A DNA stretch of 64,000 nt, from assembly GCA_024693135.1 (NCBI GenBank), contig JAILLN010000013.1, forward strand, positions 1 through 64,000. Reading direction: 5' to 3'. A program made the position numbers and the translations under genes. How positions within the stretch are numbered: position 1 is the first letter of the stretch; each line of letters starts with the position of its first letter. The DNA comes from Lachnospiraceae bacterium (GTDB taxonomy: Bacteria > Bacillota > Clostridia > Lachnospirales > Lachnospiraceae). Below the pieces are notes generated by a model that saw nothing but the letters and a program-made list of their open reading frames with translations, searched no databases and was not told where the DNA came from. Of the stretch, positions 1 to 64,000 are shown piece by piece.

Positions 1-452
1 CTGTTCTTTACACCTTTCATTTTGAGTCGCCTTCCAGCTCCCCCCACGCTGTGCTGATTTGGTTCAGCCTGTGTAACGAATAAAAGAAGCATAAATCGCG
101 ATGAGATAATATATGGTTGAAATAGTCTTCGTTTGCTTCCAAATATTTTGCGAAGGGCGAGCCGCTTGCGTGCCTTGACGTTTCCTAAGGAGCCTCTTAC
201 CGCGAACACGCGGAGATTGCCGCCGGCTTCGACTTGCAAGATCGGCTGTTATGCGAGACAACACGCTTTTTCAGTTGGCTCGCATAGCCGAGATTGCATA
301 GTCGAAGCCAGCGGGAAGCTCCGCATGAAGTGAGCGGTGAGGCGACGTGGAAATGCAAGGCCCGCAGGCGGCGGATCTTTGTCAAGGCCCGCAGGTGGCG
401 CATCTTTACCACAACAGACAAAAGCAGACAAAAGAACCGTCCCCCTGTCTTT
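1..452 (+). repeat. Long palindromic interspersed repeat, copy 1 (left edge cut by window)
   Basis: This stretch is non-coding and matches 54.9-55.3 kb closely. Its core is a very long imperfect inverted repeat: arm 161-257 pairs with arm 279-372 around a loop of about 21 bases. The right part has two tandem copies of a unit of about 27 bases beginning AAGGCCCGCAGG, and the right end reads AAAAGAACCGTCCCCCTGTC (434-449 and flanks), the inverse of the left end of copy 2. No credible reading frame is present. It lies downstream of rho on the opposite side of a hairpin terminator. It could be a MITE-like element or a highly structured RNA; the sequence alone does not decide. Confidence 0.8.
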
Positions 453-472
453 ATATCACCTGGTTTGAAATA

Positions 473-506
473 AAAATAACGCCATGCATTTACACGGCGC
501 TATTTT
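473..506 (-). terminator. Probable intrinsic terminator of rho
   Basis: On the minus strand a 9-bp stem (AATAGCGCC / GGCGTTATT, one G-T pair) with a loop of about 12 bases is followed by TTTATTTC. It lies about 145 bases beyond the rho stop codon and just before the repeat. The region 507-649 between it and rho shows nothing else. Confidence 0.55.
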
Positions 507-649
507 CACTCATATGTAATCAAATCAGTAATTTCAATAAATCCGAAGCACTTTTAAATCATTCCTCCCGCTGCCATATCCTTCCGAAGGCATCCCCTCC
601 AGCTCCCGTCGATGCAATAACATACAAGCCGTTACTATCACCCGCAATT

Positions 650-2089
650 TTAATGGAACCGGATTTTCTTCACCACTTCCACAAACTCCCGGTTGCTCCG
701 TGTACGGGAGAACATATCGATCAGCTTGTCCACTGCCTCTTCCGGCTTCAGCGTATTCAGCGTCTTACGGATGATATCCATAGCCTCCATCTCCTCCGTA
801 GTCAGCAGCAGGTCTTCCCTCCGGGTAGAGGACTTCGCCAGGTCAATTGCAGGAAACACCCGTTTTTCTTGAAGCTTCCGGTTCAATACCATTTCCATAT
901 TGCCGGTACCCTTGAACTCCTCATAGACCACATCATCCATCTTGCTGCCCGTTTCCACCAGCGCAGTAGCAAGGATCGTCAGGCTTCCTCCCTCCCGCAT
1001 CTTCCTGGCTGCGCCAAAGAACCTCTTCGGCATATGCAGGGCCGCCGGATCCAATCCTCCCGAAAGCGTGCGCCCGGAGGGCGGAACCGTAAGATTATAA
1101 GCCCTGGCAAGCCTTGTGATGGAATCCAGGAGGATCATCACATCCTTCTTCTGCTCTACCAGACGCCTGGCTCTCTCGATGACCATCTCCGAGACCCTCT
1201 TATGGTGCTCCGGAAGCTCATCAAAGGTGGAATAGATCACCTCCACATTATCTCCCTTGATGCACTCCTTGATGTCCGTCACCTCTTCGGGGCGCTCATC
1301 GATCAGGAGGATGATCAGATGCACCTCCGGATTCGAGTGGGTCACGGCCTTTGCCACGGCCTTCAGCAGAGTGGTCTTTCCGGCCTTTGGCGGGGAAACG
1401 ATCATTCCTCTCTGGCCCTTTCCGACGGGGCTGATGAGGTCCATGATCCGCATGGCTATGTTATTATCTCCCGTCTCCAGGTGCAGCCTCTCATCGGGAA
1501 ATACCGGAGTCATGTCCTCAAAATTATACCTGTGCATGGCCTCCTGTGGCGGCATCCCGTTGATGGTGCGTACATACAGCAGCGCCGAGAATTTCTCGCC
1601 CCCGGTCTTCACCCTGGTATTACCGGATATGATATCGCCGGTTTTTAATCCGAACCTGCGGATCTGGCTGGGTGCCACATATACGTCATTTTCTCCGGGC
1701 AGATAATTCTCACAGCGGATAAATCCGTATCCGTCTGACATAACCTCCAGGATACCGTTGGCCATTTCTCCGGAATCCAGGGCTTCTTTATCCGGATCCA
1801 TGCTTTCCTCATCCCCATGAGGGCTCTGGGCATCCGTACCGGCCGATGCCCCCTTGTCTTCATCCCTGGCCGGCTTAGGCGTCTTTCTTTTCTGCTCACC
1901 CTTCCTGGCCGGCTGCTCCGTATCCCTGGCCGGCTGTGAATGTGCCTCGACCTCCTCCTGCTTTTGGGAAGCGGAAAGAAGGATCTCGATCAGGTCTGCC
2001 TTCTTCATGGCAGACGCACCCTTCACGCCCTGTCCCTTTGCCAATGCCCTTAACTCGGATAATGGCAGCGTTTCGAGTTTTTCTCTCAT
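650..2089 (-). CDS. rho: Transcription termination factor Rho
   Basis: Hexameric RNA-dependent ATPase that ends transcription; 479 residues. In order: Rho-N helical domain (about 1-45), a hydrophilic insert rich in Lys, Glu and Asp (about 45-105), the RNA-binding cold-shock-like domain (about 110-180, with YGFIR), and the RecA-type ATPase with Walker A PPKAGKTT near 234-241, the Walker B region [14 protein letters not shown] and the Q/R-loop region. The start [10 protein letters not shown] is the usual Rho-N beginning. The insert makes it longer than E. coli Rho (419 residues), as in other Clostridia and Actinobacteria, where such inserts aid RNA binding (known for the family, inferred here). 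It has its own promoter upstream and a terminator downstream. Confidence 0.97.
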
Positions 2090-2168
2090 ATCTACCTCTC
2101 TATTGTGTATTGCGGGGTAATCTTTCAGAACCGAAGATCATTGTGCTTTCCGCACGTCTCACTAGAAC

Positions 2169-2197
2169 TGTATATCCTATCTTACAACAGCCTTCAA
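2169..2197 (-). promoter_or_regulatory. Probable sigma-A promoter of rho
   Basis: Minus strand: TTGAAG (2192-2197), 17-base spacer, TATACA (2169-2174), about 80 bases before the rho start. It lies in the gap after rarA. Confidence 0.5.
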
Positions 2198-2215
2198 AAT
2201 AATGCAATCCCGACT

Positions 2216-3550
2216 TTACTCGTCCCGGCTCTTTTTCAGCCTGCTCATATGCTCCCGGATCTTCTTCTCATATCCCATATCGGAGATATGATAGAATTCC
2301 CTCCCCTCGAGCTCATAGGGCATATACTGCTGCCTGACGTAATGATCCGGATAATCATGGCTGTAAAGATATCCTTCTCCCCGGCCAAGCTTTGCCGCCC
2401 CTCCGTAATGGGCATCCTGAAGATGGACCGGGATCGTGACATTCGGAGTCTCCCTCACCGCCTGCATGGCCTCCGATATGGCCATCACGGCAGAGTTGCT
2501 CTTGGGAGCCGTGGCGATATATGCCGCCGCCTGGGACAGAATGATCTGCGCCTCAGGCATTCCCACCCTCTCTATGGCCAGGAAAGCGGCTGTGGCCACC
2601 TGAAGGGCCTGGGGGTCTGCATTCCCCACATCCTCCGATGCACAGATGACCATGCGTCGCGCGATGAATTTGATGTCCTCGCCCGCATTCAGCATCCGCG
2701 CCAGGTAAAATACGGCCGCATCCGGATCGGATCCCCTCATGGATTTGATGAAAGCAGAGATCGTATCGTAATGATTGTCCCCTTCCCGATCATATTTTAC
2801 CGCCCTTTTTTGGATGCACTGCTCCGCGACCTTGAGGGTGATATGGATCATGCCGTCGCTTCCCCTCTCGGTGGTCATGATGCCCAGCTCCACCGCATTC
2901 AGGGCAGTCCTCGCATCCCCGTCGCTTACATCCGCCAGGAAGGAGGCCGCATCCTCATCGATCACGGCATGATACGCGCCCATGCCCTTCTTTTCATCAC
3001 TGACTGCTTTAAGGATCAGCTTTTTCAAGGAGTCCCTGTCCAGTGTCTTCAGCTCAAAAATCCTGGATCGGGAAAGCAGTGCGCTGTTCACTTCAAAATA
3101 GGGATTTTCGGTAGTGGCTCCGATCAGAATGATCGTCCCGTCTTCCACAAAGGGCAGGAGATAGTCCTGCTGCCCCTTATTGAAACGATGGATCTCGTCG
3201 ATGAAAAGGATCGTCCTCCGGCCATACATCCCGCGGTTATCCTTCGCATGGCTGATGACCTCCTCCATGTCCTTCTTCCCGGATGCCGTGGCATTCAGCT
3301 GGACGAAATCCGCCTTGGTCTGCTTTGCGATCACCTTAGCGATGGTGGTCTTTCCGGTACCCGGAGGGCCGTAGAGAATGATGGAGGAAAGCTTATCCGC
3401 CTTGATCGCCCGGTAAAGCAGGGTATCCTGCCCGATGATATGATCCTGCCCCAGGATATCCTCCAAGGCATCCGGCCTCATCCTGGCCGCAAGAGGCGAC
3501 TCCGCTTTCATATTATTGCTTCTTACATATTCAAATAGATCCTGCGCCAT
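2216..3550 (-). CDS. rarA: Replication-associated recombination protein A (AAA+ ATPase)
   Basis: RarA/MgsA acts at stalled replication forks and in recombination; cytosolic, nucleoid-associated. About 444 residues from MAQDLFEY. Walker A GPPGTGKT at 61-68, Walker B/DEIH at 118-121, sensor segment GATTENPYFEVN, then the clamp-loader-like C-terminal tetramerisation region. An ATG three codons upstream (3559) is also possible; neither has a strong ribosome binding site, and related proteins usually begin at DLFEY, so 3550 or near it is preferred. It follows minE after a 33-base gap that holds a hairpin, so it may be read from the min operon. Confidence 0.93.
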   Translation of the reverse strand: MAQDLFEYVRSNNMKAESPLAARMRPDALEDILGQDHIIGQDTLLYRAIKADKLSSIILYGPPGTGKTTIAKVIAKQTKADFVQLNATASGKKDMEEVISHAKDNRGMYGRRTILFIDEIHRFNKGQQDYLLPFVEDGTIILIGATTENPYFEVNSALLSRSRIFELKTLDRDSLKKLILKAVSDEKKGMGAYHAVIDEDAASFLADVSDGDARTALNAVELGIMTTERGSDGMIHITLKVAEQCIQKRAVKYDREGDNHYDTISAFIKSMRGSDPDAAVFYLARMLNAGEDIKFIARRMVICASEDVGNADPQALQVATAAFLAIERVGMPEAQIILSQAAAYIATAPKSNSAVMAISEAMQAVRETPNVTIPVHLQDAHYGGAAKLGRGEGYLYSHDYPDHYVRQQYMPYELEGREFYHISDMGYEKKIREHMSRLKKSRDE

Positions 3551-3560
3551 AACATACAAA

Positions 3561-3586
3561 GGCGGAACCGTTTTTTCGATTCCGCC
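3561..3586 (-). other. Hairpin between minE and rarA
   Basis: GGCGGAA pairs with TTCCGCC around a 12-base A-rich loop. The run of T after it (TTTGTATGTT) is short, so it may be a weak terminator or a processing site separating the min genes from rarA. Confidence 0.35.
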
Positions 3587-3592
3587 ATAAAA

Positions 3593-3874
3593 TCAATTCC
3601 TCTCCAGGATATTCCGTATGGGGATATTGGCATACAGTGCAGGCACTGTCCTGCCGTCGCTGCCCTCGCCTTCTCCGTCCATCTGTGTGATCTTTATGTC
3701 GAGCCCTTCCCTGTCGATCTCCACGTACTTGGAGAGCACATCGATGATATCATTCTTGATCCGTTCCATGATCTCCGGGGAACAGGCAGACCGGTCGGCT
3801 ACCAGCACCATCTTGAGCCGGTCCTTCGCCACATCTCCTGATGACTTTTTCCTGAAGAAATCCGAAAATTTCAT
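3593..3874 (-). CDS. minE: Cell division topological specificity factor MinE
   Basis: 93 residues, the normal family size. MinE stimulates the MinD ATPase and restricts the MinC/MinD division inhibitor to the cell poles. The N-terminal segment MKFSDFFRKK matches the membrane-targeting/MinD-activating helix, followed by the anti-MinCD region (RLKMVLVADR) and the C-terminal topological specificity domain. It is the third gene of minC-minD-minE with 12 bases after minD. Possession of MinE indicates an oscillating-type Min system, unlike the DivIVA/MinJ arrangement of Bacillus. Confidence 0.95.
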   Translation of the reverse strand: MKFSDFFRKKSSGDVAKDRLKMVLVADRSACSPEIMERIKNDIIDVLSKYVEIDREGLDIKITQMDGEGEGSDGRTVPALYANIPIRNILERN

Positions 3875-3886
3875 GCTAAGCCTCCT

Positions 3887-4666
3887 TTATTTGCCAAACA
3901 GCCTTGCGAAGAAACCCTTCTTGACATCCAGGTCAAGGAAAGGCACGTCCTCCCCGCATACCCTGCGGCAAATATTCATATAGGCCTGGCCCGCCAGGGA
4001 AGCATCCCCTGCAAGAGGCTCTCCGTTGTTCGTGGCCACCACGATATTCTCATCATCCGGCACCACGCCGATCAGTCCCACGGCAAGGATCTCCACCACA
4101 TCCTCGGCAGACATCATGTCTCCGCGCTTTACCATGTCCTGCCTCAGCCGGTTGACAATGAGCTTTGTGTCCTTCATTTCATTCGCTTCCAGGAGTCCGA
4201 TGATCCGGTCCGCATCCCGGACAGCGGAAACCTCCGGGGTGGTGACCACCAGCGCCCTGTCGGCACCGGCTATGGCATTCTTGAAGCCCTGCTCGATCCC
4301 TGCGGGGCAGTCCATGATGATATAATCAAAATCCTCCCGGAGTTCATCTGCAAGCTGCTTCATCTGGTCCGGATTCACACTGGTCTTGTCCCTGGTCTGG
4401 GCCGCGGGAAGCAGATACAGGGTATCATACCTCTTGTCCTTGATCAGGGCCTGCTTGGTCTTGCAGTTTCCCTCGATCACATCCACCAGGTTATAGACGA
4501 TGCGGTTTTCAAGCCCCAGGACCACGTCCAGATTCCGAAGGCCGATATCCGTGTCTACAAGCACGACCTTTTTGCCAAGCTTCGCTAAGCCGGTCCCGAT
4601 ATTTGCAGTGGTGGTCGTTTTGCCGACCCCACCCTTCCCGGACGTGATTACGATTACCTCTCCCAT
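3887..4666 (-). CDS. minD: Septum site-determining ATPase MinD
   Basis: 259 residues; ParA/MinD-family ATPase that binds membrane when ATP-loaded and recruits MinC. The deviant Walker A GKGGVGKTT is at 10-18, Walker B is in YIIMDCPAG, and the C-terminal amphipathic membrane-targeting helix is GFFARLFGK. It starts 3 bases after minC and is followed closely by minE, so the three form one operon. Confidence 0.96.
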   Translation of the reverse strand: MGEVIVITSGKGGVGKTTTTANIGTGLAKLGKKVVLVDTDIGLRNLDVVLGLENRIVYNLVDVIEGNCKTKQALIKDKRYDTLYLLPAAQTRDKTSVNPDQMKQLADELREDFDYIIMDCPAGIEQGFKNAIAGADRALVVTTPEVSAVRDADRIIGLLEANEMKDTKLIVNRLRQDMVKRGDMMSAEDVVEILAVGLIGVVPDDENIVVATNNGEPLAGDASLAGQAYMNICRRVCGEDVPFLDLDVKKGFFARLFGK

Positions 4667-4669
4667 TGA

Positions 4670-5569
4670 TTAAACCTCCACTGACTTTGAATTGCCTGCG
4701 GGCTTTTTCCCGTCTTTCTCTTTATCTGATAAGGCGCCCTGCTCCTTGGCCCTGCCGGGCTTCGGCGCCTCCTCCTCGATCACGCTGACTGCCTTTTTAT
4801 CCGTCCGGAAGAACCTGCAGTTCCGGACAAATTCACTGTCATAATCCCGGATAACGATATGCCCGTCAGAGATCAGGGCCACCTCCGGGATGATCTCATC
4901 TTTCGGCCTCATGAACCCGCGCTTGCGCTTGGGCACATTGTCCTGTGCGATGGCCATGGCGTCGCTGATGCGGATCTGCAGAGGATCCATGCGAAGAGCC
5001 ATGACGAAAGCATCCGAGTCCCCATAGGCGCCGGCATCCGCAGTGCCCTGCATGGCCCCCATCACAAAGATGGAGCCGCCCGCTGTGACCGTAGCGCCGG
5101 GCTTCACGTCCCCCAGGATGATCACGCTGCCCAGAGCATCGATATCCCGTCCAGAACGGAGATTGCCCGCATGGATTTCCGCATTCATGGGGTTGACGGC
5201 GGCCTCCAGCTGATGTACGGTCTTTAAGAGCAGGTCGTTGTCCTTCCGGAGCCTGGCATTTTCGATCTCATGCCCCGGATCCTCTCCCAGGATCTCCTGG
5301 AATTTATTCTCCAGGACCTTATCCTTCACCATGACCGTATCCACCTGAAGCTTTGTATTTTCTGTCAATAGCTTCAGGATCTCCGCTGTTTCTTCTTCAT
5401 TCACATCCCTGCCCTCTATGGACAGGATCATGTGCTTGGTCCCAAAAAATGCCGCGCCTTCCTTAAATTTCTTTTTGATCTCCGGGACCAGGTCTGCAAA
5501 GTTTCCCTGGTCTGTAAGCTTCACTATCAGCCCGGATTTCACACCCTTGAGGGTGACCGGCTGGCTCAT
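4670..5569 (-). CDS. minC: Septum site-determining protein MinC
   Basis: FtsZ polymerisation inhibitor, partner of MinD. From MSQPVTLKGVKSG the protein has about 299 residues: N-terminal FtsZ-binding domain (1-105), a linker, and the C-terminal beta-helical domain with Gly-rich turns (NLRSGRDIDALGSVIILGDV) that binds MinD. The C-terminus carries an extra charged tail (EEEAPKPGRAKEQ onward). This start was chosen because GGAGGT lies 6 bases before ATG 5569; the open frame extends further upstream but without a site. It heads the min operon. Confidence 0.94.
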   Translation of the reverse strand: MSQPVTLKGVKSGLIVKLTDQGNFADLVPEIKKKFKEGAAFFGTKHMILSIEGRDVNEEETAEILKLLTENTKLQVDTVMVKDKVLENKFQEILGEDPGHEIENARLRKDNDLLLKTVHQLEAAVNPMNAEIHAGNLRSGRDIDALGSVIILGDVKPGATVTAGGSIFVMGAMQGTADAGAYGDSDAFVMALRMDPLQIRISDAMAIAQDNVPKRKRGFMRPKDEIIPEVALISDGHIVIRDYDSEFVRNCRFFRTDKKAVSVIEEEAPKPGRAKEQGALSDKEKDGKKPAGNSKSVEV

Positions 5570-5604
5570 ACCATACCTCCATAAAAAAAACAACGCTAAA
5601 TTAG

Positions 5605-5633
5605 ATAATACTACATTCTGAACGGCTTGGAAA
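5605..5633 (-). promoter_or_regulatory. Possible promoter of the minCDE operon
   Basis: Minus strand: TTTCCA (5628-5633), 17-base spacer, TATTAT (5605-5610), about 35 bases before the minC start. It lies in the AT-rich gap after the DUF3810 gene. Confidence 0.4.
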
Positions 5634-5642
5634 GTAAAATTT

Positions 5643-6776
5643 TTAAGGTCCGGCATGAGAAGCAGCCATATCATGATCCAGCAGCAGCCGGACCACCTTC
5701 CCATAGCTCAGGCTGCCCTCCCGGATGCCGTTTGCCGTAAGGTTTCCACTGATAAAGCTTTCCGCCGCCTTCTCCACCTGATCCGTGGGAAGCCAGGCCT
5801 CTTCCTCCATCTTTTTCTTCCCCCCGTCCGTAAGAAACCGGCTGTCCCACCTCACCCTTTCACTTATGGCCGGATATGCGTCATAAGCCTCCCTGCTTCC
5901 CAGAGCCCGGTAAAAATCATTGTCCACATAGTTTAAGACACAAAGATAGCCGCTGTATTGAAAATAAGGGTCATCGGAGGATACGCAGGCCAGATAGGCG
6001 ATGAAATTCGCCTCATCCTCATACATGAAGCCCTTGGTATGGGCCAGCTCATGGCACATCGCGGCAGGCTTCAGGATCTCGCTCATATCCCCATTGATAT
6101 TCGCCTCCATGGAAAAAGGGAAGTAATACCCCTCCATGCGCTGCTGGCTCATAAAGGCGGAAAACCGGAGCTCCTTCGGCATATTATAGGCACCGGCAAG
6201 CTGGGAAATGCTTCCCTCCAGGGCTTTTACGGATCCGGCGGCCTTTTTCTTCATCTCTTCCATCCCCGGGGCATAGATCAGGTTTTCATCCTCATCCCGT
6301 TCAAATAAGGAAGACATCTCATTTACCTGAAGCACGATCCGGTTCCTCAGCTCCTTCAGCTCTTCAAGATCATATTCCCGCCCCTCTGCCTCGGGATAAT
6401 ACAGCCTCTCCAGGCTGGAGCAGTGGTAGAGGATAAAGCAGTTGAGGGTCATGATAAGGCTTACCACGGCCAGGAGCAAAAGAAAACACTTGAAATACAA
6501 CACCTGCCATGATGCTTTTTTTCCTTTTGCCAGCCGGATCAAAAGCCCGGGGGCTGCAAGAAGGGAAAACAGGATCAATCCCAGTCCGATGCAGAGAAGG
6601 ATCTCCCCCACTGAGCCATCTGTCATGCCGGACAGGCTCCTTAAGGGAAAGGAAACATATCCGTATACCGCATCCCGGTATATGTCCGAAAATCCATTCC
6701 AGGTCCAGGACAGCAGGTTCAGCAGAAAGGCCACGGCAAAAATCGTATATACTGCGATACGGTAGGCAAGCTTCAT
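5643..6776 (-). CDS. DUF3810-type membrane protein with HELAH metalloprotease motif
   Basis: 377 residues. Three hydrophobic helices occupy about the first 125 residues, followed by a soluble domain with MCHELAHTKGFMYEDEANF near 240-260: a HExxH zinc-binding motif with a downstream acidic EDEANF that could provide the third ligand. This matches the DUF3810 family, whose substrate is not known. The ATG overlaps the helicase stop codon (ATGA), with GGAGGTGAAGG as the ribosome binding site inside the helicase end, so the two are translationally coupled. It is the last gene of the pflA/Ter-triad series; a link in function is inferred only from that position. Confidence 0.75.
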   Translation of the reverse strand: MKLAYRIAVYTIFAVAFLLNLLSWTWNGFSDIYRDAVYGYVSFPLRSLSGMTDGSVGEILLCIGLGLILFSLLAAPGLLIRLAKGKKASWQVLYFKCFLLLLAVVSLIMTLNCFILYHCSSLERLYYPEAEGREYDLEELKELRNRIVLQVNEMSSLFERDEDENLIYAPGMEEMKKKAAGSVKALEGSISQLAGAYNMPKELRFSAFMSQQRMEGYYFPFSMEANINGDMSEILKPAAMCHELAHTKGFMYEDEANFIAYLACVSSDDPYFQYSGYLCVLNYVDNDFYRALGSREAYDAYPAISERVRWDSRFLTDGGKKKMEEEAWLPTDQVEKAAESFISGNLTANGIREGSLSYGKVVRLLLDHDMAASHAGP

Positions 6777-8968
6777 CCTTCACCTCCGCCCCAGCCAAAC
6801 ACTCTCTGCCTCATGCCCTCCACATCCAGCACGCCGAAGGCAAACCCTTTCCGGATGAGCTCCTTCGGCAGCATCTCGTCATACTTGTCAAATATCGGCA
6901 CTTCATTTTCATATACAAGCTCCATGGGATCCAGCTGCTTTTCTGCTTCCTCCCGGAGCACCCGGTAAAATTCCTCCCTCCCCGACCGCATGGTAAACTG
7001 CATGAAATACGGCCTGGAAGGGCACAGTCCCTTGATCCCAAGCCTATTTGCGCACTTAAGCTTAATGAAGCGCTCCAATGCAAGGAAGGCATAGCTTCCA
7101 AGCCAGGGGAATAAGGCCCAGAGGCTCCCTCCCAAGGAGATCAGCGGTTCCTCAAGAAGCCTTGCCTGCCTTGCGGCGTCTCTTGCCTGCTGAAGCCTCG
7201 CCTTTGCATTCCCGCTAAGGTAGGGATAGCCTTTGTCCTCCTTCAGCACCTGCTTCATCCTTTCCAGGATCCTGGTATGGATATCTCCGGGACAGTCCCC
7301 GAAATAGGCGGGCACGGTTCCCTTCACCGGCTGGCAGTATACCGTATGCCGTTTATGGTCTACTTCGTCTACGGTCCATACCAGTCCCGCTATGGCGATC
7401 TTCTCCCCCGGGGGCGGAGGCTTGACGATGGTGCCGATCTCCTGGGAATCCGAACGCACGGTATATTCCTCATTCTCCTGAAATACAGCATAGAATTTGT
7501 AATTATTGATGATCCTCTCCCCGGCAAGCCCCACGATCAATCCGTCCCGTTCTGTCCTCTGGATCTGGTCCGACTCGATGAGATGCAAAAGCAGCACCCG
7601 GTAATCCTCCTGGCTGATCTGCCGGAAGGGGGTCAGGGTCAGGACCCTTCCCGCAAGGGCCGCGCCCGTCAGCTCTCCCCCGGAAGCAAGAATGCTCATG
7701 GTCTGGTGGTAAAGAAGGCTGTAGGGATATTTCGGCGGTCTCGGAGGCTCCACCCACTTTTCCTCCACATAGAGCTGGATCAGGGATATGGCCTGGATCA
7801 AAGTCCAGGGCAGGGATTCCGGAAGCATGGCCCTCTCCATGGGAGGATCCTCCCGGACCACGAAATGCATCTCCTGTGGCTGGCCCCTCCTGCCGGTCCT
7901 GCCCATCCTCTGCAGGAAGGAGGATACGGTAAAGGGCGCATCCAGCTGGAAGGCCAGCTCCAGCCTGCCGATATCGATCCCCAGCTCCAGGGTGGCCGTT
8001 GTCACCGTGGACATCAATACATCATCATCCTTCATGGCATCCTCTGCCGTAAGCCGGTAGGCAGCGGAAAGATTCCCATGATGGATCAGGAACCGGTCCG
8101 GCTCTCCCGCCTCCTCGCAGTAATGCCGCAAAGTCGAGGTCACCGCCTCGGATTCCTCCCGGGAATTACAGAAGATCAGGCATTTCCTCCCCCGGGTATT
8201 CCGGTAGATATATCCAAGCCCGGGATCCACGTTGAGCTTCTCTCCATTTTCCCCATTTTCCTCCGATGCCGCTTTATAAAAATGCTCTACTCCCAGGCGC
8301 CAGCTCTGGGCAGGGGCTTCAAAACGGGGGATCAGGGTATCGCGTCCCGTCCCATGAGCCAGGACCCGGCCTGCCTCCTCCGGATCTCCTATGGTCGCGG
8401 AAAGCCCGATCCTTCTGGGATTCACCCCGGCCATTCGGGAAAGGCGTTCGATCAGGCAGAGGGTCTGGGCTCCCCGGTCTGATCGTAAAAGCGAGTGGAT
8501 CTCATCGATCACAATGAAGCGCAGGTCCCCAAAGAGCCTGGATATGGCCGAATGGCGGTGCAGGAGCATGGCTTCAAGGGATTCTGGCGTGATCTGCAGG
8601 ATGCCGGAAGGATTCTTCATCATTTTTTCCTTATGGGATCTGGGTGCATCCCCATGCCAGTGCCAGACCGGGATCCCTTCCTCTTCGCAGAGGGCATTCA
8701 GCCGCTCAAACTGATCATTGATCAGTGCCTTCAACGGCCCGATATAGATGGCGCCCACAGAGGAGGGGGGATCTTCCGAAAAGAGGGTCAGGATCGGAAA
8801 GAAGGCCGCTTCTGTCTTTCCTGAGGCTGTAGAAGCCGAAAGCAGTACATTCTCTTCCGTATGGAATATGGCATCTGCGGCCGCGGTCTGGATGCCCCTC
8901 AAGTCTTCCCATCCGCTCCGGTAGATGAAATCCTGGATAAACGGGGCATACCGCTCATACGCGCTCAT
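6773..8968 (-). CDS. Lhr/BrxHI-like superfamily 2 DEAD/DEAH helicase
   Basis: 731 residues; predicted ATP-dependent DNA translocase/helicase. Motif I STASGKT 46-52, motif II DEIH 155-158, motif III SAT 190-192, motif VI QRMGRTGRRG 352-361, then a long C-terminal part of about 350 residues resembling the Lhr winged-helix region. Similar helicases are named BrxHI in some BREX loci, but no other BREX gene is here. It overlaps the ATPase gene upstream by 4 bases (ATGA) and is coupled to the DUF3810 gene downstream. Together with the ATPase and the TerB-N/TerB-C protein it makes the triad noted in comparative studies of Ter-linked DNA-processing systems. Biological role untested as far as I know. 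Confidence 0.88.
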   Translation of the reverse strand: MSAYERYAPFIQDFIYRSGWEDLRGIQTAAADAIFHTEENVLLSASTASGKTEAAFFPILTLFSEDPPSSVGAIYIGPLKALINDQFERLNALCEEEGIPVWHWHGDAPRSHKEKMMKNPSGILQITPESLEAMLLHRHSAISRLFGDLRFIVIDEIHSLLRSDRGAQTLCLIERLSRMAGVNPRRIGLSATIGDPEEAGRVLAHGTGRDTLIPRFEAPAQSWRLGVEHFYKAASEENGENGEKLNVDPGLGYIYRNTRGRKCLIFCNSREESEAVTSTLRHYCEEAGEPDRFLIHHGNLSAAYRLTAEDAMKDDDVLMSTVTTATLELGIDIGRLELAFQLDAPFTVSSFLQRMGRTGRRGQPQEMHFVVREDPPMERAMLPESLPWTLIQAISLIQLYVEEKWVEPPRPPKYPYSLLYHQTMSILASGGELTGAALAGRVLTLTPFRQISQEDYRVLLLHLIESDQIQRTERDGLIVGLAGERIINNYKFYAVFQENEEYTVRSDSQEIGTIVKPPPPGEKIAIAGLVWTVDEVDHKRHTVYCQPVKGTVPAYFGDCPGDIHTRILERMKQVLKEDKGYPYLSGNAKARLQQARDAARQARLLEEPLISLGGSLWALFPWLGSYAFLALERFIKLKCANRLGIKGLCPSRPYFMQFTMRSGREEFYRVLREEAEKQLDPMELVYENEVPIFDKYDEMLPKELIRKGFAFGVLDVEGMRQRVFGWGGGEG

Positions 8969-10302
8969 ATCTTGAATTCCGCAAATTCTGCGGCCGTAAA
9001 GGGACGGTCATCCTCTATCCCGCCCTGGGAAAAGGAAAACTCATCCGAAGAAAGCAGGGCATTCACATCCGTCCCCGGATTCTGGTAGAGAATGTCCAAA
9101 AGCTCGATCAGGTCACGGATCACCTCCCGGGGCGTGATATTTGCATCTGCCCCGATCCGCCCGTATTCGATCCGGATGAAGCAGGCCAGGTCTTCATCCG
9201 TCAGGGTGCTTTCGTATCCGTAAAGCCCGGCGTGGATCTCAGAAAGCTTCTGGCTTAAGACCATCATTTCCTCCGCCGTCAGGGGAACGAGCCGGATCAC
9301 CGGAGATAGCAGATCCCTTAAGCCTCCACTGGAAAACTTCCCTTCCTGCAGCCTGGACCTGAGGGCTTCATAGCTGTATACGCCCCTCCGGGTATCCTCG
9401 ATGCATTGGGGGGTCCCGCTCATGATCACCCCAAGATACCGGGCTTTTCCCTGAAGCGCATCATTATACATGGTAAGGATCTTCTCATAGTTGTATTGCC
9501 GCGTGATGGAGTTCGGGATCTTATAGATATTCACCAGCTCATCCACCATGACCATAAGCCCGGCATACCCAGCCTTCTTCAGGAACCAGGCAAAAAGCTT
9601 CAGATATTCATACCAGTCGTCGTCGGAGATCACGATGCCGATCCCCAGCTCATTCTTTGCTTCCGTTTTGGTATTGTATTCTCCCCGGAACCATTTGGCC
9701 ACGCAGGCTTTGGTCTCGTCGTCTCCTTCCAGGGAGGCCCTGTAATACCGCTCCAGAAGCCTTGCAAAATCAAAACCGTGCACCAGCTCCTGCATGGCGG
9801 AGATCACCCGGTAGATCTGCCTTCCTACCTCATCGGAAAAAGCAGGATCCTCTGCCGAAAGCCCGGTCTGGGAGGCCACATCCGCCTGAACAGCGTTGAT
9901 CCAGCGGTCCAGGATCAGGGTCAGGGCTCCTCCCTCCGGCCTGTTCCTGGTGGACATATTGCGGATCAGCTCCCGGTAGGTGGCAAGGCCCTGCCCCCTG
10001 GTTCCCACAAGCCTCCGCTCCGGGGACAGATCGGCATCCACCACCACAAAGCCCCTGTCCATCACATGGCTCCGGATGGTCTGCAGCAAAAAGCTCTTTC
10101 CGCTTCCGTATTTCCCTACGATGAAGCGGAAGGATGCCCCTCCCTCCGATATAATGTCCACATCCTGAAGCAGGGCTTCGATCTCCGGCTTCCTTCCCAC
10201 CGTGATATAGGGAAGCCCCACCCTGGGCACTACCCCTCCCTTTAGGGAATTCATCACGGAAGATGCGATCCGTTTTGGAATCTTGACTGGCTCCTGACCC
10301 AT
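8965..10302 (-). CDS. BrxD-like (DUF2791-type) P-loop ATPase
   Basis: 445 residues. Walker A GKYGSGKS at 63-70 and Walker B LMVMVDE near 249-255, with the family-typical opening segment VGRKPEIEALLQDV before the P-loop and DLSPERRLVG after it. Matches the DUF2791 family of ATP-binding proteins called BrxD in BREX contexts; such ATPases are thought to form rings that act on DNA with a partner helicase. It starts 10 bases after the TerB-domain gene and overlaps the helicase start by 4 bases. No methyltransferase, PglZ or BrxC partner is in the window, so it is not annotated as BREX. Confidence 0.85.
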   Translation of the reverse strand: MGQEPVKIPKRIASSVMNSLKGGVVPRVGLPYITVGRKPEIEALLQDVDIISEGGASFRFIVGKYGSGKSFLLQTIRSHVMDRGFVVVDADLSPERRLVGTRGQGLATYRELIRNMSTRNRPEGGALTLILDRWINAVQADVASQTGLSAEDPAFSDEVGRQIYRVISAMQELVHGFDFARLLERYYRASLEGDDETKACVAKWFRGEYNTKTEAKNELGIGIVISDDDWYEYLKLFAWFLKKAGYAGLMVMVDELVNIYKIPNSITRQYNYEKILTMYNDALQGKARYLGVIMSGTPQCIEDTRRGVYSYEALRSRLQEGKFSSGGLRDLLSPVIRLVPLTAEEMMVLSQKLSEIHAGLYGYESTLTDEDLACFIRIEYGRIGADANITPREVIRDLIELLDILYQNPGTDVNALLSSDEFSFSQGGIEDDRPFTAAEFAEFKI

Positions 10303-10312
10303 TGATCCTTTC

Positions 10313-11845
10313 CTATTCTGGCAGCATTTCCTTAAGCTCCGGTATATAATCCTCTACTAATACCGGCTGTTCTTCTTCAAACTCGATGACCGTATCCTGA
10401 AAGAGCTCCATACAGCGGTCATTGATCCCCTCTGCCAGCACAGAGACCAGCTGGTGATGCTCCCTGAGGTGCTCCTTCCATGGAAGATGATATAATAACG
10501 AGTGCAATAAAAACATTTCTTCTTCCTTCCATCCCGGAATGACCGGATGGGAGGAAGTAGAAGCTCCCACAGCAGTTTCTATATCGCCCGTTTTTGTATC
10601 GGATGTTTTATCATCTCCTGCTTCTGTTTCCTGCTCTTCTACCAAAAGTGCATCCCGGATCTCATCCGCATCCCGCCGGATTTCCCCGAGTTTTGACATA
10701 TCTATTGTTATTTTCGGTCTTGCGGCTTCCCTCCGCTGTGCAAGGATTTGCGCTATCACCCGTTGTATAACTTCTGTATAGATCGGGTCCGTCTGCTTTG
10801 CCGTAAGCTCCCGGGCAGCCTTCAGCTCCAGGCGCAGCAGGCGGTCTGTTTCCCTGCAGATCCTTCCCAGCTCCTGGCTCTTTCTGTCTCCCTCCAAGCT
10901 CCCGTTGAAAGCCCCCCGGATCTGCCTGTGCCACCCAAGGGCATCATGCCGGTATCGTTCCGCCGGGCTGACCTCATAGACATATTCCCCCGGATCCAGG
11001 TGATCAAAAAATACCGCTGACCGGAACATCCGGTATTCTGTCGTCCGGTCCGGCCCGAAGCATCTTCCCTGAAGGGTTTCGCTGCCCATGCCGGACAAGG
11101 CTTCCGAAAGAGCGGTCCATGCGCCGGACAGCACCTCCTCCATAAGCTCCGGATCTTTTTTATAAAGAGGGGATTTCAAGACCGGATAAGAGGACATCCG
11201 GATCATGGCCTTCGGGATCTCTCCTCCCTCCATGCCTTCTTCCTTCAGCAAAGCTGACAAAGCCTCCCCGGGGTCCAGATCAAAGCACTCCTTTGCAGCT
11301 TCCCTTCCCATGTTGTAATATACCACATAGTCCCGAAGCCAGCCGCTTACCCCCTGCTTGAAGGCAATGTCCTTGTCTCCGTAAATGCTTCTGAGCCTTT
11401 TCAGCTCCTCGTATCCCCCTTCCTTTGTCACGCCGATGCCATGGATCAGCTCATAAGCATAGACATAGGCAAAGGAAATGGGAGGCTCCGGATCCGCCTT
11501 CCCGGCACGGAATCGGGTACGGAATCCAAAATATCCCCTCAGCTGGCTTCCCGTCATTGCACTGTAGGTAGGGAAATAACGCCGGAATAGTCCCTTGAAT
11601 TCATAGCCGTCTTCATAATCTGCCATGAACCGGGCCTGCCGGTAGAAACGCTCCGCTTCGCTTACAAGCCCCGGATTTAATTCGTAATACAACGCCTTCA
11701 GCTCGCGGATCCGGTCCGGAAGCTCCTCCTCCTCCCGGATCTGCCTTAAGGCCGCGGCCTCATCCTCGATCCTGCGCCAGCCGCGCCTCGGCAGCTTTTC
11801 CCGGTGATATCCGAAGGTATAACGGACAGATTCGTTTCCCTGCAT
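10313..11845 (-). CDS. TerB-N/TerB-C domain protein
   Basis: 510 residues, soluble, no signal peptide. The TerB-N domain covers about 65-235 and shows the family block YEFKGLFRRYFPTYSAMT followed by LRGYFGFRTRFRAG and FAYVYAYELIHGIGV. The TerB-C domain covers about 375-505, ending with FEEEQPVLVEDYIPELKEML. A central TerB metal-binding domain is not evident, and the stretch 410-440 is a low-complexity Asp/Thr/Glu linker. TerB-N/C proteins are known partners of P-loop ATPases and SF2 helicases in Ter-linked systems. Here the gene starts on the base right after the pflA stop codon and is followed by the ATPase and helicase. Tellurite resistance itself is not implied. Confidence 0.85.
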   Translation of the reverse strand: MQGNESVRYTFGYHREKLPRRGWRRIEDEAAALRQIREEEELPDRIRELKALYYELNPGLVSEAERFYRQARFMADYEDGYEFKGLFRRYFPTYSAMTGSQLRGYFGFRTRFRAGKADPEPPISFAYVYAYELIHGIGVTKEGGYEELKRLRSIYGDKDIAFKQGVSGWLRDYVVYYNMGREAAKECFDLDPGEALSALLKEEGMEGGEIPKAMIRMSSYPVLKSPLYKKDPELMEEVLSGAWTALSEALSGMGSETLQGRCFGPDRTTEYRMFRSAVFFDHLDPGEYVYEVSPAERYRHDALGWHRQIRGAFNGSLEGDRKSQELGRICRETDRLLRLELKAARELTAKQTDPIYTEVIQRVIAQILAQRREAARPKITIDMSKLGEIRRDADEIRDALLVEEQETEAGDDKTSDTKTGDIETAVGASTSSHPVIPGWKEEEMFLLHSLLYHLPWKEHLREHHQLVSVLAEGINDRCMELFQDTVIEFEEEQPVLVEDYIPELKEMLPE

Positions 11846-12583
11846 TTAGTCCTGCTTCTTTCTTCCATGAAGGATATCGTCCGCATTTTTCACCCGTTCT
11901 GCGCTTGGCGGATCCACCCCATCCAGAGAATAGGGTATCCCCAGCTTATCCCATTTGAATTTTCCCAGGGAGTGATAGGGAAGTACCTCGATCTTCTCCA
12001 CATTCTTCAGGGTGCTGATAAATTCCGCCGTCCGGAAAAGATACTCATCCACATCCGTCACTCCCGGGACCAGCACATGCCGGATCCATACTGGCTTCCC
12101 GATGTCTGAAAGGTATCGGGCGCAGTCCAGGATATTCTTATTGGTATGTCCCGTCAGCTTCCTGTGCTCCTCTTCATCGATATGCTTGATATCTAGGAGG
12201 ATCAGGTCAGTCACCTCCATCAGCGCCTCAAATTTGGAAAAGAATGGCTCCTCTCTGGTAAAAGGCTGGGCAGAGGTATCCAGGCAGGTATTGATCTTTC
12301 TTTCATGGGCCTTTTGGAAAAGCTCCAGCAGAAAATCCATCTGGAGCAGGGCCTCCCCGCCGCTGACCGTAATGCCCCCTTTATCCCTCCAATAGGAGCG
12401 GTAGCGCTCGGCCTTGTCCAGGATCTCATCCGGCTCCAGGTATTGATCGGCTTCCTTGGCCCAGGTATCGGCATTATGGCAATACTTGCACCGCATGTCG
12501 CAGCCCTTCAGGAATACAAGATAACGGATCCCCGGCCCGTCCACCGAGCCGAAGGATTCCAGGGAATGAATGGCACCTTTCAT
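11846..12583 (-). CDS. pflA: Pyruvate formate-lyase-activating enzyme
   Basis: Radical SAM enzyme that installs the glycyl radical on PflB. 245 residues, the usual size. The cluster-binding motif C28-x3-C32-x2-C35 (CDMRCKYC) is followed by the SAM-binding GGE-type segment VSGGEALLQ. It lies 153 bases downstream of pflB, separated by a strong terminator; in turn the TerB-domain gene begins with no gap after its stop. No convincing promoter was found between the terminator and pflA, so some read-through from pflB or a weak promoter is assumed. Confidence 0.96.
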   Translation of the reverse strand: MKGAIHSLESFGSVDGPGIRYLVFLKGCDMRCKYCHNADTWAKEADQYLEPDEILDKAERYRSYWRDKGGITVSGGEALLQMDFLLELFQKAHERKINTCLDTSAQPFTREEPFFSKFEALMEVTDLILLDIKHIDEEEHRKLTGHTNKNILDCARYLSDIGKPVWIRHVLVPGVTDVDEYLFRTAEFISTLKNVEKIEVLPYHSLGKFKWDKLGIPYSLDGVDPPSAERVKNADDILHGRKKQD

Positions 12584-12633
12584 AAGCTTTTACCTCATTG
12601 TCTGTCGTAAGGGAAATCTGTGTTCTTCCAGTA

Positions 12634-12668
12634 AAAAAATAAGGGAGTGTGACGAATCACACTCCCCA
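12634..12668 (-). terminator. Intrinsic terminator of pflB
   Basis: Minus strand: perfect 10-bp stem GGGAGTGTGA / TCACACTCCC with a TTCG tetraloop (12645-12668), followed by TTATTTTTTTA. One of the clearest terminators in the window. Confidence 0.92.
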
Positions 12669-12736
12669 TTTTACTATAATCCGTATTTAAGTCAAACCTT
12701 AAGGCCTGCCTGAAAAAGCACGCCCAGACCAGTTTC

Positions 12737-15001
12737 TTACAGAGACTTATGGCAGGTCCTGGCGATGACGTCGTCCTGCTGCTCCTTGGTCAGGGAGATG
12801 AACTTCACTGCATAGCCCGACACGCGGATGGTGAAGTTTGCATATTCCGGCTTCTCCGGATGTGCCTGGCAGTCCAGAAGCTTCTCTGTACCAAATACGT
12901 TCACGTTCAGGTGGTGTGCGCCGCGATCGAAATATCCGTCCATGGCATTCACCAGCTGGTCTGCCCTCTCCTCATCGCTGTGGCCCAATGCATCCGGATT
13001 CATGGTCTGGGTGTTGGAGATGCCGTCCAGTGAATACTCGTACGGGATCTTTGCCACGGAATTAAGGGAAGCAAGCAGTCCGCTTGTCTCTGCACCATAG
13101 GAAGGCGAAGCGCCGGGAGCGAAAGGCTTGTAAGCCTCGCGGCCGTCCGGGGTTGCTCCGGTAGCCTTGCCGTAAACCACGTTTGACGTGATGGTCAGGA
13201 TCGAGGTAGTCGGCTCGGAATTCCTGTAGGTGTGATACTTCTTTACCTTCGTGATGAAGGTCTTCAGCAGCCACACGCCGATCTCGTCTGCCCTGTCGTC
13301 ATCGTTGCCATACTTCGGGAACTCGCCGGTGGTCTCGAAACCGGTGGCAATGCCGAACTCATCCCTCAGCACCTTGACCTTTGCATACTTGATGGCAGAA
13401 AGGGAATCGATCACGTGTGAGAATCCCGCGATACCGGTTGCAAACGTCCTGCGGAGGTCTGTATCGATAAGGGCCATCTCGGCAGCCTCATAATAATACT
13501 TATCATGCATGTAATGGATCAGGTTCAGGATGTTGACATACAGCCCGGCCAGCCAATCCAGCATGATGTCATACTTATGCATGACCTCGTCATAATCCAG
13601 ATACTCGGAAGTGATGGGAGCAAGCTCAGGACCGACCTGCATCGGCTTGCCTTCCTTGTCCTTATGCTTCTCATCCTTGCCGCCGTTGATGGCATACAGC
13701 AGAGCCTTTGCCAGGTTCGCACGTGCGCCGAAGAACTGGATCTCCTTGCCCGTCTGTGTAGCAGAAACGCAGCAGCAGATGCTGTAGTCGTCGCCCCAGA
13801 TCGGCTTCATCACGTCATCATTCTCATACTGGATGGAGGAAGTCATGACGGAGATCTTTGCGGCATACTTCTTGAAGGTCTCAGGCAGCTTTGAGGAATA
13901 CAGAACCGTAAGGTTCGGCTCCGGGGACGGCCCCATGTTTTCCAGCGTATGCAGGAAACGGAAGTCGTTCTTCGTGACCATGGAACGTCCATCCATGCCG
14001 ATGCCGCCCATCTCCAGAGTCGCCCATACCGGGTCGCCGGAGAACAGCTGGTTGTAGGACTCGATCCTGGCAAACTTCACCATACGGAACTTCATGGTCA
14101 TGTGGTCGATCAGCTCCTGTGCCTCGCTCTCGGTCAGGGTGCCTTCCTTCAGGTCTCTCTCCATATAGATATCCAGGAAAGTGGAGATACGTCCAACGGA
14201 CATGGCCGCACCGTTCTGGGTCTTGATCGCGGCAAGATATCCGAAGTACAGCCACTGTACGGCTTCCTTTGCATTCTTTGCCGGCTGGGAGATGTCGAAG
14301 CCGTAGATCTTCGCCATTTCCTTCATGCCCTGCAGTGCACGGATCTGCATCGTGATCTCTTCCCTCAGGCGGATCACATCATCAGTCATATCGCCATGGC
14401 CGCAGTTCTTGAAGTCTTCCTTCTTCTTCGCGATCAGGTAATCGATACCGTAGAGGGCGATCCTTCTGTAGTCGCCGACGATACGGCCCCTGCCGTAGGT
14501 GTCCGGAAGGCCGGTCACGATGTGGGTGTGGCGTGCCTTCTTCATCTCGTCTGTATAAGCATCAAACACTGCCTGGTTGTGGGTCTTATGATATTCATTG
14601 AAGATCTGGTCAAACTTCTCATTGACCTTGTAGCCGTACTGCTCAGCGGCTTCCTGCGCCATCTTGATGCCGCCATAAGGCATGAACGCTCTCTTCAGAG
14701 GCTTGTCTGTCTGCAGGCCGACGATCTTCTCCAGATCCTTCATGCTCTCGTCGATGTAGCCGGGGCCATAGGCGGTCAGGCTGGAGACAATCTCTGTCTC
14801 GCACTCAAGCACGCCGTTGTGCTCGCGCTCTTCCTTCTGCAGCTCCTGAAGCCTTCCCCACAGCTTGTTGGTTGCTTCCGTCGGGCCCGCAAGGAATGAC
14901 TCATCTCCATCGTAAGGGGTGTAATTGTCCTGAATGAAATCACGGACGCTTACATCGTCTACCCAGTGAGTCCCTTTGAACCCTCTCCACTCGTCTCTCA
15001 T
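12737..15001 (-). CDS. pflB: Formate C-acetyltransferase (pyruvate formate-lyase)
   Basis: Converts pyruvate and CoA to acetyl-CoA and formate in anaerobic fermentation. 754 residues, the normal length. The catalytic cysteine pair is in [13 protein letters not shown] and the radical glycine is Gly729 in RVSGYAV, 25 residues from the C-terminus. The start [13 protein letters not shown] has AAAGGAGG a few bases upstream. It is monocistronic or read weakly into pflA, given the strong terminator. Upstream lie a promoter and Rex-type operators (see separate entries), which fits redox control by the NADH/NAD ratio. Confidence 0.97.
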
Positions 15002-15150
15002 ATTTTCCTCCTTTGGCTACCGGCTTTATCCGGTGCAAATCAGTGCCGGCCACATGCTTTTCGTGAAAACATGCTTCAAATCCTCTCGGAGATCATCCGC
15101 AGCCGATCCTTCCGGCACCATTAATAAAGTTTTTTGTTGTGTCCTTAATA

Positions 15151-15179
15151 AAGCTAACACATTGTTATTTGATTGTCAA
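15151..15179 (-). promoter_or_regulatory. Promoter of pflB
   Basis: Minus strand: consensus TTGACA (15174-15179), 17-base spacer, TAGCTT (15151-15156). The leader before pflB is about 150 bases long. Confidence 0.55.
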
Positions 15180-15201
15180 TCGAATGTTAATTATTTCACA
15201 A
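15162..15201 (-). promoter_or_regulatory. Rex-type operator(s) upstream of pflB
   Basis: The minus strand at 15184-15201 reads TTGTGAAATAATTAACAT, which fits the Rex pattern TTGTGAA-N4-TTAACA(A) except for the last base. A second, weaker 7-4-7 site (TTGTTAT-N4-TTGTCAA, plus strand 15162-15179) covers the -35 box and spacer. Rex is a redox-sensing repressor that commonly controls fermentation genes in Clostridia; the assignment is by pattern only. Confidence 0.65.
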
Positions 15202-15277
15202 TCTAGCCGCATTGTTGGAAAATCCGCTATATTTAAGGCTTTCCGGGTTTTTCTCCCTCCCGTTTCCGGCTTGTATC

Positions 15278-15309
15278 AAAAAAAGTACAGCCCAAGCCCT
15301 TTTCAGGGC
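15278..15309 (-). terminator. Possible terminator of clpB
   Basis: Minus strand: short stem GCCCT/AGGGC (15296-15309) just after the clpB stop, with TTTTTTT (15278-15284) about 12 bases later. The distance to the T-run makes it uncertain. Confidence 0.35.
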
Positions 15310-15313
15310 ACGA

Positions 15314-17890
15314 TCAGCCGACGTACAATTCCCCGTCCCTGCTGTCGATCCGGATCTCATCGCCCTCCTTCGCTCTCCCCTCCAGGATCGCCCTGGCGGT
15401 CAGGGTCTCTACGGTCTTCTGCATATACCGCTTCAGGGGACGGGCTCCGTATACCGGGTCATAGCCGCCGTCTGCCACGGCCTGCTCCGCCTCCTCGGTC
15501 AGCACGATGCGGATCTGCTTATCCTGAAGCCTACGGTTCATATCCTCCATCAGAAGGGAGATGATGCCTTTGATATTATCCTTGGTCAGAGGACGGAAGA
15601 GAATAGCCTCGTCCAGCCGGTTCAGGAATTCCGGACGGAAATGGGTCTTAAGCTCCTCTTCCACCGCTTCCTCGGCTTCCCGGCGGATATTTCCTTCCTC
15701 ATCGATCCCCTCCAGCAGATACTGGGATCCCAGGTTGGAGGTCATGATCAGGATGGTATTCTTGAAATCCACGGTCCTGCCCTGGCTGTCGGTGATCCTT
15801 CCGTCGTCCAGCACCTGCAGAAGCACATTGAATACATCCGGATGGGCTTTCTCCACTTCATCAAAAAGAACCACGGAATAAGGCTTGCGCCGAACGGCCT
15901 CCGTCAGCTGCCCGCCCTCGTCATAACCCACATATCCGGGAGGCGCTCCAATGAGCCTGGATACGGAAAATTTCTCCATATACTCGGACATATCGATCCG
16001 GACCATATTGTTCTCGTCGTCAAAGAGGCTCTCCGCCAGGGCCTTCGCCAGCTCCGTCTTGCCTACGCCGGTGGGTCCAAGGAAAAGGAAGGAGCCGATG
16101 GGCCTGCCGGGATCCTTGATCCCCGCCTTGCTCCTGATGATGGCATCCGTCACCCGGTTTACGGCTTCATCCTGCCCGATGACCCGCTTATGCAGGATAT
16201 CCGACAGATGCAGGATCTTATCCCTCTCCCCCTCCGTAAGCTTGGCCACGGGGATGCCGGTCCAGCGCGAAACGATCTTTGCGATCTCATCCTCGGTCAC
16301 CGCCTCATGGACCATGCTCAGGTCCCTGCTCTGGATCGCCTTTTCTTCATATTCTAATTTCTTCTTTAATTCGGGAAGGACCGCATACTGCAGCTGTCCG
16401 GCTTTCTCATAATCCCCCGTCCTCTGCGCCACCTGGATCTCATTATTCGTTGCTTCGATCTTCTCCCTTAAGCCGGAAAGCGCAGAGAGGCTGTTTTTCT
16501 CATTATCCCACTGGGCTTTCCGGTTGTTGAACTGCTCCTGCAGCTCCGCAAGCTCCTTCTGAAGCTCTGCAAGCCTTGCCTCGCTTGCGGCATCGGTCTC
16601 CTTCTTCAGGGCGGTCTCTTCGATCTGCAGCTGCATCAGCTCCCGGTGCATGCCGTCCAGCTCCGTGGGCATGGAGTCCATCTCCATCTTTATGGAAGCA
16701 CAGGCTTCATCCACCAGGTCGATGGCCTTATCCGGCAGGAACCGGTCTGAGATATAGCGATGGGACAGCTCTGCTGCGCTCACAAGTGCAGAATCGTTTA
16801 TCTTGACCTTATGAAAAACCTCGAATCTCTCCTTCAGCCCCCGCAGGATGGAAATGGTATCTTTGATGGTGGGCTCATCCACCAGTACCGGCTGGAACCT
16901 TCTCTCCAGAGCCGGATCCTTCTCGATGTATTTGCGGTACTCATCCAGGGTGGTAGCGCCGATGCAGTGAAGCTCTCCCCTGGCCAGCATGGGCTTCAGC
17001 ATATTGCCGGCATCCATGGAGCCCTCTGTCTTTCCGGCTCCCACGATGGTATGGAGCTCATCGATGAAAAGGATCACCCTTCCGTCCGAACGCTTTATTT
17101 CCTCCAATACGGCCTTCAGCCTTTCCTCAAATTCACCTCTGTACTTTGCACCCGCGAGAAGCGCCCCCATGTCCAGGGAGAATATTTCCTTATCCTTCAG
17201 GCTCTCCGGTACATCATCATCTGCGATCCTCTGAGCCAGTCCTTCTACTACGGCAGTCTTGCCCACACCCGGCTCCCCGATCAGTACCGGGTTGTTCTTG
17301 GTCTTACGGGACAGGATCCGGATCACGTTTCTTACCTCATCCTCCCGCCCGATCACAGGCTCCAGCTTTTGGTCCTTGGCCTGTTCCACCAGGTTTGTCC
17401 CGTATTTTTCCAGGGTATCATAGATCGCTTCCGGATTATCCGAGGTCACGTTCTGGTTTCCCCTGACCATAGAGAGGGCAGTCAGGAACCGGTCCCGGGT
17501 AATCCCATATTCCCGGAAGATCTCCTTCAGCTCCTTATTGGGATAATGGAGCAGGGAAAGGAAAAGATGCTCCACGGATACATAAGAATCACCCAGGGCC
17601 TTGGCCTCATCCTCTGCAGACAGCAGGGCTTTGTTCAGCTCCTGGCCCACAAATACCTGCCCGCCCTGTACCTTGACCCGCTTTTCGATGGCCGTACGGG
17701 ATCGGTCCAGGAAATGCTGCTTCTCGATCCCCATCCGTTCCACAAGTTTCAGGATGAGTGAATCTTCAATCATGAGAAGCGAATAGAGAAGATGTTCCTG
17801 TTCGATCTCCTGATTTCCATACTCGTATGCCAGCTTTTCGCACTCATTGACTGCTTTGACTGAATTCTGCGTATATTTTTCAATATTCAT
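15314..17890 (-). CDS. clpB: ATP-dependent disaggregase ClpB
   Basis: Hsp100 chaperone that resolves protein aggregates with DnaK. About 858 residues: N-terminal Clp-N repeats (1-145), first AAA+ domain with GEPGVGKT, a coiled-coil middle domain (about 405-520, many Glu/Lys heptads), second AAA+ domain with GPTGVGKT, pore loop GYVGYDEGG, and the C-terminal D2-small domain. It has no ClpP-binding loop, as expected. Two adjacent ATG codons (17893 and 17890); GGAGG spacing favours the second. It is controlled by the CIRCE element upstream. Confidence 0.96.
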
Positions 17891-17967
17891 CATGGCCCTC
17901 CTTTCTTATCTCAGGCGCTTAAAAAATCCCGCTTTCCTTCCCGGAAAGATTTCTTTCTTCTCGAAAA

Positions 17968-17998
17968 ATCGGAACATGGCCTTGAAGCATGTTCCGAT
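17968..17998 (-). promoter_or_regulatory. Hairpin with T-run in the clpB leader
   Basis: Minus strand: ATCGGAACATG / CATGTTCCGAT, an 11-bp perfect stem with a 9-base loop, followed directly by TTTTT. It begins within a few bases of the transcription start predicted from the promoter at 18010-18038, so it sits at the very 5' end of the clpB mRNA. It could be an attenuator, a stabilising 5' stem, or a terminator for read-through from yfhO. Confidence 0.6.
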
Positions 17999-18009
17999 CG
18001 GATATTTCA

Positions 18010-18052
18010 TTTATACCATATGCTGTTAGCACTGTCAAGTGGTGAGTGCTAA
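18010..18052 (-). promoter_or_regulatory. clpB promoter with CIRCE operator
   Basis: Minus strand: TTGACA (18033-18038), 17-base spacer, TATAAA (18010-18015). Overlapping the -35 box is a CIRCE element at 18026-18052: half sites TTAGCACTG and GAGTGCTAA separated by 9 bases, one mismatch to the consensus. CIRCE is bound by the HrcA repressor, so heat-shock control of clpB is inferred. Confidence 0.92.
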
Positions 18053-18072
18053 TTCTGCCCGGACGGATAAGA

Positions 18073-20640
18073 TCAGCCTGTTTTCCGGCCTCTGCCCTTC
18101 TTTTTTTGCTCCGGCCACTGCACGGCAAAAAACATTCCCAGCCCGAATAAGGACAGCAGGGCCCCCGGCAGGGTTCCCCGGGGGATGTATTTCATCTCGA
18201 TCTCATGCTCCCCTTCCGGAAGCCTCATCCCAAGGAGCATCCCCAGAGCCGGCTCTGCCTTTATCCCTTTTCCTCCACAGGTGATCTTCCATGCCTTGTC
18301 ATAGGGGATGGATAGGACAGCCATCTCTCCCTCCGGGATATCTGCCGTGAATTTAAGATGAGAGCTTGAGATCTCCTCCACCTCTCCCAAGGCCTCATTC
18401 ATTCCCGATGCGATGGAAGCCCATTCTCCCAGAGCCTCCTTATCCTCATAGTAGAAGCACTCCTCCGCGACCCTAAGCTCCTCCTTCAGGATCTGCATCC
18501 GGATCTCCACCGTTTCCCCCGGATCAAAGGTCCCCGCGCACAGGACGTTCCAGTGGTTTTCCGTAAAATACCATCCCAGGGATTCCCCGTTTACCAATAC
18601 TTCCCCGCTCTGCCTTTCCGGTGCGTCAAAGTAAAAATAAAGCGGCATGCTTTCCGTGATCCGGATACGGTATGTGATATATCCCTCTTCTTCTGTCCGG
18701 ACATAATGCCCCTCCTCTTCTTCGACGGCACCCGTTATTTCTTTTGCCGCCTCTGCCTTATGATAGATCTCGGGAGCGCCGGGCCAGGAAGAGGCAATCC
18801 GGTTCTGCTTTTCAAAGGTATTGCCGGAGCCGAGCTCAAGACCCGAAAGCTCCCCAGGCGCCGCAAAGGCCATGGGAAGCGCAAAGCCATCCTCAAAAAC
18901 CGTACAGCCACCGGCTTCCCCCAAGGATTCGTAAGGCTTATGCGTAAAGCTGTGCTTAGACAGGAGATAGCGCACCCCGAAAAAGGCATCTGCAAAGGAG
19001 GTGCTTCCTCCATTATAAAACGTATAATATACCGTCTTGCAGAAGCCGAAATTCTTCAGCCAGTCCAATATCTCATCCTTTTCACAGGAGCTGTCATGGG
19101 ATATTCCGATATAATCAAACATAGCCGGGTCATTGATGCCCCGGTCAAAGTCCTTTTCCAGCCGGTAAAAGCCGCCATCCCTCGATTTGACGAAGGATAC
19201 CGCCTCATGGATCTGCCGGTAGTCCTCTTCAAAATCCGCCATGGCAGGAAGCTCCCCGTCATCCGCATTGAGCTTCATGTAGATCACTTTGGCATCGTAG
19301 AGCATGTCCGGCAGGGACAATGCAAAGATGAGCAAAAGCCCTGCCGCACGGATCTTTCCTCCGATGCAGACAAGCAATGCCCCGGCCGCAGCTACCGCCA
19401 CAAGGACGATATTGACCTTCTGCCTTTCCGCATCCAGATAGGGATTGCCCTGCCGGACGAGCCAGAACATATATAAGAAGACAGCGGCACCTGCCGTGGC
19501 AACACAGATCAGCCGGAAGGCTCTGCCCCCCTCCCCATAGGCCAGGTCAATAAAGCCCTGGTAGCCCATGACGATGATAAGGAAGCTTGCCAAGTAGGCA
19601 TACCGCCAATAAAAGCCCTCCGGATTGTTGAAGCCGTGCCAGACGGCATCGATGGCATTGATCTGCATGCTGAGAAGGATCATGGCCAAAAGCACCCCAT
19701 CGGCCAGCTTCTGCCTGAGGCTTATCTGTTTGGACAGAAAATACAGGATAAAGAAGAAGGCCGCCGCCACCGAGCTGTAGATCAGGGGCATATAGGCATT
19801 CCTGGAGGAGCCGCTGAAGAGCTGCGCAAAAAGCTGGGACATGCCGAAATTCTTGTAGAATCCGTAATCTGCTCCCTCCGTCGTCTTTTCGCCAAGAAGG
19901 GAAAGCCCGGTACGGAGCAGGAAAAAGCCGTCGATCAAAAGGATCGTGATCCCCGAATAGACAAATCCGCCCAGCCTCTTAAAATAACCCCCGTCCTGGA
20001 TCAGCCTGGTCAGGTAAAGCAGGGTCAGGAAGATCACCAGCATAAAGCCCATATGATAGTTTACATAAATTGAAAATGCCGTCGTTAAAACATAGGGCAC
20101 AAAGAATTTCCGATCATCCAGATATTCAAGGAAGAAATAAATAACAAGCGGCAGGATCGCAATGCTTCCAAAGTATATGGTCAATACAAGATAGCCGAAG
20201 AAAAAGCCGCAAAAGGAATAGGCCGTGGAAAAGAGCAGGGACATGACCGAAGGACGATAGCGGTTATTTAACAGGATGGACATGCAAAGCCCTGCAATGG
20301 AAACCTGAAGCGCAAATACGAGTTCTATACCGGCCGCTATTTTTTCTCCCGGGAAGAAAAGCAGGATCAGCAGCAGCGGATCGTGCAGCTGGAAGGCCGC
20401 AAGCCCCGGATAATCTCCCCCCAGGGTCTTGGCCAGCATATAAGAAAAATCATTCTTGGTATGAAAGATGTTTACAAAATATGCATAGAAATTGACAAAC
20501 TCGATGTTCATGTCCCCCGTCAGGATGGAGGAGGGACCATAGGGATAGATCCCGCATAATGCAAAAAATGCCTGCACCATAAGAAAGGGCAGGCAGAAAG
20601 CGGCTAAATAGATCCATCCTTTCCGGCCAAACTTCTTCAC
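18073..20640 (-). CDS. YfhO-type multi-spanning membrane protein (GT-C glycosyltransferase-like)
   Basis: 855 residues. About a dozen hydrophobic segments fill residues 10-420, then an extracellular domain of about 380 residues, then a C-terminal helix (LPGALLSLFGLGMFFAV) and a basic tail. The sequence matches the YfhO family, which in Bacillus works with the glycosyltransferase CsbB and a GtcA-like protein to add sugars to lipoteichoic acid outside the membrane. The start is GTG, overlapping the stop of the GT2 gene (GTGA). Its co-translation with a GT2 enzyme supports that role here, though the acceptor polymer is unknown. Confidence 0.82.
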   Translation of the reverse strand: MKKFGRKGWIYLAAFCLPFLMVQAFFALCGIYPYGPSSILTGDMNIEFVNFYAYFVNIFHTKNDFSYMLAKTLGGDYPGLAAFQLHDPLLLILLFFPGEKIAAGIELVFALQVSIAGLCMSILLNNRYRPSVMSLLFSTAYSFCGFFFGYLVLTIYFGSIAILPLVIYFFLEYLDDRKFFVPYVLTTAFSIYVNYHMGFMLVIFLTLLYLTRLIQDGGYFKRLGGFVYSGITILLIDGFFLLRTGLSLLGEKTTEGADYGFYKNFGMSQLFAQLFSGSSRNAYMPLIYSSVAAAFFFILYFLSKQISLRQKLADGVLLAMILLSMQINAIDAVWHGFNNPEGFYWRYAYLASFLIIVMGYQGFIDLAYGEGGRAFRLICVATAGAAVFLYMFWLVRQGNPYLDAERQKVNIVLVAVAAAGALLVCIGGKIRAAGLLLIFALSLPDMLYDAKVIYMKLNADDGELPAMADFEEDYRQIHEAVSFVKSRDGGFYRLEKDFDRGINDPAMFDYIGISHDSSCEKDEILDWLKNFGFCKTVYYTFYNGGSTSFADAFFGVRYLLSKHSFTHKPYESLGEAGGCTVFEDGFALPMAFAAPGELSGLELGSGNTFEKQNRIASSWPGAPEIYHKAEAAKEITGAVEEEEGHYVRTEEEGYITYRIRITESMPLYFYFDAPERQSGEVLVNGESLGWYFTENHWNVLCAGTFDPGETVEIRMQILKEELRVAEECFYYEDKEALGEWASIASGMNEALGEVEEISSSHLKFTADIPEGEMAVLSIPYDKAWKITCGGKGIKAEPALGMLLGMRLPEGEHEIEMKYIPRGTLPGALLSLFGLGMFFAVQWPEQKKKGRGRKTG

Positions 20641-21557
20641 TTTTTCACCTCATCAATGATAAACGGAGGCCGGTTTCTGGAAGCATCGAAGGTGCGCCAG
20701 ACATATTCCCCCAAAAAACCAAGCATCCAAAGGATCAGCCCCGTGGAAAGCAGCATGACGCACATCAGGGATGCCCAGCCGGCCACCGGAGTGCCTTTGG
20801 TGAAATACTCTACAAAGATGCTGATCCCCATGATCAGGGCAAAAAGGAAAAACAGGATCCCCACGCCCCACATCAGACGGATCGGCAGATAGGTAAAGCT
20901 GATAAAGGAATCCGCCATCAGCTTGAATTTCTTTGCAAAGGTCCACCGGCCTTTCCCGACCTCCCTCTCCTTCCTGTGGAAGTAGACCACGTCCGTGGGA
21001 TAGCCTGCCCAGAGCACCTGCAGCGTCAGGGAGGAATTCACCTCGTCCAGGCTGAGCAGCGTGCCGATGACCTGTCTGTCTACCAGATAGCAGTCACAGC
21101 CGCCCTCCGGCATCCTCTCCGTCACATATCTGCGTACCAGCTTATAATAGATCCCGGCAAAAAGCTTGGTAAAAAAACTGTCTTCCCGGTCTGCCCTGGC
21201 GGCAAGCACCACCTTATTTCCCTTCTTCCAGCTCTCCACCAGCTCCAGGATCAGCAGGGAATCCTCCTGCAGGTCGGCCTGTTTCGTCACGGCACAGTCT
21301 CCCGTGCAGACGGAAAGCCCGGCCAGGATCGCCGCATGCTCCCCGAAATTACGGGAAAGCTTTACGGCCACCACATTCCTGTCTCTTTCCCTGATCTCAT
21401 TGATCACCCTCCAGGATCCGTCCCCGGAGCCGTCATCCACAAAGACCAGCTCATACTCCTCCAGTCTGTGAAGTACCTTCTCCTTCAGGTCTTCATACAG
21501 AAGCGGAAGGGTATCCTCATTCCAGTATACCGGGATAATAACAGAGCATTTACTCAT
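20637..21557 (-). CDS. GT2 family glycosyltransferase (CsbB/DPM1-like)
   Basis: 306 residues. GT-A fold with CSVIIPVYWNE at the start, FVDDGSGDGS near 38-48, and two membrane helices near the C-terminus (WGVGILFFLFALIMG and LMCVMLLSTGLILWML), typical of undecaprenyl-phosphate sugar synthases. The usual DxD metal motif (DADLQ) reads QADLQ here, so the first Asp is replaced. It overlaps the sensor protein gene upstream and yfhO downstream, each by 4 bases. The likely product is a lipid-linked sugar used by the YfhO protein. Confidence 0.87.
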   Translation of the reverse strand: MSKCSVIIPVYWNEDTLPLLYEDLKEKVLHRLEEYELVFVDDGSGDGSWRVINEIRERDRNVVAVKLSRNFGEHAAILAGLSVCTGDCAVTKQADLQEDSLLILELVESWKKGNKVVLAARADREDSFFTKLFAGIYYKLVRRYVTERMPEGGCDCYLVDRQVIGTLLSLDEVNSSLTLQVLWAGYPTDVVYFHRKEREVGKGRWTFAKKFKLMADSFISFTYLPIRLMWGVGILFFLFALIMGISIFVEYFTKGTPVAGWASLMCVMLLSTGLILWMLGFLGEYVWRTFDASRNRPPFIIDEVKK

Positions 21558-24193
21558 TCCGATCCTTCCCCGTCTCCTGCCTCAGCCTGCCTCTGCTCCA
21601 AGGCCAGAAGCACTCCGTCATAGTCGATGTCCTCAAAGGCCTCCCGGACCGCATCCATGACCCTCTGATCTGCCTCCGGCAGAGAATACCCGCCGATCCT
21701 CTCCAAGGCCTGCTCGATGGCATCGTATTCCATTTCCTCCGCCGCCCTCTGGATCATCCTGTAGATGGATGCCAAAAGCTCTTCCTCCACCACGGGCTTT
21801 TCCGGCTCTTCCTCCTTGCCGGAGTCAAAGAACCGGCAGAGCTTCTCCTCCAGCTCCCTGCAGCCTGCCATCAGCTTCCCATGATTTGCGCGGATGAAAT
21901 CAATGTCCCCTCCCTTGCCGGCCGCTTCCAGCTGCATCGCGCTCTCTCCCAGCTCCATGGCGCCGATGATCCGGGCCGAGCTTTTCAGGGCATGCACCTT
22001 GATGGTATAGTCCCCCCATTGTCCGGATGCAAAGTAGTCTTCCAACTCTTCCCTCAACGAATCAATGGATTTATAAAATATCTCCAGCACCGGATGATAC
22101 GCCTCCTCCGAGCCGCAATTCCGGATGCCGGCCAGCACATCGATCCCCTCAAGGCCGCTGTAACGCTCCAGGATGTCTTCATCTATGGCCTTTCCGTCGG
22201 ATTCCTCGTTCCCTTCCTTCAAAAGCACCTTATCTGCAGGAAGAAACCGCATCAGCATCCGCTCCAGAGCTTTTCCGTCCACGGGCTTTGACATATATTC
22301 ATCAAATCCCTCCGCCAGATAGGTTTCCCTTGCACCCGGCACTGCATTTGCCGTCAGCACGATACAGGGCTTCCGGGAATTCGGGTTTGATTCCATGGCC
22401 CTGACCTCATGCAGAAGCTCGATCCCGTCCTTTTCAGGCATCATATGATCAAAGATCAGGATATCATAGGTTTTCGCCCGGATCTGGCCCAGGGCTTCCT
22501 CCGCACTGCCCGCCGTATCGATCAGGATATCGGTATTCTTCAGCAGTCCCTTGACCACCGTCAGATTCATTTCCGTATCATCCACAGCCAGGATCGAAGC
22601 ATTCGGTGCCCTGAAGACCTTATGATGATGCTTCTTTTCATCCTCCCTCTGCTCCTGTGTCTTGAAATCAAGCAGGGTATTGACCAAGAACATGAGCTCC
22701 TGGCCCGAGACCTTGATGTTGGAGGCATATTCCCTGGTCTTTTCTTCATTGGTCTCCATGAGGATCATCTCATCCATCCCCAGCACCGCATTGATAGGAG
22801 TCCGGATCTCATGGGACATGTTGGAAAGGAACTCACCCTGGGCCTTATTGACCCCCTCCGTAATGGCATTTTCCACTTCCAGCTTATGCACCATGGTCTT
22901 CTCAAAATAGATGCAGTTTTCCTTATGATTGAACCCATTATGGATCGCAATGGCCATCTTGGTGCAGCTGTCATAACCGCAGCAGGTACAGTTGATCTGC
23001 CTGGATTCCTCTGTGGTCTTATTCATGCTGCAGAAGATCTCTTCCAGCTGCTCCTCATTCGGGATCTCATAGGTACAGCTTTTTGAACGGTCCGTATAGC
23101 CCCTTAGGTAATCCGAAAGCTCCAGCCCCTCAAATTGTTTGTTATAGCTTTCCAGCCTTTCCTCCGGGGAATCCTTCCTGGACCAGGCGCTGCCCCGTTC
23201 CGCTTTTTTGGACTCCTCCCTGATCTTAAGCAGGGCGTAAAGAGCATCATCCGTCTTTGACTTTTCCGAATCCACCGCGGTACCGCAGATGCAGCCCTTC
23301 TCACAATTCAGGGCATCGATGAGGAGGAAGGGCGTCTGGCCGTCCCTGATCCGGTCTGTATTCTGGTGAAGCCATTCATAGAGCCGCTTTTCCCCTTCGA
23401 TCTGCCGGATAAAAACCTCATCCCCCAGAAACCACCTGACGTTTTCCGCCAAACCGCCGGGAGTCGGATAGAAGGAACCCAGCCCATATTCTATCTCGCT
23501 TGAAGCCGGAGCCCCCTTGATCCCATGCTCATCCACAAATTTCAGCAGATGCTCGAAGGTAACATTGTACTGTACCAGCCCCTCATTATGGGGATCCTCG
23601 ATCTCCATCTTCTTTGCGATGCAGGGACTGATGAAGGCAAGCTTCTCCTTTACGCCCAGCTTCTTCCTTGCATAGATCGCAGCGCACATGAGGGGACTCT
23701 GCACCGGAAAAAGCTTGGGCAGAAGCTCCGGCAGGTAACGCTCGATATAACCTACCACAGCCGGGCAGGGCTGGGAGATGCCTCCCTTGAAATCATGCTG
23801 CCGGATATAATTCAAATATCCCCAGGTAGTGATATCCGCTCCAAAGGATACGCTGATGATCCGGTCTGCGCCGAGGGACTTCAAGCCGCCCAGGATCTCA
23901 TCATACCGGTCCGGATAGTTGGCCTTAAAGGCCGGGGCGAGAAGCAGGGATATGTGTTCTCCTTTTTTCAGATCCGCAAAAAACCGTTCCGTGTCATCCT
24001 CAAATTCCCTGGCATTATGCTCGCATACATCGATACAGCTTCCGCAGAGAACGCACTTGCTGCCATCCACCACGATCCTGGCACGGCCGTCCGCCTCCTG
24101 GGAGATGCAGGCTCCGATGGCGCTGCACGCCTTGATGCATTTATTGCATCCGATACAATGTTCATTTGTGAAAACGATCGAGTTTTCTTTCAT
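21554..24193 (-). CDS. Sensor [FeFe]-hydrogenase-like hybrid kinase lacking its ATPase domain
   Basis: 879 residues, no membrane segments. Order: two [4Fe-4S] ferredoxin motifs (C13,16,19,23 and C47,50,53,57); hydrogenase large-subunit C-terminal domain (75-310) with altered H-cluster motifs SQPCPA (C143), SPCIAKK (C191) and LNCEKGCICG (C297, C301); an Fe-S domain NCTCCGYDSC (402-410, plus C427); a histidine-kinase dimerisation helix with His461 in SNMSHEIRTP; a receiver domain with Asp582; an Hpt domain with His734 in VHALKSSA; and a coiled tail. The HATPase catalytic domain, normally between the His461 helix and the receiver, is absent: only about 22 residues separate them. It probably senses redox state or H2 and relays phosphate supplied by another kinase. 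Confidence 0.85.
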   Translation of the reverse strand: MKENSIVFTNEHCIGCNKCIKACSAIGACISQEADGRARIVVDGSKCVLCGSCIDVCEHNAREFEDDTERFFADLKKGEHISLLLAPAFKANYPDRYDEILGGLKSLGADRIISVSFGADITTWGYLNYIRQHDFKGGISQPCPAVVGYIERYLPELLPKLFPVQSPLMCAAIYARKKLGVKEKLAFISPCIAKKMEIEDPHNEGLVQYNVTFEHLLKFVDEHGIKGAPASSEIEYGLGSFYPTPGGLAENVRWFLGDEVFIRQIEGEKRLYEWLHQNTDRIRDGQTPFLLIDALNCEKGCICGTAVDSEKSKTDDALYALLKIREESKKAERGSAWSRKDSPEERLESYNKQFEGLELSDYLRGYTDRSKSCTYEIPNEEQLEEIFCSMNKTTEESRQINCTCCGYDSCTKMAIAIHNGFNHKENCIYFEKTMVHKLEVENAITEGVNKAQGEFLSNMSHEIRTPINAVLGMDEMILMETNEEKTREYASNIKVSGQELMFLVNTLLDFKTQEQREDEKKHHHKVFRAPNASILAVDDTEMNLTVVKGLLKNTDILIDTAGSAEEALGQIRAKTYDILIFDHMMPEKDGIELLHEVRAMESNPNSRKPCIVLTANAVPGARETYLAEGFDEYMSKPVDGKALERMLMRFLPADKVLLKEGNEESDGKAIDEDILERYSGLEGIDVLAGIRNCGSEEAYHPVLEIFYKSIDSLREELEDYFASGQWGDYTIKVHALKSSARIIGAMELGESAMQLEAAGKGGDIDFIRANHGKLMAGCRELEEKLCRFFDSGKEEEPEKPVVEEELLASIYRMIQRAAEEMEYDAIEQALERIGGYSLPEADQRVMDAVREAFEDIDYDGVLLALEQRQAEAGDGEGSE

Positions 24194-25392
24194 GATGGCC
24201 TGCTGCTTTCTTTTGCCGGATCGCCCTTAAAGAAGCCGACCCCTAAAATGATCATGATTGGAAAGATAAGCGCCGTCAGTATCCCTTTTTTCAGGTCTCC
24301 GTCCATTGCATTGGCGGCAAAGCCCACCAGAGTCGGGCCGCCGGAGCATCCCACATCCCCTGCAAGAGCCATGAAGGCATACATCGCTGTGCCTGCCTGG
24401 GGCAGGGAACGGGCCGCCATGCTGAAGGTACCGGGCCAGAAAATGCCCACGGAAAATCCGCATATGCCGCAGCCTAAAAGTCCCAGGATGGGATTCTGCG
24501 TCAGCGCCGCCAGCAGATAGGCCAGGATGCACAGGAAACCGCAGAGCGTCATGGCTTTCTTCAGTGGCAATGCATCGCTGTGCTTCCCATAAAGAGCCCT
24601 TGCCGTTCCCATGAGCAGGGCAAAGGCACAGGGACCCATAAGATCTCCCACGGTCTTGGATACGTGAAGGGCGGATTCGGCAAAGGCAGAGGCCCATTGA
24701 CTCATGGCCTGCTCCGAGGCACCGGCACATACCATGATGACCATCAGGAGCCAGAATACCTTTTGTCCAAAAAGCCTCCCCAGGGACAGGGGTTCCTTTT
24801 CTCCGGAAACCGGGTAGATCGGGACTTTGGCAAAGTAGAAGCAGTTCAGGGCAGGGATGATGGCCCAAAGTCCGGCAAGGACCGGCCAATGCTCGATCCC
24901 GGCTAGACGGAAATACAGGGTCGAGACCAAAATGACCCCCACATGCCCCCAGCAGTAAAAGGAGTGAAGCAGGCTCATGGCGGCTTCTTTTTTTTCTGTG
25001 GGACAGGATTCCACAATGGGGCTGATCATGACCTCGATCAGGCCCCCGCCGATGGCATACAGCACCACCGAAATCAGGATCCCCGCATAGGCATCCCTCA
25101 TCACCTCCGGCAGGATGGCAAGTCCCAGAAGCCCCGCCGCCGAAAATACATGAGCCGCCACCACGGAGACCCGGTATCCGATCCGGTCGATGAGCTTTGC
25201 CGAAAGCAGATCCACCAGAAGCTGGATCGCAAAATTCATGGTCGTGATCAGCGCGATCCGGTCCAGCGTCAGGGAAAACTGCCTGGAAAAGGTCAGGAAT
25301 AAAAGCGGCGCAAAATTATTGACGATCGCCTGGGTAATATATCCGATATAGCTGGCATATATCGTATGATTATAATCCTTTTGAATGCTCAC
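24190..25392 (-). CDS. MFS transporter
   Basis: 400 residues with about 12 hydrophobic helices and the intracellular loop typical of major facilitator transporters (SAKLIDRIGYR after helix 2). Closest in appearance to the FucP/YfkF-like sugar or small-solute permeases; the substrate cannot be read from sequence. The start is a GTG with only AAAGAG before it. It is the first gene of a four-gene series (MFS, hydrogenase-like sensor, GT2, YfhO) joined by ATGA/GTGA overlaps. A promoter is visible only a few bases upstream, so its mRNA may be nearly leaderless. Confidence 0.85.
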   Translation of the reverse strand: MSIQKDYNHTIYASYIGYITQAIVNNFAPLLFLTFSRQFSLTLDRIALITTMNFAIQLLVDLLSAKLIDRIGYRVSVVAAHVFSAAGLLGLAILPEVMRDAYAGILISVVLYAIGGGLIEVMISPIVESCPTEKKEAAMSLLHSFYCWGHVGVILVSTLYFRLAGIEHWPVLAGLWAIIPALNCFYFAKVPIYPVSGEKEPLSLGRLFGQKVFWLLMVIMVCAGASEQAMSQWASAFAESALHVSKTVGDLMGPCAFALLMGTARALYGKHSDALPLKKAMTLCGFLCILAYLLAALTQNPILGLLGCGICGFSVGIFWPGTFSMAARSLPQAGTAMYAFMALAGDVGCSGGPTLVGFAANAMDGDLKKGILTALIFPIMIILGVGFFKGDPAKESSRPS

Positions 25393-25398
25393 TCTTTG

Positions 25399-25427
25399 AT
25401 TATATCTATGTTTTCTTATTTGTACAA
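25399..25427 (-). promoter_or_regulatory. Possible promoter of the MFS-sensor-GT-YfhO operon
   Basis: Minus strand: TTGTAC, 17-base spacer, consensus TATAAT at 25399-25404. The predicted start site falls at or next to the GTG codon of the MFS gene. Confidence 0.45.
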
Positions 25428-25479
25428 TAGCTGCCGTGCCGGAACCTCTGCCATGAGCTTCAGCGGGCTCCGGAAAAAA

Positions 25480-26433
25480 TCACTGGAAATAAACCACCTC
25501 GTCGTCGGGGGGATCGGCCGCCTCCACCGACTCCGCCATAAGCACCGGCGTCTCCTGCCCATACTGCGGATTCATGGCCTTTCCGATCCTTGCCGTCACC
25601 ATCACATAAGACTTCTCCTTCAGCTTGCGGGCATTGTCCCATTTGCAGGGATAGCCTACAAACTGAATGTCTGCGGCGCAACAGGTCATGGCAAAACGCC
25701 CCGGAACGAACACATCGGCAGGACCCCTCTTCGGCCGCATCACCTGTGCCTTAAAGCAGATCTTCTTGCCTGCATAATCCTGTACATTCTCAAAGCAGTC
25801 CAGATACCACAGTCCGTAATCATCATCCTCTACCCGGATGAGATCTCCATGGATATCATAGGGCAGCTCCTGCCTTACCTCATTATTGATGGAGCCGTCC
25901 TCCATCTCAAAGACGACCTGCGCCCTTTTATTCACGGCTTTTGCCGTACGCTTAAAGGAAGGCAGGTTCATCTCATTTTTACACCGGTTAAAGAGGATCA
26001 GGTCCGCATAGGTAAACTGCCTGGTCATCATCTGCTTCATATTCGCCAGATAGGACTCGTAGGTCGCCGCATTCACCGTGGCGATCCCCTCTGCAAGCAT
26101 CCAATGCTCCGGAAAGGCTTCAATGGCCTTATTGATATCCCAGGTGCCATTGTATTCGATCACCACCCGGTCCGGCTTATCCTCCAGATCGATCTTCGTG
26201 AAACGGTCGTAGGTTACCTCCCCCTCCTCTTCGATCCGATGGAGACGGAAACGGTTATCCTTTAATTCCGCCTCCGTGATCTCCTCCAGGCCTTCCTCGC
26301 AGAGCAGGTAGGATGTCTTCTTTCCATCCTTAAACTGGCCGTCTGTCAGGGTCGTCTTGATAAAGCTCGTCTTTCCGCTTTCCAGAAATCCGGTGAATAT
26401 ATAAACCGGCAATTCCTTCCTTCTGCCAAGCAT
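25480..26433 (-). CDS. CobW-like GTPase fused to a TIGR03943/DUF1980-like domain
   Basis: 317 residues. The N-terminal half is a COG0523-like G domain with Walker A GFLESGKT (15-22) and a TKxD-like region FNRCKNE; it lacks the CxCC motif of classical COG0523 proteins. The C-terminal part (about 190-317) has RFAMTCCAADIQFVGYPC (CC at 251-252), a hallmark of DUF1980/TIGR03943 proteins, which usually pair with a predicted permease (DUF318) and COG0523 GTPases in metal homeostasis loci. It lies 20 bases after the His-rich GTPase gene. A metal-related role is inferred from family and neighbour. Confidence 0.75.
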   Translation of the reverse strand: MLGRRKELPVYIFTGFLESGKTSFIKTTLTDGQFKDGKKTSYLLCEEGLEEITEAELKDNRFRLHRIEEEGEVTYDRFTKIDLEDKPDRVVIEYNGTWDINKAIEAFPEHWMLAEGIATVNAATYESYLANMKQMMTRQFTYADLILFNRCKNEMNLPSFKRTAKAVNKRAQVVFEMEDGSINNEVRQELPYDIHGDLIRVEDDDYGLWYLDCFENVQDYAGKKICFKAQVMRPKRGPADVFVPGRFAMTCCAADIQFVGYPCKWDNARKLKEKSYVMVTARIGKAMNPQYGQETPVLMAESVEAADPPDDEVVYFQ

Positions 26434-26453
26434 CTTCTTCCTCCAATGGCATC

Positions 26454-27572
26454 CTATGCCCTGATGCCAAATAACTCTGCCACCTTCTCCTCTTTCAATC
26501 CGGAGCCGATCACGCAGAGCCTTCCGGTATAGTCTGCAGAGCCTTCCCGGATCTCATATTCGCCGGGAGTCAGGTCAAATTCATGCCAGATCCCTGCCGC
26601 ATCCGGCACCATCCCCTTTGCCCTGAGGATGATCCCGTATTCCGTGCTGTCTTCATCGGAAAGCTTCCGGAGGATCTCCTCCAGCTGTTCCTTTTCATAT
26701 TTATGGGCCGTTTCCGCACCCCAGCTTTGGAATACATCATCCGCATCCAGCTCGCCCTCATGATGATGATGGTGGTGATGCTCATGGTCATGATGATGAT
26801 GTTCGTGCTCATGTTCATGCTCATGGTCGTGCTCATGGTCATGCTCATGTTCGTGCTCATGTTCGTGCTCATGTTCGTGCTCGTGATGATGCTCATGGTC
26901 GTGATCATGATCATGATGATGCTCATGCTCTGGCTGCTTCTTCATCTCTTCCAGCAGGGAATCCACCAGGGTATGTCCTTTTTCCATGGCATCCAATATC
27001 TGGTTTCCGGTGATGTCGTCCCAGGGGGTCGTGATGATGACCGCATCCTTATTATGCTCCCTCAAAAGAACCAGAAGCGACTCCAGCTTCTCATCCGTCA
27101 TGCTCTGCGTCCTGCTAATCAGGATGGTGCCTGCGCTTTCGATCTGATTATTAAAAAACTCGCCGAAGTTCTTCATATACATCTTTGCCTTGGTGCCATC
27201 CACCACGGCAACCAGGGAGTTGACCGTGACCGCCTCCTCGTTCTCATTCACGCGCTCCACAGCCTTTGCCACATCCGAAAGCTTCCCTACTCCGGAGGGC
27301 TCAATGATGATCCGGTCCGGATGGTATTCTTCGATTACCTTTGAGAGCGCCTCCTTAAAATCTCCCACCAGGGAGCAGCAGATGCATCCGCTGTTCATCT
27401 CCGTGATATTGATGCCCGCATCCTTCAGGAAGCCGCCATCGATCCCGATCTCACCAAACTCGTTTTCGATCAGGACCACCTGCTTCCCGGCAAAGCTTTC
27501 TGCGATCAGCTTCTTGATCAGAGTCGTCTTCCCGGCTCCTAAAAAACCAGAAATAATATCAATCTTTGTCAT
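26454..27572 (-). CDS. COG0523 (CobW/ZNG-type) GTPase with histidine-rich metal tract
   Basis: 372 residues. Walker A GFLGAGKT (9-16), the metal-binding CxCC motif (C63, C65, C66 in SGCICCSL), ESGVGK-type switch EPSGVGK, then a His/Asp/Glu tract at 214-270 containing 34 histidines, then the CobW C-terminal domain. Proteins of this type are metallochaperones, mostly for zinc, that use GTP hydrolysis to hand metal to client enzymes. A good site AAGGAG precedes the ATG. It is read with the DUF1980-fusion GTPase downstream and lies 32 bases after engB. No Zur-like operator was recognised. Confidence 0.9.
   Translation of the reverse strand: MTKIDIISGFLGAGKTTLIKKLIAESFAGKQVVLIENEFGEIGIDGGFLKDAGINITEMNSGCICCSLVGDFKEALSKVIEEYHPDRIIIEPSGVGKLSDVAKAVERVNENEEAVTVNSLVAVVDGTKAKMYMKNFGEFFNNQIESAGTILISRTQSMTDEKLESLLVLLREHNKDAVIITTPWDDITGNQILDAMEKGHTLVDSLLEEMKKQPEHEHHHDHDHDHEHHHEHEHEHEHEHEHEHDHEHDHEHEHEHEHHHHDHEHHHHHHHEGELDADDVFQSWGAETAHKYEKEQLEEILRKLSDEDSTEYGIILRAKGMVPDAAGIWHEFDLTPGEYEIREGSADYTGRLCVIGSGLKEEKVAELFGIRA
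26757..26935. repeat. Low-complexity ATG/CAT-rich tract encoding poly-His/Asp/Glu
   Basis: This DNA consists almost entirely of short units such as CATGATGATG and CTCATGTTCGTG. It encodes the histidine tract of the COG0523 GTPase and creates long spurious frames on other strands. Slippage here could change histidine number between strains. Confidence 0.9.
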
Positions 27573-27604
27573 CTCTTACTCCTTATCTATGCTCCTCAAG
27601 TTCC

Positions 27605-28228
27605 TTAAGTTCCTAAAACGTCCCCTTCCACAGCCTCTTTCGGCTGAAGGATATCCTCGATCCCCTCCCAGATCTCCTCCCTTCCGGATTTATTCTCGGC
27701 AGAAAACAAGATCAGTTTTTCCTCCTTCAGATCCAGGGCCTCTTTGATCAGCTTCACGGACTTCTGCACCTGTGAGCGCTTCAGCTTGTCCAGCTTCGTC
27801 GCCACTACCACCGTTCTGAGGCCGCTTGCCCGGATCCAGTTCATCATCATGACATCGTCTCCCGTAGGCTTATGCCGGATGTCCACCAGAAGAAATATGC
27901 ACCGCAGCTGTTTGGAGGTCTTAAAATAACGATCTGTCATTTTCCCCCATTTCTGCTTCAGCTCCTGGTTGACCTTGGCATAGCCATATCCGGGAAGATC
28001 CACAAAGTAACAATCCTGATTGACCTTATAATAATTCATGGTCTGGGTCTTCCCCGGAGTCCCCGAGGTCCTGGCCAGGGATTTCCGGTTCAGCAGGGTA
28101 TTGATCAGAGAAGACTTTCCCACGTTGCTCCTTCCGGCAAAGGCTATCTCCGGTATGTCATTTTTGGGAAGCTGCTTTGTGGTGACCCCCACCACGGTCT
28201 CCAGCTCCGCTGTCCTGATCACAATCAT
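27605..28228 (-). CDS. engB: Ribosome biogenesis GTPase EngB (YihA/YsxC)
   Basis: About 207 residues from MIVIRTAELETVVG, the usual start of the family. G1 GRSNVGKS (32-39), G2 near T in GTPGKTQT, G3 DLPGYG, G4 TKLD. It acts in assembly of the large ribosomal subunit. An upstream ATG at 28288 extends the frame by 20 residues that do not look like the family; neither start has a strong ribosome binding site, so the exact start is uncertain. It follows clpX and probably belongs to the tig-clpP-clpX transcript, a common arrangement in Clostridia (often with lon between). Confidence 0.93.
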   Translation of the reverse strand: MIVIRTAELETVVGVTTKQLPKNDIPEIAFAGRSNVGKSSLINTLLNRKSLARTSGTPGKTQTMNYYKVNQDCYFVDLPGYGYAKVNQELKQKWGKMTDRYFKTSKQLRCIFLLVDIRHKPTGDDVMMMNWIRASGLRTVVVATKLDKLKRSQVQKSVKLIKEALDLKEEKLILFSAENKSGREEIWEGIEDILQPKEAVEGDVLGT

Positions 28229-28318
28229 CCCTTGCGTCATGAACGGATCAGAGCGCCAAAGCGCACCGACCCGCCCTATCTCCTCCATGCATATAAAACT
28301 TCCACCCAGGGCTCCGCC

Positions 28319-29593
28319 TTAGGAAGAAGTCACCAGCTGCTGCTTTTTGCTCTGCCCACGCCTGGCTACCAGAGGATTTCCCTTCTTCTCTACAGCGGCC
28401 TTGGTGATCACCACCTCGGTGATGTCTTCATCCGAGGGCACCTCATACATGACATCCATCAAGGTCTTTTCCATGATGGACCGCAAGCCTCTGGCGCCTG
28501 TTTTTCTTGCAATAGCCTGATCCGCCACGGCCTCGATGGCATCCTTCTCGAATTCCAGCTTTACCCCGTCCAGATCCATGAGCTTCACATACTGGCGGAC
28601 CAAGGCGCTCTTCGGCTCCGTGAGGATGCGGATCAGGGCATCCCTGTCCAGATTATCCAGGGCTACGGTCACGGGAAGCCTGCCCACCAGCTCCGGAATG
28701 ATCCCAAACTTCACCAGATCCTCCGGCTGTACATTATGAAAGGCACGGTTCATGTCCTCATCATGCTTATCCCCGATCTCTGCATTAAATCCGATGGACT
28801 TCTGATCCAGCCTGGTCTCCACGATCTTATTCAGGCCTTCAAAGGCTCCTCCTACGATAAAGAGGATATTTGTGGTATCGATCTGGATCATCTCCTGATG
28901 GGGATGCTTCCTTCCTCCCTGGGGCGGCACGGAAGCCACGGTTCCTTCCAGGATCTTGAGCAGAGCCTGCTGGACTCCCTCCCCCGAAACATCCCTTGTA
29001 ATGGAAACGTTCTCCGATTTCCGGGATATCTTATCGATCTCATCAATATAGACGATGCCTACCTGCGCCCGCTCCACGTCATAATCCGCGGCCTGGATCA
29101 GCTTCAGGAGGATATTCTCCACATCCTCTCCCACATATCCGGCCTCGGTAAGAGAGGTGGCGTCGGCTATGGCAAAGGGCACGTTCAGGATCTTAGCCAG
29201 GGTCTGGGCTAAAAGCGTCTTCCCGCAGCCCGTCGGTCCCAGCATCATGATATTGCTTTTCTGAAGCTCCACCTCCGGATCCTTCGGTGCCATGATCCTC
29301 TTGTAATGGTTATATACAGCTACCGAAAGAACCTTTTTTGCCTCCTCCTGCCCGATGACATAATCATTGAGGAACTCATTGATCTCTTCCGGCTTGATGA
29401 GATTGATATTCAGCCCCTCATCCAGATATCCGCCTTCATTCAGGTCCTCCTCGATGATCCCGGTACAGATCGCTACGCATTCATCACAGATATAAGTGCC
29501 GCTTGGTCCTGCGATCAGCTTCTGTACCTGATCCTGCGTCTTTCCGCAGAAGGAGCATCTTACCCTATTGTTATCGTTATTTTTTCCTGCCAT
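28319..29593 (-). CDS. clpX: ATP-dependent protease ATP-binding subunit ClpX
   Basis: 424 residues. N-terminal zinc-binding domain with C13, C16, C36, C39; AAA+ domain with Walker A GPTGCGKT (119-126); pore loop GYVGED; the ClpP-contacting IGF-type loop reads IGF in KSIGFNAE. It unfolds substrates and feeds them to ClpP, whose gene ends 8 bases upstream. The order tig-clpP-clpX is classic. Confidence 0.97.
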
Positions 29594-29601
29594 TTTTTTG
29601 A

Positions 29602-30219
29602 TTATTTCTTATCCTTGCTCTTTTCTTTCTCTGTTTCCGCCCTGTTCTGGATCACCCGGTCTACCAGGCCGTATTCCATCGCTTCCTCTGCGCTCATCCA
29701 ATTGTCACGCTCCGTATCCTCGGATACCCGCTCCAGCGGCTGCCCGGTATTGGCAGCAAGCATTTCATTCAGCTTCTTTTTTGTCCGGAGGATATGCTCT
29801 GCAGCGATCTGCATATCCGTAGCCTGTCCCCTGGTGCCTCCGGAGGGCTGATGGATCATCACCTCGGCATTGGGAAGGATCAGCCTTTTGCCCTTTGTCC
29901 CCCCTGCCAGAAGGAAGGCTCCCATGGAAGCCGCCATGCCGATGCAGATCGTGGATACATCGCATTTGATATATTGCATGGTATCATAGATCGCCAGGCC
30001 GTCCGGCACGGATCCCCCGGGGCTGTCGATATAAAAATGGATGTCCTTTTCCGGATCCTCTGCCTCCAGGAAAAGCATCTGAGCCACTACAAGCCCGGCC
30101 GTGACCGAGTTCACCTCATCGGACAGGAATACGATCCTTTCCTTCAAGAGCCTGGAATAAATATCATACGCTCTCTCGCCACGGTTCGTGGTCTCTATTA
30201 CGGTAGGCACTAAAGCCAT
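29602..30219 (-). CDS. clpP: ATP-dependent Clp protease proteolytic subunit
   Basis: 205 residues; serine peptidase forming the tetradecameric barrel. Catalytic triad Ser98 (GMAASMG), His123 (MIHQPSGG) and Asp172 (DTERD). The C-terminal tail is Lys/Glu rich. The ATG is preceded by GAGGAGG. It lies between tig and clpX on one transcript. Confidence 0.97.
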
Positions 30220-30319
30220 GTTTCATCCTCCTCTGTCAACGCATGTTTATCTCTGACTTACACCGGCCGGATAAGGATACCGTAGCCGGCCAAAATAGCC
30301 CGCCAAGGACATCCAGCTC

Positions 30320-31696
30320 CTATGATTCGTCCTTTTTATTGAAAAGCTTCTTTTTCGGCGCGGCCTTTTTTTCAATCCCGCTCTCATCTGACTTGGAAGC
30401 GGAGCCTCCTTCCGTTTCCTTACTTTCCGCAACCACCAGATCGGCGGCCTTCCTCATTTCCACATCCCTGCGGATCTCCTTCAGCTCCTCATCTCCCATG
30501 GCGTCCTTCAGCTGATCCGCCTCCATGCGGTATGCTTCCGCCAGCTTGCCGATCTCCTCGTCCACTTCCTCATCCGAAGCCTGAAGATCCTCAGCCTTCG
30601 CTACCGCCTGCAGCACCAGCCGGCTCTCGATATTGATCCTGGCCTGGGCCTTCATCTGGTCCATCACCATGTCCTTCGTCATTCCGGTATAGTTCATATA
30701 CTGTTCCATGCTGAGTCCCTGCTGCCCGAAACGACGGTCGGACTGCTCGAAGAGCCTCTCCGCCTCCGTCTCGATCATGGCATCGGGGATATCCATATTG
30801 GAATCCGCCACAATGGCCTTGATGGCCTCATCTTCCTTCTTGGCCTTTGCCTCGTTTTCCTTTCCTTTGCCGATCCTTTCCCGGATGGCATCCCGATATT
30901 CCTCCAGGGTGGAATATTCCGAATAATCCTCCGCAAATTGATCATCCAGCTCAGGCAGCTGCATTTCCCAGATCGTATTCAGCTTCACATGGAAGACCGC
31001 TTCTTCTCCCTGAAGATCCTCTGCATGGTAGTCCTCCGGGAAGGTCACGGTGACATCAAACTCTTCCCCGGCCTGCTTACCTACGATCTGATCCTCAAAA
31101 TTGTCAATGAATTGATGGGATCCGATGGTAAGCCTGTGCCCCTGTGCAGTTCCTCCTTCAAAAGGAACGCCCTCGATGGTGCCGGCATAATCAATATTTA
31201 CGATATCGTCCATCTTGACCGGCCGGTCGGTTACCTCCACCTGCCTGCCGTTCCTCTTCTGCTCCCGCTTGAGCTCTTCTTCCACCTCGCTGTCGGAAAC
31301 CGATGTATCGGTCTTTGTCACCTTCACGCCCTTATACTTCCCAAGCTCCACCTCCGGCTTCAGCGCAACCTCTGCGGTGAAGATAAAAGGCTTGCCCTTT
31401 TCAAGCTGTGTCACGCTGATCTTCGGACGGGAAACGATCTCCTCCTCCGTCTCATCCAGAGCCGAAGCATAGGCCTGATAAATGAGGTCATTGGCTGCAT
31501 CTTCATAGAACACTTCCGGTCCGTACATCTTTTCGATCAATTGTCTGGGCGCCTTCCCCTTCCTAAAGCCCGGGATATTGATCCGGCCCTTCAGCTTCTG
31601 ATATGCTTTCTGGATCGACTTCTCCAGATCCTCTGCAGGAGCCTCGATCGTAAGCTTCGCCATATTGTGCTCTAATTTTTCAACCTGTACGCTCAT
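30320..31696 (-). CDS. tig: Trigger factor
   Basis: 458 residues; ribosome-bound chaperone and prolyl isomerase. The N-terminal domain carries the ribosome-docking signature GFRKGKAPRQ, the FKBP-type isomerase domain occupies about 150-245 (MDDIVNIDYAGTIEGVPFEG), and the C-terminal arms follow, ending with a Lys-rich tail. The start has AAAGGAA just before ATG. First gene of tig-clpP-clpX-engB, with a strong promoter that overlaps the end of the preceding DJ-1-like gene. Confidence 0.97.
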   Translation of the reverse strand: MSVQVEKLEHNMAKLTIEAPAEDLEKSIQKAYQKLKGRINIPGFRKGKAPRQLIEKMYGPEVFYEDAANDLIYQAYASALDETEEEIVSRPKISVTQLEKGKPFIFTAEVALKPEVELGKYKGVKVTKTDTSVSDSEVEEELKREQKRNGRQVEVTDRPVKMDDIVNIDYAGTIEGVPFEGGTAQGHRLTIGSHQFIDNFEDQIVGKQAGEEFDVTVTFPEDYHAEDLQGEEAVFHVKLNTIWEMQLPELDDQFAEDYSEYSTLEEYRDAIRERIGKGKENEAKAKKEDEAIKAIVADSNMDIPDAMIETEAERLFEQSDRRFGQQGLSMEQYMNYTGMTKDMVMDQMKAQARINIESRLVLQAVAKAEDLQASDEEVDEEIGKLAEAYRMEADQLKDAMGDEELKEIRRDVEMRKAADLVVAESKETEGGSASKSDESGIEKKAAPKKKLFNKKDES

Positions 31697-31752
31697 TTCC
31701 TTTATAATTTCCTTTCAGTATTCTCCATCTGCCCAAAACGGCACACTAAACT

Positions 31753-31781
31753 AATATAGCACAAGGCGGCTATTCCGTCAA
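31753..31781 (-). promoter_or_regulatory. Promoter of tig-clpP-clpX-engB
   Basis: Minus strand: TTGACG (31776-31781), 17-base spacer, TATATT (31753-31758). The -35 box overlaps the stop codon of the DJ-1-like gene. No CtsR or CIRCE site was seen here. Confidence 0.65.
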
Positions 31782-32329
31782 AACCGAATCTTTTCCAGGA
31801 TCTCCTCTGCCTTTTCCTTTCCTTCCAGTGCCTCGATCAAAAAAGCCCCGAACTCAATGGAAGCTCCCATTCCCCTTGCGGTGATGAATCTCCCGTCCAT
31901 GACGGCCTTGAATTCAGGATGCACCAGAGCCCCCTGAAGGAATTCCTCATTTCCGGGATAGCATACCGCCTTTTTCCCCTTAAGCATGCCGAGCTTCCCC
32001 AATATCCTGGGGGCGGCACAGATGGCGGCGATAAGCTTTCCGCTTTTGTCTGCCTTTTCCAGCTCATCCAGAAGCTTCCCGCAGTTCTCCAGATTTTTTG
32101 TTCCCTCTCCCCCGCCCGGGAGAACGAGGAGGTCAAAATCCGCAAATCCCTCCAGCTCATCAAACAAAGCATCCGCCTTTACCGCGATGCCATGGGAGCT
32201 GATCACCTCCAGGGAATCCCCGATGGATACCGTAGTGACCGATATCCCTGCCCTCCTCATGAGATCCACCGGCGTCAATCCCTCTATTTCCTCGAATCCC
32301 TCTGCCAAAAACACTGCCGCTTTGCTCAT
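31778..32329 (-). CDS. DJ-1/PfpI family protein
   Basis: About 183 residues from MSKAAVFLAEGFEEIEG. The nucleophile-elbow cysteine is in AAICAAPRIL and the conserved Glu is in AEGFEE, so the family's Cys-Glu pair is intact. DJ-1-like proteins act in oxidative or carbonyl stress or as 4-methyl-5-thiazole kinase-linked ThiJ-type proteins; the exact reaction is unknown here. ATG 32329 was chosen because AAAGGAGGAATTGAGG lies before it; a further in-frame TTG upstream is not credible. Confidence 0.9.
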   Translation of the reverse strand: MSKAAVFLAEGFEEIEGLTPVDLMRRAGISVTTVSIGDSLEVISSHGIAVKADALFDELEGFADFDLLVLPGGGEGTKNLENCGKLLDELEKADKSGKLIAAICAAPRILGKLGMLKGKKAVCYPGNEEFLQGALVHPEFKAVMDGRFITARGMGASIEFGAFLIEALEGKEKAEEILEKIRF

Positions 32330-32414
32330 CCTCAATTCCTCCTTTATCAACTCATGTTATATCTTCTCTTAAACGGTGGGGATGGTTCCCCGATCGTTGC
32401 TTTAACAAAGGTAT

Positions 32415-32501
32415 CGCCGCCTGCGGGCCTTGCATTTCCACGTTGCCTCACCGCTCACTTAATGCGGAGCTTCCCGCCGGCTCCGACTATGCAATCTCGG
32501 C
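32415..32501 (-). repeat. Half copy of the long palindromic repeat (one arm only)
   Basis: Read on the minus strand this is almost identical to the right arm of copy 2 (55174-55260), with one clear base difference. Only that arm is present, in inverted orientation, filling the gap between the CYTH gene and the DJ-1-like gene and ending right at the CYTH stop codon. Confidence 0.85.
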
Positions 32502-32999
32502 CTACATACCTTCCAGCATCACCCCGGGATCCACCTCCGGATCCACTGCCATCCTTGCATTCTTAAACCTCGGATCCTTTGTGACCTCCCGGCCGAACCA
32601 TTCCTCCCCCTCATAGGCCTCCGCCTCCTCCCGGGTCCCGAATTCCACCTCCACCACCTGAAGGGGGACAAAGGGTTCTTCAAAGATATCCAGCTCCGCT
32701 TTCAGCCTCCCCTCCCGGATGGGGATCACATAGCGCTTCTTCCGGATGATCCTTCCGTCATGCTTCGGCAGCATATGCCGGAAAGCCTCCTCCGTGATGG
32801 GCAGATTATATTCTTCATGCATCACATCATCCTGGCCGATCCCTTTATACGTCAGATAATAGGCCTCATTTTCCTTGCGGATCCGGACCGTGGGGGAGAT
32901 ATTCAGATAAGCCTGCTCCATCTCGATCACAGGATAGGAATCCAGCCCATCCGGCACCCTCTTTACCAGCCACTTCCGCTCGATCTCCATATTTTCCAT
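32502..32999 (-). CDS. CYTH domain protein (triphosphate tunnel enzyme-like)
   Basis: 165 residues. The opening EIERKW is the ExExK signature of CYTH/triphosphate tunnel proteins, followed by alternating charged strands (VRIRKENEAYYLTYKG, ELDIFEEPFVPLQVVEVEF). Such proteins hydrolyse tripolyphosphate or nucleoside triphosphates in many bacteria. The start has GGGGGAG 4 bases upstream. The last codons abut a fragment of the genomic repeat, so the C-terminal few residues and the stop may have been altered by that insertion. Confidence 0.87.
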   Translation of the reverse strand: MENMEIERKWLVKRVPDGLDSYPVIEMEQAYLNISPTVRIRKENEAYYLTYKGIGQDDVMHEEYNLPITEEAFRHMLPKHDGRIIRKKRYVIPIREGRLKAELDIFEEPFVPLQVVEVEFGTREEAEAYEGEEWFGREVTKDPRFKNARMAVDPEVDPGVMLEGM

Positions 33000-33084
33000 T
33001 CTGCTCCCCCTTCCGTATTCATTTATGAGTATACACGCAAAAAAGACCGTGCGCCATCATAAATCTGACCCCATATCGATCCCG

Positions 33085-33123
33085 CAATAAAGCATAAAGG
33101 GCGGAAAGCATCTCTTTCCGCCC
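33085..33123 (-). terminator. Intrinsic terminator of the mal operon (after malQ)
   Basis: Minus strand: perfect 10-bp stem GGGCGGAAAG / CTTTCCGCCC (33099-33123) with a 5-base loop, followed by TTTATGCTTTATT. Confidence 0.85.
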
Positions 33124-33135
33124 AGGGTAGCCGCA

Positions 33136-34635
33136 TTATTTTTTTTCGTGGAACCGTCCATAGAGCTCGGCGAGCTTTTTGAGTCTCTTCCGCTTTGCCG
33201 CAGAAAAAGCTCCCGGCTTCATCCTCCACTCCCAGTTGCCGCCCAGGGTAGAGGGATAATTCATCCTGGCCTTCCCTCCAAGGGAGAGGACGTCCTGCAT
33301 GGGGATCACGGCCAGGTCAGATACGCTGGCATAAGCGGCCCGGATAAAGATCCAGGGCACCTCGCTTTCCCTCACGTCCTTCGGGATATCCAGATATTCC
33401 GAAGCAAACCTCTTGTCCCTGCCCTTGAGCACCTCATACCAGTGAAGGGTCGTATCATTATCATGGGTTCCGGTATATACCACGCTGTTCGCGCCGTAAT
33501 TATGCGGGAGATAATCGGACTCCTCCCTTGAGTCAAAGGCAAACTGCAGGACCTTCATCCCCGGATAGCCGGTTTTTTTCACCAGCCGGATGACCGACGG
33601 GGTCAGGTATCCCAGATCCTCTGCGATGACCCTTCTTTCTCCCAGCTTTTCCTTCATCTTCTTAAAGAGCAAGATCCCCGGACCCTTTTCCCATTTCCCG
33701 CCCCTGGCATTTTTTGCCGGGAAGGGGATAGAGTAATACTCATCAAAGCCCCGGAAATGATCGATCCGCACGATATCATAAAACGCAAAGCAGTTCTGAA
33801 GCCGCCTGATCCACCAGTCAAACTCTGTTTTCTTATGATATTCCCAATCATAAAGAGGGTTCCCCCAGAGCTGCCCATCTGCGGAAAAAGCATCCGGCGG
33901 ACAGCCGGCCACGGCCTTGGGGCGCATATCCTCCTTAAACTGGAAAAGCTCCGGGTTAGCCCAGGCATCCGCCGAATCCAGCGCCACATAGATGGGGATA
34001 TCGCCGATGATCTGGATGCCCTTCTTATTTGCATAAGCCTTCAGCTTCTTCCATTCCCGGGTAAATTCGTACTGGATGAACTGATAGAATAAGATCTCAT
34101 CCCTGTATTTTTCCCGGTACCGTTCCATGGCATCCTTTTTACGGAAACGGATGTCCTCGTCCCACTCCTGCCAGCTGCGGTTTCCGAAGGAGCCCTTGAC
34201 TGCCATATAGAGAGCATAATCCTCCAGCCAGAAGCGGTTTTTCTTGACAAAGCGTTGATAATCCTTATCCGCTTCGATCCCCGATTTCCGGTATGCCTCC
34301 TTGAGAAGCCGGAACCTGGAAGCATAGATCTGGGCATAATCCACCCGGTCTGTCTGCTTCCCGAAGGAATAAGAATCGCATTTCTTCTTTGTGATCCACT
34401 TCCTGGCAACGAGCTCATTGGGATCGATAAAGTACGGATTGCCGGCAAAGGTGGAAAAGGACTGGTATGGACTGTCCCCATAGCTCGTAGGGCCTAAGGG
34501 GAGCAGCTGCCAGCAGGTCTGTCCCGCATCCACAAGGGCATCCACAAATTCATAGGCTTCCTTTGAGAAGCAGCCGATCCCGTATTCCGAAGGAAGGGAT
34601 GAGATCGGCATCAATATCCCGGCTTGTCTGCTCAT
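33136..34635 (-). CDS. malQ: 4-alpha-glucanotransferase (GH77 amylomaltase)
   Basis: 499 residues, normal for the family. Disproportionates maltooligosaccharides, releasing glucose and longer chains for phosphorylase. GH77 motifs: nucleophile Asp in RIDHFRGF, acid/base Glu in AEDLG, third Asp in THDND; the 250s-like loop is also present. It starts 7 bases after the permease gene, last in the series binding protein, two permeases, malQ, so uptake and intracellular processing are transcribed together. Confidence 0.96.
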   Translation of the reverse strand: MSRQAGILMPISSLPSEYGIGCFSKEAYEFVDALVDAGQTCWQLLPLGPTSYGDSPYQSFSTFAGNPYFIDPNELVARKWITKKKCDSYSFGKQTDRVDYAQIYASRFRLLKEAYRKSGIEADKDYQRFVKKNRFWLEDYALYMAVKGSFGNRSWQEWDEDIRFRKKDAMERYREKYRDEILFYQFIQYEFTREWKKLKAYANKKGIQIIGDIPIYVALDSADAWANPELFQFKEDMRPKAVAGCPPDAFSADGQLWGNPLYDWEYHKKTEFDWWIRRLQNCFAFYDIVRIDHFRGFDEYYSIPFPAKNARGGKWEKGPGILLFKKMKEKLGERRVIAEDLGYLTPSVIRLVKKTGYPGMKVLQFAFDSREESDYLPHNYGANSVVYTGTHDNDTTLHWYEVLKGRDKRFASEYLDIPKDVRESEVPWIFIRAAYASVSDLAVIPMQDVLSLGGKARMNYPSTLGGNWEWRMKPGAFSAAKRKRLKKLAELYGRFHEKK

Positions 34636-34642
34636 ATCATTC

Positions 34643-35530
34643 TCATCCTTTCACCGCACCTTCGATCATTCCATTCATGATCTGCTTCTGCGCAAACAAG
34701 AAAATGATGATCATCGGGATGATGGCAAGGAGTGCCGCCGTAAGGATCAGATCCCACTGCTTCACATAGGATCCCACAAAGGCCTGCACAGCCACCGGCA
34801 GGGTCTTGACCTTTCCATTCTGTCCCAGCATCAGGGAGGGCAGAAGATAATCGTTCCAAATCCACATGCCGTTCAGGATGGTGACCGTGGTGATGACCGG
34901 CTTCAGGAGCGGGAAGATCACCCGGAAGAAGGTTCCCTCCGGAGAACAGCCGTCGATGGCGGCCGCTTCCTCCAGGTCATAAGGAATGCCCTTGATGAAG
35001 CCCGTAAGGATAAAGACCGTCATGGCGCCGCCGAAACCGCAGTAAGCAAAAACGATGCCCGGCACGGACTGCAGCATGCTGATCCCGATAAACTTGCCTA
35101 CATCACGGAAAGTGGAGATCAGGGGAAGCATGACGACCTGGAAGGGAATGATCATGGATGCGATAAAGATCATATAGATCACCGCTGACCATTTCTTCTT
35201 ATTATTCCGGCTGATGACCCAGGCTGCCATGGCGCCGAAAAGAGCCAAAAGCACCAGGGATACTACGGTAATGATGAAGGATGTGCCAAAGGCATACCAG
35301 AAATTGAAGTTCGAATTATTGACCACGGAAGAAAGGTTCGTCTTCAGCTGGTCAAAGGAAGCTCCCATAAAGCTTATGGGGCTTGCCACGATGCTGGTCT
35401 GTGCCTTAAATGCATTCAGCACCACCAGATAAAAGGGAAACAGCACATATGCCGCGATGATGGTGCCCACGATCGTCAGGACCACTCTCCTGACCTTGGC
35501 GGCCTTTCCTACCATTCTGCCTTCTTCCAT
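34643..35530 (-). CDS. Sugar ABC transporter permease, MalG type
   Basis: 295 residues with six membrane helices; the ABC-ATPase docking EAA loop is EEAAAIDGCSPEGTFFRVIFP. Its start overlaps the stop of the other permease by one base (TAATG). No ATPase gene is in the window, so a shared MsmX/MsmK-type ATPase encoded elsewhere is likely, as usual in Firmicutes. Confidence 0.92.
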   Translation of the reverse strand: MEEGRMVGKAAKVRRVVLTIVGTIIAAYVLFPFYLVVLNAFKAQTSIVASPISFMGASFDQLKTNLSSVVNNSNFNFWYAFGTSFIITVVSLVLLALFGAMAAWVISRNNKKKWSAVIYMIFIASMIIPFQVVMLPLISTFRDVGKFIGISMLQSVPGIVFAYCGFGGAMTVFILTGFIKGIPYDLEEAAAIDGCSPEGTFFRVIFPLLKPVITTVTILNGMWIWNDYLLPSLMLGQNGKVKTLPVAVQAFVGSYVKQWDLILTAALLAIIPMIIIFLFAQKQIMNGMIEGAVKG

Positions 35531-36582
35531 TATAATTCCACCTCCCTCTTATTCGAAATACGGACCTGCACAAGGGAAACGCAGGCCAGGATGATAAAGA
35601 ACAGGACGGCCTTTGCCTGGCCAAGGGCATAATTATTCTTGGCGATGGCCGTATTGTATATATTCAACGCGAGCATCTGGGTACCGTTGGAGAGATAGTT
35701 CCCCAGGAAATTCGGAACCGAGCCCGTGCCGTTTGTCAAAGCCATATTCACATCAAACTGTTTGAAGGCCGATGTCAGGGTCAGGAATGTGCAGATGGTA
35801 AAGGTGGATGCCAGCATCGGGATCTTGACCTCAAATAAGGTCTGGGTCGCATTCGCGCCGTCGATCTTTGCGGCTTCCAGCACATCTCCCGGGATCTGGG
35901 TCAGGCCCGTCACGTAGATCAGCATGATATAGCCTGCATATTGCCAGATATAAACGATGACGATGGCCATAAGGGCTGTCCTTGTCTGTACCAGCCAGGA
36001 TATGCCCCCCGTGATCTTGATCAATACATTATTGAAAACGAACTGCCAGATATAACCCAGCACGATGCCGCCGATGAGGTTCGGCAGGAAATAGGAGGCC
36101 CGGAAAAATCCCACCCCCTTCATCCCCGACGTACAAAGGAGGGCCAGAAGGAAGGCGAAGAGATTCACCAGCACCATATTCATCACCACAAAAATAAAGG
36201 TGATGAAGATCGACCAGATAAAGGCGGGATCCTTAAACATGGCGATATAATTCGCGAAGCCCACCACCTGGGTAAACTTGATCCCCGTCCAATCCGTAAA
36301 GGAATAACCGATACCCAAAAGCAGAGGGATGATCACTGTCACCGCAAAGGAGAAGAGCAGCGGAAACAGGAAGATCACATATACGATCTGCCTGTGGTAT
36401 TTCAATGTAGGGAAGAAATACAGCCCTACAAAAAACAGAACGACTCCGATGATAAGCATCGGTCCCCTCACCGCATTCTGGCTGCCGCTGAAGTCCATGG
36501 CCAGCGCCCCGATCAGCCCAATCAGTCCCGCCGCCAGAAGGATCAGGGAAAACATTTTTGATCCGGTAGAATTTGTTTTCAT
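35530..36582 (-). CDS. Sugar ABC transporter permease, MalF type
   Basis: 350 residues with about eight helices, the first two (SLILLAAGLIGLIGAL and LIIGVVLFFVGLYF) extra to the core six. The EAA loop reads EAAKIDGANATQTLFEVKIP. It lies downstream of the binding-protein gene, with an intrinsic hairpin between them that should lower permease expression relative to the binding protein. Confidence 0.92.
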   Translation of the reverse strand: MKTNSTGSKMFSLILLAAGLIGLIGALAMDFSGSQNAVRGPMLIIGVVLFFVGLYFFPTLKYHRQIVYVIFLFPLLFSFAVTVIIPLLLGIGYSFTDWTGIKFTQVVGFANYIAMFKDPAFIWSIFITFIFVVMNMVLVNLFAFLLALLCTSGMKGVGFFRASYFLPNLIGGIVLGYIWQFVFNNVLIKITGGISWLVQTRTALMAIVIVYIWQYAGYIMLIYVTGLTQIPGDVLEAAKIDGANATQTLFEVKIPMLASTFTICTFLTLTSAFKQFDVNMALTNGTGSVPNFLGNYLSNGTQMLALNIYNTAIAKNNYALGQAKAVLFFIILACVSLVQVRISNKREVEL

Positions 36583-36645
36583 GTCTTACCCCCTGCCTTT
36601 TAAGCATATCCAACGAGTTACAAAAAAGAAAAACCGATAAACGTC

Positions 36646-36675
36646 TGAAAATACGGGCGGCCGAGCCGCCCGTAT
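36646..36675 (-). terminator. Attenuating hairpin between binding protein and permease genes
   Basis: Minus strand: 11-bp perfect stem ATACGGGCGGC / GCCGCCCGTAT with a 3-base loop, then TTTT. The T-run is short, suggesting partial termination. Confidence 0.7.
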
Positions 36676-36701
36676 CGATTAATTTTCAAAGCTCCCAGAG
36701 C

Positions 36702-38048
36702 TTATTCTGCATAATACTGCTGAAGCACCTGAGATACCGTGGAGGTAAATGCCTTCGCATCCGGGATGGTGCCAAGAGCATAATCGGCATATACCTGTCC
36801 CAAAGCGTTCTGATCCATGCCGGCCTTATTCTTCAGCCAGTGCCAGGATGAGGTCTTGCCTGCCGCAGTATATTCGGAGATGGTCGCAGCGAAGGGATCT
36901 TCTGCCACGAAGGTGCAGCTCTTGAAGGGGCTGATGAAGCCGGCCTTCATGACCAGGATCTCCTGTCCCTTATCCTCTGACAGCCACTGAAGGAATGCCA
37001 GGGAATCTGCCTTGTTGTCATTATCAAATACTGCCCACCAGGAAGGGGAATTGGTCAGGATCGTGTCGATCCCATCCTCAAATGCATAAGGAGCCATGCC
37101 GCACTTGAAATTGCCGGCTTCTGCATAAGCATCCTTGTCATCGCTGGTCATGGTCGCGCCGATCCATGAGCCCTGGGTCACGAATGCATATTTGCCGGAA
37201 GCAAAGCCGAGGATCTGCTGATCATAGGTACCGGAGGTAAGAAGAGCCGGATCGGAGTACTGATTGAACAATCCGACCATCTCTGCATAATGCTCAAACC
37301 GTGTCTCGTCGATCTTTCCGCCGTCTGCCAGCATATCGGAATAGGTGGTGTCATCCCTTGAAAGGCCGGAATCCAGATAATTTGCAAAGCTGTGGGAGCC
37401 GGTAGACCAATATAGATCCTTCGGCTCTGTGCACCAGCCGATGACCGCCGTAAGGCCAAGCTCATCCTTCTTGGAATCCAGGGTCTCAAATGCCTTCTTC
37501 ATGGCATCCGGGCCGGTTATGGACTTGGGATCCACTCCTGCCTTCTCCAGAAGGTCTGCATTGTAGGCAAGGCCGATGGCCTCTGTCGTATAAGGGAAGC
37601 CGATGGTGCCGAAATCATTCTTGTATGCGGCATCCGTATCGGAAGCCCACTTCTCTCCGCTCATATCCACCAGCATGCCGTCCCAGTTGCCAAAGTCTGC
37701 ATCACTGCCGCAGACAAAGATGTCCGGCATATTATCTGCCTGATAATAGCCCTTCAGGGTATCCTGGATGTTCACGCCGCCGCCCATGGACTCGATCTCC
37801 ACGTGCTTGCCGGTCTCTTCCTCATAAAGAGCCGCCGCTTCCTTCAGCATGGCATCTACTTCGATCTTGCCGTTCACCAGGCGGATGCCTTCCCCGCTGC
37901 CGCCGGAAGGAGCTGCCGTTTCTGCCGCCCCTGCATCGGCCGCAGGTGCCGCATCCCCCGCTGCCGGAGCCGGAGCCGCCTCGCCGCAGGCTGCAAGCCC
38001 GAGCACCATCGCTCCTGCCATCACCATAGCCAATAATTTCTTCTTCAT
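36702..38048 (-). CDS. Maltooligosaccharide-type ABC substrate-binding lipoprotein 1
   Basis: 448 residues. Signal peptide with lipobox LAAC, lipid-attached Cys21, then an Ala/Pro-rich linker to about residue 50 and a family 1 solute-binding fold. Aromatic residues suited to sugar stacking appear in TNSPSWW and SSWHWL. It is highly similar along its length to the second binding protein at 44.1-45.4 kb. First gene of an operon with two permeases and malQ, under LacI control judging by the neighbouring regulator and an inverted repeat in its leader. Confidence 0.93.
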   Translation of the reverse strand: MKKKLLAMVMAGAMVLGLAACGEAAPAPAAGDAAPAADAGAAETAAPSGGSGEGIRLVNGKIEVDAMLKEAAALYEEETGKHVEIESMGGGVNIQDTLKGYYQADNMPDIFVCGSDADFGNWDGMLVDMSGEKWASDTDAAYKNDFGTIGFPYTTEAIGLAYNADLLEKAGVDPKSITGPDAMKKAFETLDSKKDELGLTAVIGWCTEPKDLYWSTGSHSFANYLDSGLSRDDTTYSDMLADGGKIDETRFEHYAEMVGLFNQYSDPALLTSGTYDQQILGFASGKYAFVTQGSWIGATMTSDDKDAYAEAGNFKCGMAPYAFEDGIDTILTNSPSWWAVFDNDNKADSLAFLQWLSEDKGQEILVMKAGFISPFKSCTFVAEDPFAATISEYTAAGKTSSWHWLKNKAGMDQNALGQVYADYALGTIPDAKAFTSTVSQVLQQYYAE

Positions 38049-38099
38049 GTACTTCCTCCTTTTTTGAATACTTCTACTGTCTGCACTTATTGACTTTTT

Positions 38100-38165
38100 C
38101 GCAAAAGTTACAAACCTTTTGCGTTTAAGTTGATTTGATTATATGCTTTTTCCACAAAAATACAA
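38100..38165 (-). promoter_or_regulatory. Promoter and inverted-repeat operator of binding protein 1
   Basis: Minus strand: TTGTAT (38160-38165), 16-base spacer, TATAAT (38138-38143). Just downstream lies the perfect inverted repeat CGCAAAAG / CTTTTGCG (38100-38123, 8-base spacer), placed where a bound repressor would block the polymerase. The adjacent LacI-family regulator is the obvious candidate. Confidence 0.65.
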
Positions 38166-38230
38166 CCCCTATTTCCCCTTTTTCGGTCAGAATCATTATA
38201 TTGCACAAAAAATACATCCTTCCTTTGTAA

Positions 38231-39274
38231 CTATTGTCTACGATCCGCCACGCTTTCCCTCTCCACCAGCCGGGTATTCATGATGATCTCACTTCCCGAG
38301 GGATTCCTGCCCTGGATCATGCCGATCAGGGTATTGGCCGCCAGCATTCCCTTTCCGCCGATATCCTGATGCACCGTGGTCAGCCTCGGCCGGCAGAGCC
38401 TGCTGCTGATATTGGTGATGTCGTCAAAGCCGACAAAAGAGATATCCTCAGGCACGCGAAGGCCGTGGCGGATGCAGGCATTTAAGAACATGGCGGCAAA
38501 CATGTCTGAAGTACAGACCACTGCCGTGACCTTTCTGGCCTTTTCCGCCAGCCGGTCCAGGCTCTCATCGATCTCATCCCTTGTGGAGCGCATCAGGAAA
38601 TAATACCGGTCGCTGTATTCGATCCCCGCATCCGAGAGCGCCCGGCGGTAGCCCCGAAACCTCATCTGATCCACCCCGTCCTTCTTATCCGATAGAAAGG
38701 CGATCTTCCGGTGGCCCTTTCCGATCAGGTAGGAGGTGGCATCATATGCCCCCTGCTCATCCTCCAGTCCGATATTCACCAAAAGATCCTGGTCGAACTG
38801 CTCTGCCGTCTCCCGGCTCATATAGGTATCGATGCTCACCACGGGCTTCCGGTATTTCTTATGGACTCTCGCCGCATCATCATCCATCATCCAGAAAAGA
38901 AGCAGCCCGTCTGCATTCCAGGTGGTGATCCTTTCGATGATCTCCGCGATATCATCCGAGATATACAGCATCAGGAAATATCCCGCTTCCCGGACGGCCG
39001 TCTCGATGCCTCCCAGCATTTCTGACACAAAAGGATCCATCAGGATATGGGAATACCTGTCCTCGGTGGTCTTGAGCACGGCCCCGATGATCTTGGACTT
39101 ATTCTGTGCCAGGTTTCTCGCAGTCATATTCGGCACGTATTCCACCTGATCCAAAAAACGCTGTACCCGCTCTATGGTTTCCGGGGATACCTCCTTCGTC
39201 TTTCCGTGGATCACATTGGATACCGTAGTGGTGCTCATGTCAAGCTGTCTTGCGATTTCCTTTATGGTTATCAT
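38231..39274 (-). CDS. LacI family transcriptional regulator 1
   Basis: 347 residues. N-terminal LacI helix-turn-helix TIKEIARQLDMSTTTVSNVI, hinge region with NLAQNKSK, then a periplasmic-binding-protein-like effector domain (about 60-340). It probably senses a sugar (for example maltose or a related glucoside) and represses the binding-protein operon 180 bases downstream; the 8-bp inverted repeat there is the likely target. It follows the GH32 gene by 33 bases, so its expression is linked to the glycosidases. Confidence 0.93.
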   Translation of the reverse strand: MITIKEIARQLDMSTTTVSNVIHGKTKEVSPETIERVQRFLDQVEYVPNMTARNLAQNKSKIIGAVLKTTEDRYSHILMDPFVSEMLGGIETAVREAGYFLMLYISDDIAEIIERITTWNADGLLLFWMMDDDAARVHKKYRKPVVSIDTYMSRETAEQFDQDLLVNIGLEDEQGAYDATSYLIGKGHRKIAFLSDKKDGVDQMRFRGYRRALSDAGIEYSDRYYFLMRSTRDEIDESLDRLAEKARKVTAVVCTSDMFAAMFLNACIRHGLRVPEDISFVGFDDITNISSRLCRPRLTTVHQDIGGKGMLAANTLIGMIQGRNPSGSEIIMNTRLVERESVADRRQ

Positions 39275-39307
39275 CTTTTCTCGTCTCCCTGCATCGGATC
39301 CCTGCTC

Positions 39308-40564
39308 TCACCAAAGCTGGCAGGTCTTCAGAAGCCGTCCCTCCGGGCTGATGCTCTCACGGACAAAGCGGTCCTCCGCGATCAGAAAGCCGTCCTTCCG
39401 GTCGAGAAAGCCCTCCGCCTCCCGTACAAAGCTCTGGCGGATATAAAATCCATCCCGGTCCTTTCCCAGGCTGAGCTCCCTGGGAAGGCCCATCATCCCG
39501 GTCCAGATCTCCCCTCTGTTTTCTGTACGGAGCCAGCAGATCTGCACCGTGCGCCCCTCCACTCCGGAAAAGGTCTGGGCAGCATAGGGCATCCCTCCTT
39601 CATAGAGCTTCTGCATCCCTCCCTCGGCCTGAAAGGCATATCCGTCAAAGCTCCCCAGATAATAATATCCGTCAGCGCTTAAAAAAGCCCATTTCTCTCT
39701 ATCCGAGGCTTCGTCCCAAAGGCGGATCAGATCCGGGCACTCCCACATGGGCGGGAAATCCAGCTCCTGCACGAGATCCCAGTGCTGAAGGTCTGCCGAG
39801 CGGAGCAGCCCGAACCGGTTTCCCGCAAGGTAAAGCACCATGCAGTAGCTGCCGGATCCCTCATGCCAGAATACCTTCGGATCCCTGGTTTCCTTTTCCA
39901 TCACCGGGATCTCCCATCCCGGATACTTTTCAAGGGTCCGGCCTTCATCCAGGGAGTATGCCATCCTCTGGGTAAAGCATCCGTCCCTGCTGAAGGTATC
40001 CTCCACTCCCCCGGCGCAGGTGTAGAAGAATAATAGCGCCTCCCCGGGAAGCCCGAAGGCCTTCCTTTCGTTTCGTATCCCGCATCCGGAATACATGACC
40101 CCGTCCTGATCCGGAAAGAGCACGTCCGATACGAACCGGAAGTGCACCAAATCCGAAGACACGGCATGTCCCCAGGTCATATTTCCCCAGACCGTATCAA
40201 AGGGATTATGCTGGTGATATACATGCCAGATGCCCTCTGAATAAATGCAGCCGTTGGGATCATTGATAAACCCGAAGGGCGCATGATAATGGATGGAATC
40301 TCCATCCTCCCTCGGATACTCCGGCTCATCCGTCCGATGAAGGAACCGCCACGTCAGGGGATCCTCTCCCAGAACCCCGATCTCCTCCCCCGTTTCCGGG
40401 ATGGGCAGATAGAAATAGTAATCCGGCTCCCCCTCTCTTTTGCCCAAGGGCCTCCTGTATTCATAAAGGATCCTGTCTCCGCAGGATATGGACACCAATC
40501 CGGTTTTTTTATGCTCGCTGCCTGCCCATGCGGGAAAGGCAAGATACCGCTTTCCCTTCTTCAT
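39308..40564 (-). CDS. GH32 family beta-fructosidase (sucrose/sucrose-6-phosphate hydrolase type)
   Basis: 418 residues from MKKGKRYLAF, whose ATG overlaps the stop of the upstream GH13 gene (ATGA). An N-terminal region of about 100 residues precedes the five-bladed propeller; catalytic residues are the nucleophile Asp in INDPNG, the stabiliser in RDPK and the acid/base Glu in WECPDL. Only about 55 residues follow the conserved LPRELSL segment, so the usual C-terminal beta-sandwich is missing or much reduced. No signal peptide is seen: an intracellular enzyme cleaving sucrose or short fructans is likely. Confidence 0.88.
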   Translation of the reverse strand: MKKGKRYLAFPAWAGSEHKKTGLVSISCGDRILYEYRRPLGKREGEPDYYFYLPIPETGEEIGVLGEDPLTWRFLHRTDEPEYPREDGDSIHYHAPFGFINDPNGCIYSEGIWHVYHQHNPFDTVWGNMTWGHAVSSDLVHFRFVSDVLFPDQDGVMYSGCGIRNERKAFGLPGEALLFFYTCAGGVEDTFSRDGCFTQRMAYSLDEGRTLEKYPGWEIPVMEKETRDPKVFWHEGSGSYCMVLYLAGNRFGLLRSADLQHWDLVQELDFPPMWECPDLIRLWDEASDREKWAFLSADGYYYLGSFDGYAFQAEGGMQKLYEGGMPYAAQTFSGVEGRTVQICWLRTENRGEIWTGMMGLPRELSLGKDRDGFYIRQSFVREAEGFLDRKDGFLIAEDRFVRESISPEGRLLKTCQLW

Positions 40565-42237
40565 TCCATAAGCTCCATCACCAGCGCCTGATATCCTTCC
40601 AAAAGGATATCCTTCCCCCACTGTGGCTCTTCCTTCAGGTTATTGCAAAGGATTTTTTTCACCCCTCCCGGAAGGGGAAGCTTCTGGGGTTCCTTTTGGA
40701 AATTGGCCATGACAAGGATCCTCTGCTTTTCCGTCTCCCTGCAGTAAGCCATGACATTGTGCCGGTCTTCAAGGCAGGGCGTAAGCCGGCCATAGACAAA
40801 GGTATCCTCATATTCCGGATCCTTCCTTAAAGCTGCAAGCTTTTTGTAATAATGGAATACGGAATCCGGATCTTTTCTTTCTGCTTCCAGGTTCAGGGTC
40901 TTATAGTTCGGGTTGACCCGGAGCCAGGGACTGCCCTCCGTAAACCCGGCTTCCTTCCCGCCGTTCCACTGGAAAGGGGTCCTGGCATTGTCCCTCCCGT
41001 ACTTTTCGATCAGCTTCAGGGCCTCCTTATCCGTAAGGCCGGCCTCTCTCGCCACCCGGTAGGCATCGATGGAAGAAATGTCATCCACCTCTTCGATGGA
41101 GGATACCGGGATATTCTCCATGCCGATCTCCTGGCCTTGATAGATCCAGGGGATGCCCTTCAAAAAGAAGTAGGCCGTACCCAGCATCTTCTTTCCCGCA
41201 TCCGTCAGCTCTCCCTCCGGGATATACCGGCTCACTCCCCTGGGCTCATCATGGTTCTCGATGATATTGGAGATAAAGCCCACGTCCGCCACCTTCCTCT
41301 GGGTCTCAAATACGCAGTTGCGGTAGTCATCCGGGGTGATGTCCCGGTAGGTATGCCATCCTCCCGGAGCCTGTCCGAAGATGGTGGCCGAGAAATCATA
41401 CATGGAACAGAAATATCCGTCCTCCCCAATGAAATCCGGGATCTCCTCCGGCTTTTCATTAAAGACCTCTCCCACCGTAAAGGCATGATGGGGCTTAAAG
41501 GTCCTGTCCCTCATCTCCCGGAGGAAATCCCCGACGCCCTCTGCTTCCCTCAGCATGCTGGATGTAGAGCAGAGCCCGTCGTCCCGGTCTGCCGGATAAT
41601 CCCGGAAGGGCAGCGCCTTCTTGATATTGATGATGGCATCCAGACGGAAGCCGTCCAGCCCCTGATCCAGCCACCAGTTGATCATGTCATAGATCTCTTC
41701 CCGGACCTCCGGATTTTCCCAATTTAAATCCGGCTGCTTCTTATGAAAAACATGCAGATAGACCTTGTCCTCATGCCCGGGCAGCTTGTCCCATGCCGGC
41801 CCGCCGAAATAGGACCGCCAGTTGCAGGGAAGCTTCCCATCCTTTATGTCCCGGATATAGAAATACTTTCCGTACTTCCCTTCGGGATCTGCGATGGCCT
41901 TCTGAAACCATTCATGCTCATCGGAGCAATGGTTCACCACCAGATCCATCAAGATATGGATATCTCTTTTATGCGCTTCCTCTAATAACCTCCTCATGTC
42001 CTCCATGGTGCCGAAGCGCGGATCGATCCTGCGGTAGTCTGCGATATCATACCCCTGGTCGGCCAGGGGAGAGACATAGATGGGGGAAAGCCAGAGGATG
42101 CCCACTCCAAGCTCCTTAAGATAATCCAGTTTTTCTATGATGCCCCCCAGGTCTCCGATGCCGTCCCCGTTGGAATCATAAAAGCTTTTCGGATAGATCT
42201 GATATGCGATCTGGTTATGCCACCATTCCTTCTTCAT
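40561..42237 (-). CDS. GH13_31 alpha-glucosidase A
   Basis: 558 residues from MKKEWWHNQIAYQIYPKSF, with GGAGG before the ATG. TIM barrel with the GH13 regions NHCSDEH, the nucleophile in FRLDAI, the acid/base in TVGEVFN and IENHDEPR. The residue after the nucleophile is Ala, which in this subfamily goes with alpha-1,4 preference (Val goes with alpha-1,6). Cytosolic. It lies between the second GH13_31 gene and GH32, all read together. Confidence 0.93.
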   Translation of the reverse strand: MKKEWWHNQIAYQIYPKSFYDSNGDGIGDLGGIIEKLDYLKELGVGILWLSPIYVSPLADQGYDIADYRRIDPRFGTMEDMRRLLEEAHKRDIHILMDLVVNHCSDEHEWFQKAIADPEGKYGKYFYIRDIKDGKLPCNWRSYFGGPAWDKLPGHEDKVYLHVFHKKQPDLNWENPEVREEIYDMINWWLDQGLDGFRLDAIINIKKALPFRDYPADRDDGLCSTSSMLREAEGVGDFLREMRDRTFKPHHAFTVGEVFNEKPEEIPDFIGEDGYFCSMYDFSATIFGQAPGGWHTYRDITPDDYRNCVFETQRKVADVGFISNIIENHDEPRGVSRYIPEGELTDAGKKMLGTAYFFLKGIPWIYQGQEIGMENIPVSSIEEVDDISSIDAYRVAREAGLTDKEALKLIEKYGRDNARTPFQWNGGKEAGFTEGSPWLRVNPNYKTLNLEAERKDPDSVFHYYKKLAALRKDPEYEDTFVYGRLTPCLEDRHNVMAYCRETEKQRILVMANFQKEPQKLPLPGGVKKILCNNLKEEPQWGKDILLEGYQALVMELME

Positions 42238-42315
42238 AAGTCCTCCGTTCCAGTACATTGATTCATGATCGGCCGGCACATTCCCCTGCCTGATCATGTA
42301 TATGGTTCTTCCGCC

Positions 42316-44013
42316 TCAGTCGGAAAGTCCCGCCCTGATCATGACCCGGGCCTCGTAGGGCTGAAGCAGCCCCGGATGATGCCTGGAATAATTGGATATG
42401 AGCTCTTCTCCCTCAAGTCCGTCAAAAAGGCCGCACTCCTGCTCTTCCTCCGTCCAGTTGCAGGCCGTCACGAGCACCGTATCCCCAAGCCTCCTCTCAT
42501 ATGCATAGATCGTCTCGCTTTCCAGGAGAAGCGGCTGAAAGACCCCATAGACGATCACCGGATTTTCATGCCTCAAGCGGATCAGCTTCTGATAGTAATA
42601 AAAGACAGAATCCGGATCCTTCAGGGCGGCTTCGGCATTGATCTCATGATAATTGGGATTGACCGCGATCCACGGCTTCCCTGTGGTAAAGCCGGCCTGG
42701 TCCGCATCCTTCCACTGCATGGGCGTCCTGGCATTGTCCCTTGCCACCGCATCGAAGCATTTCAGCATCTCTTCCTTTGAGACCATCTGGTTTTCCGTCA
42801 CGTATTGGCGGTATGCATTGATCTCTTCGATATCCCTGCAGTCCTCGATGGAGGCAAAGTGGGTATTCGTCATTCCCAGCTCCTCCCCCTGGTAGATATA
42901 GGGCGTGCCCTTCATCATATGAAGGCAGGTGGCAAGCATCTTCGCCGAAAGCACCCTAAAGCCCGGCGCATCATTCCCGAACCGGGAGACTGCCCTGGGC
43001 TGGTCATGGTTATCCCAGTAAAGGCTTCCCCATGCTTCTCCCTCAAGCTCGATCTGCCATTTATTCAAGATCTCCCGGACCACCGTCATCTTCGGATGCT
43101 CATAGCCCCATTTATCGATGACATTTTCGGAGGTCCTGGTGCCATCCGTATGCTCGAAATGAAATACCATGCCAAGCTCGGTTCCCTCGTTGTTGGCATA
43201 TTTCTTGGCCTCGTCAATGGTGACCCCTGCCGCTTCCCCCACGGTCATGATGTCGTATTTCGACAGCACCCTCCGGTTCATTTCCTGCAGGTATTCATGC
43301 ACATGGGGCCCGTTGCATACATAGGGCATCAAGTCGCCGTAAAGCCCGTCCTTCACCTTGCCGTCCGGATAATCCGGATCCTTGGAGATCATGCTAATCA
43401 CGTCCATCCGGAATCCGTCGATCCCCTTTTCGCACCACCAGGTCATCATGTCGAAGACCTCGTCCCGGACCTTTGGATTCTCCCAGTTCAGATCCGGCTG
43501 CTTTTTAGAGAAGCAGTGAAGATAATACATCCCCGTTGCCTCATCCAGCTGCCAGGCCGGTCCGGAAAAGCAGGACTGCCAGTTATTCGGCTCTTTTCCG
43601 TCTCTCGGCTCCTTCCAGATATAATAATCCCGGTAAGGATTATCCTTTGAGCTTCTGCTTTCCACGAACCAGGCATGCTCGTCTGAGGTATGGTTCACCA
43701 CCAGATCCATCACGATCCGGATCTTCCGGTCATGCGCCGCCTGAAGCATCCGGTCGAAGTCCTCCATGGTGCCGAATTCCGTCATGATATTCCGGTAGTC
43801 TGAAATATCATAGCCGTTATCATCATTCGGGGACTGGTAAACAGGGGAAAGCCAGATCACATCCACCCCCAGCTTTTTCAGATAATCCAGGTGCTCCGTG
43901 ATCCCATTCAGGTCACCGATCCCATCCCCGTTGCTGTCAGCAAAGGACCTGGGATAGATCTGATAGACCACGGCTTCCTTCCACCAAGTCTTTTTGTCTG
44001 CTGCCTGGTTCAT
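42316..44013 (-). CDS. GH13_31 alpha-glucosidase B (oligo-1,6-glucosidase type)
   Basis: 565 residues. Same architecture as its neighbour: NHTSDEH, nucleophile in FRMDVI, acid/base in TVGEAAG, and WDNHDQPR. Val follows the nucleophile, a feature of oligo-1,6-glucosidases such as that of Bacillus cereus. Excellent ribosome site GGAGGG directly before the ATG. The terminator after the second binding-protein gene lies just upstream. Confidence 0.93.
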   Translation of the reverse strand: MNQAADKKTWWKEAVVYQIYPRSFADSNGDGIGDLNGITEHLDYLKKLGVDVIWLSPVYQSPNDDNGYDISDYRNIMTEFGTMEDFDRMLQAAHDRKIRIVMDLVVNHTSDEHAWFVESRSSKDNPYRDYYIWKEPRDGKEPNNWQSCFSGPAWQLDEATGMYYLHCFSKKQPDLNWENPKVRDEVFDMMTWWCEKGIDGFRMDVISMISKDPDYPDGKVKDGLYGDLMPYVCNGPHVHEYLQEMNRRVLSKYDIMTVGEAAGVTIDEAKKYANNEGTELGMVFHFEHTDGTRTSENVIDKWGYEHPKMTVVREILNKWQIELEGEAWGSLYWDNHDQPRAVSRFGNDAPGFRVLSAKMLATCLHMMKGTPYIYQGEELGMTNTHFASIEDCRDIEEINAYRQYVTENQMVSKEEMLKCFDAVARDNARTPMQWKDADQAGFTTGKPWIAVNPNYHEINAEAALKDPDSVFYYYQKLIRLRHENPVIVYGVFQPLLLESETIYAYERRLGDTVLVTACNWTEEEQECGLFDGLEGEELISNYSRHHPGLLQPYEARVMIRAGLSD

Positions 44014-44046
44014 TCATTCCCTCCATATCTGCCGTCTTCTGTCTGC

Positions 44047-44078
44047 TTAAAAACAGGGGTTCCGGTGTGGAACCCCTG
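44047..44078 (-). terminator. Intrinsic terminator after binding protein 2
   Basis: Minus strand: perfect 10-bp stem CAGGGGTTCC / GGAACCCCTG with a 5-base loop, then TTTTTAA. It separates the binding-protein gene from the alpha-glucosidase genes. Confidence 0.88.
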
Positions 44079-44102
44079 CCATAGTCCGGTCATTTCAACC
44101 GG

Positions 44103-45443
44103 TTAATTTGCATAATAGTTCTCGCATACCTGCTCCAGCGTCTTCAGGAAGGTATCTGCATCCGGGAAGCTTCCCATGGCATAATCCTGGAATACAACGC
44201 CTGTGGCATTCTGGCCGATGCCCTCCTTCATGGACAGCCAATGCCAGGAAGAGGTCTTGCCTGCCGCGGTATAATCTGCGATGGTCTTTGCGAAAGGATC
44301 GTCCGCCGCATGGGTATTGGAAGCATACGGGGAAATGAAGCCGCAATCCGTAGCCAGGATCTCCTGCCCGCCGTCGTTGCTTGCGCACCATGCTAAGAAG
44401 GCCTTGGCGGCTTCCACGTTGCCATCCTTATATACGCCCCACCAGTTGGGGGAGTTCGTCAGGATCGTATCCTGTCCCTCGATGAAGGCATAAGGGATCA
44501 TGCCGATCTCAAACTTGCCTGCCGCCTCATACTCGGATGCATACTGATCTGTAAGGGATGCGCCGATCCAGGAGCCCTGGGTCACAAAAGCATATTTCCC
44601 GCTTGCAAAGCCAAGCACCTGATCGTCATACGTGCCGGACACTCCCTTGGGATCCGTATACTGGTTAAACAGGGTTACCATCTCGGCCCAGGGCTTTGCC
44701 CTCTCCTCATCCAGCTTTCCGCCGTCGCTGAAAAGATCGATATAGGTCGTGTCATCCCTTGCCAGCCCCTCATCGAAATAGGTTCCGAAGATATGCTGTC
44801 CGGGAGACCACCACAGCTGGGAAGACTCTGTATAGTAGCCCAGCACAGAGGTAAGGCCCAGCTCATCCTTCATAGAATCCAGCTTCTCAAATGCCGCCTT
44901 CATGCTTTCCGGACCGGTGATGGACTTGGGATCGATCCCGGCCTTCGACAGGATATCCGCATTGTAGGCAAGGCCGATGGCCTCAGTGGTGGTAGGGAAG
45001 CCGTACACTCCGCCGTCCCTTACATACTCAGCCTCGGTATCATCTACCCAGGGCTCTCCGGAAAGATCTGCCAGCAGGCCTTCCCATGTAGGATAGTGAA
45101 TGTCTCCCTCAAACACAAAGATGTCGGGCATATCTCCTGCCTGATAATAGCCCTTCAGGGTAGCCTGGGTATCAATGCCGCCTCCCAGGGATTCGATCAC
45201 TACCGGAACCCCGGTTTCTTCCTCATATTTTGCCGCCAGCTTCTTCAATCCGTTGTCAACCTCTACCTTGTTGTTGACCAGACGGATCCCGCCTTCCGGT
45301 GTAGCCGCCGGAGCCTCTCCGGAAGCCTCTGCCGCCGGGGCGCTTTCAGCCGGAGCCGTGCCCGCCGCTTCGCCGCATCCGCTTAAGAGCACGGAAAGAG
45401 CCGTTGCCGCCGCCAGAACGATTGCCAAATTCTTTTTTTTCAT
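44103..45443 (-). CDS. ABC substrate-binding lipoprotein 2
   Basis: 446 residues; lipobox LSGC with Cys23, Ala/Glu-rich linker and a family 1 sugar-binding fold. It is a clear paralogue of binding protein 1 (shared TNSPxWW, AFVTQGSWIGA and TAAGKTSSWHWL). No permease gene accompanies it, so it probably shares the MalF/MalG-type pair at 34.6-36.6 kb. Its mRNA leader contains a terminator-like hairpin ending right before GAGGAGG, suggesting attenuation. Terminated by a strong hairpin. Confidence 0.93.
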   Translation of the reverse strand: MKKKNLAIVLAAATALSVLLSGCGEAAGTAPAESAPAAEASGEAPAATPEGGIRLVNNKVEVDNGLKKLAAKYEEETGVPVVIESLGGGIDTQATLKGYYQAGDMPDIFVFEGDIHYPTWEGLLADLSGEPWVDDTEAEYVRDGGVYGFPTTTEAIGLAYNADILSKAGIDPKSITGPESMKAAFEKLDSMKDELGLTSVLGYYTESSQLWWSPGQHIFGTYFDEGLARDDTTYIDLFSDGGKLDEERAKPWAEMVTLFNQYTDPKGVSGTYDDQVLGFASGKYAFVTQGSWIGASLTDQYASEYEAAGKFEIGMIPYAFIEGQDTILTNSPNWWGVYKDGNVEAAKAFLAWCASNDGGQEILATDCGFISPYASNTHAADDPFAKTIADYTAAGKTSSWHWLSMKEGIGQNATGVVFQDYAMGSFPDADTFLKTLEQVCENYYAN

Positions 45444-45464
45444 ACCTGATTCCTCCTCAAATCG

Positions 45465-45535
45465 AAAAAAAAATCATCTGATGCACCCATTATCCGGCTT
45501 TAACTTCATCCCGTGCAACCGGAAAGATGATTTTT
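45465..45535 (-). promoter_or_regulatory. Terminator-like leader of binding protein 2
   Basis: Minus strand: AAAATCATCT (45525-45534) pairs with AGATGATTTT (45470-45479); inside, TGCAC (45513-45517) pairs with GTGCA (45482-45486). Nine T (45465-45473) follow, and the ribosome site and ATG come only about 20 bases later. Fits an attenuator or small regulatory leader; no known riboswitch class was recognised. Confidence 0.55.
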
Positions 45536-45591
45536 ATGCATCCTGTCAAAGGACCTCTTTCCGGCATGTTGATTCTGACGGAGTGATTCCC

Positions 45592-45629
45592 GGATTTTAG
45601 TTAACATCCTGTTTTTTTAACTAAAATCC
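45592..45629. promoter_or_regulatory. 13-bp perfect inverted repeat, candidate LacI operator
   Basis: GGATTTTAGTTAA and TTAACTAAAATCC are separated by 12 bases, between the lacI-2 stop and the binding protein 2 leader. On the plus strand it is followed by TTCTTTTTTT, but no gene is read in that direction. A regulator site (for example for the adjacent LacI protein) or a bidirectional hairpin. Confidence 0.55.
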
Positions 45630-45643
45630 TTCTTTTTTTAACC

Positions 45644-46612
45644 TTATTTTACAAAACCTTTTTTATGGCTGTCCCTCCATTTGACCCTGGCTCCGATCCG
45701 CAGGGTTTCATGGCTTCCCCTGCCCTCCACCAGCTCGATCAAGGACTGGCAGGCCAGATATCCCCTCTCATAATCCGGTACAGTGACCGTCGTGAGCCTG
45801 GTATACCGGGAAATGATGATGTCATCGAAACCGCATACCGCGATGTCTGCCGGCACCCGGATCCCCTCCTCCCGAAACCTGCGGATCGCCCCGAGGGCCA
45901 TCATGTCATTGGCGCATACCAGCACCTCCGGCATCCGCTCGGAGAGCAGGAGAAGCCTGGCGGCCTGCACCCCGCTGTTTTCCTTCCAGTCTCCTTCATA
46001 ATAATCCGTCCGCTTAAATGCTATCCCGTTTTCCTTCAAGACCTCCGAAAAGGCACGATAGCGCTCCCTGTTGTCCGGAGTATCCAGGCCCCCCAGGAAG
46101 GCATAGCTCTCATATCCTTCCCGGACAAGCCCCTCCATCAGCTGCCGCTCAGCCGCATAATTATTGACCACGATGCTCTTGATGCCCGGATAATCAAGCT
46201 CCCTGTCCAGCACCACCACAGGGCAGCCCCGGTCTGCGATCCGCATCAGGGTACTGTCCCCGCACCGGTGGTCCATGGCGATGCATCCGCAGGATACCTG
46301 GGGATCCGCATACTTTTCCGGCTCCCTGTCCGAGGAGATCAGCAGGCTGTATTCCCTGGCATAGGCATAATCGCTGATCCCATGCAGGATATCCAAATAA
46401 TATAAGGTATCGAAATCACTGAAATGAAACAGAATGGTATGATTCCCGGCTTTGGAACTGCCCTCCGAAGGCATGCTGTAGCCCAGTTCTTCTGCGATCC
46501 TAAGAACCCGTTTTCTGGTCTCCTCTCCCACATTATGCTTATTATTCAGCACATTGGAAACGGTCGCGGTTGACACCCCGGCTCTTTCTGCGATATCCCT
46601 GATCCCTGCCAT
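45644..46612 (-). CDS. LacI family transcriptional regulator 2
   Basis: 322 residues. HTH GIRDIAERAGVSTATVSNVL, hinge, and an effector-binding domain (about 60-315) with the signature CGFDDIIISRYTRLTTV. Probably controls the downstream binding protein 2 and alpha-glucosidase genes, or the amylosucrase-like gene upstream. It follows the latter by 33 bases. The 13-bp inverted repeat just past its stop codon is a natural target. Confidence 0.93.
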   Translation of the reverse strand: MAGIRDIAERAGVSTATVSNVLNNKHNVGEETRKRVLRIAEELGYSMPSEGSSKAGNHTILFHFSDFDTLYYLDILHGISDYAYAREYSLLISSDREPEKYADPQVSCGCIAMDHRCGDSTLMRIADRGCPVVVLDRELDYPGIKSIVVNNYAAERQLMEGLVREGYESYAFLGGLDTPDNRERYRAFSEVLKENGIAFKRTDYYEGDWKENSGVQAARLLLLSERMPEVLVCANDMMALGAIRRFREEGIRVPADIAVCGFDDIIISRYTRLTTVTVPDYERGYLACQSLIELVEGRGSHETLRIGARVKWRDSHKKGFVK

Positions 46613-46645
46613 GCCCTTTCGCCTCCGTTTTTGGATTTCCCGATA

Positions 46646-48496
46646 TTATTCCTGAAGAAGCCACACATATCCGTGGGACTGGAGCGGCACATGGAAGGCC
46701 GGCATCCTTTTCCCGGAATGCAGGTCCTTATAGTCCCCTTCCTCTTCGATCCAGGCCGTCTCCGGGGCGTCTCCGAAATTAAAGAGGGCAATGAGCTTCT
46801 GCCCCTGCCGGAACCGGCCGATCCCCAGCACCCTGTCGTTAAAGGTCTCTATGATCCAGGTATCCGCATCCGATTCAAAGACCGCAGTTTCCCGCCGGAT
46901 CCTCTCCATCTCCTGCAGGCTCTGATAGATCTGCCCCTGCCTGCTCTTTCTGTCCTTCCTCTTCGAAGCATCCTTCCAGGAAAAGGCTCCCCTGTGCAGA
47001 TACCGGCTGTCTTCTCTTTTATTCCGGTCCTCATGATAGGTATAGTCATTCAGCTGCCCGATCTCATCCCCGCTGTAGAGCACCGGCACGCCGCTCATGG
47101 TAAAAAGCAGGACATGCAGCATCTCGTCCAAAGCAACGGCCCATCTGAGCTTTTCCGCATCCCCTTCGTATTCCGCGGCTTCGATCCCGCATAGGGAGGC
47201 CGTAGTCCCGCAGAGCCTGGCGTCCTTCAGCCTGGGGTCGTCATTATAAAGCTCTCCCCTGGCGCCGCTTCCCGGCCATGCGCCCTTCAGATAATCATTC
47301 AGATATTTCTTATGCTCTGCCTCCCGGACCCCGAATTGCTTCAGATATTCATAATCCAGGCCCCAGCCGATGTCATCATGGCATCTCAGGTAATTCAGGA
47401 AGGTATATTCCCCGGGCAGGGCAAATACCGTGCCCAGCTGATGCTTCAGAAGCCTTACATCCCTGGTAGCCACCGTATGCCAGATGCTGGCCATGGTGGT
47501 CACATTGTAAAGCATGTGGCATTCGGGCTTTTCCAATGTGCCGAAATAAGGCACCACCTCCTTCGGCTCCATCACCACCTCGCCTAGGAGGAGCACGCTG
47601 GGGCAGACGATCTCGGAAGCCATCCGCATGATCCGCACCAGGGTATGGACCTCGGGCAGATTGCGGCAGGTGCTCCCCAATGTCTTCCAGATATAGGGCA
47701 CCGCATCCAGGCGGATGATATCCACTCCGTTATTGCAGAGATTCAGCATATTCGCCGTCATGTCGTTCAGCACCGTGGGATTGTGATAGTTCAGGTCCCA
47801 CTGGTAAGGATAAAAAGTGGTCATGACCACCTTCCCGGCCTCGGCGCACCAGCTGAAATTTCCCGGTGCCGTCTGGGGAAATACCTGGGGCACCGTCTTC
47901 TCAAACTCCCTCGGGATGGTCCAGTCATCAAAGAAGAAATACCTCTCCTGGGCCTCCCTGTCCCCCTGCCTTGCCTTGACTGCCCATTCATGGTTCTCAC
48001 TGGTATGGTTCATGACAAAGTCCAGGCATACCGCGATCCCCGCCTCATGGCAGCGCTCTGCAAGGAGCCTCAGGTCATCCATGCTTCCAAACCGGGGGTC
48101 TACCTCTGCGAAGTCAGAAACGGCATATCCCCCGTCGCTCCGTCCCTCAGGGCTTTTTAGGATCGGCATCAGGTGGAGGTAATTGACATTGCATTCCCGG
48201 ATATAATCCAGATGGTCCATGACCCCCTTCAGGCTTCCCGCAAAGCAGTCCACATACATGACCATTCCCAGAAGGTCGTTCCGCTTATACCAGCCCTCAT
48301 CCTGAAGCCGCTTTTCATCCCATTTCTTCAAGGATCCGCTCCTTTGCGCGTCAGCCCGGCGAAGCATGTCGCAGAAATACGCAAATGCTTCCGGATCCTC
48401 CCCGTACAGCTCATAATAAAGCCACTTCAGCTCATCGTAATGCTTCTCAAGCCTTGCATCAAAGCCTTTGTGTGCAGAATGCATTTTCTTATTCAT
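46646..48496 (-). CDS. Amylosucrase-like GH13 enzyme
   Basis: About 616 residues from MNKKMHSAHKGF (GAGGTGG before the ATG; 7 bases after the MBOAT stop). An N-terminal helical region of about 90 residues, as in amylosucrase, precedes the barrel; regions DFVMNHTSENH, nucleophile in IRLDAVPYIWK, acid/base in LLGEVV and CHDDIGW match the amylosucrase/sucrose hydrolase subfamily GH13_4. Amylosucrase uses sucrose to build alpha-glucan; simple sucrose hydrolysis or phosphorolysis-type variants cannot be excluded. Sits after glycogen phosphorylase and the acyltransferase pair. Confidence 0.85.
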   Translation of the reverse strand: MNKKMHSAHKGFDARLEKHYDELKWLYYELYGEDPEAFAYFCDMLRRADAQRSGSLKKWDEKRLQDEGWYKRNDLLGMVMYVDCFAGSLKGVMDHLDYIRECNVNYLHLMPILKSPEGRSDGGYAVSDFAEVDPRFGSMDDLRLLAERCHEAGIAVCLDFVMNHTSENHEWAVKARQGDREAQERYFFFDDWTIPREFEKTVPQVFPQTAPGNFSWCAEAGKVVMTTFYPYQWDLNYHNPTVLNDMTANMLNLCNNGVDIIRLDAVPYIWKTLGSTCRNLPEVHTLVRIMRMASEIVCPSVLLLGEVVMEPKEVVPYFGTLEKPECHMLYNVTTMASIWHTVATRDVRLLKHQLGTVFALPGEYTFLNYLRCHDDIGWGLDYEYLKQFGVREAEHKKYLNDYLKGAWPGSGARGELYNDDPRLKDARLCGTTASLCGIEAAEYEGDAEKLRWAVALDEMLHVLLFTMSGVPVLYSGDEIGQLNDYTYHEDRNKREDSRYLHRGAFSWKDASKRKDRKSRQGQIYQSLQEMERIRRETAVFESDADTWIIETFNDRVLGIGRFRQGQKLIALFNFGDAPETAWIEEEGDYKDLHSGKRMPAFHVPLQSHGYVWLLQE

Positions 48497-48503
48497 ATCC
48501 ACC

Positions 48504-50078
48504 TCAGAATTTTGCATAAATCGCATCCGTGATGCTATATCCCGACCCATAAGCCCCGAAGATCACGATGCTCAATACAGCCAGGTACCAGAAGGCATAT
48601 CGACCCGGGGCAGGAAGCCCCATAAACCGCTCCCGGACCGGGATCTCCTTTTCCTTCATAAGGCCAAAAGCCAGCATGACGCCAAGGGACAGGGCCACCG
48701 TCCAGTAATCAAATACATCCATCCCCAGGCTTCCCATGGACTCTGCAAATACGCTCCAATGAAAGCTCGTGAAGATGCTTCCAAGCATCTGAAAGCCTGT
48801 CCTTACGCTTTCTGCCCGAAAGAACATCTCCCCCGTCATGACGATCATGGCAAGCTTCACAAAGCGGAAAAGCCTGAGCCCCAGGGAATCCTCCCGGATC
48901 TTAAGCCTTTCATACAGCCTTCCCATGGGCTCCTCCAGGATATTCTCCAAAAGGATCACCACAAAATAATACAGTCCGAAAAAAATATAATTCCACTTAG
49001 GGCCGTGCCAGAGGCCGTTTAAGGACCATACGGCAAAGAGAGCCACCGCCGTAGGGATCATCTTATTGTCCAGCTTTTTTGAAAGCTTCATGACCTTTTT
49101 GCTGATGGCCGCAGGATAAAACACATAATCCCGGAAGAACGCGCCCAGGGTGATATGCCAGCGCCGCCAAAAATCCGATGCATTCTTCGCAAAAAAGGGC
49201 TGGCGGAAATTTTCCGCAAGATGCACCCCAAAGATCCTGGCGCTTCCGATGGCGATGTCGATGGTTCCGGAAAAATCCGCATACTCCTGCACCGTGAAAA
49301 AAACCGCGGCGGCAAGGGCAGTGGAGCCGTCCCTTGGCACATCCCCATAAAGGGCGCTCACTGCCGGTGCCAGATGATCTGCCACCATGAGCTTCTTAAA
49401 AAGCCCCCACAAAATCCGCTGGTAACCCTCCGTAAGGCTTTCGTACCGGATGGGAGACCCCCCGGCAAGCTCCTCATGGATATGGCCGTACCGCTCGATG
49501 GGGCCTTCGATGATCTTGGGGAAAAAGCTTAAAAAAAGTGCCAGGTCTGCATAGCTTTTTTCCGGCTTCTGCCTCCCCCCGGACACGTCCGTAAGATAGC
49601 CTATGGCCTCCAGGGTATAGTAAGAAATGCCCATGGGAACGGCCAGATCCAGGATTTTCCATTCTGCATGAAGACTTAAGGCAGACAATAAGAGACAGAT
49701 GTTTTCCCCGAAAAAATCAAGATACTTGAATCCAAGCAGGACCGATAAGAGCAGCAGCACCCCAAGAATGAGAAGCCGTCTTTTTTTTGCGGCTTTTTCC
49801 TTCCGCTTCAAGGCTCCGTCCTCATCGATCCGCCCCATCCGGACTCCCAGCTCCCTGCAGATGATGACCGCCGCCAGATTGCAAAGGAAGAGCCAGCCGC
49901 TCAAGGTGATCATAAGGAACCAGCCCGCCAAAAGCAATACAAACTTCCTCTTCTTCCTTCCCGCCGCCTGATAGATCAGGGCGGTAAGCGGCAGGAAGAG
50001 GGCAAAATAAAACCATTCCGAATAAAAGAACATCTGCCACCAGAGCTTGATGCATTCGATAAAAAGACCCGGGGTCAC
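48504..50078 (-). CDS. MBOAT family O-acyltransferase (AlgI/DltB-like)
   Basis: Up to 524 residues with about ten membrane helices. The MBOAT signature with catalytic His is in LNGLWHGPKWNYIFFG, and PMGISYYTLEAIGYLTDV and FFPKIIEGPIERY are typical of AlgI/PatA-type proteins that move acetyl groups across the membrane to polysaccharides. Start: GTG 50078 overlaps the SGNH gene stop (GTGA) and has GGGGGA upstream; ATG 50033 (MFFYSEWFYF) looks more like family starts. It works with the SGNH-type partner encoded just upstream. Confidence 0.9.
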   Translation of the reverse strand: MTPGLFIECIKLWWQMFFYSEWFYFALFLPLTALIYQAAGRKKRKFVLLLAGWFLMITLSGWLFLCNLAAVIICRELGVRMGRIDEDGALKRKEKAAKKRRLLILGVLLLLSVLLGFKYLDFFGENICLLLSALSLHAEWKILDLAVPMGISYYTLEAIGYLTDVSGGRQKPEKSYADLALFLSFFPKIIEGPIERYGHIHEELAGGSPIRYESLTEGYQRILWGLFKKLMVADHLAPAVSALYGDVPRDGSTALAAAVFFTVQEYADFSGTIDIAIGSARIFGVHLAENFRQPFFAKNASDFWRRWHITLGAFFRDYVFYPAAISKKVMKLSKKLDNKMIPTAVALFAVWSLNGLWHGPKWNYIFFGLYYFVVILLENILEEPMGRLYERLKIREDSLGLRLFRFVKLAMIVMTGEMFFRAESVRTGFQMLGSIFTSFHWSVFAESMGSLGMDVFDYWTVALSLGVMLAFGLMKEKEIPVRERFMGLPAPGRYAFWYLAVLSIVIFGAYGSGYSITDAIYAKF

Positions 50079-51043
50079 GATCCGTCCCCCTCTCTTCCGG
50101 CACTTTTAAGAAAGCTCTCTCCCACAGGATCCCCCCTGTGGTCCGTAAGGGCAAACCGGTCCGAAAGGAATCTTCCGATGGCATCCGTTGCCTTCCCGGC
50201 CCCGCTCACATTCAGATGGGAGCCTCCATCCGACAGGTCCTCCTCCCAGTTTATCCCCATTTCCTCCGAAATTTCGTTCATGTCCAGGAAGTACGCCCCG
50301 TTCTCCTCGGCCCATGCCTTCGCTGTCTCATGCTTATCCCGGTTCCAGTATTCCGGGCAGGGAAGCGCCGCGATCACCAGGTCGACGCCATGCTCCCTGC
50401 AGATCTTGGAAAGCTTTGCCATAAACTGGACGGAATCATATTCCAGGCTGACCGGCCCGGCCCCGTCCCCCATGGGATCAAGGCCCTCCTTTAAGGGAAC
50501 CGCATCCTTTACCGGCAGGAAGCCCTTATTGAGCCGCTCCTCTTCTCCCTTATGATTCTCCAGCACGCCTTTATAGAATATATGATAATGAAAAATGGGG
50601 AAAAGCTTTTCCAGGGCATTCGTGGGAAGGGCATAATTCACCCTGTAGGGCGAGGCATCCGAAAAAACCGTATCCGCCTCCAGCACACATACCTTGATGT
50701 CCTGATGCTTTATGGCTTCCTCCAAAACCGCCACGTTGTCACAAAGCCGCTGGGATTCCTCCGCAATGACATAGGAGGTGAAGCCATAGTCCTCATAGAG
50801 CATGAGCGGTGAAAAACCATTGCAGGCAAGGCTGTTTCCGGCAAAGAGCACCTCCAGCGTCCCGGGCTTTTCCCCGCCCAGCGCCTCCAGCTTCTTCGTC
50901 ACCTTCACCACATTATAGACCGGCACCTCCCCGGGATTGACCATGGCCGAAAGCAGAGCCAGGATCAAAAAGCCCAGGACAAGAAAACCCATGACCTGAA
51001 GGAAATGACGTTTTGTTTCCAAGGAGACCTCCCCCATCTCCAT
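50075..51043 (-). CDS. SGNH/DltD-like acyl-transfer partner protein
   Basis: 322 residues. One N-terminal membrane helix (VMGFLVLGFLILALLSAMV, about 17-35) then an extracellular SGNH-hydrolase-like domain: nucleophile Ser in FAGNSLACNG (near 71) and the Asp/His pair in DGGSHLNVSG (near 275). Proteins of this layout complete O-acetylation started by an MBOAT protein. Its ATG overlaps the glycogen phosphorylase stop by one base (TGATG) and its own end overlaps the MBOAT start. Confidence 0.8.
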   Translation of the reverse strand: MEMGEVSLETKRHFLQVMGFLVLGFLILALLSAMVNPGEVPVYNVVKVTKKLEALGGEKPGTLEVLFAGNSLACNGFSPLMLYEDYGFTSYVIAEESQRLCDNVAVLEEAIKHQDIKVCVLEADTVFSDASPYRVNYALPTNALEKLFPIFHYHIFYKGVLENHKGEEERLNKGFLPVKDAVPLKEGLDPMGDGAGPVSLEYDSVQFMAKLSKICREHGVDLVIAALPCPEYWNRDKHETAKAWAEENGAYFLDMNEISEEMGINWEEDLSDGGSHLNVSGAGKATDAIGRFLSDRFALTDHRGDPVGESFLKSAGREGDGS

Positions 51044-53313
51044 CAGATCTTCCAGATATCCCTGTTGTATTCTGCGATGGTGCGGTCAGAGGAGAAGAAT
51101 CCCGCCTTTGCGATATTTACCAGCATCATCCTCTTCCATTTATCCCGGTCTTCAAAATCAAGGAGCATCTCGTCCTTCTTTTTGATGTAGCTTTCCAGAT
51201 CCAGAAGGGTCATGAACCAGTCCTTATTCAAAAGCTCCTTGTAAAGCCTCTCCAGGTTTTCCTTATGCCCGACCTTCATCGCCTCTTTCCCGACGATGAA
51301 ATCCACGGCCTCCTTGATGACCTCGGATTTCTCATAATAATCCTTTGACACATAATCCGCTTTTTTATAATGCCCGATGACCGTATCCGAATCCGCTCCG
51401 AAGATGTATATATTCTCATCTCCCACCAGCTCATGGATCTCCACATTAGCCCCGTCGTCCGTGCCCAAAGTCACAGCCCCGTTCAACATGAATTTCATGT
51501 TGGAGGTGCCGCTGGCTTCCTTGGAAGCAAGACTGATCTGCTCGGATATATCGCAGGCCGGGATCAGCTTCTCCGCATAGCTTACGTTGTAATTCGTGAC
51601 CATCACCACCTTCAGGTAATCCTTTACGTCCGGGTCGTTATTGACGATCTCCTGCAGCGTAAGGAGAAGATGAATGATGTCCCTTGCGATCACATAGGCC
51701 GGGGCGGCCTTGGCTCCGAAGATGCAGGTAATGGGCCTTACGGGCTTCTTTCCCGCCTTGATCTCCAGATACTTATGGATGATGTAAAGGGCGTTCATCT
51801 GCTGCCTCTTGTATTCATGAAGCCGCTTTACCTGGATGTCAAAGACCGAATCCGGATTCAAGGTGACATGCTCATTTTTCTCGATATACTGAACCAAGGC
51901 CTGCTTCTTCCCAGCCTTGATCCGAAGGAGCTCATCCAGGACCGCTTCATCCTCCTTATATTTCAAAAGGTCGGAAAGCTTCATGGCATCCTTGCGGTAC
52001 TCCTTTCCGATCGTCCGGTCTAAGAGCGCCGCGAGCTCATGATTGCAGGATAAGAGCCATCTGCGGAAGGTGATCCCGTTGGTCTTGTTATTGAATTTTT
52101 CCGGATAGAGCTTATAGAAGCAGTTCAGCTCCGTCTCCTTCAAAATGTCCGTATGGATGGCCGCCACGCCGTTTACGGAATAACCGTAATGGATGTCGAT
52201 ATGAGCCATATGTACCCGCTTGTCCCCGTCGATGATCTGCACCGCCGGATCCTTGTTGACCTTCGCGATCCGGTTGTTCAGCTCCTTGATGATGGGCACG
52301 AGCTGGGGCACAACCTCCTCCAGATACTTTAACGGCCATTTCTCCAGCGCCTCGGCCAGGATGGTATGATTGGTATAGGCACAGGTCCGGCTCACCACCT
52401 GAATGGCATCCTCCATGGTAAAACCCTCTTCCCAGGTCAGGATCCGGATCAGCTCCGGGATCACCATGGTGGGATGGGTATCATTGATCTGGATCGCCGC
52501 ATGCTTATCCAGCTCCGCCAGGTCAAAGCCCTTATCCTTCATTTCCTTAATGATGAGCTGGACTGCATTTGAGACCATGAAATACTGCTGGTAGATCCTG
52601 AGCAGATTGCCTGCTTCATCGGAATCATCCGGATAAAGAAACAGCGTAAGGTTCTTCTCTACCTGCGTCTTGTCGAAGGTGATGCCCTCCTTCACCAGGC
52701 TCTCATCCACCGATTCCAGGTCAAAGAGATGCAGCTTGTCGATCCCGTTCTCATATCCGATGACATCGATGTCATACAGTACAGACTTGACCTTTCTGCC
52801 TCCCCCGAAGGACACCTCAAAGGAGGTATCGGTCTTCCTCAGCCAGGAATCCTTCCTGATCCAGTCATTCTTTTCCGCCATCTGCAGATGATCGCGGAAT
52901 ACCTGCTTAAAGAGGCCGAAGTGATAGTTCAACCCGATGCCGGCTCCCGGAAGGCCAAGGGTGGCAATGGAATCCAGGAAACAGGCCGCAAGCCTGCCCA
53001 GCCCGCCATTGCCAAGGGACGGCTCCGGCTCCTCCTCCTCAAGGGCAGCGATGGACTTTCCATTCTTTTTCAGGATCTCCTCGATCTCATCATAGACTCC
53101 CAGATTGATCAGGTTATTGGAAAGCAGCTTGCCGATCAAGAATTCCGCGGAAATATAATAGACCTTCCTGTCCCCGTCGATCTCCTCCTTCTCCTCGGAC
53201 AGCTGCTTCGTAAAAGAAAGCAGCACATGATACATCTCCTGGTCAGTGACCTGATGCATAGGCCGCCCGTACAGCTTCCTGGTCAGTTCGTCCAGCTTCT
53301 TTTCCAGTTCCAT
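51043..53313 (-). CDS. glgP: Glycogen/starch alpha-glucan phosphorylase
   Basis: 756 residues from [10 protein letters not shown], with GGGAGG 8 bases upstream. GT35 enzyme releasing glucose-1-phosphate from alpha-1,4-glucan; PLP binds the Lys in [14 protein letters not shown]. The glucan-binding and glucose-site motifs [16 protein letters not shown] and INDTHPTM are intact. Slightly shorter than E. coli GlgP because of the short N-terminus usual in Clostridia. It leads the operon glgP, SGNH, MBOAT, amylosucrase-like, lacI. Confidence 0.96.
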
Positions 53314-53456
53314 ATCGAAATACCTCCCTCGAACCAAAAATCCTTATAGCTTTACCAGCCTGTTTCCTTATAGGTTAGCATAAGAAAAGAATTGCCGCAA
53401 ACATAAAGTGAATGGAGCCGCTTAAGGAATCCCTCCTTCCTGCCGATATCCTATAT

Positions 53457-53507
53457 GCAGGAAGCATTTGAGCGCCGGACGGAACCCGGCTTCATCCTGC
53501 TTTTTTT
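53457..53507 (+). promoter_or_regulatory. Hairpin with T7 tract in the leader of the plus-strand gene
   Basis: GCAG-GAAGC (57-65) pairs with GCTTC-x3-CTGC (53489-53500), followed by TTTTTTTATTTT. It lies about 60 bases before the predicted start of the Ca-binding-motif gene; the rest of the 250-base divergent gap to glgP shows a further 8-bp hairpin (CTTCCTGC/GCAGGAAG, 53436-53464) that would compete with it. Possible attenuator; the stem is interrupted. Confidence 0.35.
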
Positions 53508-53567
53508 ATTTTGCGGTTCTTGCCGTACCGCCTCATGTTCCAGTCTGATCTCGCGAAAGGAGGGATC

Positions 53568-54632
53568 ATTATCAAAATCACTTCATCCAACATAGGAATG
53601 GAGTCCGAGCGGAACTATACCGAAATGCATAAGGATGTGATACGGATCGGGATCCAAAAGGCCGGAAGCGGCTCCGGCTTTCCCGGTTCCTTTGCCGGCT
53701 ATGGGAAATCCAAAAATCCCGGAAAAGGCCGGTCATTTTACCAAACCCTGAAGGATGCGGCTTACCAACCAAACTACAAGACCGGCGCCCTTCAGAAGCT
53801 CAGGCAGGACACGGAACGGGAGGAACAGGACGCCTATTACCGGATCCGGACCGCCTGCATCGATTATCTCCTGGTCCTCTTTTTGGGCATCGACCCGAGA
53901 GAGCTCCGGGAAAGGAGCATCCATACCGGCCTTTCCTTCTCCTCCGGATTGGAAATGACCTATGGAGAGTATCATTATCATGAAGAAAGCGAAAGCACTA
54001 CCTTTCAGACTGAGGGAAGGGTCTGTACGGAGGACGGCAGGCAGATCTCCTTCGGCCTCACCCTGGAAATGAGCCGGTCCTTCATGGAAGAGACCGCCCA
54101 GGAGGTCCGCATGGGTCCGGTGGAACTGTCCGACCCCCTCGTCATCAACCTGAAGGACTGCCCGGATGTGATCTCCGATCAGGTCTTTTCCTTTGATATC
54201 GACAGCGACGGGGTCGAAGACCGGATCAGCCGCCTCGTGGAGGGCGCAGGGTTCCTTGCCCTGGATAAAAATGAGGACGGCATCATCAACAACGGATCCG
54301 AGCTTTTCGGCGCGGAAAGCGGCAACGGGTTCCAGGATCTTTCGCAATATGACGAGGACAAAAACGGATGGATCGATGAAAATGACTCCATCTTCCAGAA
54401 GCTGAAGATATGGACGAAAAACCATGACGGCAGCAATGTCCTCCTGAGCCTGAAGCAGGCCGACGTGGGTGCGATCTGCCTGCAAAGCCAGGCTACGGAT
54501 TTTACCGTTAAAGACCGGATGAATAATGACACACGGGCAAGGCTTCGAAGAAGCGGGGTCTTCCTCCATGAAAGCACCGGGAGGCCAGGCCTCATGCACC
54601 AGTACGATCTGGCAAAGCAGGCCTACGCCTGA
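53568..54632 (+). CDS. Uncharacterised protein with DxDxDG calcium-binding-like motifs
   Basis: About 354 residues. Family-like N-terminus (KITSSNIGMESERNY), a charged middle region, an ELSDPLVINLKD segment, and a C-terminal region (about 195-345) with three EF-hand/dockerin-like loops: DIDSDGVED, DKNEDGIINNG and DEDKNGWIDEND. No signal peptide or membrane helix. Function unknown. A very strong ribosome site AAAGGAGGG (53556-53564) is followed not by ATG but by ATC ATT ATC AAA, so an ATT (53568) or ATC start is suspected; TTG 53511, ATG 53535 and ATG 53598 are alternatives. It stands alone between glgP and the repeat. Confidence 0.7.
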   Translation: MIKITSSNIGMESERNYTEMHKDVIRIGIQKAGSGSGFPGSFAGYGKSKNPGKGRSFYQTLKDAAYQPNYKTGALQKLRQDTEREEQDAYYRIRTACIDYLLVLFLGIDPRELRERSIHTGLSFSSGLEMTYGEYHYHEESESTTFQTEGRVCTEDGRQISFGLTLEMSRSFMEETAQEVRMGPVELSDPLVINLKDCPDVISDQVFSFDIDSDGVEDRISRLVEGAGFLALDKNEDGIINNGSELFGAESGNGFQDLSQYDEDKNGWIDENDSIFQKLKIWTKNHDGSNVLLSLKQADVGAICLQSQATDFTVKDRMNNDTRARLRRSGVFLHESTGRPGLMHQYDLAKQAYA

Positions 54633-54653
54633 GTGCCGCCCAGATTGACGCTG

Positions 54654-55330
54654 AAGACAGGGGGACGGTTTCTTGATTGAAATGTAGGTTTGCGTTTTGG
54701 TTCGCCGAAAAAATGATATCTGCCGGCGCTCGGTCGTTTCTAACCTCGCCCGCCGCCTCATGACAAAATTTCGCTCGGCGCTGTTCTGGTCCTGCGCCAG
54801 GCCGGTTTTCCGCAGGGAAGCGGGCTTTACGGCGCAGGCCCAGCCTTCGCACTCGCGAAATTTGTGAGCCTCGGGCTCGCATAGAAATACCGGCATTAGG
54901 GTCTTGCAGAGTTCCTTTTCCCGGCTCCCCCTCCACACTGTGCATATTGGGTCCAGCCTGCGTAACGAATAAAAGAAGCATAGAACATGAGAAGATATTA
55001 CATGTTTGAAACAGCCTTCGCTGGCTACCATTTATTTTGCGAAGGGTGAGCCGCCTGCGGGCCTTGGTGTTTCCTAAGGAGCCTCTTACCGCGAACACGC
55101 GGAGATTGCCGCCTGCGTAGACTTGCAAGATCAGCCGTCATGCGAGACAACACGCTTTTAAGTTGGCTCGCATGGCTGAGATTGCATAGTCGGAGCCGGC
55201 GGGAAGCTCCGCATTAAGTGAGCGGTGAGGCGACGTGGAAATGCAAGGCCCGCAGGCGGCGCAGACCTGCCACAACGCAAGACCCGCAGGCGGCGCATCT
55301 TTGCCACACCAGACAAAAGAACCGTCTTTG
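54654..55330 (+). repeat. Long palindromic interspersed repeat, copy 2 (complete)
   Basis: About 677 bp. The left end AAGACAGGGGGACGGTTTCTT is the inverse of the right end of copy 1; its own right end keeps only AAAAGAACCGTC. The core inverted repeat has arms 55050-55146 and 55167-55260 around a 20-base loop. The left third (54674-54915) has no counterpart in copy 1, which is cut by the window. In the apical stem two base pairs differ from copy 1 in a compensating way. Frames within it look random, so it is treated as non-coding. It ends 50 bases before tRNA-Thr. Confidence 0.82.
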
Positions 55331-55342
55331 TAGAATTATTGT

Positions 55343-55372
55343 TTGACAGGACCGTTTTTACTATGATAATAT
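55343..55372 (+). promoter_or_regulatory. Promoter of tRNA-Thr
   Basis: TTGACA (55343-55348) then GATAAT (55365-55370, spacer 16) or TAATAT (55367-55372, spacer 18), about 10 bases before the mature tRNA. Confidence 0.6.
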
Positions 55373-55381
55373 ATGTCTGTT

Positions 55382-55454
55382 GCTGTTGTAGCACAGTCGG
55401 TAGTGCGCCGCATTGGTAGTGCGGAGGTCTCCAGTTCGATTCTGGACAGCAGCA
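55382..55454 (+). tRNA. tRNA-Thr (anticodon GGT)
   Basis: A full cloverleaf of 73 bases: acceptor GCTGTTG / CAGCAGC (one G-T pair), D-stem GCAC/GTGC, anticodon stem CCGCA/TGCGG with loop TTGGTAG, T-stem TCCAG/CTGGA with loop TTCGATT, and discriminator A. CCA is not encoded. Anticodon GGT reads ACC/ACT, hence threonine. Confidence 0.96.
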
Positions 55455-55460
55455 TGGACT

Positions 55461-55496
55461 AGAAGGAAGCTGTGCATAAGCGGCTTCCTTCTTTTA
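55461..55496 (+). terminator. Intrinsic terminator of tRNA-Thr
   Basis: Perfect 10-bp stem AGAAGGAAGC / GCTTCCTTCT (55461-55492) with a 12-base loop, then TTTATT. Confidence 0.88.
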
Positions 55497-55546
55497 TTGC
55501 ATGCAGGCGAAAAAGAACGGACGCATTTTCGGATTTAAGGAGAACC

Positions 55547-57280
55547 ATGAGACGCCTCTTTCCTTATCTTTCCAGCTACAAAAAGGAATGTGTGCTTGCC
55601 CCCCTCTTCAAAATGCTGGAGGCCATCTTTGAGCTCTTCGTTCCCCTGGTCATGGCGCGGATCATCGACATAGGAATCACAAACGCGGACAAGGCTGAGA
55701 TCGCCAGGATGTGCGGCCTGCTCCTGCTCCTTGCCGCGGTCGGCCTGGCCTCCTCCCTTACGGCACAGTTTTTTGCCGCCAAAGCCGCCACCGGCTTTTC
55801 TGCCCGGCTCCGGCATGCCCTGTTTGAGCATATCGGGACGCTTTCCTTTTCACGGCTCGATACCATCGGCACCTCCACATTGATCACCCGCATGACAAGC
55901 GACATCAACCAGGCCCAGGCCGGCGTCAACATGACCCTCCGGCTTTTTCTCCGCTCTCCCTTCATCGTCTTCGGCGCCATGGTCATGGCATTCCAGGTCA
56001 ATGCCGGAGAGGCCATGATCTTTGTGGTCACGATCCCTGTGCTGGCTCTCATCGTGTTGGGCATCATGGCCCTTACCATGCCCTTATACCGGAAGGTGCA
56101 GTCTGCCCTGGATGCCGTGCTCCTTACCACCTCAGAAAATCTGGAGGGGGTCCGTGTGCTCCGTGCTTTCCGGAGGGAGAAGGCCGAAACCCTCCGTTTT
56201 GATGCAGAAAACGAAAGGCTCTCCGGCCTGCAAAGGTTTGTAGGCAGGCTCTCCGGCCTCATGAATCCCCTGACTCTCGTCGTAGTCAATGCGGCGACCA
56301 TCGTCCTGCTCTATACCGGAGCCATCCAGGTAGATGCGGCCGTGATCACCCAGGGAGAGCTGACCGCCCTGGTAAACTATATGTCCCAGATCCTGGTAGA
56401 GCTGGTGAAGCTTGCCAATCTCATCGTTACCATCAGCAAGGCCCTCTCGTCTGCCGGCCGGGTGGCGGACATCCTGGAGATCCGCCCGGACATCCTGGAT
56501 GGGACAGCCGGTCTTCCGGAGCTTCCGGCTGAGGGAGCTCCCGCTGTAGCCTTTGAAAACGTGAGCCTGAAATATGCGGAATCCGGAGAGGATGCCATAA
56601 GCGAGGTAAGCTTCCGGGCGGATCCGGGTGAGACCATCGGCATCATCGGGGGTACCGGCTCCGGGAAATCCACCGTAGTAAATCTCATTCCCCGCTTTTA
56701 TGACGTGACGGAAGGAAGGATCCTGATCAACGGAGTGGATGTGAAGGATTGCCGGCAGGAAGATCTGCGGTGCCTCGTGGGAATGGTACCGCAGAAGGCA
56801 CTTCTCTTCCGGGGAAGCATCGCAGACAACCTCCGGTGGGGCAATAAAGATGCTTCTTATGAAGAGATGAAGGAAGCTTTGATCGCGGCCCAGGCCTGGG
56901 ACTTTGTCAGCAGGATGCCGCAAGGGATGGAAAGCCCTCTTTCCGAAGGCGGCAAGAACCTGTCCGGGGGGCAGAGACAGAGGCTTACCATTGCCAGAGC
57001 CCTGGTGCGGAGGCCGAGGATCCTGATCCTTGACGACAGCGCCTCCGCCCTGGACTTTGCCACAGATGCCCGATTGCGGGCCGCTATCCGTTCCATGCCG
57101 GAAGACATGACCGTCTTTATCGTATCCCAAAGGGCCGCTTCCGTGATGCATGCAGACAAGATCCTGGTAATGGAAAACGGCAGGATCTCCGGGACGGGCA
57201 CGCATGAGGAGCTTCTGAAGCAGAACCATATTTACCGTGAGATCTACGAAAGTCAGTTTAAAACGGCATCGGGGACATGA
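55547..57280 (+). CDS. ABC exporter half-transporter, degenerate-site subunit
   Basis: 577 residues from MRRLFPYLSS (AAGGAG 4 bases upstream; an earlier in-frame ATG lies inside the tRNA terminator and is rejected). Six helices then an ATPase domain with Walker A GGTGSGKST near 367, canonical signature LSGGQ, Walker B LILDDS with Asp in place of the catalytic Glu, and Gln instead of the switch His (IVSQRAA). These are the marks of the non-catalytic half of a heterodimeric multidrug-type exporter. Its partner begins 3 bases later. Confidence 0.94.
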   Translation: MRRLFPYLSSYKKECVLAPLFKMLEAIFELFVPLVMARIIDIGITNADKAEIARMCGLLLLLAAVGLASSLTAQFFAAKAATGFSARLRHALFEHIGTLSFSRLDTIGTSTLITRMTSDINQAQAGVNMTLRLFLRSPFIVFGAMVMAFQVNAGEAMIFVVTIPVLALIVLGIMALTMPLYRKVQSALDAVLLTTSENLEGVRVLRAFRREKAETLRFDAENERLSGLQRFVGRLSGLMNPLTLVVVNAATIVLLYTGAIQVDAAVITQGELTALVNYMSQILVELVKLANLIVTISKALSSAGRVADILEIRPDILDGTAGLPELPAEGAPAVAFENVSLKYAESGEDAISEVSFRADPGETIGIIGGTGSGKSTVVNLIPRFYDVTEGRILINGVDVKDCRQEDLRCLVGMVPQKALLFRGSIADNLRWGNKDASYEEMKEALIAAQAWDFVSRMPQGMESPLSEGGKNLSGGQRQRLTIARALVRRPRILILDDSASALDFATDARLRAAIRSMPEDMTVFIVSQRAASVMHADKILVMENGRISGTGTHEELLKQNHIYREIYESQFKTASGT

Positions 57281-57283
57281 GCC

Positions 57284-59029
57284 ATGAAAAGGAATGATCA
57301 GATCACCACAATCAAACGGATCTGGAAGAGGGTAAAGAGGTACCGCCCGGCGATCCTTCTTTCGCTTTTTTCCGCGGCGGTTTCCGTGGCGGCCTCCCTC
57401 TATCTGCCGGTACTTACCGGGCAGGCCGTGGATCAGATCGCAGGACCGGTACAGGTTTCTTTTCCGGCTCTTTTTCTGATCCTGCTCAGAATGGGAGCCG
57501 CGGCTCTCATCATGGCCGCCTTCCAATGGATCATGAATATCTGCAACAACCGGATCGCCTTTAATGTAGTGAAGGATATCCGGGAAGAAGCCTTTCGGAA
57601 GCTTCAGGTCCTGCCCTTGAGCTATATCGACTCCCACCCCCATGGGGACATGGTGAGCCGGATCATCGCCGATGCAGACCAGTTTTCAGACGGTCTTCTC
57701 ATGGGCTTCACCCAGTTTTTTACGAGCCTCCTTACCATTGCCGGAACCCTCGTCATCATGGTCTGGATCAATCCCATGATCGCGCTGGTGGTCATCCTGA
57801 TCACGCCTCTCTCCCTTTTTGCGGCAGGCTTCATTGCAAAGAGAACCTTCCATATGTTTCAGAAACAGTCGGAGGAAAGAGGACGGCAGACTGCCCTCAT
57901 CAATGAAGTCATAGAAGGACAGAAGGTGGTGCAGGCCTTCAGCCGGGAAAAGGAGATTCTCTCGGAATTTGACGGCATCAATGAACGGCTGGAAAAGGAT
58001 TCCCTGGATGCCACATTTTATTCCTCCCTGACCAATCCCGTGACTCGTTTTGTCAATGCACTGGTCTATGCCGGGGTAGGCGTGGCCGGCGCTTTTTCTG
58101 CGATCCGGGGGGCTTTGAGCGTAGGAAGCCTGGTCAGCTTCCTTTCCTATGCGAATCAATATACCAAGCCCTTCAATGAGATATCGGGAGTCGTGACTGA
58201 GCTGCAGAATGCCATTGCCTGTGCGGGGAGGCTCTTAGAACTGATCGACAGCCCTGCCGAAAAGCCGGATCCTGCAAAGCCCCTCAGTCCTTCCTTTCAT
58301 GAAACAGGCTCCGTATCCTTTGAAAAGGTCTGTTTTTCTTATGTGGAGGATAAGCCTCTGATCGAGGATTTCAGCCTGGAAGCTTCGGAGGGCATGCGGA
58401 TCGCCATCGTGGGTCCCACAGGCTCTGGAAAGACCACCCTGATCAACCTCCTGATGCGCTTCTATGATCCGGTCAATGGAAGGATCTGCCTGAACGGCAT
58501 CGATACCCGGGACATGGCAAGACAGGACCTTAGGGCCTCCTTTGGCATGGTCCTGCAGGAAACCTGGCTGAAGAAGGGAACGATCCGGGAAAACATTACT
58601 ATGGGAAAGCCGGATGCCACCGACGAGGAAGTGGTCCGGGCCGCCAAGGCTTCCCATGCCCACAGCTTTATCCTTCGTCTGAAGGACGGATATGACACGG
58701 TCATCGGTTCGGACGGGGGAAGCCTTTCCCTGGGGCAGAAGCAGCTGCTCTGCATCAGCCGCGTCATGCTTGCCCTTCCCCCCATGCTGATCCTAGATGA
58801 AGCTACCTCCTCCATCGATACCCGTACCGAGCGCAAGATCCAGGATGCCTTTACGGAAATGATGAAAGGCAGGACCAGCTTCATTGTGGCCCACCGGCTG
58901 TCTACCATCCAAAGTGCAGACCGTATCCTGGTCATGAATGAAGGACATATCGTGGAACAGGGCACCCATGAGCAGCTCCTGCTAAAGAATGGTTTCTACG
59001 CAAAGCTCTACAACAGCCAATGGGCTTGA
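57284..59029 (+). CDS. ABC exporter half-transporter, catalytic subunit
   Basis: 581 residues. Six-helix exporter domain and ATPase domain with Walker A GPTGSGKTT near 375, altered signature LSLGQ, Walker B LILDEA with the catalytic Glu, and the switch His in IVAHRLST. Paired with the upstream subunit, its Walker motifs meet LSGGQ to form the working site, while LSLGQ completes the degenerate site, as in BmrC/BmrD-like exporters. Substrate unknown. Confidence 0.94.
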   Translation: MKRNDQITTIKRIWKRVKRYRPAILLSLFSAAVSVAASLYLPVLTGQAVDQIAGPVQVSFPALFLILLRMGAAALIMAAFQWIMNICNNRIAFNVVKDIREEAFRKLQVLPLSYIDSHPHGDMVSRIIADADQFSDGLLMGFTQFFTSLLTIAGTLVIMVWINPMIALVVILITPLSLFAAGFIAKRTFHMFQKQSEERGRQTALINEVIEGQKVVQAFSREKEILSEFDGINERLEKDSLDATFYSSLTNPVTRFVNALVYAGVGVAGAFSAIRGALSVGSLVSFLSYANQYTKPFNEISGVVTELQNAIACAGRLLELIDSPAEKPDPAKPLSPSFHETGSVSFEKVCFSYVEDKPLIEDFSLEASEGMRIAIVGPTGSGKTTLINLLMRFYDPVNGRICLNGIDTRDMARQDLRASFGMVLQETWLKKGTIRENITMGKPDATDEEVVRAAKASHAHSFILRLKDGYDTVIGSDGGSLSLGQKQLLCISRVMLALPPMLILDEATSSIDTRTERKIQDAFTEMMKGRTSFIVAHRLSTIQSADRILVMNEGHIVEQGTHEQLLLKNGFYAKLYNSQWA

Positions 59030-59110
59030 CTGCCTTATTCCAATGCATCTGATATGCGGATATGAAGACCGCCGGTCATCCTGGGCATGCAGCGTAAAAA
59101 ACACAGCATC

Positions 59111-59881
59111 TCAGATTCGGATGGTTTCCATCACTTTCGGGATCACGCATTTGATCCTGCCCCCGTATTTGACCTCAAGGTAATCGGCAAACCGCCGGGG
59201 ATCCTCGCTGTTGTCCGCAAACATATCCCAATGCCCTGGGATGACCATGGCTGCACCCGTCTCCCCCGCAAGGTCCGCCGCCTCCTGATAGGTCATGTTT
59301 CCAATGCAGTTTCTCCGGTAACGCACAGCATCCCGCCCGTTTATGGGCAATAACTGCAGGTCGATCTCTCCGAAGGCCCGGAGCTTTGGAAGCATCCCCT
59401 CATACCGGACCGTATCCCCTGCATGATGGATCCGGACACCATCGGCTTCCATGATATATTGCAGATAGGGGTACAGACCGGTCTGGGGATCCGGATCCAG
59501 AAATTCGTGGGCGGCGGCGACAGCATGTATCGTCACCTCCCCGACCTTTACGGTATCCCCGTCGTTCATTCCCAAGGCATTGCTTTCAGCCACTCCGTCT
59601 GCAAGTACCTTTTCCCGGTGTGCTTCCGGAAAAACAAATTTCGCCGATGGATTCATCCCCGCCCAGTTCCGCCAGGATTCGTGGTCCATATGGTCGATAT
59701 GGTCATGGGTTCCCAAAAAAGCATCCATATTTCTTAACACATCTGCCTTAAGGAGCGCAGGTGTCTGCCTGGCTTCATGCGGCGATGCAAAATAATCAAT
59801 ACAGACCGCACTGCTTCCCGCCCTGATCAAAAAACCCATCTGGCCAAGCCACGTTACTTCCACCATCTTCCATTTCTCCAT
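59111..59881 (-). CDS. UlaG-like metallo-beta-lactamase fold hydrolase
   Basis: 256 residues. The metal motif HxHxDH is THDHIDH (H59, H61, D63, H64); further ligands are likely in AAAHEF, HAGDT and PGHWD. Resembles L-ascorbate-6-phosphate lactonase UlaG and the broader MBL-fold hydrolases; the true substrate is unknown and no ascorbate PTS genes are nearby. An alternative start is 59866 (MVEVTWLG). It converges with the ABC exporter genes and no terminator was recognised in the 80-base gap. Confidence 0.88.
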   Translation of the reverse strand: MEKWKMVEVTWLGQMGFLIRAGSSAVCIDYFASPHEARQTPALLKADVLRNMDAFLGTHDHIDHMDHESWRNWAGMNPSAKFVFPEAHREKVLADGVAESNALGMNDGDTVKVGEVTIHAVAAAHEFLDPDPQTGLYPYLQYIMEADGVRIHHAGDTVRYEGMLPKLRAFGEIDLQLLPINGRDAVRYRRNCIGNMTYQEAADLAGETGAAMVIPGHWDMFADNSEDPRRFADYLEVKYGGRIKCVIPKVMETIRI

Positions 59882-59952
59882 TCATTACAGGGGATGATCC
59901 TTTATGCCAGACGACGCTAATGTTCTGCCGGTTCCGGCGCATAGGAAACAGC

Positions 59953-60603
59953 TCAGAGGGGCTCGTTTTCTGCTGAATACATCTGTTCTGCAACAGCCTG
60001 AATATCAAAACCGTCCAGATCTTTGTCTGCGACAGAAAGCGAATACAGTATTCCGATCTCCACATCATACCATGTGATCTGATCCACATATCCGGTTTCA
60101 CTTATTGAACGGCAGACCTTGCCGGCCATATTTCCGCCGCCCCAGTTAGCCAGCGTTACGTCATCGGGTCCAGCTGTCCATTCCACATAATTGCCTGCGA
60201 TATCCGTATCCTCAGCGGCTCCCAGCTGAACTCTGGCCGTATACTCCATGCCATCCAGATTGAAGCTGAGCTGGATCAAAGGGCTGATTCCCTTTTTGGC
60301 ATCGCCCAGGCTCTCGCATTTCATCCAGCCCCGGACCTCTGCACCCTCAGGCGCCTGAAACAGCCTGGGTATGATCTCCTTTGCTTCTTCCTCCGTGATA
60401 TCCACCCAGGGATTAGCCATCCCCACGCTGTTCTCTTCCTCTTCTGCGTTATCCCCGGCCGTTTCCTGCGCGCTGCTTTCATCCTTTGCTTCCCCCGTAT
60501 CAGCTGCCGCAGGTGTTTCCGGCTTCTCAGGGCTGCTGCATCCGCTGATCGAGCTGGCGGCAATAATAAAGACTCCCAATAAAGCGACGATCTTCTTTTT
60601 CAT
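59953..60603 (-). CDS. Uncharacterised lipoprotein
   Basis: 216 residues from MKKKIVALLG (GAGG 8 bases upstream). Signal peptide with lipobox ISGC and Cys22, an acidic Ala/Glu/Asp linker to about 65, then a compact domain of about 150 residues rich in Gly and Asp, ending in AVAEQMYSAEN. No recognised family. Stands alone between the UlaG-like gene and a terminator. Confidence 0.8.
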   Translation of the reverse strand: MKKKIVALLGVFIIAASSISGCSSPEKPETPAAADTGEAKDESSAQETAGDNAEEEENSVGMANPWVDITEEEAKEIIPRLFQAPEGAEVRGWMKCESLGDAKKGISPLIQLSFNLDGMEYTARVQLGAAEDTDIAGNYVEWTAGPDDVTLANWGGGNMAGKVCRSISETGYVDQITWYDVEIGILYSLSVADKDLDGFDIQAVAEQMYSAENEPL

Positions 60604-60721
60604 TTTGTTCTTCCTCAATAAACGCTTGTTTAATCTGACTCACACCGGCGGGATGCGGAACCCGTAACTTAAGCAAAATACGCCTCGAACGGTATCATGC
60701 TCCTTAAGCATATGCTCCCGT

Positions 60722-60762
60722 AAAAAACCTCCTGTCGTTTCCTAATTTTACACAACAGGAGG
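60722..60762 (-). terminator. Intrinsic terminator downstream of the dusB-side genes
   Basis: Minus strand: CCTCCTGT / ACAGGAGG (8 bp) with a 19-base loop, followed by TTTTTT. The gap 60604-61082 otherwise contains a short GC palindrome at 60784-60809 (GACAGGGGGA...TCCCCCCGTC), resembling the ends of the long repeat, and a gene remnant. Confidence 0.6.
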
Positions 60763-60809
60763 AAATTTTACAAACAGAGGACAGGGGGAGAGTATGTGTC
60801 CCCCCGTCT

Positions 60810-60999
60810 TTACTGCAGATCGTCCACCGTGATGGATTTTACGTTGAGAGTCCTGTCGCCAGGCCAGGTCTTCGATCCGGTTTCCCGGGGCTTTTCCTAT
60901 GTTGATCTTATAATTCACGCCGTCAAACATATCATAACGATATGAGCGGATGTTTTCGTCAAAGGAGATGGTCAGGTCTCCCGGCGTAAAGGTGTTCGC
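60810..60999 (-). pseudogene. Remnant of a 5'-nucleotidase C-terminal domain
   Basis: Residues equivalent to NTFTPGDLTISFDENIRSY, DMFDGVNYKINIG and PGNRIEDLAW match the 5'-nucleotidase/cyclic phosphodiesterase C-terminal domain (PF02872). After LAW the frame shifts by one base and continues as DRTLNVKSITVDDLQ followed by a stop. No N-terminal part exists upstream: dusB begins beyond. Read as a short decayed gene end; a recent deletion is possible. Confidence 0.5.
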
Positions 61000-61082
61000 C
61001 AATGATATTTTTTTGCTATAACAAGCACAGAGCCGGGACAAGACAGAACCTTTATCCCCCGGCAGCAACGGACATATCCGGC

Positions 61083-62024
61083 TTACAGCTCTTCAATGAG
61101 GCTGTAGATCTCTTCCATCTTCTCCAGCCGGTTCACGCGGTCACGCAGGCTTGAGGAATGGGGAAGGCCTGCCGTATACCAGCCTATATGCTTCCGCATC
61201 TCACGGACTGCGATATATTCTCCCTTGCACTGAAGCTGAAGGGCGCAATGCCTTAGCATCACTTCCTTCATTTCAGAAAGGGCAGGCTTTTGCGCCTCCT
61301 TCAAGGAACCCGTAAGCTCCCGAAAGATCCAGGGATTGCCACGCGCCGCCCTGCCGACGGCTATCCCATCGCAACCTGTCTGCTCCATCATTTCTTTCGC
61401 GCTTTCAGCGGAAAATACATCGCCGTTTCCGATGACCGGGATCGAAACTGCCTCCTTCACCCTGCGTATCGAGCTCCAGTCTGCCTGCCCGGCATACATC
61501 TGACGCGAGGTTCTTCCATGGACCGTGATGCCCATGGCTCCTTCCGCCTCTGCGATCTGCGCGATCTGTACGGCATTTTCATGCTCCTCATCAAAGCCTC
61601 TCCGGATCTTGACCGTCACCGGCTTTTTGGATGCGGCGCATACTGCGCGGAGGATCCTTCCGGCAAGCTTTGGATCCTTCATCAATGCCGAACCCTCTCC
61701 GTTATTTACGATCTTTGGCACGGGACAGCCCATATTGATGTCCAGAATATCATAAGGCTCCTCTTCCATGATCCGTACCGCCTCGGCCATAACCTCCGGC
61801 TCCGAACCAAACAGCTGAAGGGAAACCGGATGCTCCCCCTCCGATATTTTCATCAGTTCCTTCGTTTTTTTATTATGATAAAGGATGGCCTTGGCGCTGA
61901 TCATCTCCATGCAGACAAGCCCCGCTCCCATTTCGGCACAGAGCAGACGAAATGACAGGTCTGTCACTCCTGCCATCGGCGCTAATACGTAAGGATTCCT
62001 CAATACTACATCTCCGATCCTCAT
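61083..62024 (-). CDS. dusB: tRNA-dihydrouridine synthase (DusB-like)
   Basis: 313 residues. FMN-dependent reduction of uridine in the tRNA D-loop. NPYVLAPMAGVTD at the start, catalytic Cys100 in DINMGCPVPKIVNNGEGSALM, phosphate-binding region VIGNGDVFS and AVGRAARGNPW, then a helical C-terminal domain. The ATG overlaps the stop of the DUF6145 gene by 4 bases. Part of an overlapping series with birA. Confidence 0.94.
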   Translation of the reverse strand: MRIGDVVLRNPYVLAPMAGVTDLSFRLLCAEMGAGLVCMEMISAKAILYHNKKTKELMKISEGEHPVSLQLFGSEPEVMAEAVRIMEEEPYDILDINMGCPVPKIVNNGEGSALMKDPKLAGRILRAVCAASKKPVTVKIRRGFDEEHENAVQIAQIAEAEGAMGITVHGRTSRQMYAGQADWSSIRRVKEAVSIPVIGNGDVFSAESAKEMMEQTGCDGIAVGRAARGNPWIFRELTGSLKEAQKPALSEMKEVMLRHCALQLQCKGEYIAVREMRKHIGWYTAGLPHSSSLRDRVNRLEKMEEIYSLIEEL

Positions 62025-62350
62025 AGGAGAGGCTCTCCCAGGATAAATACCCTGTAAAAACAGGTCAGCTCCTCGAAAAGCTCCCTGCGCCTTGACTGCA
62101 GCTCCCTCACCAAAAGCCCTGCGCTGATCTCATCATACAAAATGTCATCCTCCTCTGCCTCCGTGACCAGCTCCAGCTCTCCTTCCTCATTGAACTCCAT
62201 CCGGAATATGCCGCCGGCATCCTCCGTAAAAAGGACGCAGATGATATGGATCTCATTCTGCACCGATTCCGGAAGCTTTGAAAAATCCCGGTTAAAATAA
62301 TATTTCCTGTCATAGCAGCTTGCTCCGCAAAGCACAACCCTTTTATGCAT
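62021..62350 (-). CDS. DUF6145-type small protein
   Basis: 109 residues, acidic. MHKRVVLCGASCYDRKYYFN and IHIICVLFTEDAGGIFRMEF are typical of the DUF6145 proteins found between birA and dusB in Lachnospiraceae. Function unknown. Its start lies inside the end of birA (8-base overlap) and its stop overlaps dusB. Confidence 0.8.
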   Translation of the reverse strand: MHKRVVLCGASCYDRKYYFNRDFSKLPESVQNEIHIICVLFTEDAGGIFRMEFNEEGELELVTEAEEDDILYDEISAGLLVRELQSRRRELFEELTCFYRVFILGEPLL

Positions 62351-63137
62351 ATCCGTAAATTCCCCTTACTGACACCTCTCCTGCGTACACCGAATCCATG
62401 CTTCCATCATCCCGGATGATCAAAAGCTCTCCCTTTTCATTAATCCCTACTGCCTCTGCCTCATATTGCCCCTTCGGATCCATGACACAGACGCGTCTTC
62501 CGTTATTCACACAGGCCTGATCATAATTGTCTTTCAGCTCCGCCAGGGTTCCGGTCTTAAGAAAGACCGCATAATATTTTTCAAACCGTTCCAGAATGGA
62601 TGCCATCACCCTCTCACAGGACTGTTTTTTTCCGCTTTCCAAAAAGAGGGAAGCTGCCCTGTCCCTTATTTCCTCGGGGAAGCCTTCCGTATTCACATTG
62701 ATGCCGACGCCGATCACGATTTCGGGCGGATCCGCCCCACAGACCTTCATTTCGGTCAGGATGCCGCAGATCTTCTTCCCCTTCACCACGATGTCATTCG
62801 GCCATTTGATGCCAGTCAAGATCCCTGATGCCTCCTTGATCCCTTCCGCACAAGCCAGGGCCATGACCAGGGTCAGCCGCGGTGCGGCAGACGGTGAAAT
62901 ATCTGGACGGAGCAATATGCTCATGGCGATGTTCCCTCCGGATACGGAATCCCAGCTCCTTCCCTTCCTTCCCTTTCCCTTGGTCTGGAAATCAGCCATG
63001 ACCAGAAGCCCTTCCTCTGCTCCGTTTCCTGCCCTTCGAAATGCCTCATCATTGGTAGAGTCGATCTCATGGAAGGCCAGGGTCTGCCTTCCGATCCATT
63101 TTGTATGAAGTTCTTTTTGGAGGATCCCGGTATTCAT
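62343..63137 (-). CDS. birA: Biotin--[acetyl-CoA-carboxylase] ligase
   Basis: 264 residues. Attaches biotin to carrier proteins via biotinyl-AMP. Catalytic loop GKGRKGRSW (54-62), IKWPNDIV with the adenylate-binding region and GVGINVN. The N-terminal helix-turn-helix of bifunctional BirA is absent, so it is a monofunctional ligase without repressor activity. It overlaps the small membrane-protein gene (ATGA) and DUF6145. Confidence 0.93.
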   Translation of the reverse strand: MNTGILQKELHTKWIGRQTLAFHEIDSTNDEAFRRAGNGAEEGLLVMADFQTKGKGRKGRSWDSVSGGNIAMSILLRPDISPSAAPRLTLVMALACAEGIKEASGILTGIKWPNDIVVKGKKICGILTEMKVCGADPPEIVIGVGINVNTEGFPEEIRDRAASLFLESGKKQSCERVMASILERFEKYYAVFLKTGTLAELKDNYDQACVNNGRRVCVMDPKGQYEAEAVGINEKGELLIIRDDGSMDSVYAGEVSVRGIYGYA

Positions 63138-63412
63138 GCAGGCAGCCGGATCATCCCTGCGGCTAGGAGACTTGATGCGGTCAGAAAAACAGACAGGAAG
63201 CAGAAAAGAAAAGCACGGATCCGGCTATGGGGGAAAGCCTTTGCCGCATTCAACAGAAACATGACAGCTCCCAATGCAAATACAACGGCGCAGGTTTCCC
63301 CTCCGCCGTTTTCCTTCAGGATCGCAAGCACCGCCAAAACGATGATCGCCAATCCGATCACCATATTCAGCAGATCGATCCACATTCCTTTGTTGTTCAG
63401 GCTGATCCTCAT
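63134..63412 (-). CDS. Small two- or three-helix membrane protein
   Basis: 92 residues from MRISLNNKGM, whose ATG overlaps the stop of the carbamoyltransferase gene (ATGA). Hydrophobic helices at about 12-32, 43-57 and 66-88. No recognised family; conserved position before birA is the only clue. Confidence 0.7.
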   Translation of the reverse strand: MRISLNNKGMWIDLLNMVIGLAIIVLAVLAILKENGGGETCAVVFALGAVMFLLNAAKAFPHSRIRAFLFCFLSVFLTASSLLAAGMIRLPA

Positions 63413-64000
63413 CCAATTTCCCAATCAGCCAGCGTCGCCGCCATCACGGCCTTGATGGTATGCATGCGGTTTTCCGCTTCATCAAAGACAGAAGCGCTGT
63501 ACTTTTGAAATACCTCGTCCGTGACCTCCATCTCCGTCAAAGAGAACTGCTTTCCCTTCTCTGCGCCGATCTTGGTCTTCAGATCATGAAAGGCCGGCAG
63601 GCAGTGAAGGAAGATCGAGCCCTTGGCCGTCCGTTTCATCCGATCCATCGTCACCCGGTAGGGGGTAAGATCCCGTATCCTTTCCTCCCAGACCTCATCC
63701 GGCTCTCCCATGGAAACCCATACATCCGTATATACAGCATCTGCATCCGCCACCATTGCTTCCGCATCCTCTGAAAGGCAGATGCTGCCCCCGCTTTCCT
63801 CCGCCCAGGCTTCACATTCCGCCACAAGGGCAGGATCCGGAAAGTACTTTCCCGGAGCGGCTATACGGAAATTAAGGCCAAGCTTGGCGCAGCCGATCAT
63901 CAGGGAATTGCCCATATTATACCTGGCATCCCCCATATAGGTCAGGGTCCTTCCCTTGAGCTCGCCAAAATACTCCTTCATGGTCAGCATATCTGCCAGG
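63409..64000 (-). CDS. argF: Ornithine carbamoyltransferase, 3' part (runs off right edge)
   Basis: The last 197 codons or so, open to the window edge (…LADMLTMKEYFGELKG). The ornithine-binding HCLPAFHD motif and the DVWVSMGE segment mark the C-terminal domain. Converts ornithine and carbamoyl phosphate to citrulline, in arginine synthesis or the deiminase pathway; which one cannot be told without the rest of the locus. Followed with 4-base overlap by the small membrane-protein gene. Confidence 0.92.
   Translation of the reverse strand, partial: LADMLTMKEYFGELKGRTLTYMGDARYNMGNSLMIGCAKLGLNFRIAAPGKYFPDPALVAECEAWAEESGGSICLSEDAEAMVADADAVYTDVWVSMGEPDEVWEERIRDLTPYRVTMDRMKRTAKGSIFLHCLPAFHDLKTKIGAEKGKQFSLTEMEVTDEVFQKYSASVFDEAENRMHTIKAVMAATLADWEIG

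Follow-up and report, generated by a model that had tools for sequence, protein, structure and literature searches.

The earlier note on this locus singled out positions 54654 to 55330 of the window (the window being the whole stretch of 64,000 nucleotides analysed, bases 1-64000 of contig C51) as an interspersed element with a giant imperfect palindrome and compensatory base changes, and left open whether it is a structured RNA or a hairpin-type mobile element. The question raised by this locus is therefore what kind of molecule the fold serves, and what keeps its two sides matched. The host genome (G000) comprises 3.19 Mb in 67 contigs and is 88% complete. With a probability only slightly above one half (about 0.52), we read the element as a dispersed, non-autonomous, REPIN/BIME-like element which acts as a long single-stranded DNA hairpin.

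Anatomy and copies of the element

The element proved to be real and repeated, with near-full copies at 54654..55330 (copy 2, forward strand) and 34..424 (copy 1, forward strand) and an inverted half copy holding one side of palindrome B at 32415..32502 (reverse strand; 88 bases, 97.7% identical). Copy 1 is incomplete because contig C51 starts at window base 1. The prospect raised in the note that no further copies might exist was dispelled by a DNA search of the own genome with element 54654-55330, which returned 81 matching pieces. Furthermore, contigs C11, C15, C21, C29, C31, C33, C34, C35, C41, C42, C51, C63, C65, C66 and C67 of G000 have ends inside or near hairpin A or palindrome B; since many contigs begin or end inside the element, the repeat broke the assembly, and the copy number in G000 is therefore a lower bound. 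Compared with dinucleotide shuffles of itself, the element stretch gave the better fold in 20 of 20 cases (z -10.7).

The window copy is composite and consists, from left to right, of REP-like end, hairpin A, linker, palindrome B, degenerate direct repeats and truncated REP-like end. It is thus larger than had been described, since 54656-55049 comprises a REP-like end and a second hairpin (A) which has relatives in other species. The left end, GACAGGGGGACGGTTTCTTG (54656..54675, forward), is of the same sequence type as that flanking RAYT genes in relatives (L114, L109), and a REP 8-mer lies 66 nt from the core in L001. Hairpin A itself consists of an outer 5' arm (54704..54723, forward; 4-24 nt from the core in L001), a conserved core matched by covariance model R1 at 163.8 bits and E 8.7e-41 (54728..54894, forward; itself one of the 44 sequences in the model), and an outer 3' arm (54906..54925, forward; 11-31 nt from the core), and in this copy the outer arms pair poorly (GATATC vs GAACTC). 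The linker A-B (54926..55049, forward), which by eye carries extra bases in the L006, L007 and L009 copies, leads to palindrome B, the "giant palindrome" (55050..55260, forward; at 162-371 in copy 1). Beyond it lie short degenerate direct repeats of the GCAAGRCCCGCAGGCGGCGCA type (55261..55309, forward), varying in number among copies by eye, and the right REP-like end, CAGACAAAAGAACCGTC (55310..55326, reverse), which is truncated here and complete at 425-449 in copy 1. A tRNA gene follows downstream of the element (55382-55454) and is the sole match of an Rfam scan of the window at gathering level, with none for the element. Just upstream, a 373-codon ORF (53511-54632, forward) without a Pfam match at E 0.001 represents a putative gene.

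Palindrome B

The two compensated pairs reported in the apical stem were exact, 244 G/289 C and 247 T/286 A in copy 1 becoming 55133 A/55177 T and 55136 C/55174 G in copy 2. Over the 25 full copies aligned, all of them from G000, the first of these pairs is G-C in 17, A-T in 7 and unpaired in 1, and the second is T-A in 15 and C-G in 10. Mean column identity among these copies is 92%, and two-sided changes fall mostly in the apical stem. The impression of weaker mid-stem pairing in copy 2 did not hold, as 2 of 65 consensus pairs are non-Watson-Crick in copy 2 and 1 of 65 in copy 1, all of them G-T. Departures from pairing in B, excluding two pairs in which most copies, or all, have G-U, are by tally about equally of G-U and of A-C type. 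Outside G000, palindrome B was found neither among the listed BLAST matches in 48 genus and 299 family genomes nor among the other loci compared (L125-L193, L234 and L284 left out).

Pairing, covariation and wobble in hairpin A

Compensatory change is usually taken as strong evidence for a structured RNA. In alignment A2 of hairpin A, 98.1% of 1716 cells are paired, vs 27.0-43.9% after the partner has been shifted by 1-3 columns, and 23 of the 39 pairs show two-sided changes, so that covariation extends well past the two pairs to which, as the note allowed, it might have been confined. The covariation score is 0.368 vs 0.125 in shuffles (0/500). Further pair types do not rise above the shuffles (35 vs 35.7), and cell counts overstate the number of events since the aligned sequences are related.

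Pairing also reaches outside the core, where the outer arm, 24 nt on each side, matches its partner within each copy. Of 111 forward matches, the 105 copies flanked on each side by 90 nt or more were used for this. The match of left to right arm in G016 is 0.91 within copies and 0.69 between them (22 copies, 0/2000 permutations), and in G003, G046, G002 and G000 it is 0.66-0.75 within and 0.55-0.63 between (each 0/2000). Permutations reached the observed value 13 times of 2000 in G036 and 64 times in G045; the 336 to 674 of 2000 obtained for four genomes with 3 copies each are uninformative at that copy number. The idea that outer arms are unrelated at each locus was rejected, given that within G016 the arms share a consensus and covary.

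The usual view, set out in PMC8794818, is that changes in RNA stems pass through G-U intermediates. Among 4091 pair cells of hairpin A (111 rows, after 18 other rows of alignment A3, 17 opposite-strand readings and one short match, had been dropped), 3922 were Watson-Crick, 46 G-U, 30 A-C and 93 other, with G-U showing in 13 of 39 pairs and A-C in 15 of 39. The control, 30 6S RNA sequences from the genus (out of 31 matches, 13 of which exceed Rfam's cut-off; alignment A4; 31-pair RNAalifold consensus), had 106 G-U and 7 A-C among 929 cells, with G-U in 16 of 31 pairs and A-C in 3 of 31. Wobble is thus about ten times rarer in hairpin A than in 6S RNA (G-U share 1.1% vs 11.4%; G-U/A-C ratio 1.5 vs 15) and barely above A-C. 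Since the covariation is almost purely Watson-Crick, which would place the pairing at the DNA level, the fold appears to be kept in DNA.

A hairpin working as a transcript would account for the strong conservation of pairing and for the covariation, and it is precisely the quality of that covariation, with wobble so scarce beside the 6S RNA, that makes this reading very improbable; the tRNA as the only gathering-level Rfam match in the window and an orientation which differs between species at orthologous sites (see below) weigh against it as well. On these same three grounds the first of the two interpretations offered in the note was set aside, and the second, the hairpin-type mobile element, gained from lineage-specific subfamilies, from empty orthologous sites and from a REP/RAYT association in a minority of copies. 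One count goes against our main reading: on the forward strand the outer arms hold 15 G-U vs 64 A-C (22 poorly matched copies skipped), an asymmetry unlike the prediction of a strand-symmetric DNA reading. Were it due to selection, it would favour the bottom strand; we place little weight on it because some of the cells are probably common by descent, which would inflate the count.

Distribution among genomes

By BLAST, hairpin A occurs in at least 8 of 48 genus genomes, its own included, and by model R1 (core; 44 sequences, 39 pairs) in at least 15 of 48, R1 having been built partly from its own matches, so that matches to its members hold by construction. A family sample of 397 genomes, at least 3 of which belong to the genus, gave at least 10 genomes with a match to R1, 7 candidates being scored per genome; two are of the genus, which leaves 8 of at most 394 genomes outside it. 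Three of these eight (G126, G181 and G099) exceed 56 bits and the other five score 28-36 bits. Very short relatives of 61-71 nt at 34-36 bits, L317 (G114) and L318 (G344), keep the basal motif alone (CTAAGCTC..TTCGT / CTCCG or CTCGG..CTAAGTG), and in G114 two very short relatives stand side by side.

An exact 22-base pattern retrieved 41 stretches from the genome collection, in seven genomes (G003, G009, G011, G016, G036, G045 and G046; records of G000 were possibly left out), all of them Lachnospiraceae and AD3010 among them. Rumen is named in three of the seven titles. The records of AD3010, a named strain, bear no MAG label, and we take this carrier to be a cultured strain. Across the order, a shorter exact pattern matched 1 of 392 genomes, the window's own; the exact pattern is a poor probe, because the carrier G002 was in the sample and yet was missed. 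Phage and plasmid collections gave no match and viral contigs gave 0 matches to the long core pattern; the shorter pattern matched 12 viral contigs, which may be chance, and none of these 12 stretches holds the core by the model.

The core measures about 95-200 nt. In 15 of 105 copies the midpoint of the core falls inside an ORF of 150 codons or more, vs 1425 of 1800 points drawn at random from these loci; the copies are mostly intergenic. By eye, the subfamilies of hairpin A differ between lineages.

Constraint on the fold and behaviour at orthologous sites

Hairpin A carries conserved internal loops (CTAAGCTCA..GTTCG / CTCCG..TTCGCTAAG), which by majority frequency (0.84 over 45 columns) match the stems in conservation (0.79 over 78 columns), the tip being free (0.59). 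Eleven copy pairs were compared, two of which were dropped as repeats of a site; the nine others, sharing at least one flank, differ at 72 of 332 tip positions, 13 of 680 stem positions and 20 of 390 internal loop positions (p about 2e-24). The pair L049/L092 alone accounts for 23 of these tip differences; when it is left out, the counts are 49/292 for the tip vs 28/947 for stems and loops. As the tip varies far more than stems and loops, the latter are constrained and, to judge from these comparisons, the copies under constraint are either stationary or have moved or been replaced recently.

Several species carry a copy at one and the same intergenic site, and since several copies are common to species at orthologous sites, many of them are old and static, which counts against a mobile reading. 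Presence also varies: a syntenic region of G016 with two hairpins lacks both in G025 and G032 and the second one in G017, and in G009 one of the sites holds a lone REP and the other a different hairpin subtype bounded by REP-like sequences. By eye, no clear target-site duplication was seen at the two sites with empty relatives, and this too counts against mobility.

At four site groups the orientation is opposite between species. Both flanks are common at three of them, L082/L050 (93-95%), L220/L233 and L225/L204; at the fourth, a single flank is common to L083 and L092, and L083 and L049 have in common one flank and 60 nt adjoining the element. The copies of L220/L233 and of L225/L204 look like different subtypes by eye, and independent insertion is therefore possible there. 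At L082/L050 the flanks agree on both sides and the tips are not specially alike. The tips of L083 and L092 are mutually closest (0.65, where 18 other tips reach no more than 0.23 and 0.14), a homology that would suit a flip or a recombination between copies; a flip in place is undercut at this site, where one flank alone is common. In no case do the opposite orientations amount to a proved flip.

Pair changes at orthologous sites were surveyed in 16 comparisons. Between more distant species, the changed pairs are two-sided and Watson-Crick in 7 of 7 (L215/L206), 3 of 3 (L033/L230) and 8 of 11 cases (L231/L205), to which 5 of 9 (L220/L233) and 2 of 2 (L225/L204) may be added, these two perhaps not representing the same insertion. 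Between close species, five comparisons together yielded 6 changes, single-sided or unpaired, two others yielded a single two-sided change each, and four showed no change.

These observations bear directly on the main rival, template-switch correction of palindromes, according to which hairpin A is a passive palindrome that spread long ago and whose arms stay matched chiefly through template switching during replication, the fold itself being under little selection. Two-sided changes, homogenisation of inverted-repeat arms and inversion of the loop or spacer are among the outcomes of template switching described in PMC8794818 and PMC8604942. Such a process would deliver two-sided changes that are almost exclusively Watson-Crick, would do so in place at sites such as L215/L206, L033/L230 and L231/L205, and might turn the hairpin around at the three two-flank sites and at the single-flank site with homologous tips. 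Pure correction should, however, erase internal loops which cannot pair, and these are conserved across subfamilies; the tip vs stem and loop differences at the nine copy pairs likewise show a constraint on both stem and loop, and the opposite orientations may instead stem from independent insertions or recombination between copies. A purely passive palindrome is in our judgement unlikely, and we think that both processes act, correction supplying the matching of the arms and selection keeping the loops.

What the selection serves is a further matter. The bulged hairpin, or a cruciform, might bind a host protein concerned with the nucleoid, supercoiling or replication, as proposed for BIMEs, and the conserved internal loops, the conservation of stems and loops relative to the tip at orthologous sites and the mostly intergenic placement would all follow from such a role. 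It is harder to see why a host DNA element should be found in just 15 of 48 genus genomes (a lower bound), come and go at orthologous sites and, by eye, form different subfamilies in different lineages, and we hold this possibility to be quite unlikely.

REP ends, RAYT genes and a possible mechanism

Of 105 copies, 15 have an exact REP 8-mer no more than 400 nt away from the core (10 of the 15 at 58-69 nt), where the background of 2 REP 8-mers in 88,396 bases lets about 2 copies be expected. Six of the 105 have it on both sides within that distance, the two REPs being inverted in 4 of these; degenerate REPs escape this exact count. Its absence within 400 nt in 90 of 105 copies counts against a mobile, REPIN-like reading. 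The REP beside one hairpin of G016 (GGAGACAGGGGGACGGTCCTGTTGTCTCC) also flanks a RAYT gene (L109, L221), and the G016 RAYT protein (L109) matches NF047646, the NCBIfam model of REP-associated tyrosine transposase, at 80.4 bits (cut-off 80); four other proteins match the model below its cut-off. With the RAYT class sorted by hand, RAYT genes and hairpin A are not associated, whether in all genus genomes (5 of 15 with the hairpin vs 8 of 33 others, p = 0.51) or among the 22 best (4/9 vs 4/13), and 16 RAYT-class loci contained no core, which counts against a role for RAYT. A transposase acting in trans, suggested in the note, did not emerge from the window's own genome (88% complete), in which no Y1_Tnp match was found. 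Read by eye, the alignments show no conserved GTAG/GTGG tetranucleotide tag at the foot of the core. As to the features of a MITE, the outer arms, matching within each copy, provide terminal inverted repeats, and with regard to a parent transposon the REP ends are common to RAYT loci; no such sharing is known for the hairpin arms. For the REP ends the RAYT link is good; for the hairpin it is no more than suggestive.

Under the favoured reading of a REPIN/BIME-like single-stranded DNA hairpin, the element would be exposed as single-stranded DNA, e.g., on the lagging strand, and its bulged stem would be recognised by a DNA-processing enzyme acting in trans, the bulges serving as recognition marks. 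It would then reach further intergenic positions by copying or pasting, at times next to REPs. For the enzyme, the best candidate is a REP-associated tyrosine transposase (RAYT/TIRYT). The matching of the arms is probably aided by template switching within the palindrome, which may also turn the hairpin around. A bolder proposal, that hairpin A is a new class of single-stranded-DNA mobile element, using the bulged hairpin rather than a terminal sequence as its mobility code and an enzyme other than RAYT, with arms evolving freely yet strictly Watson-Crick-matched, is tentative and seems to us rather doubtful.

Comparison with known systems

REPINs and BIMEs with their RAYTs, as characterised by Bertels and Rainey (2011, PMC3116915), share with the present element the intergenic placement, the multiple copies, the imperfect single-strand hairpin, the compensatory changes and, as far as the REP ends go, the RAYT link. 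REPs beside some copies, inverted on both sides in 4 of 105, add to the likeness. Unlike REPINs, the core here is about 95-200 nt long with conserved internal loops of its own, 90 of 105 copies are without a nearby exact REP 8-mer, and the presence of RAYT does not track the hairpin. Because tag, two inverted REPs and cognate RAYT were lacking or present only in part, we did not file the element as a REPIN.

In TIRYT (Y1 subclass 2.1), Y1 transposase genes are flanked by G-rich inverted repeats according to PMC6006769, and GGGGACGG in the element ends is one base off the consensus printed there, GGGG[AT][CG]A[CG]; unlike in TIRYT, such repeats would form only the ends here, with hairpin A and palindrome B in addition. 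GTAG- and CGTC-tagged REPs are presented in PMC3733652 as short palindromes with unpaired tags in many phyla, and their dimers as having structured spacers that may fold into stable hairpins. The core of hairpin A is several times longer, and neither tag was seen at its foot; the words Firmicutes and Clostridi are absent from the main text of PMC3733652. ERIC and YPAL, the intergenic palindromes of enterobacteria, of about 127 and 168 bp as reported in PMC2267715, resemble the element in size class, imperfect palindrome and intergenic dispersal. Their hosts differ. To our knowledge, neither wobble-free covariation nor per-copy covariation of arms has been described for ERIC or YPAL. The integron attC site works as a folded single strand; an attC was considered, and is disfavoured by the dispersal of the copies and by outer arms about 24 nt long. 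By analogy, then, the element would act most like a REPIN or BIME, and in size it resembles ERIC or YPAL.

Searches of an open-access library brought up no description of this hairpin family. Its significance lies in strong covariation with almost no G-U, and the G-U/A-C ratio, calibrated on 6S RNA of the same genus, offers a simple test for other surveys of intergenic structures. The family is moreover a natural system for two questions, namely whether what spreads is a folded single strand and whether bacterial palindromes are maintained by template switching.

Structures in and around the hairpins

Several smaller features accompany hairpin A in particular genomes. In the AD3010 clade (L031, L034, L081, L086, L088 and neighbours; G003, G046) the hairpins are surrounded by scattered copies of a second short repeat, TGTCATCCTGAGnG..AGCGACGAAGGATCTT. 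An extra stem of the CAAAACATGCCAAAGGGCATGTTTTG type is inserted in the 3' arm of the core at L098:1018-1212, L196:1262-1455 and L198:948-1141, and this nested stem, a hairpin inside a hairpin, is common to G016 and G002; the core at L221:4258-4457 bears an insert different from the CAAAACATGCCAAAGGGCATGTTTTG type. Inverted pairs of hairpins about 109-162 bases apart occur at L194, L195, L196 and L197 (G002) and at L206 (G031), and in the pairs of G002 the two members look like different subtypes.
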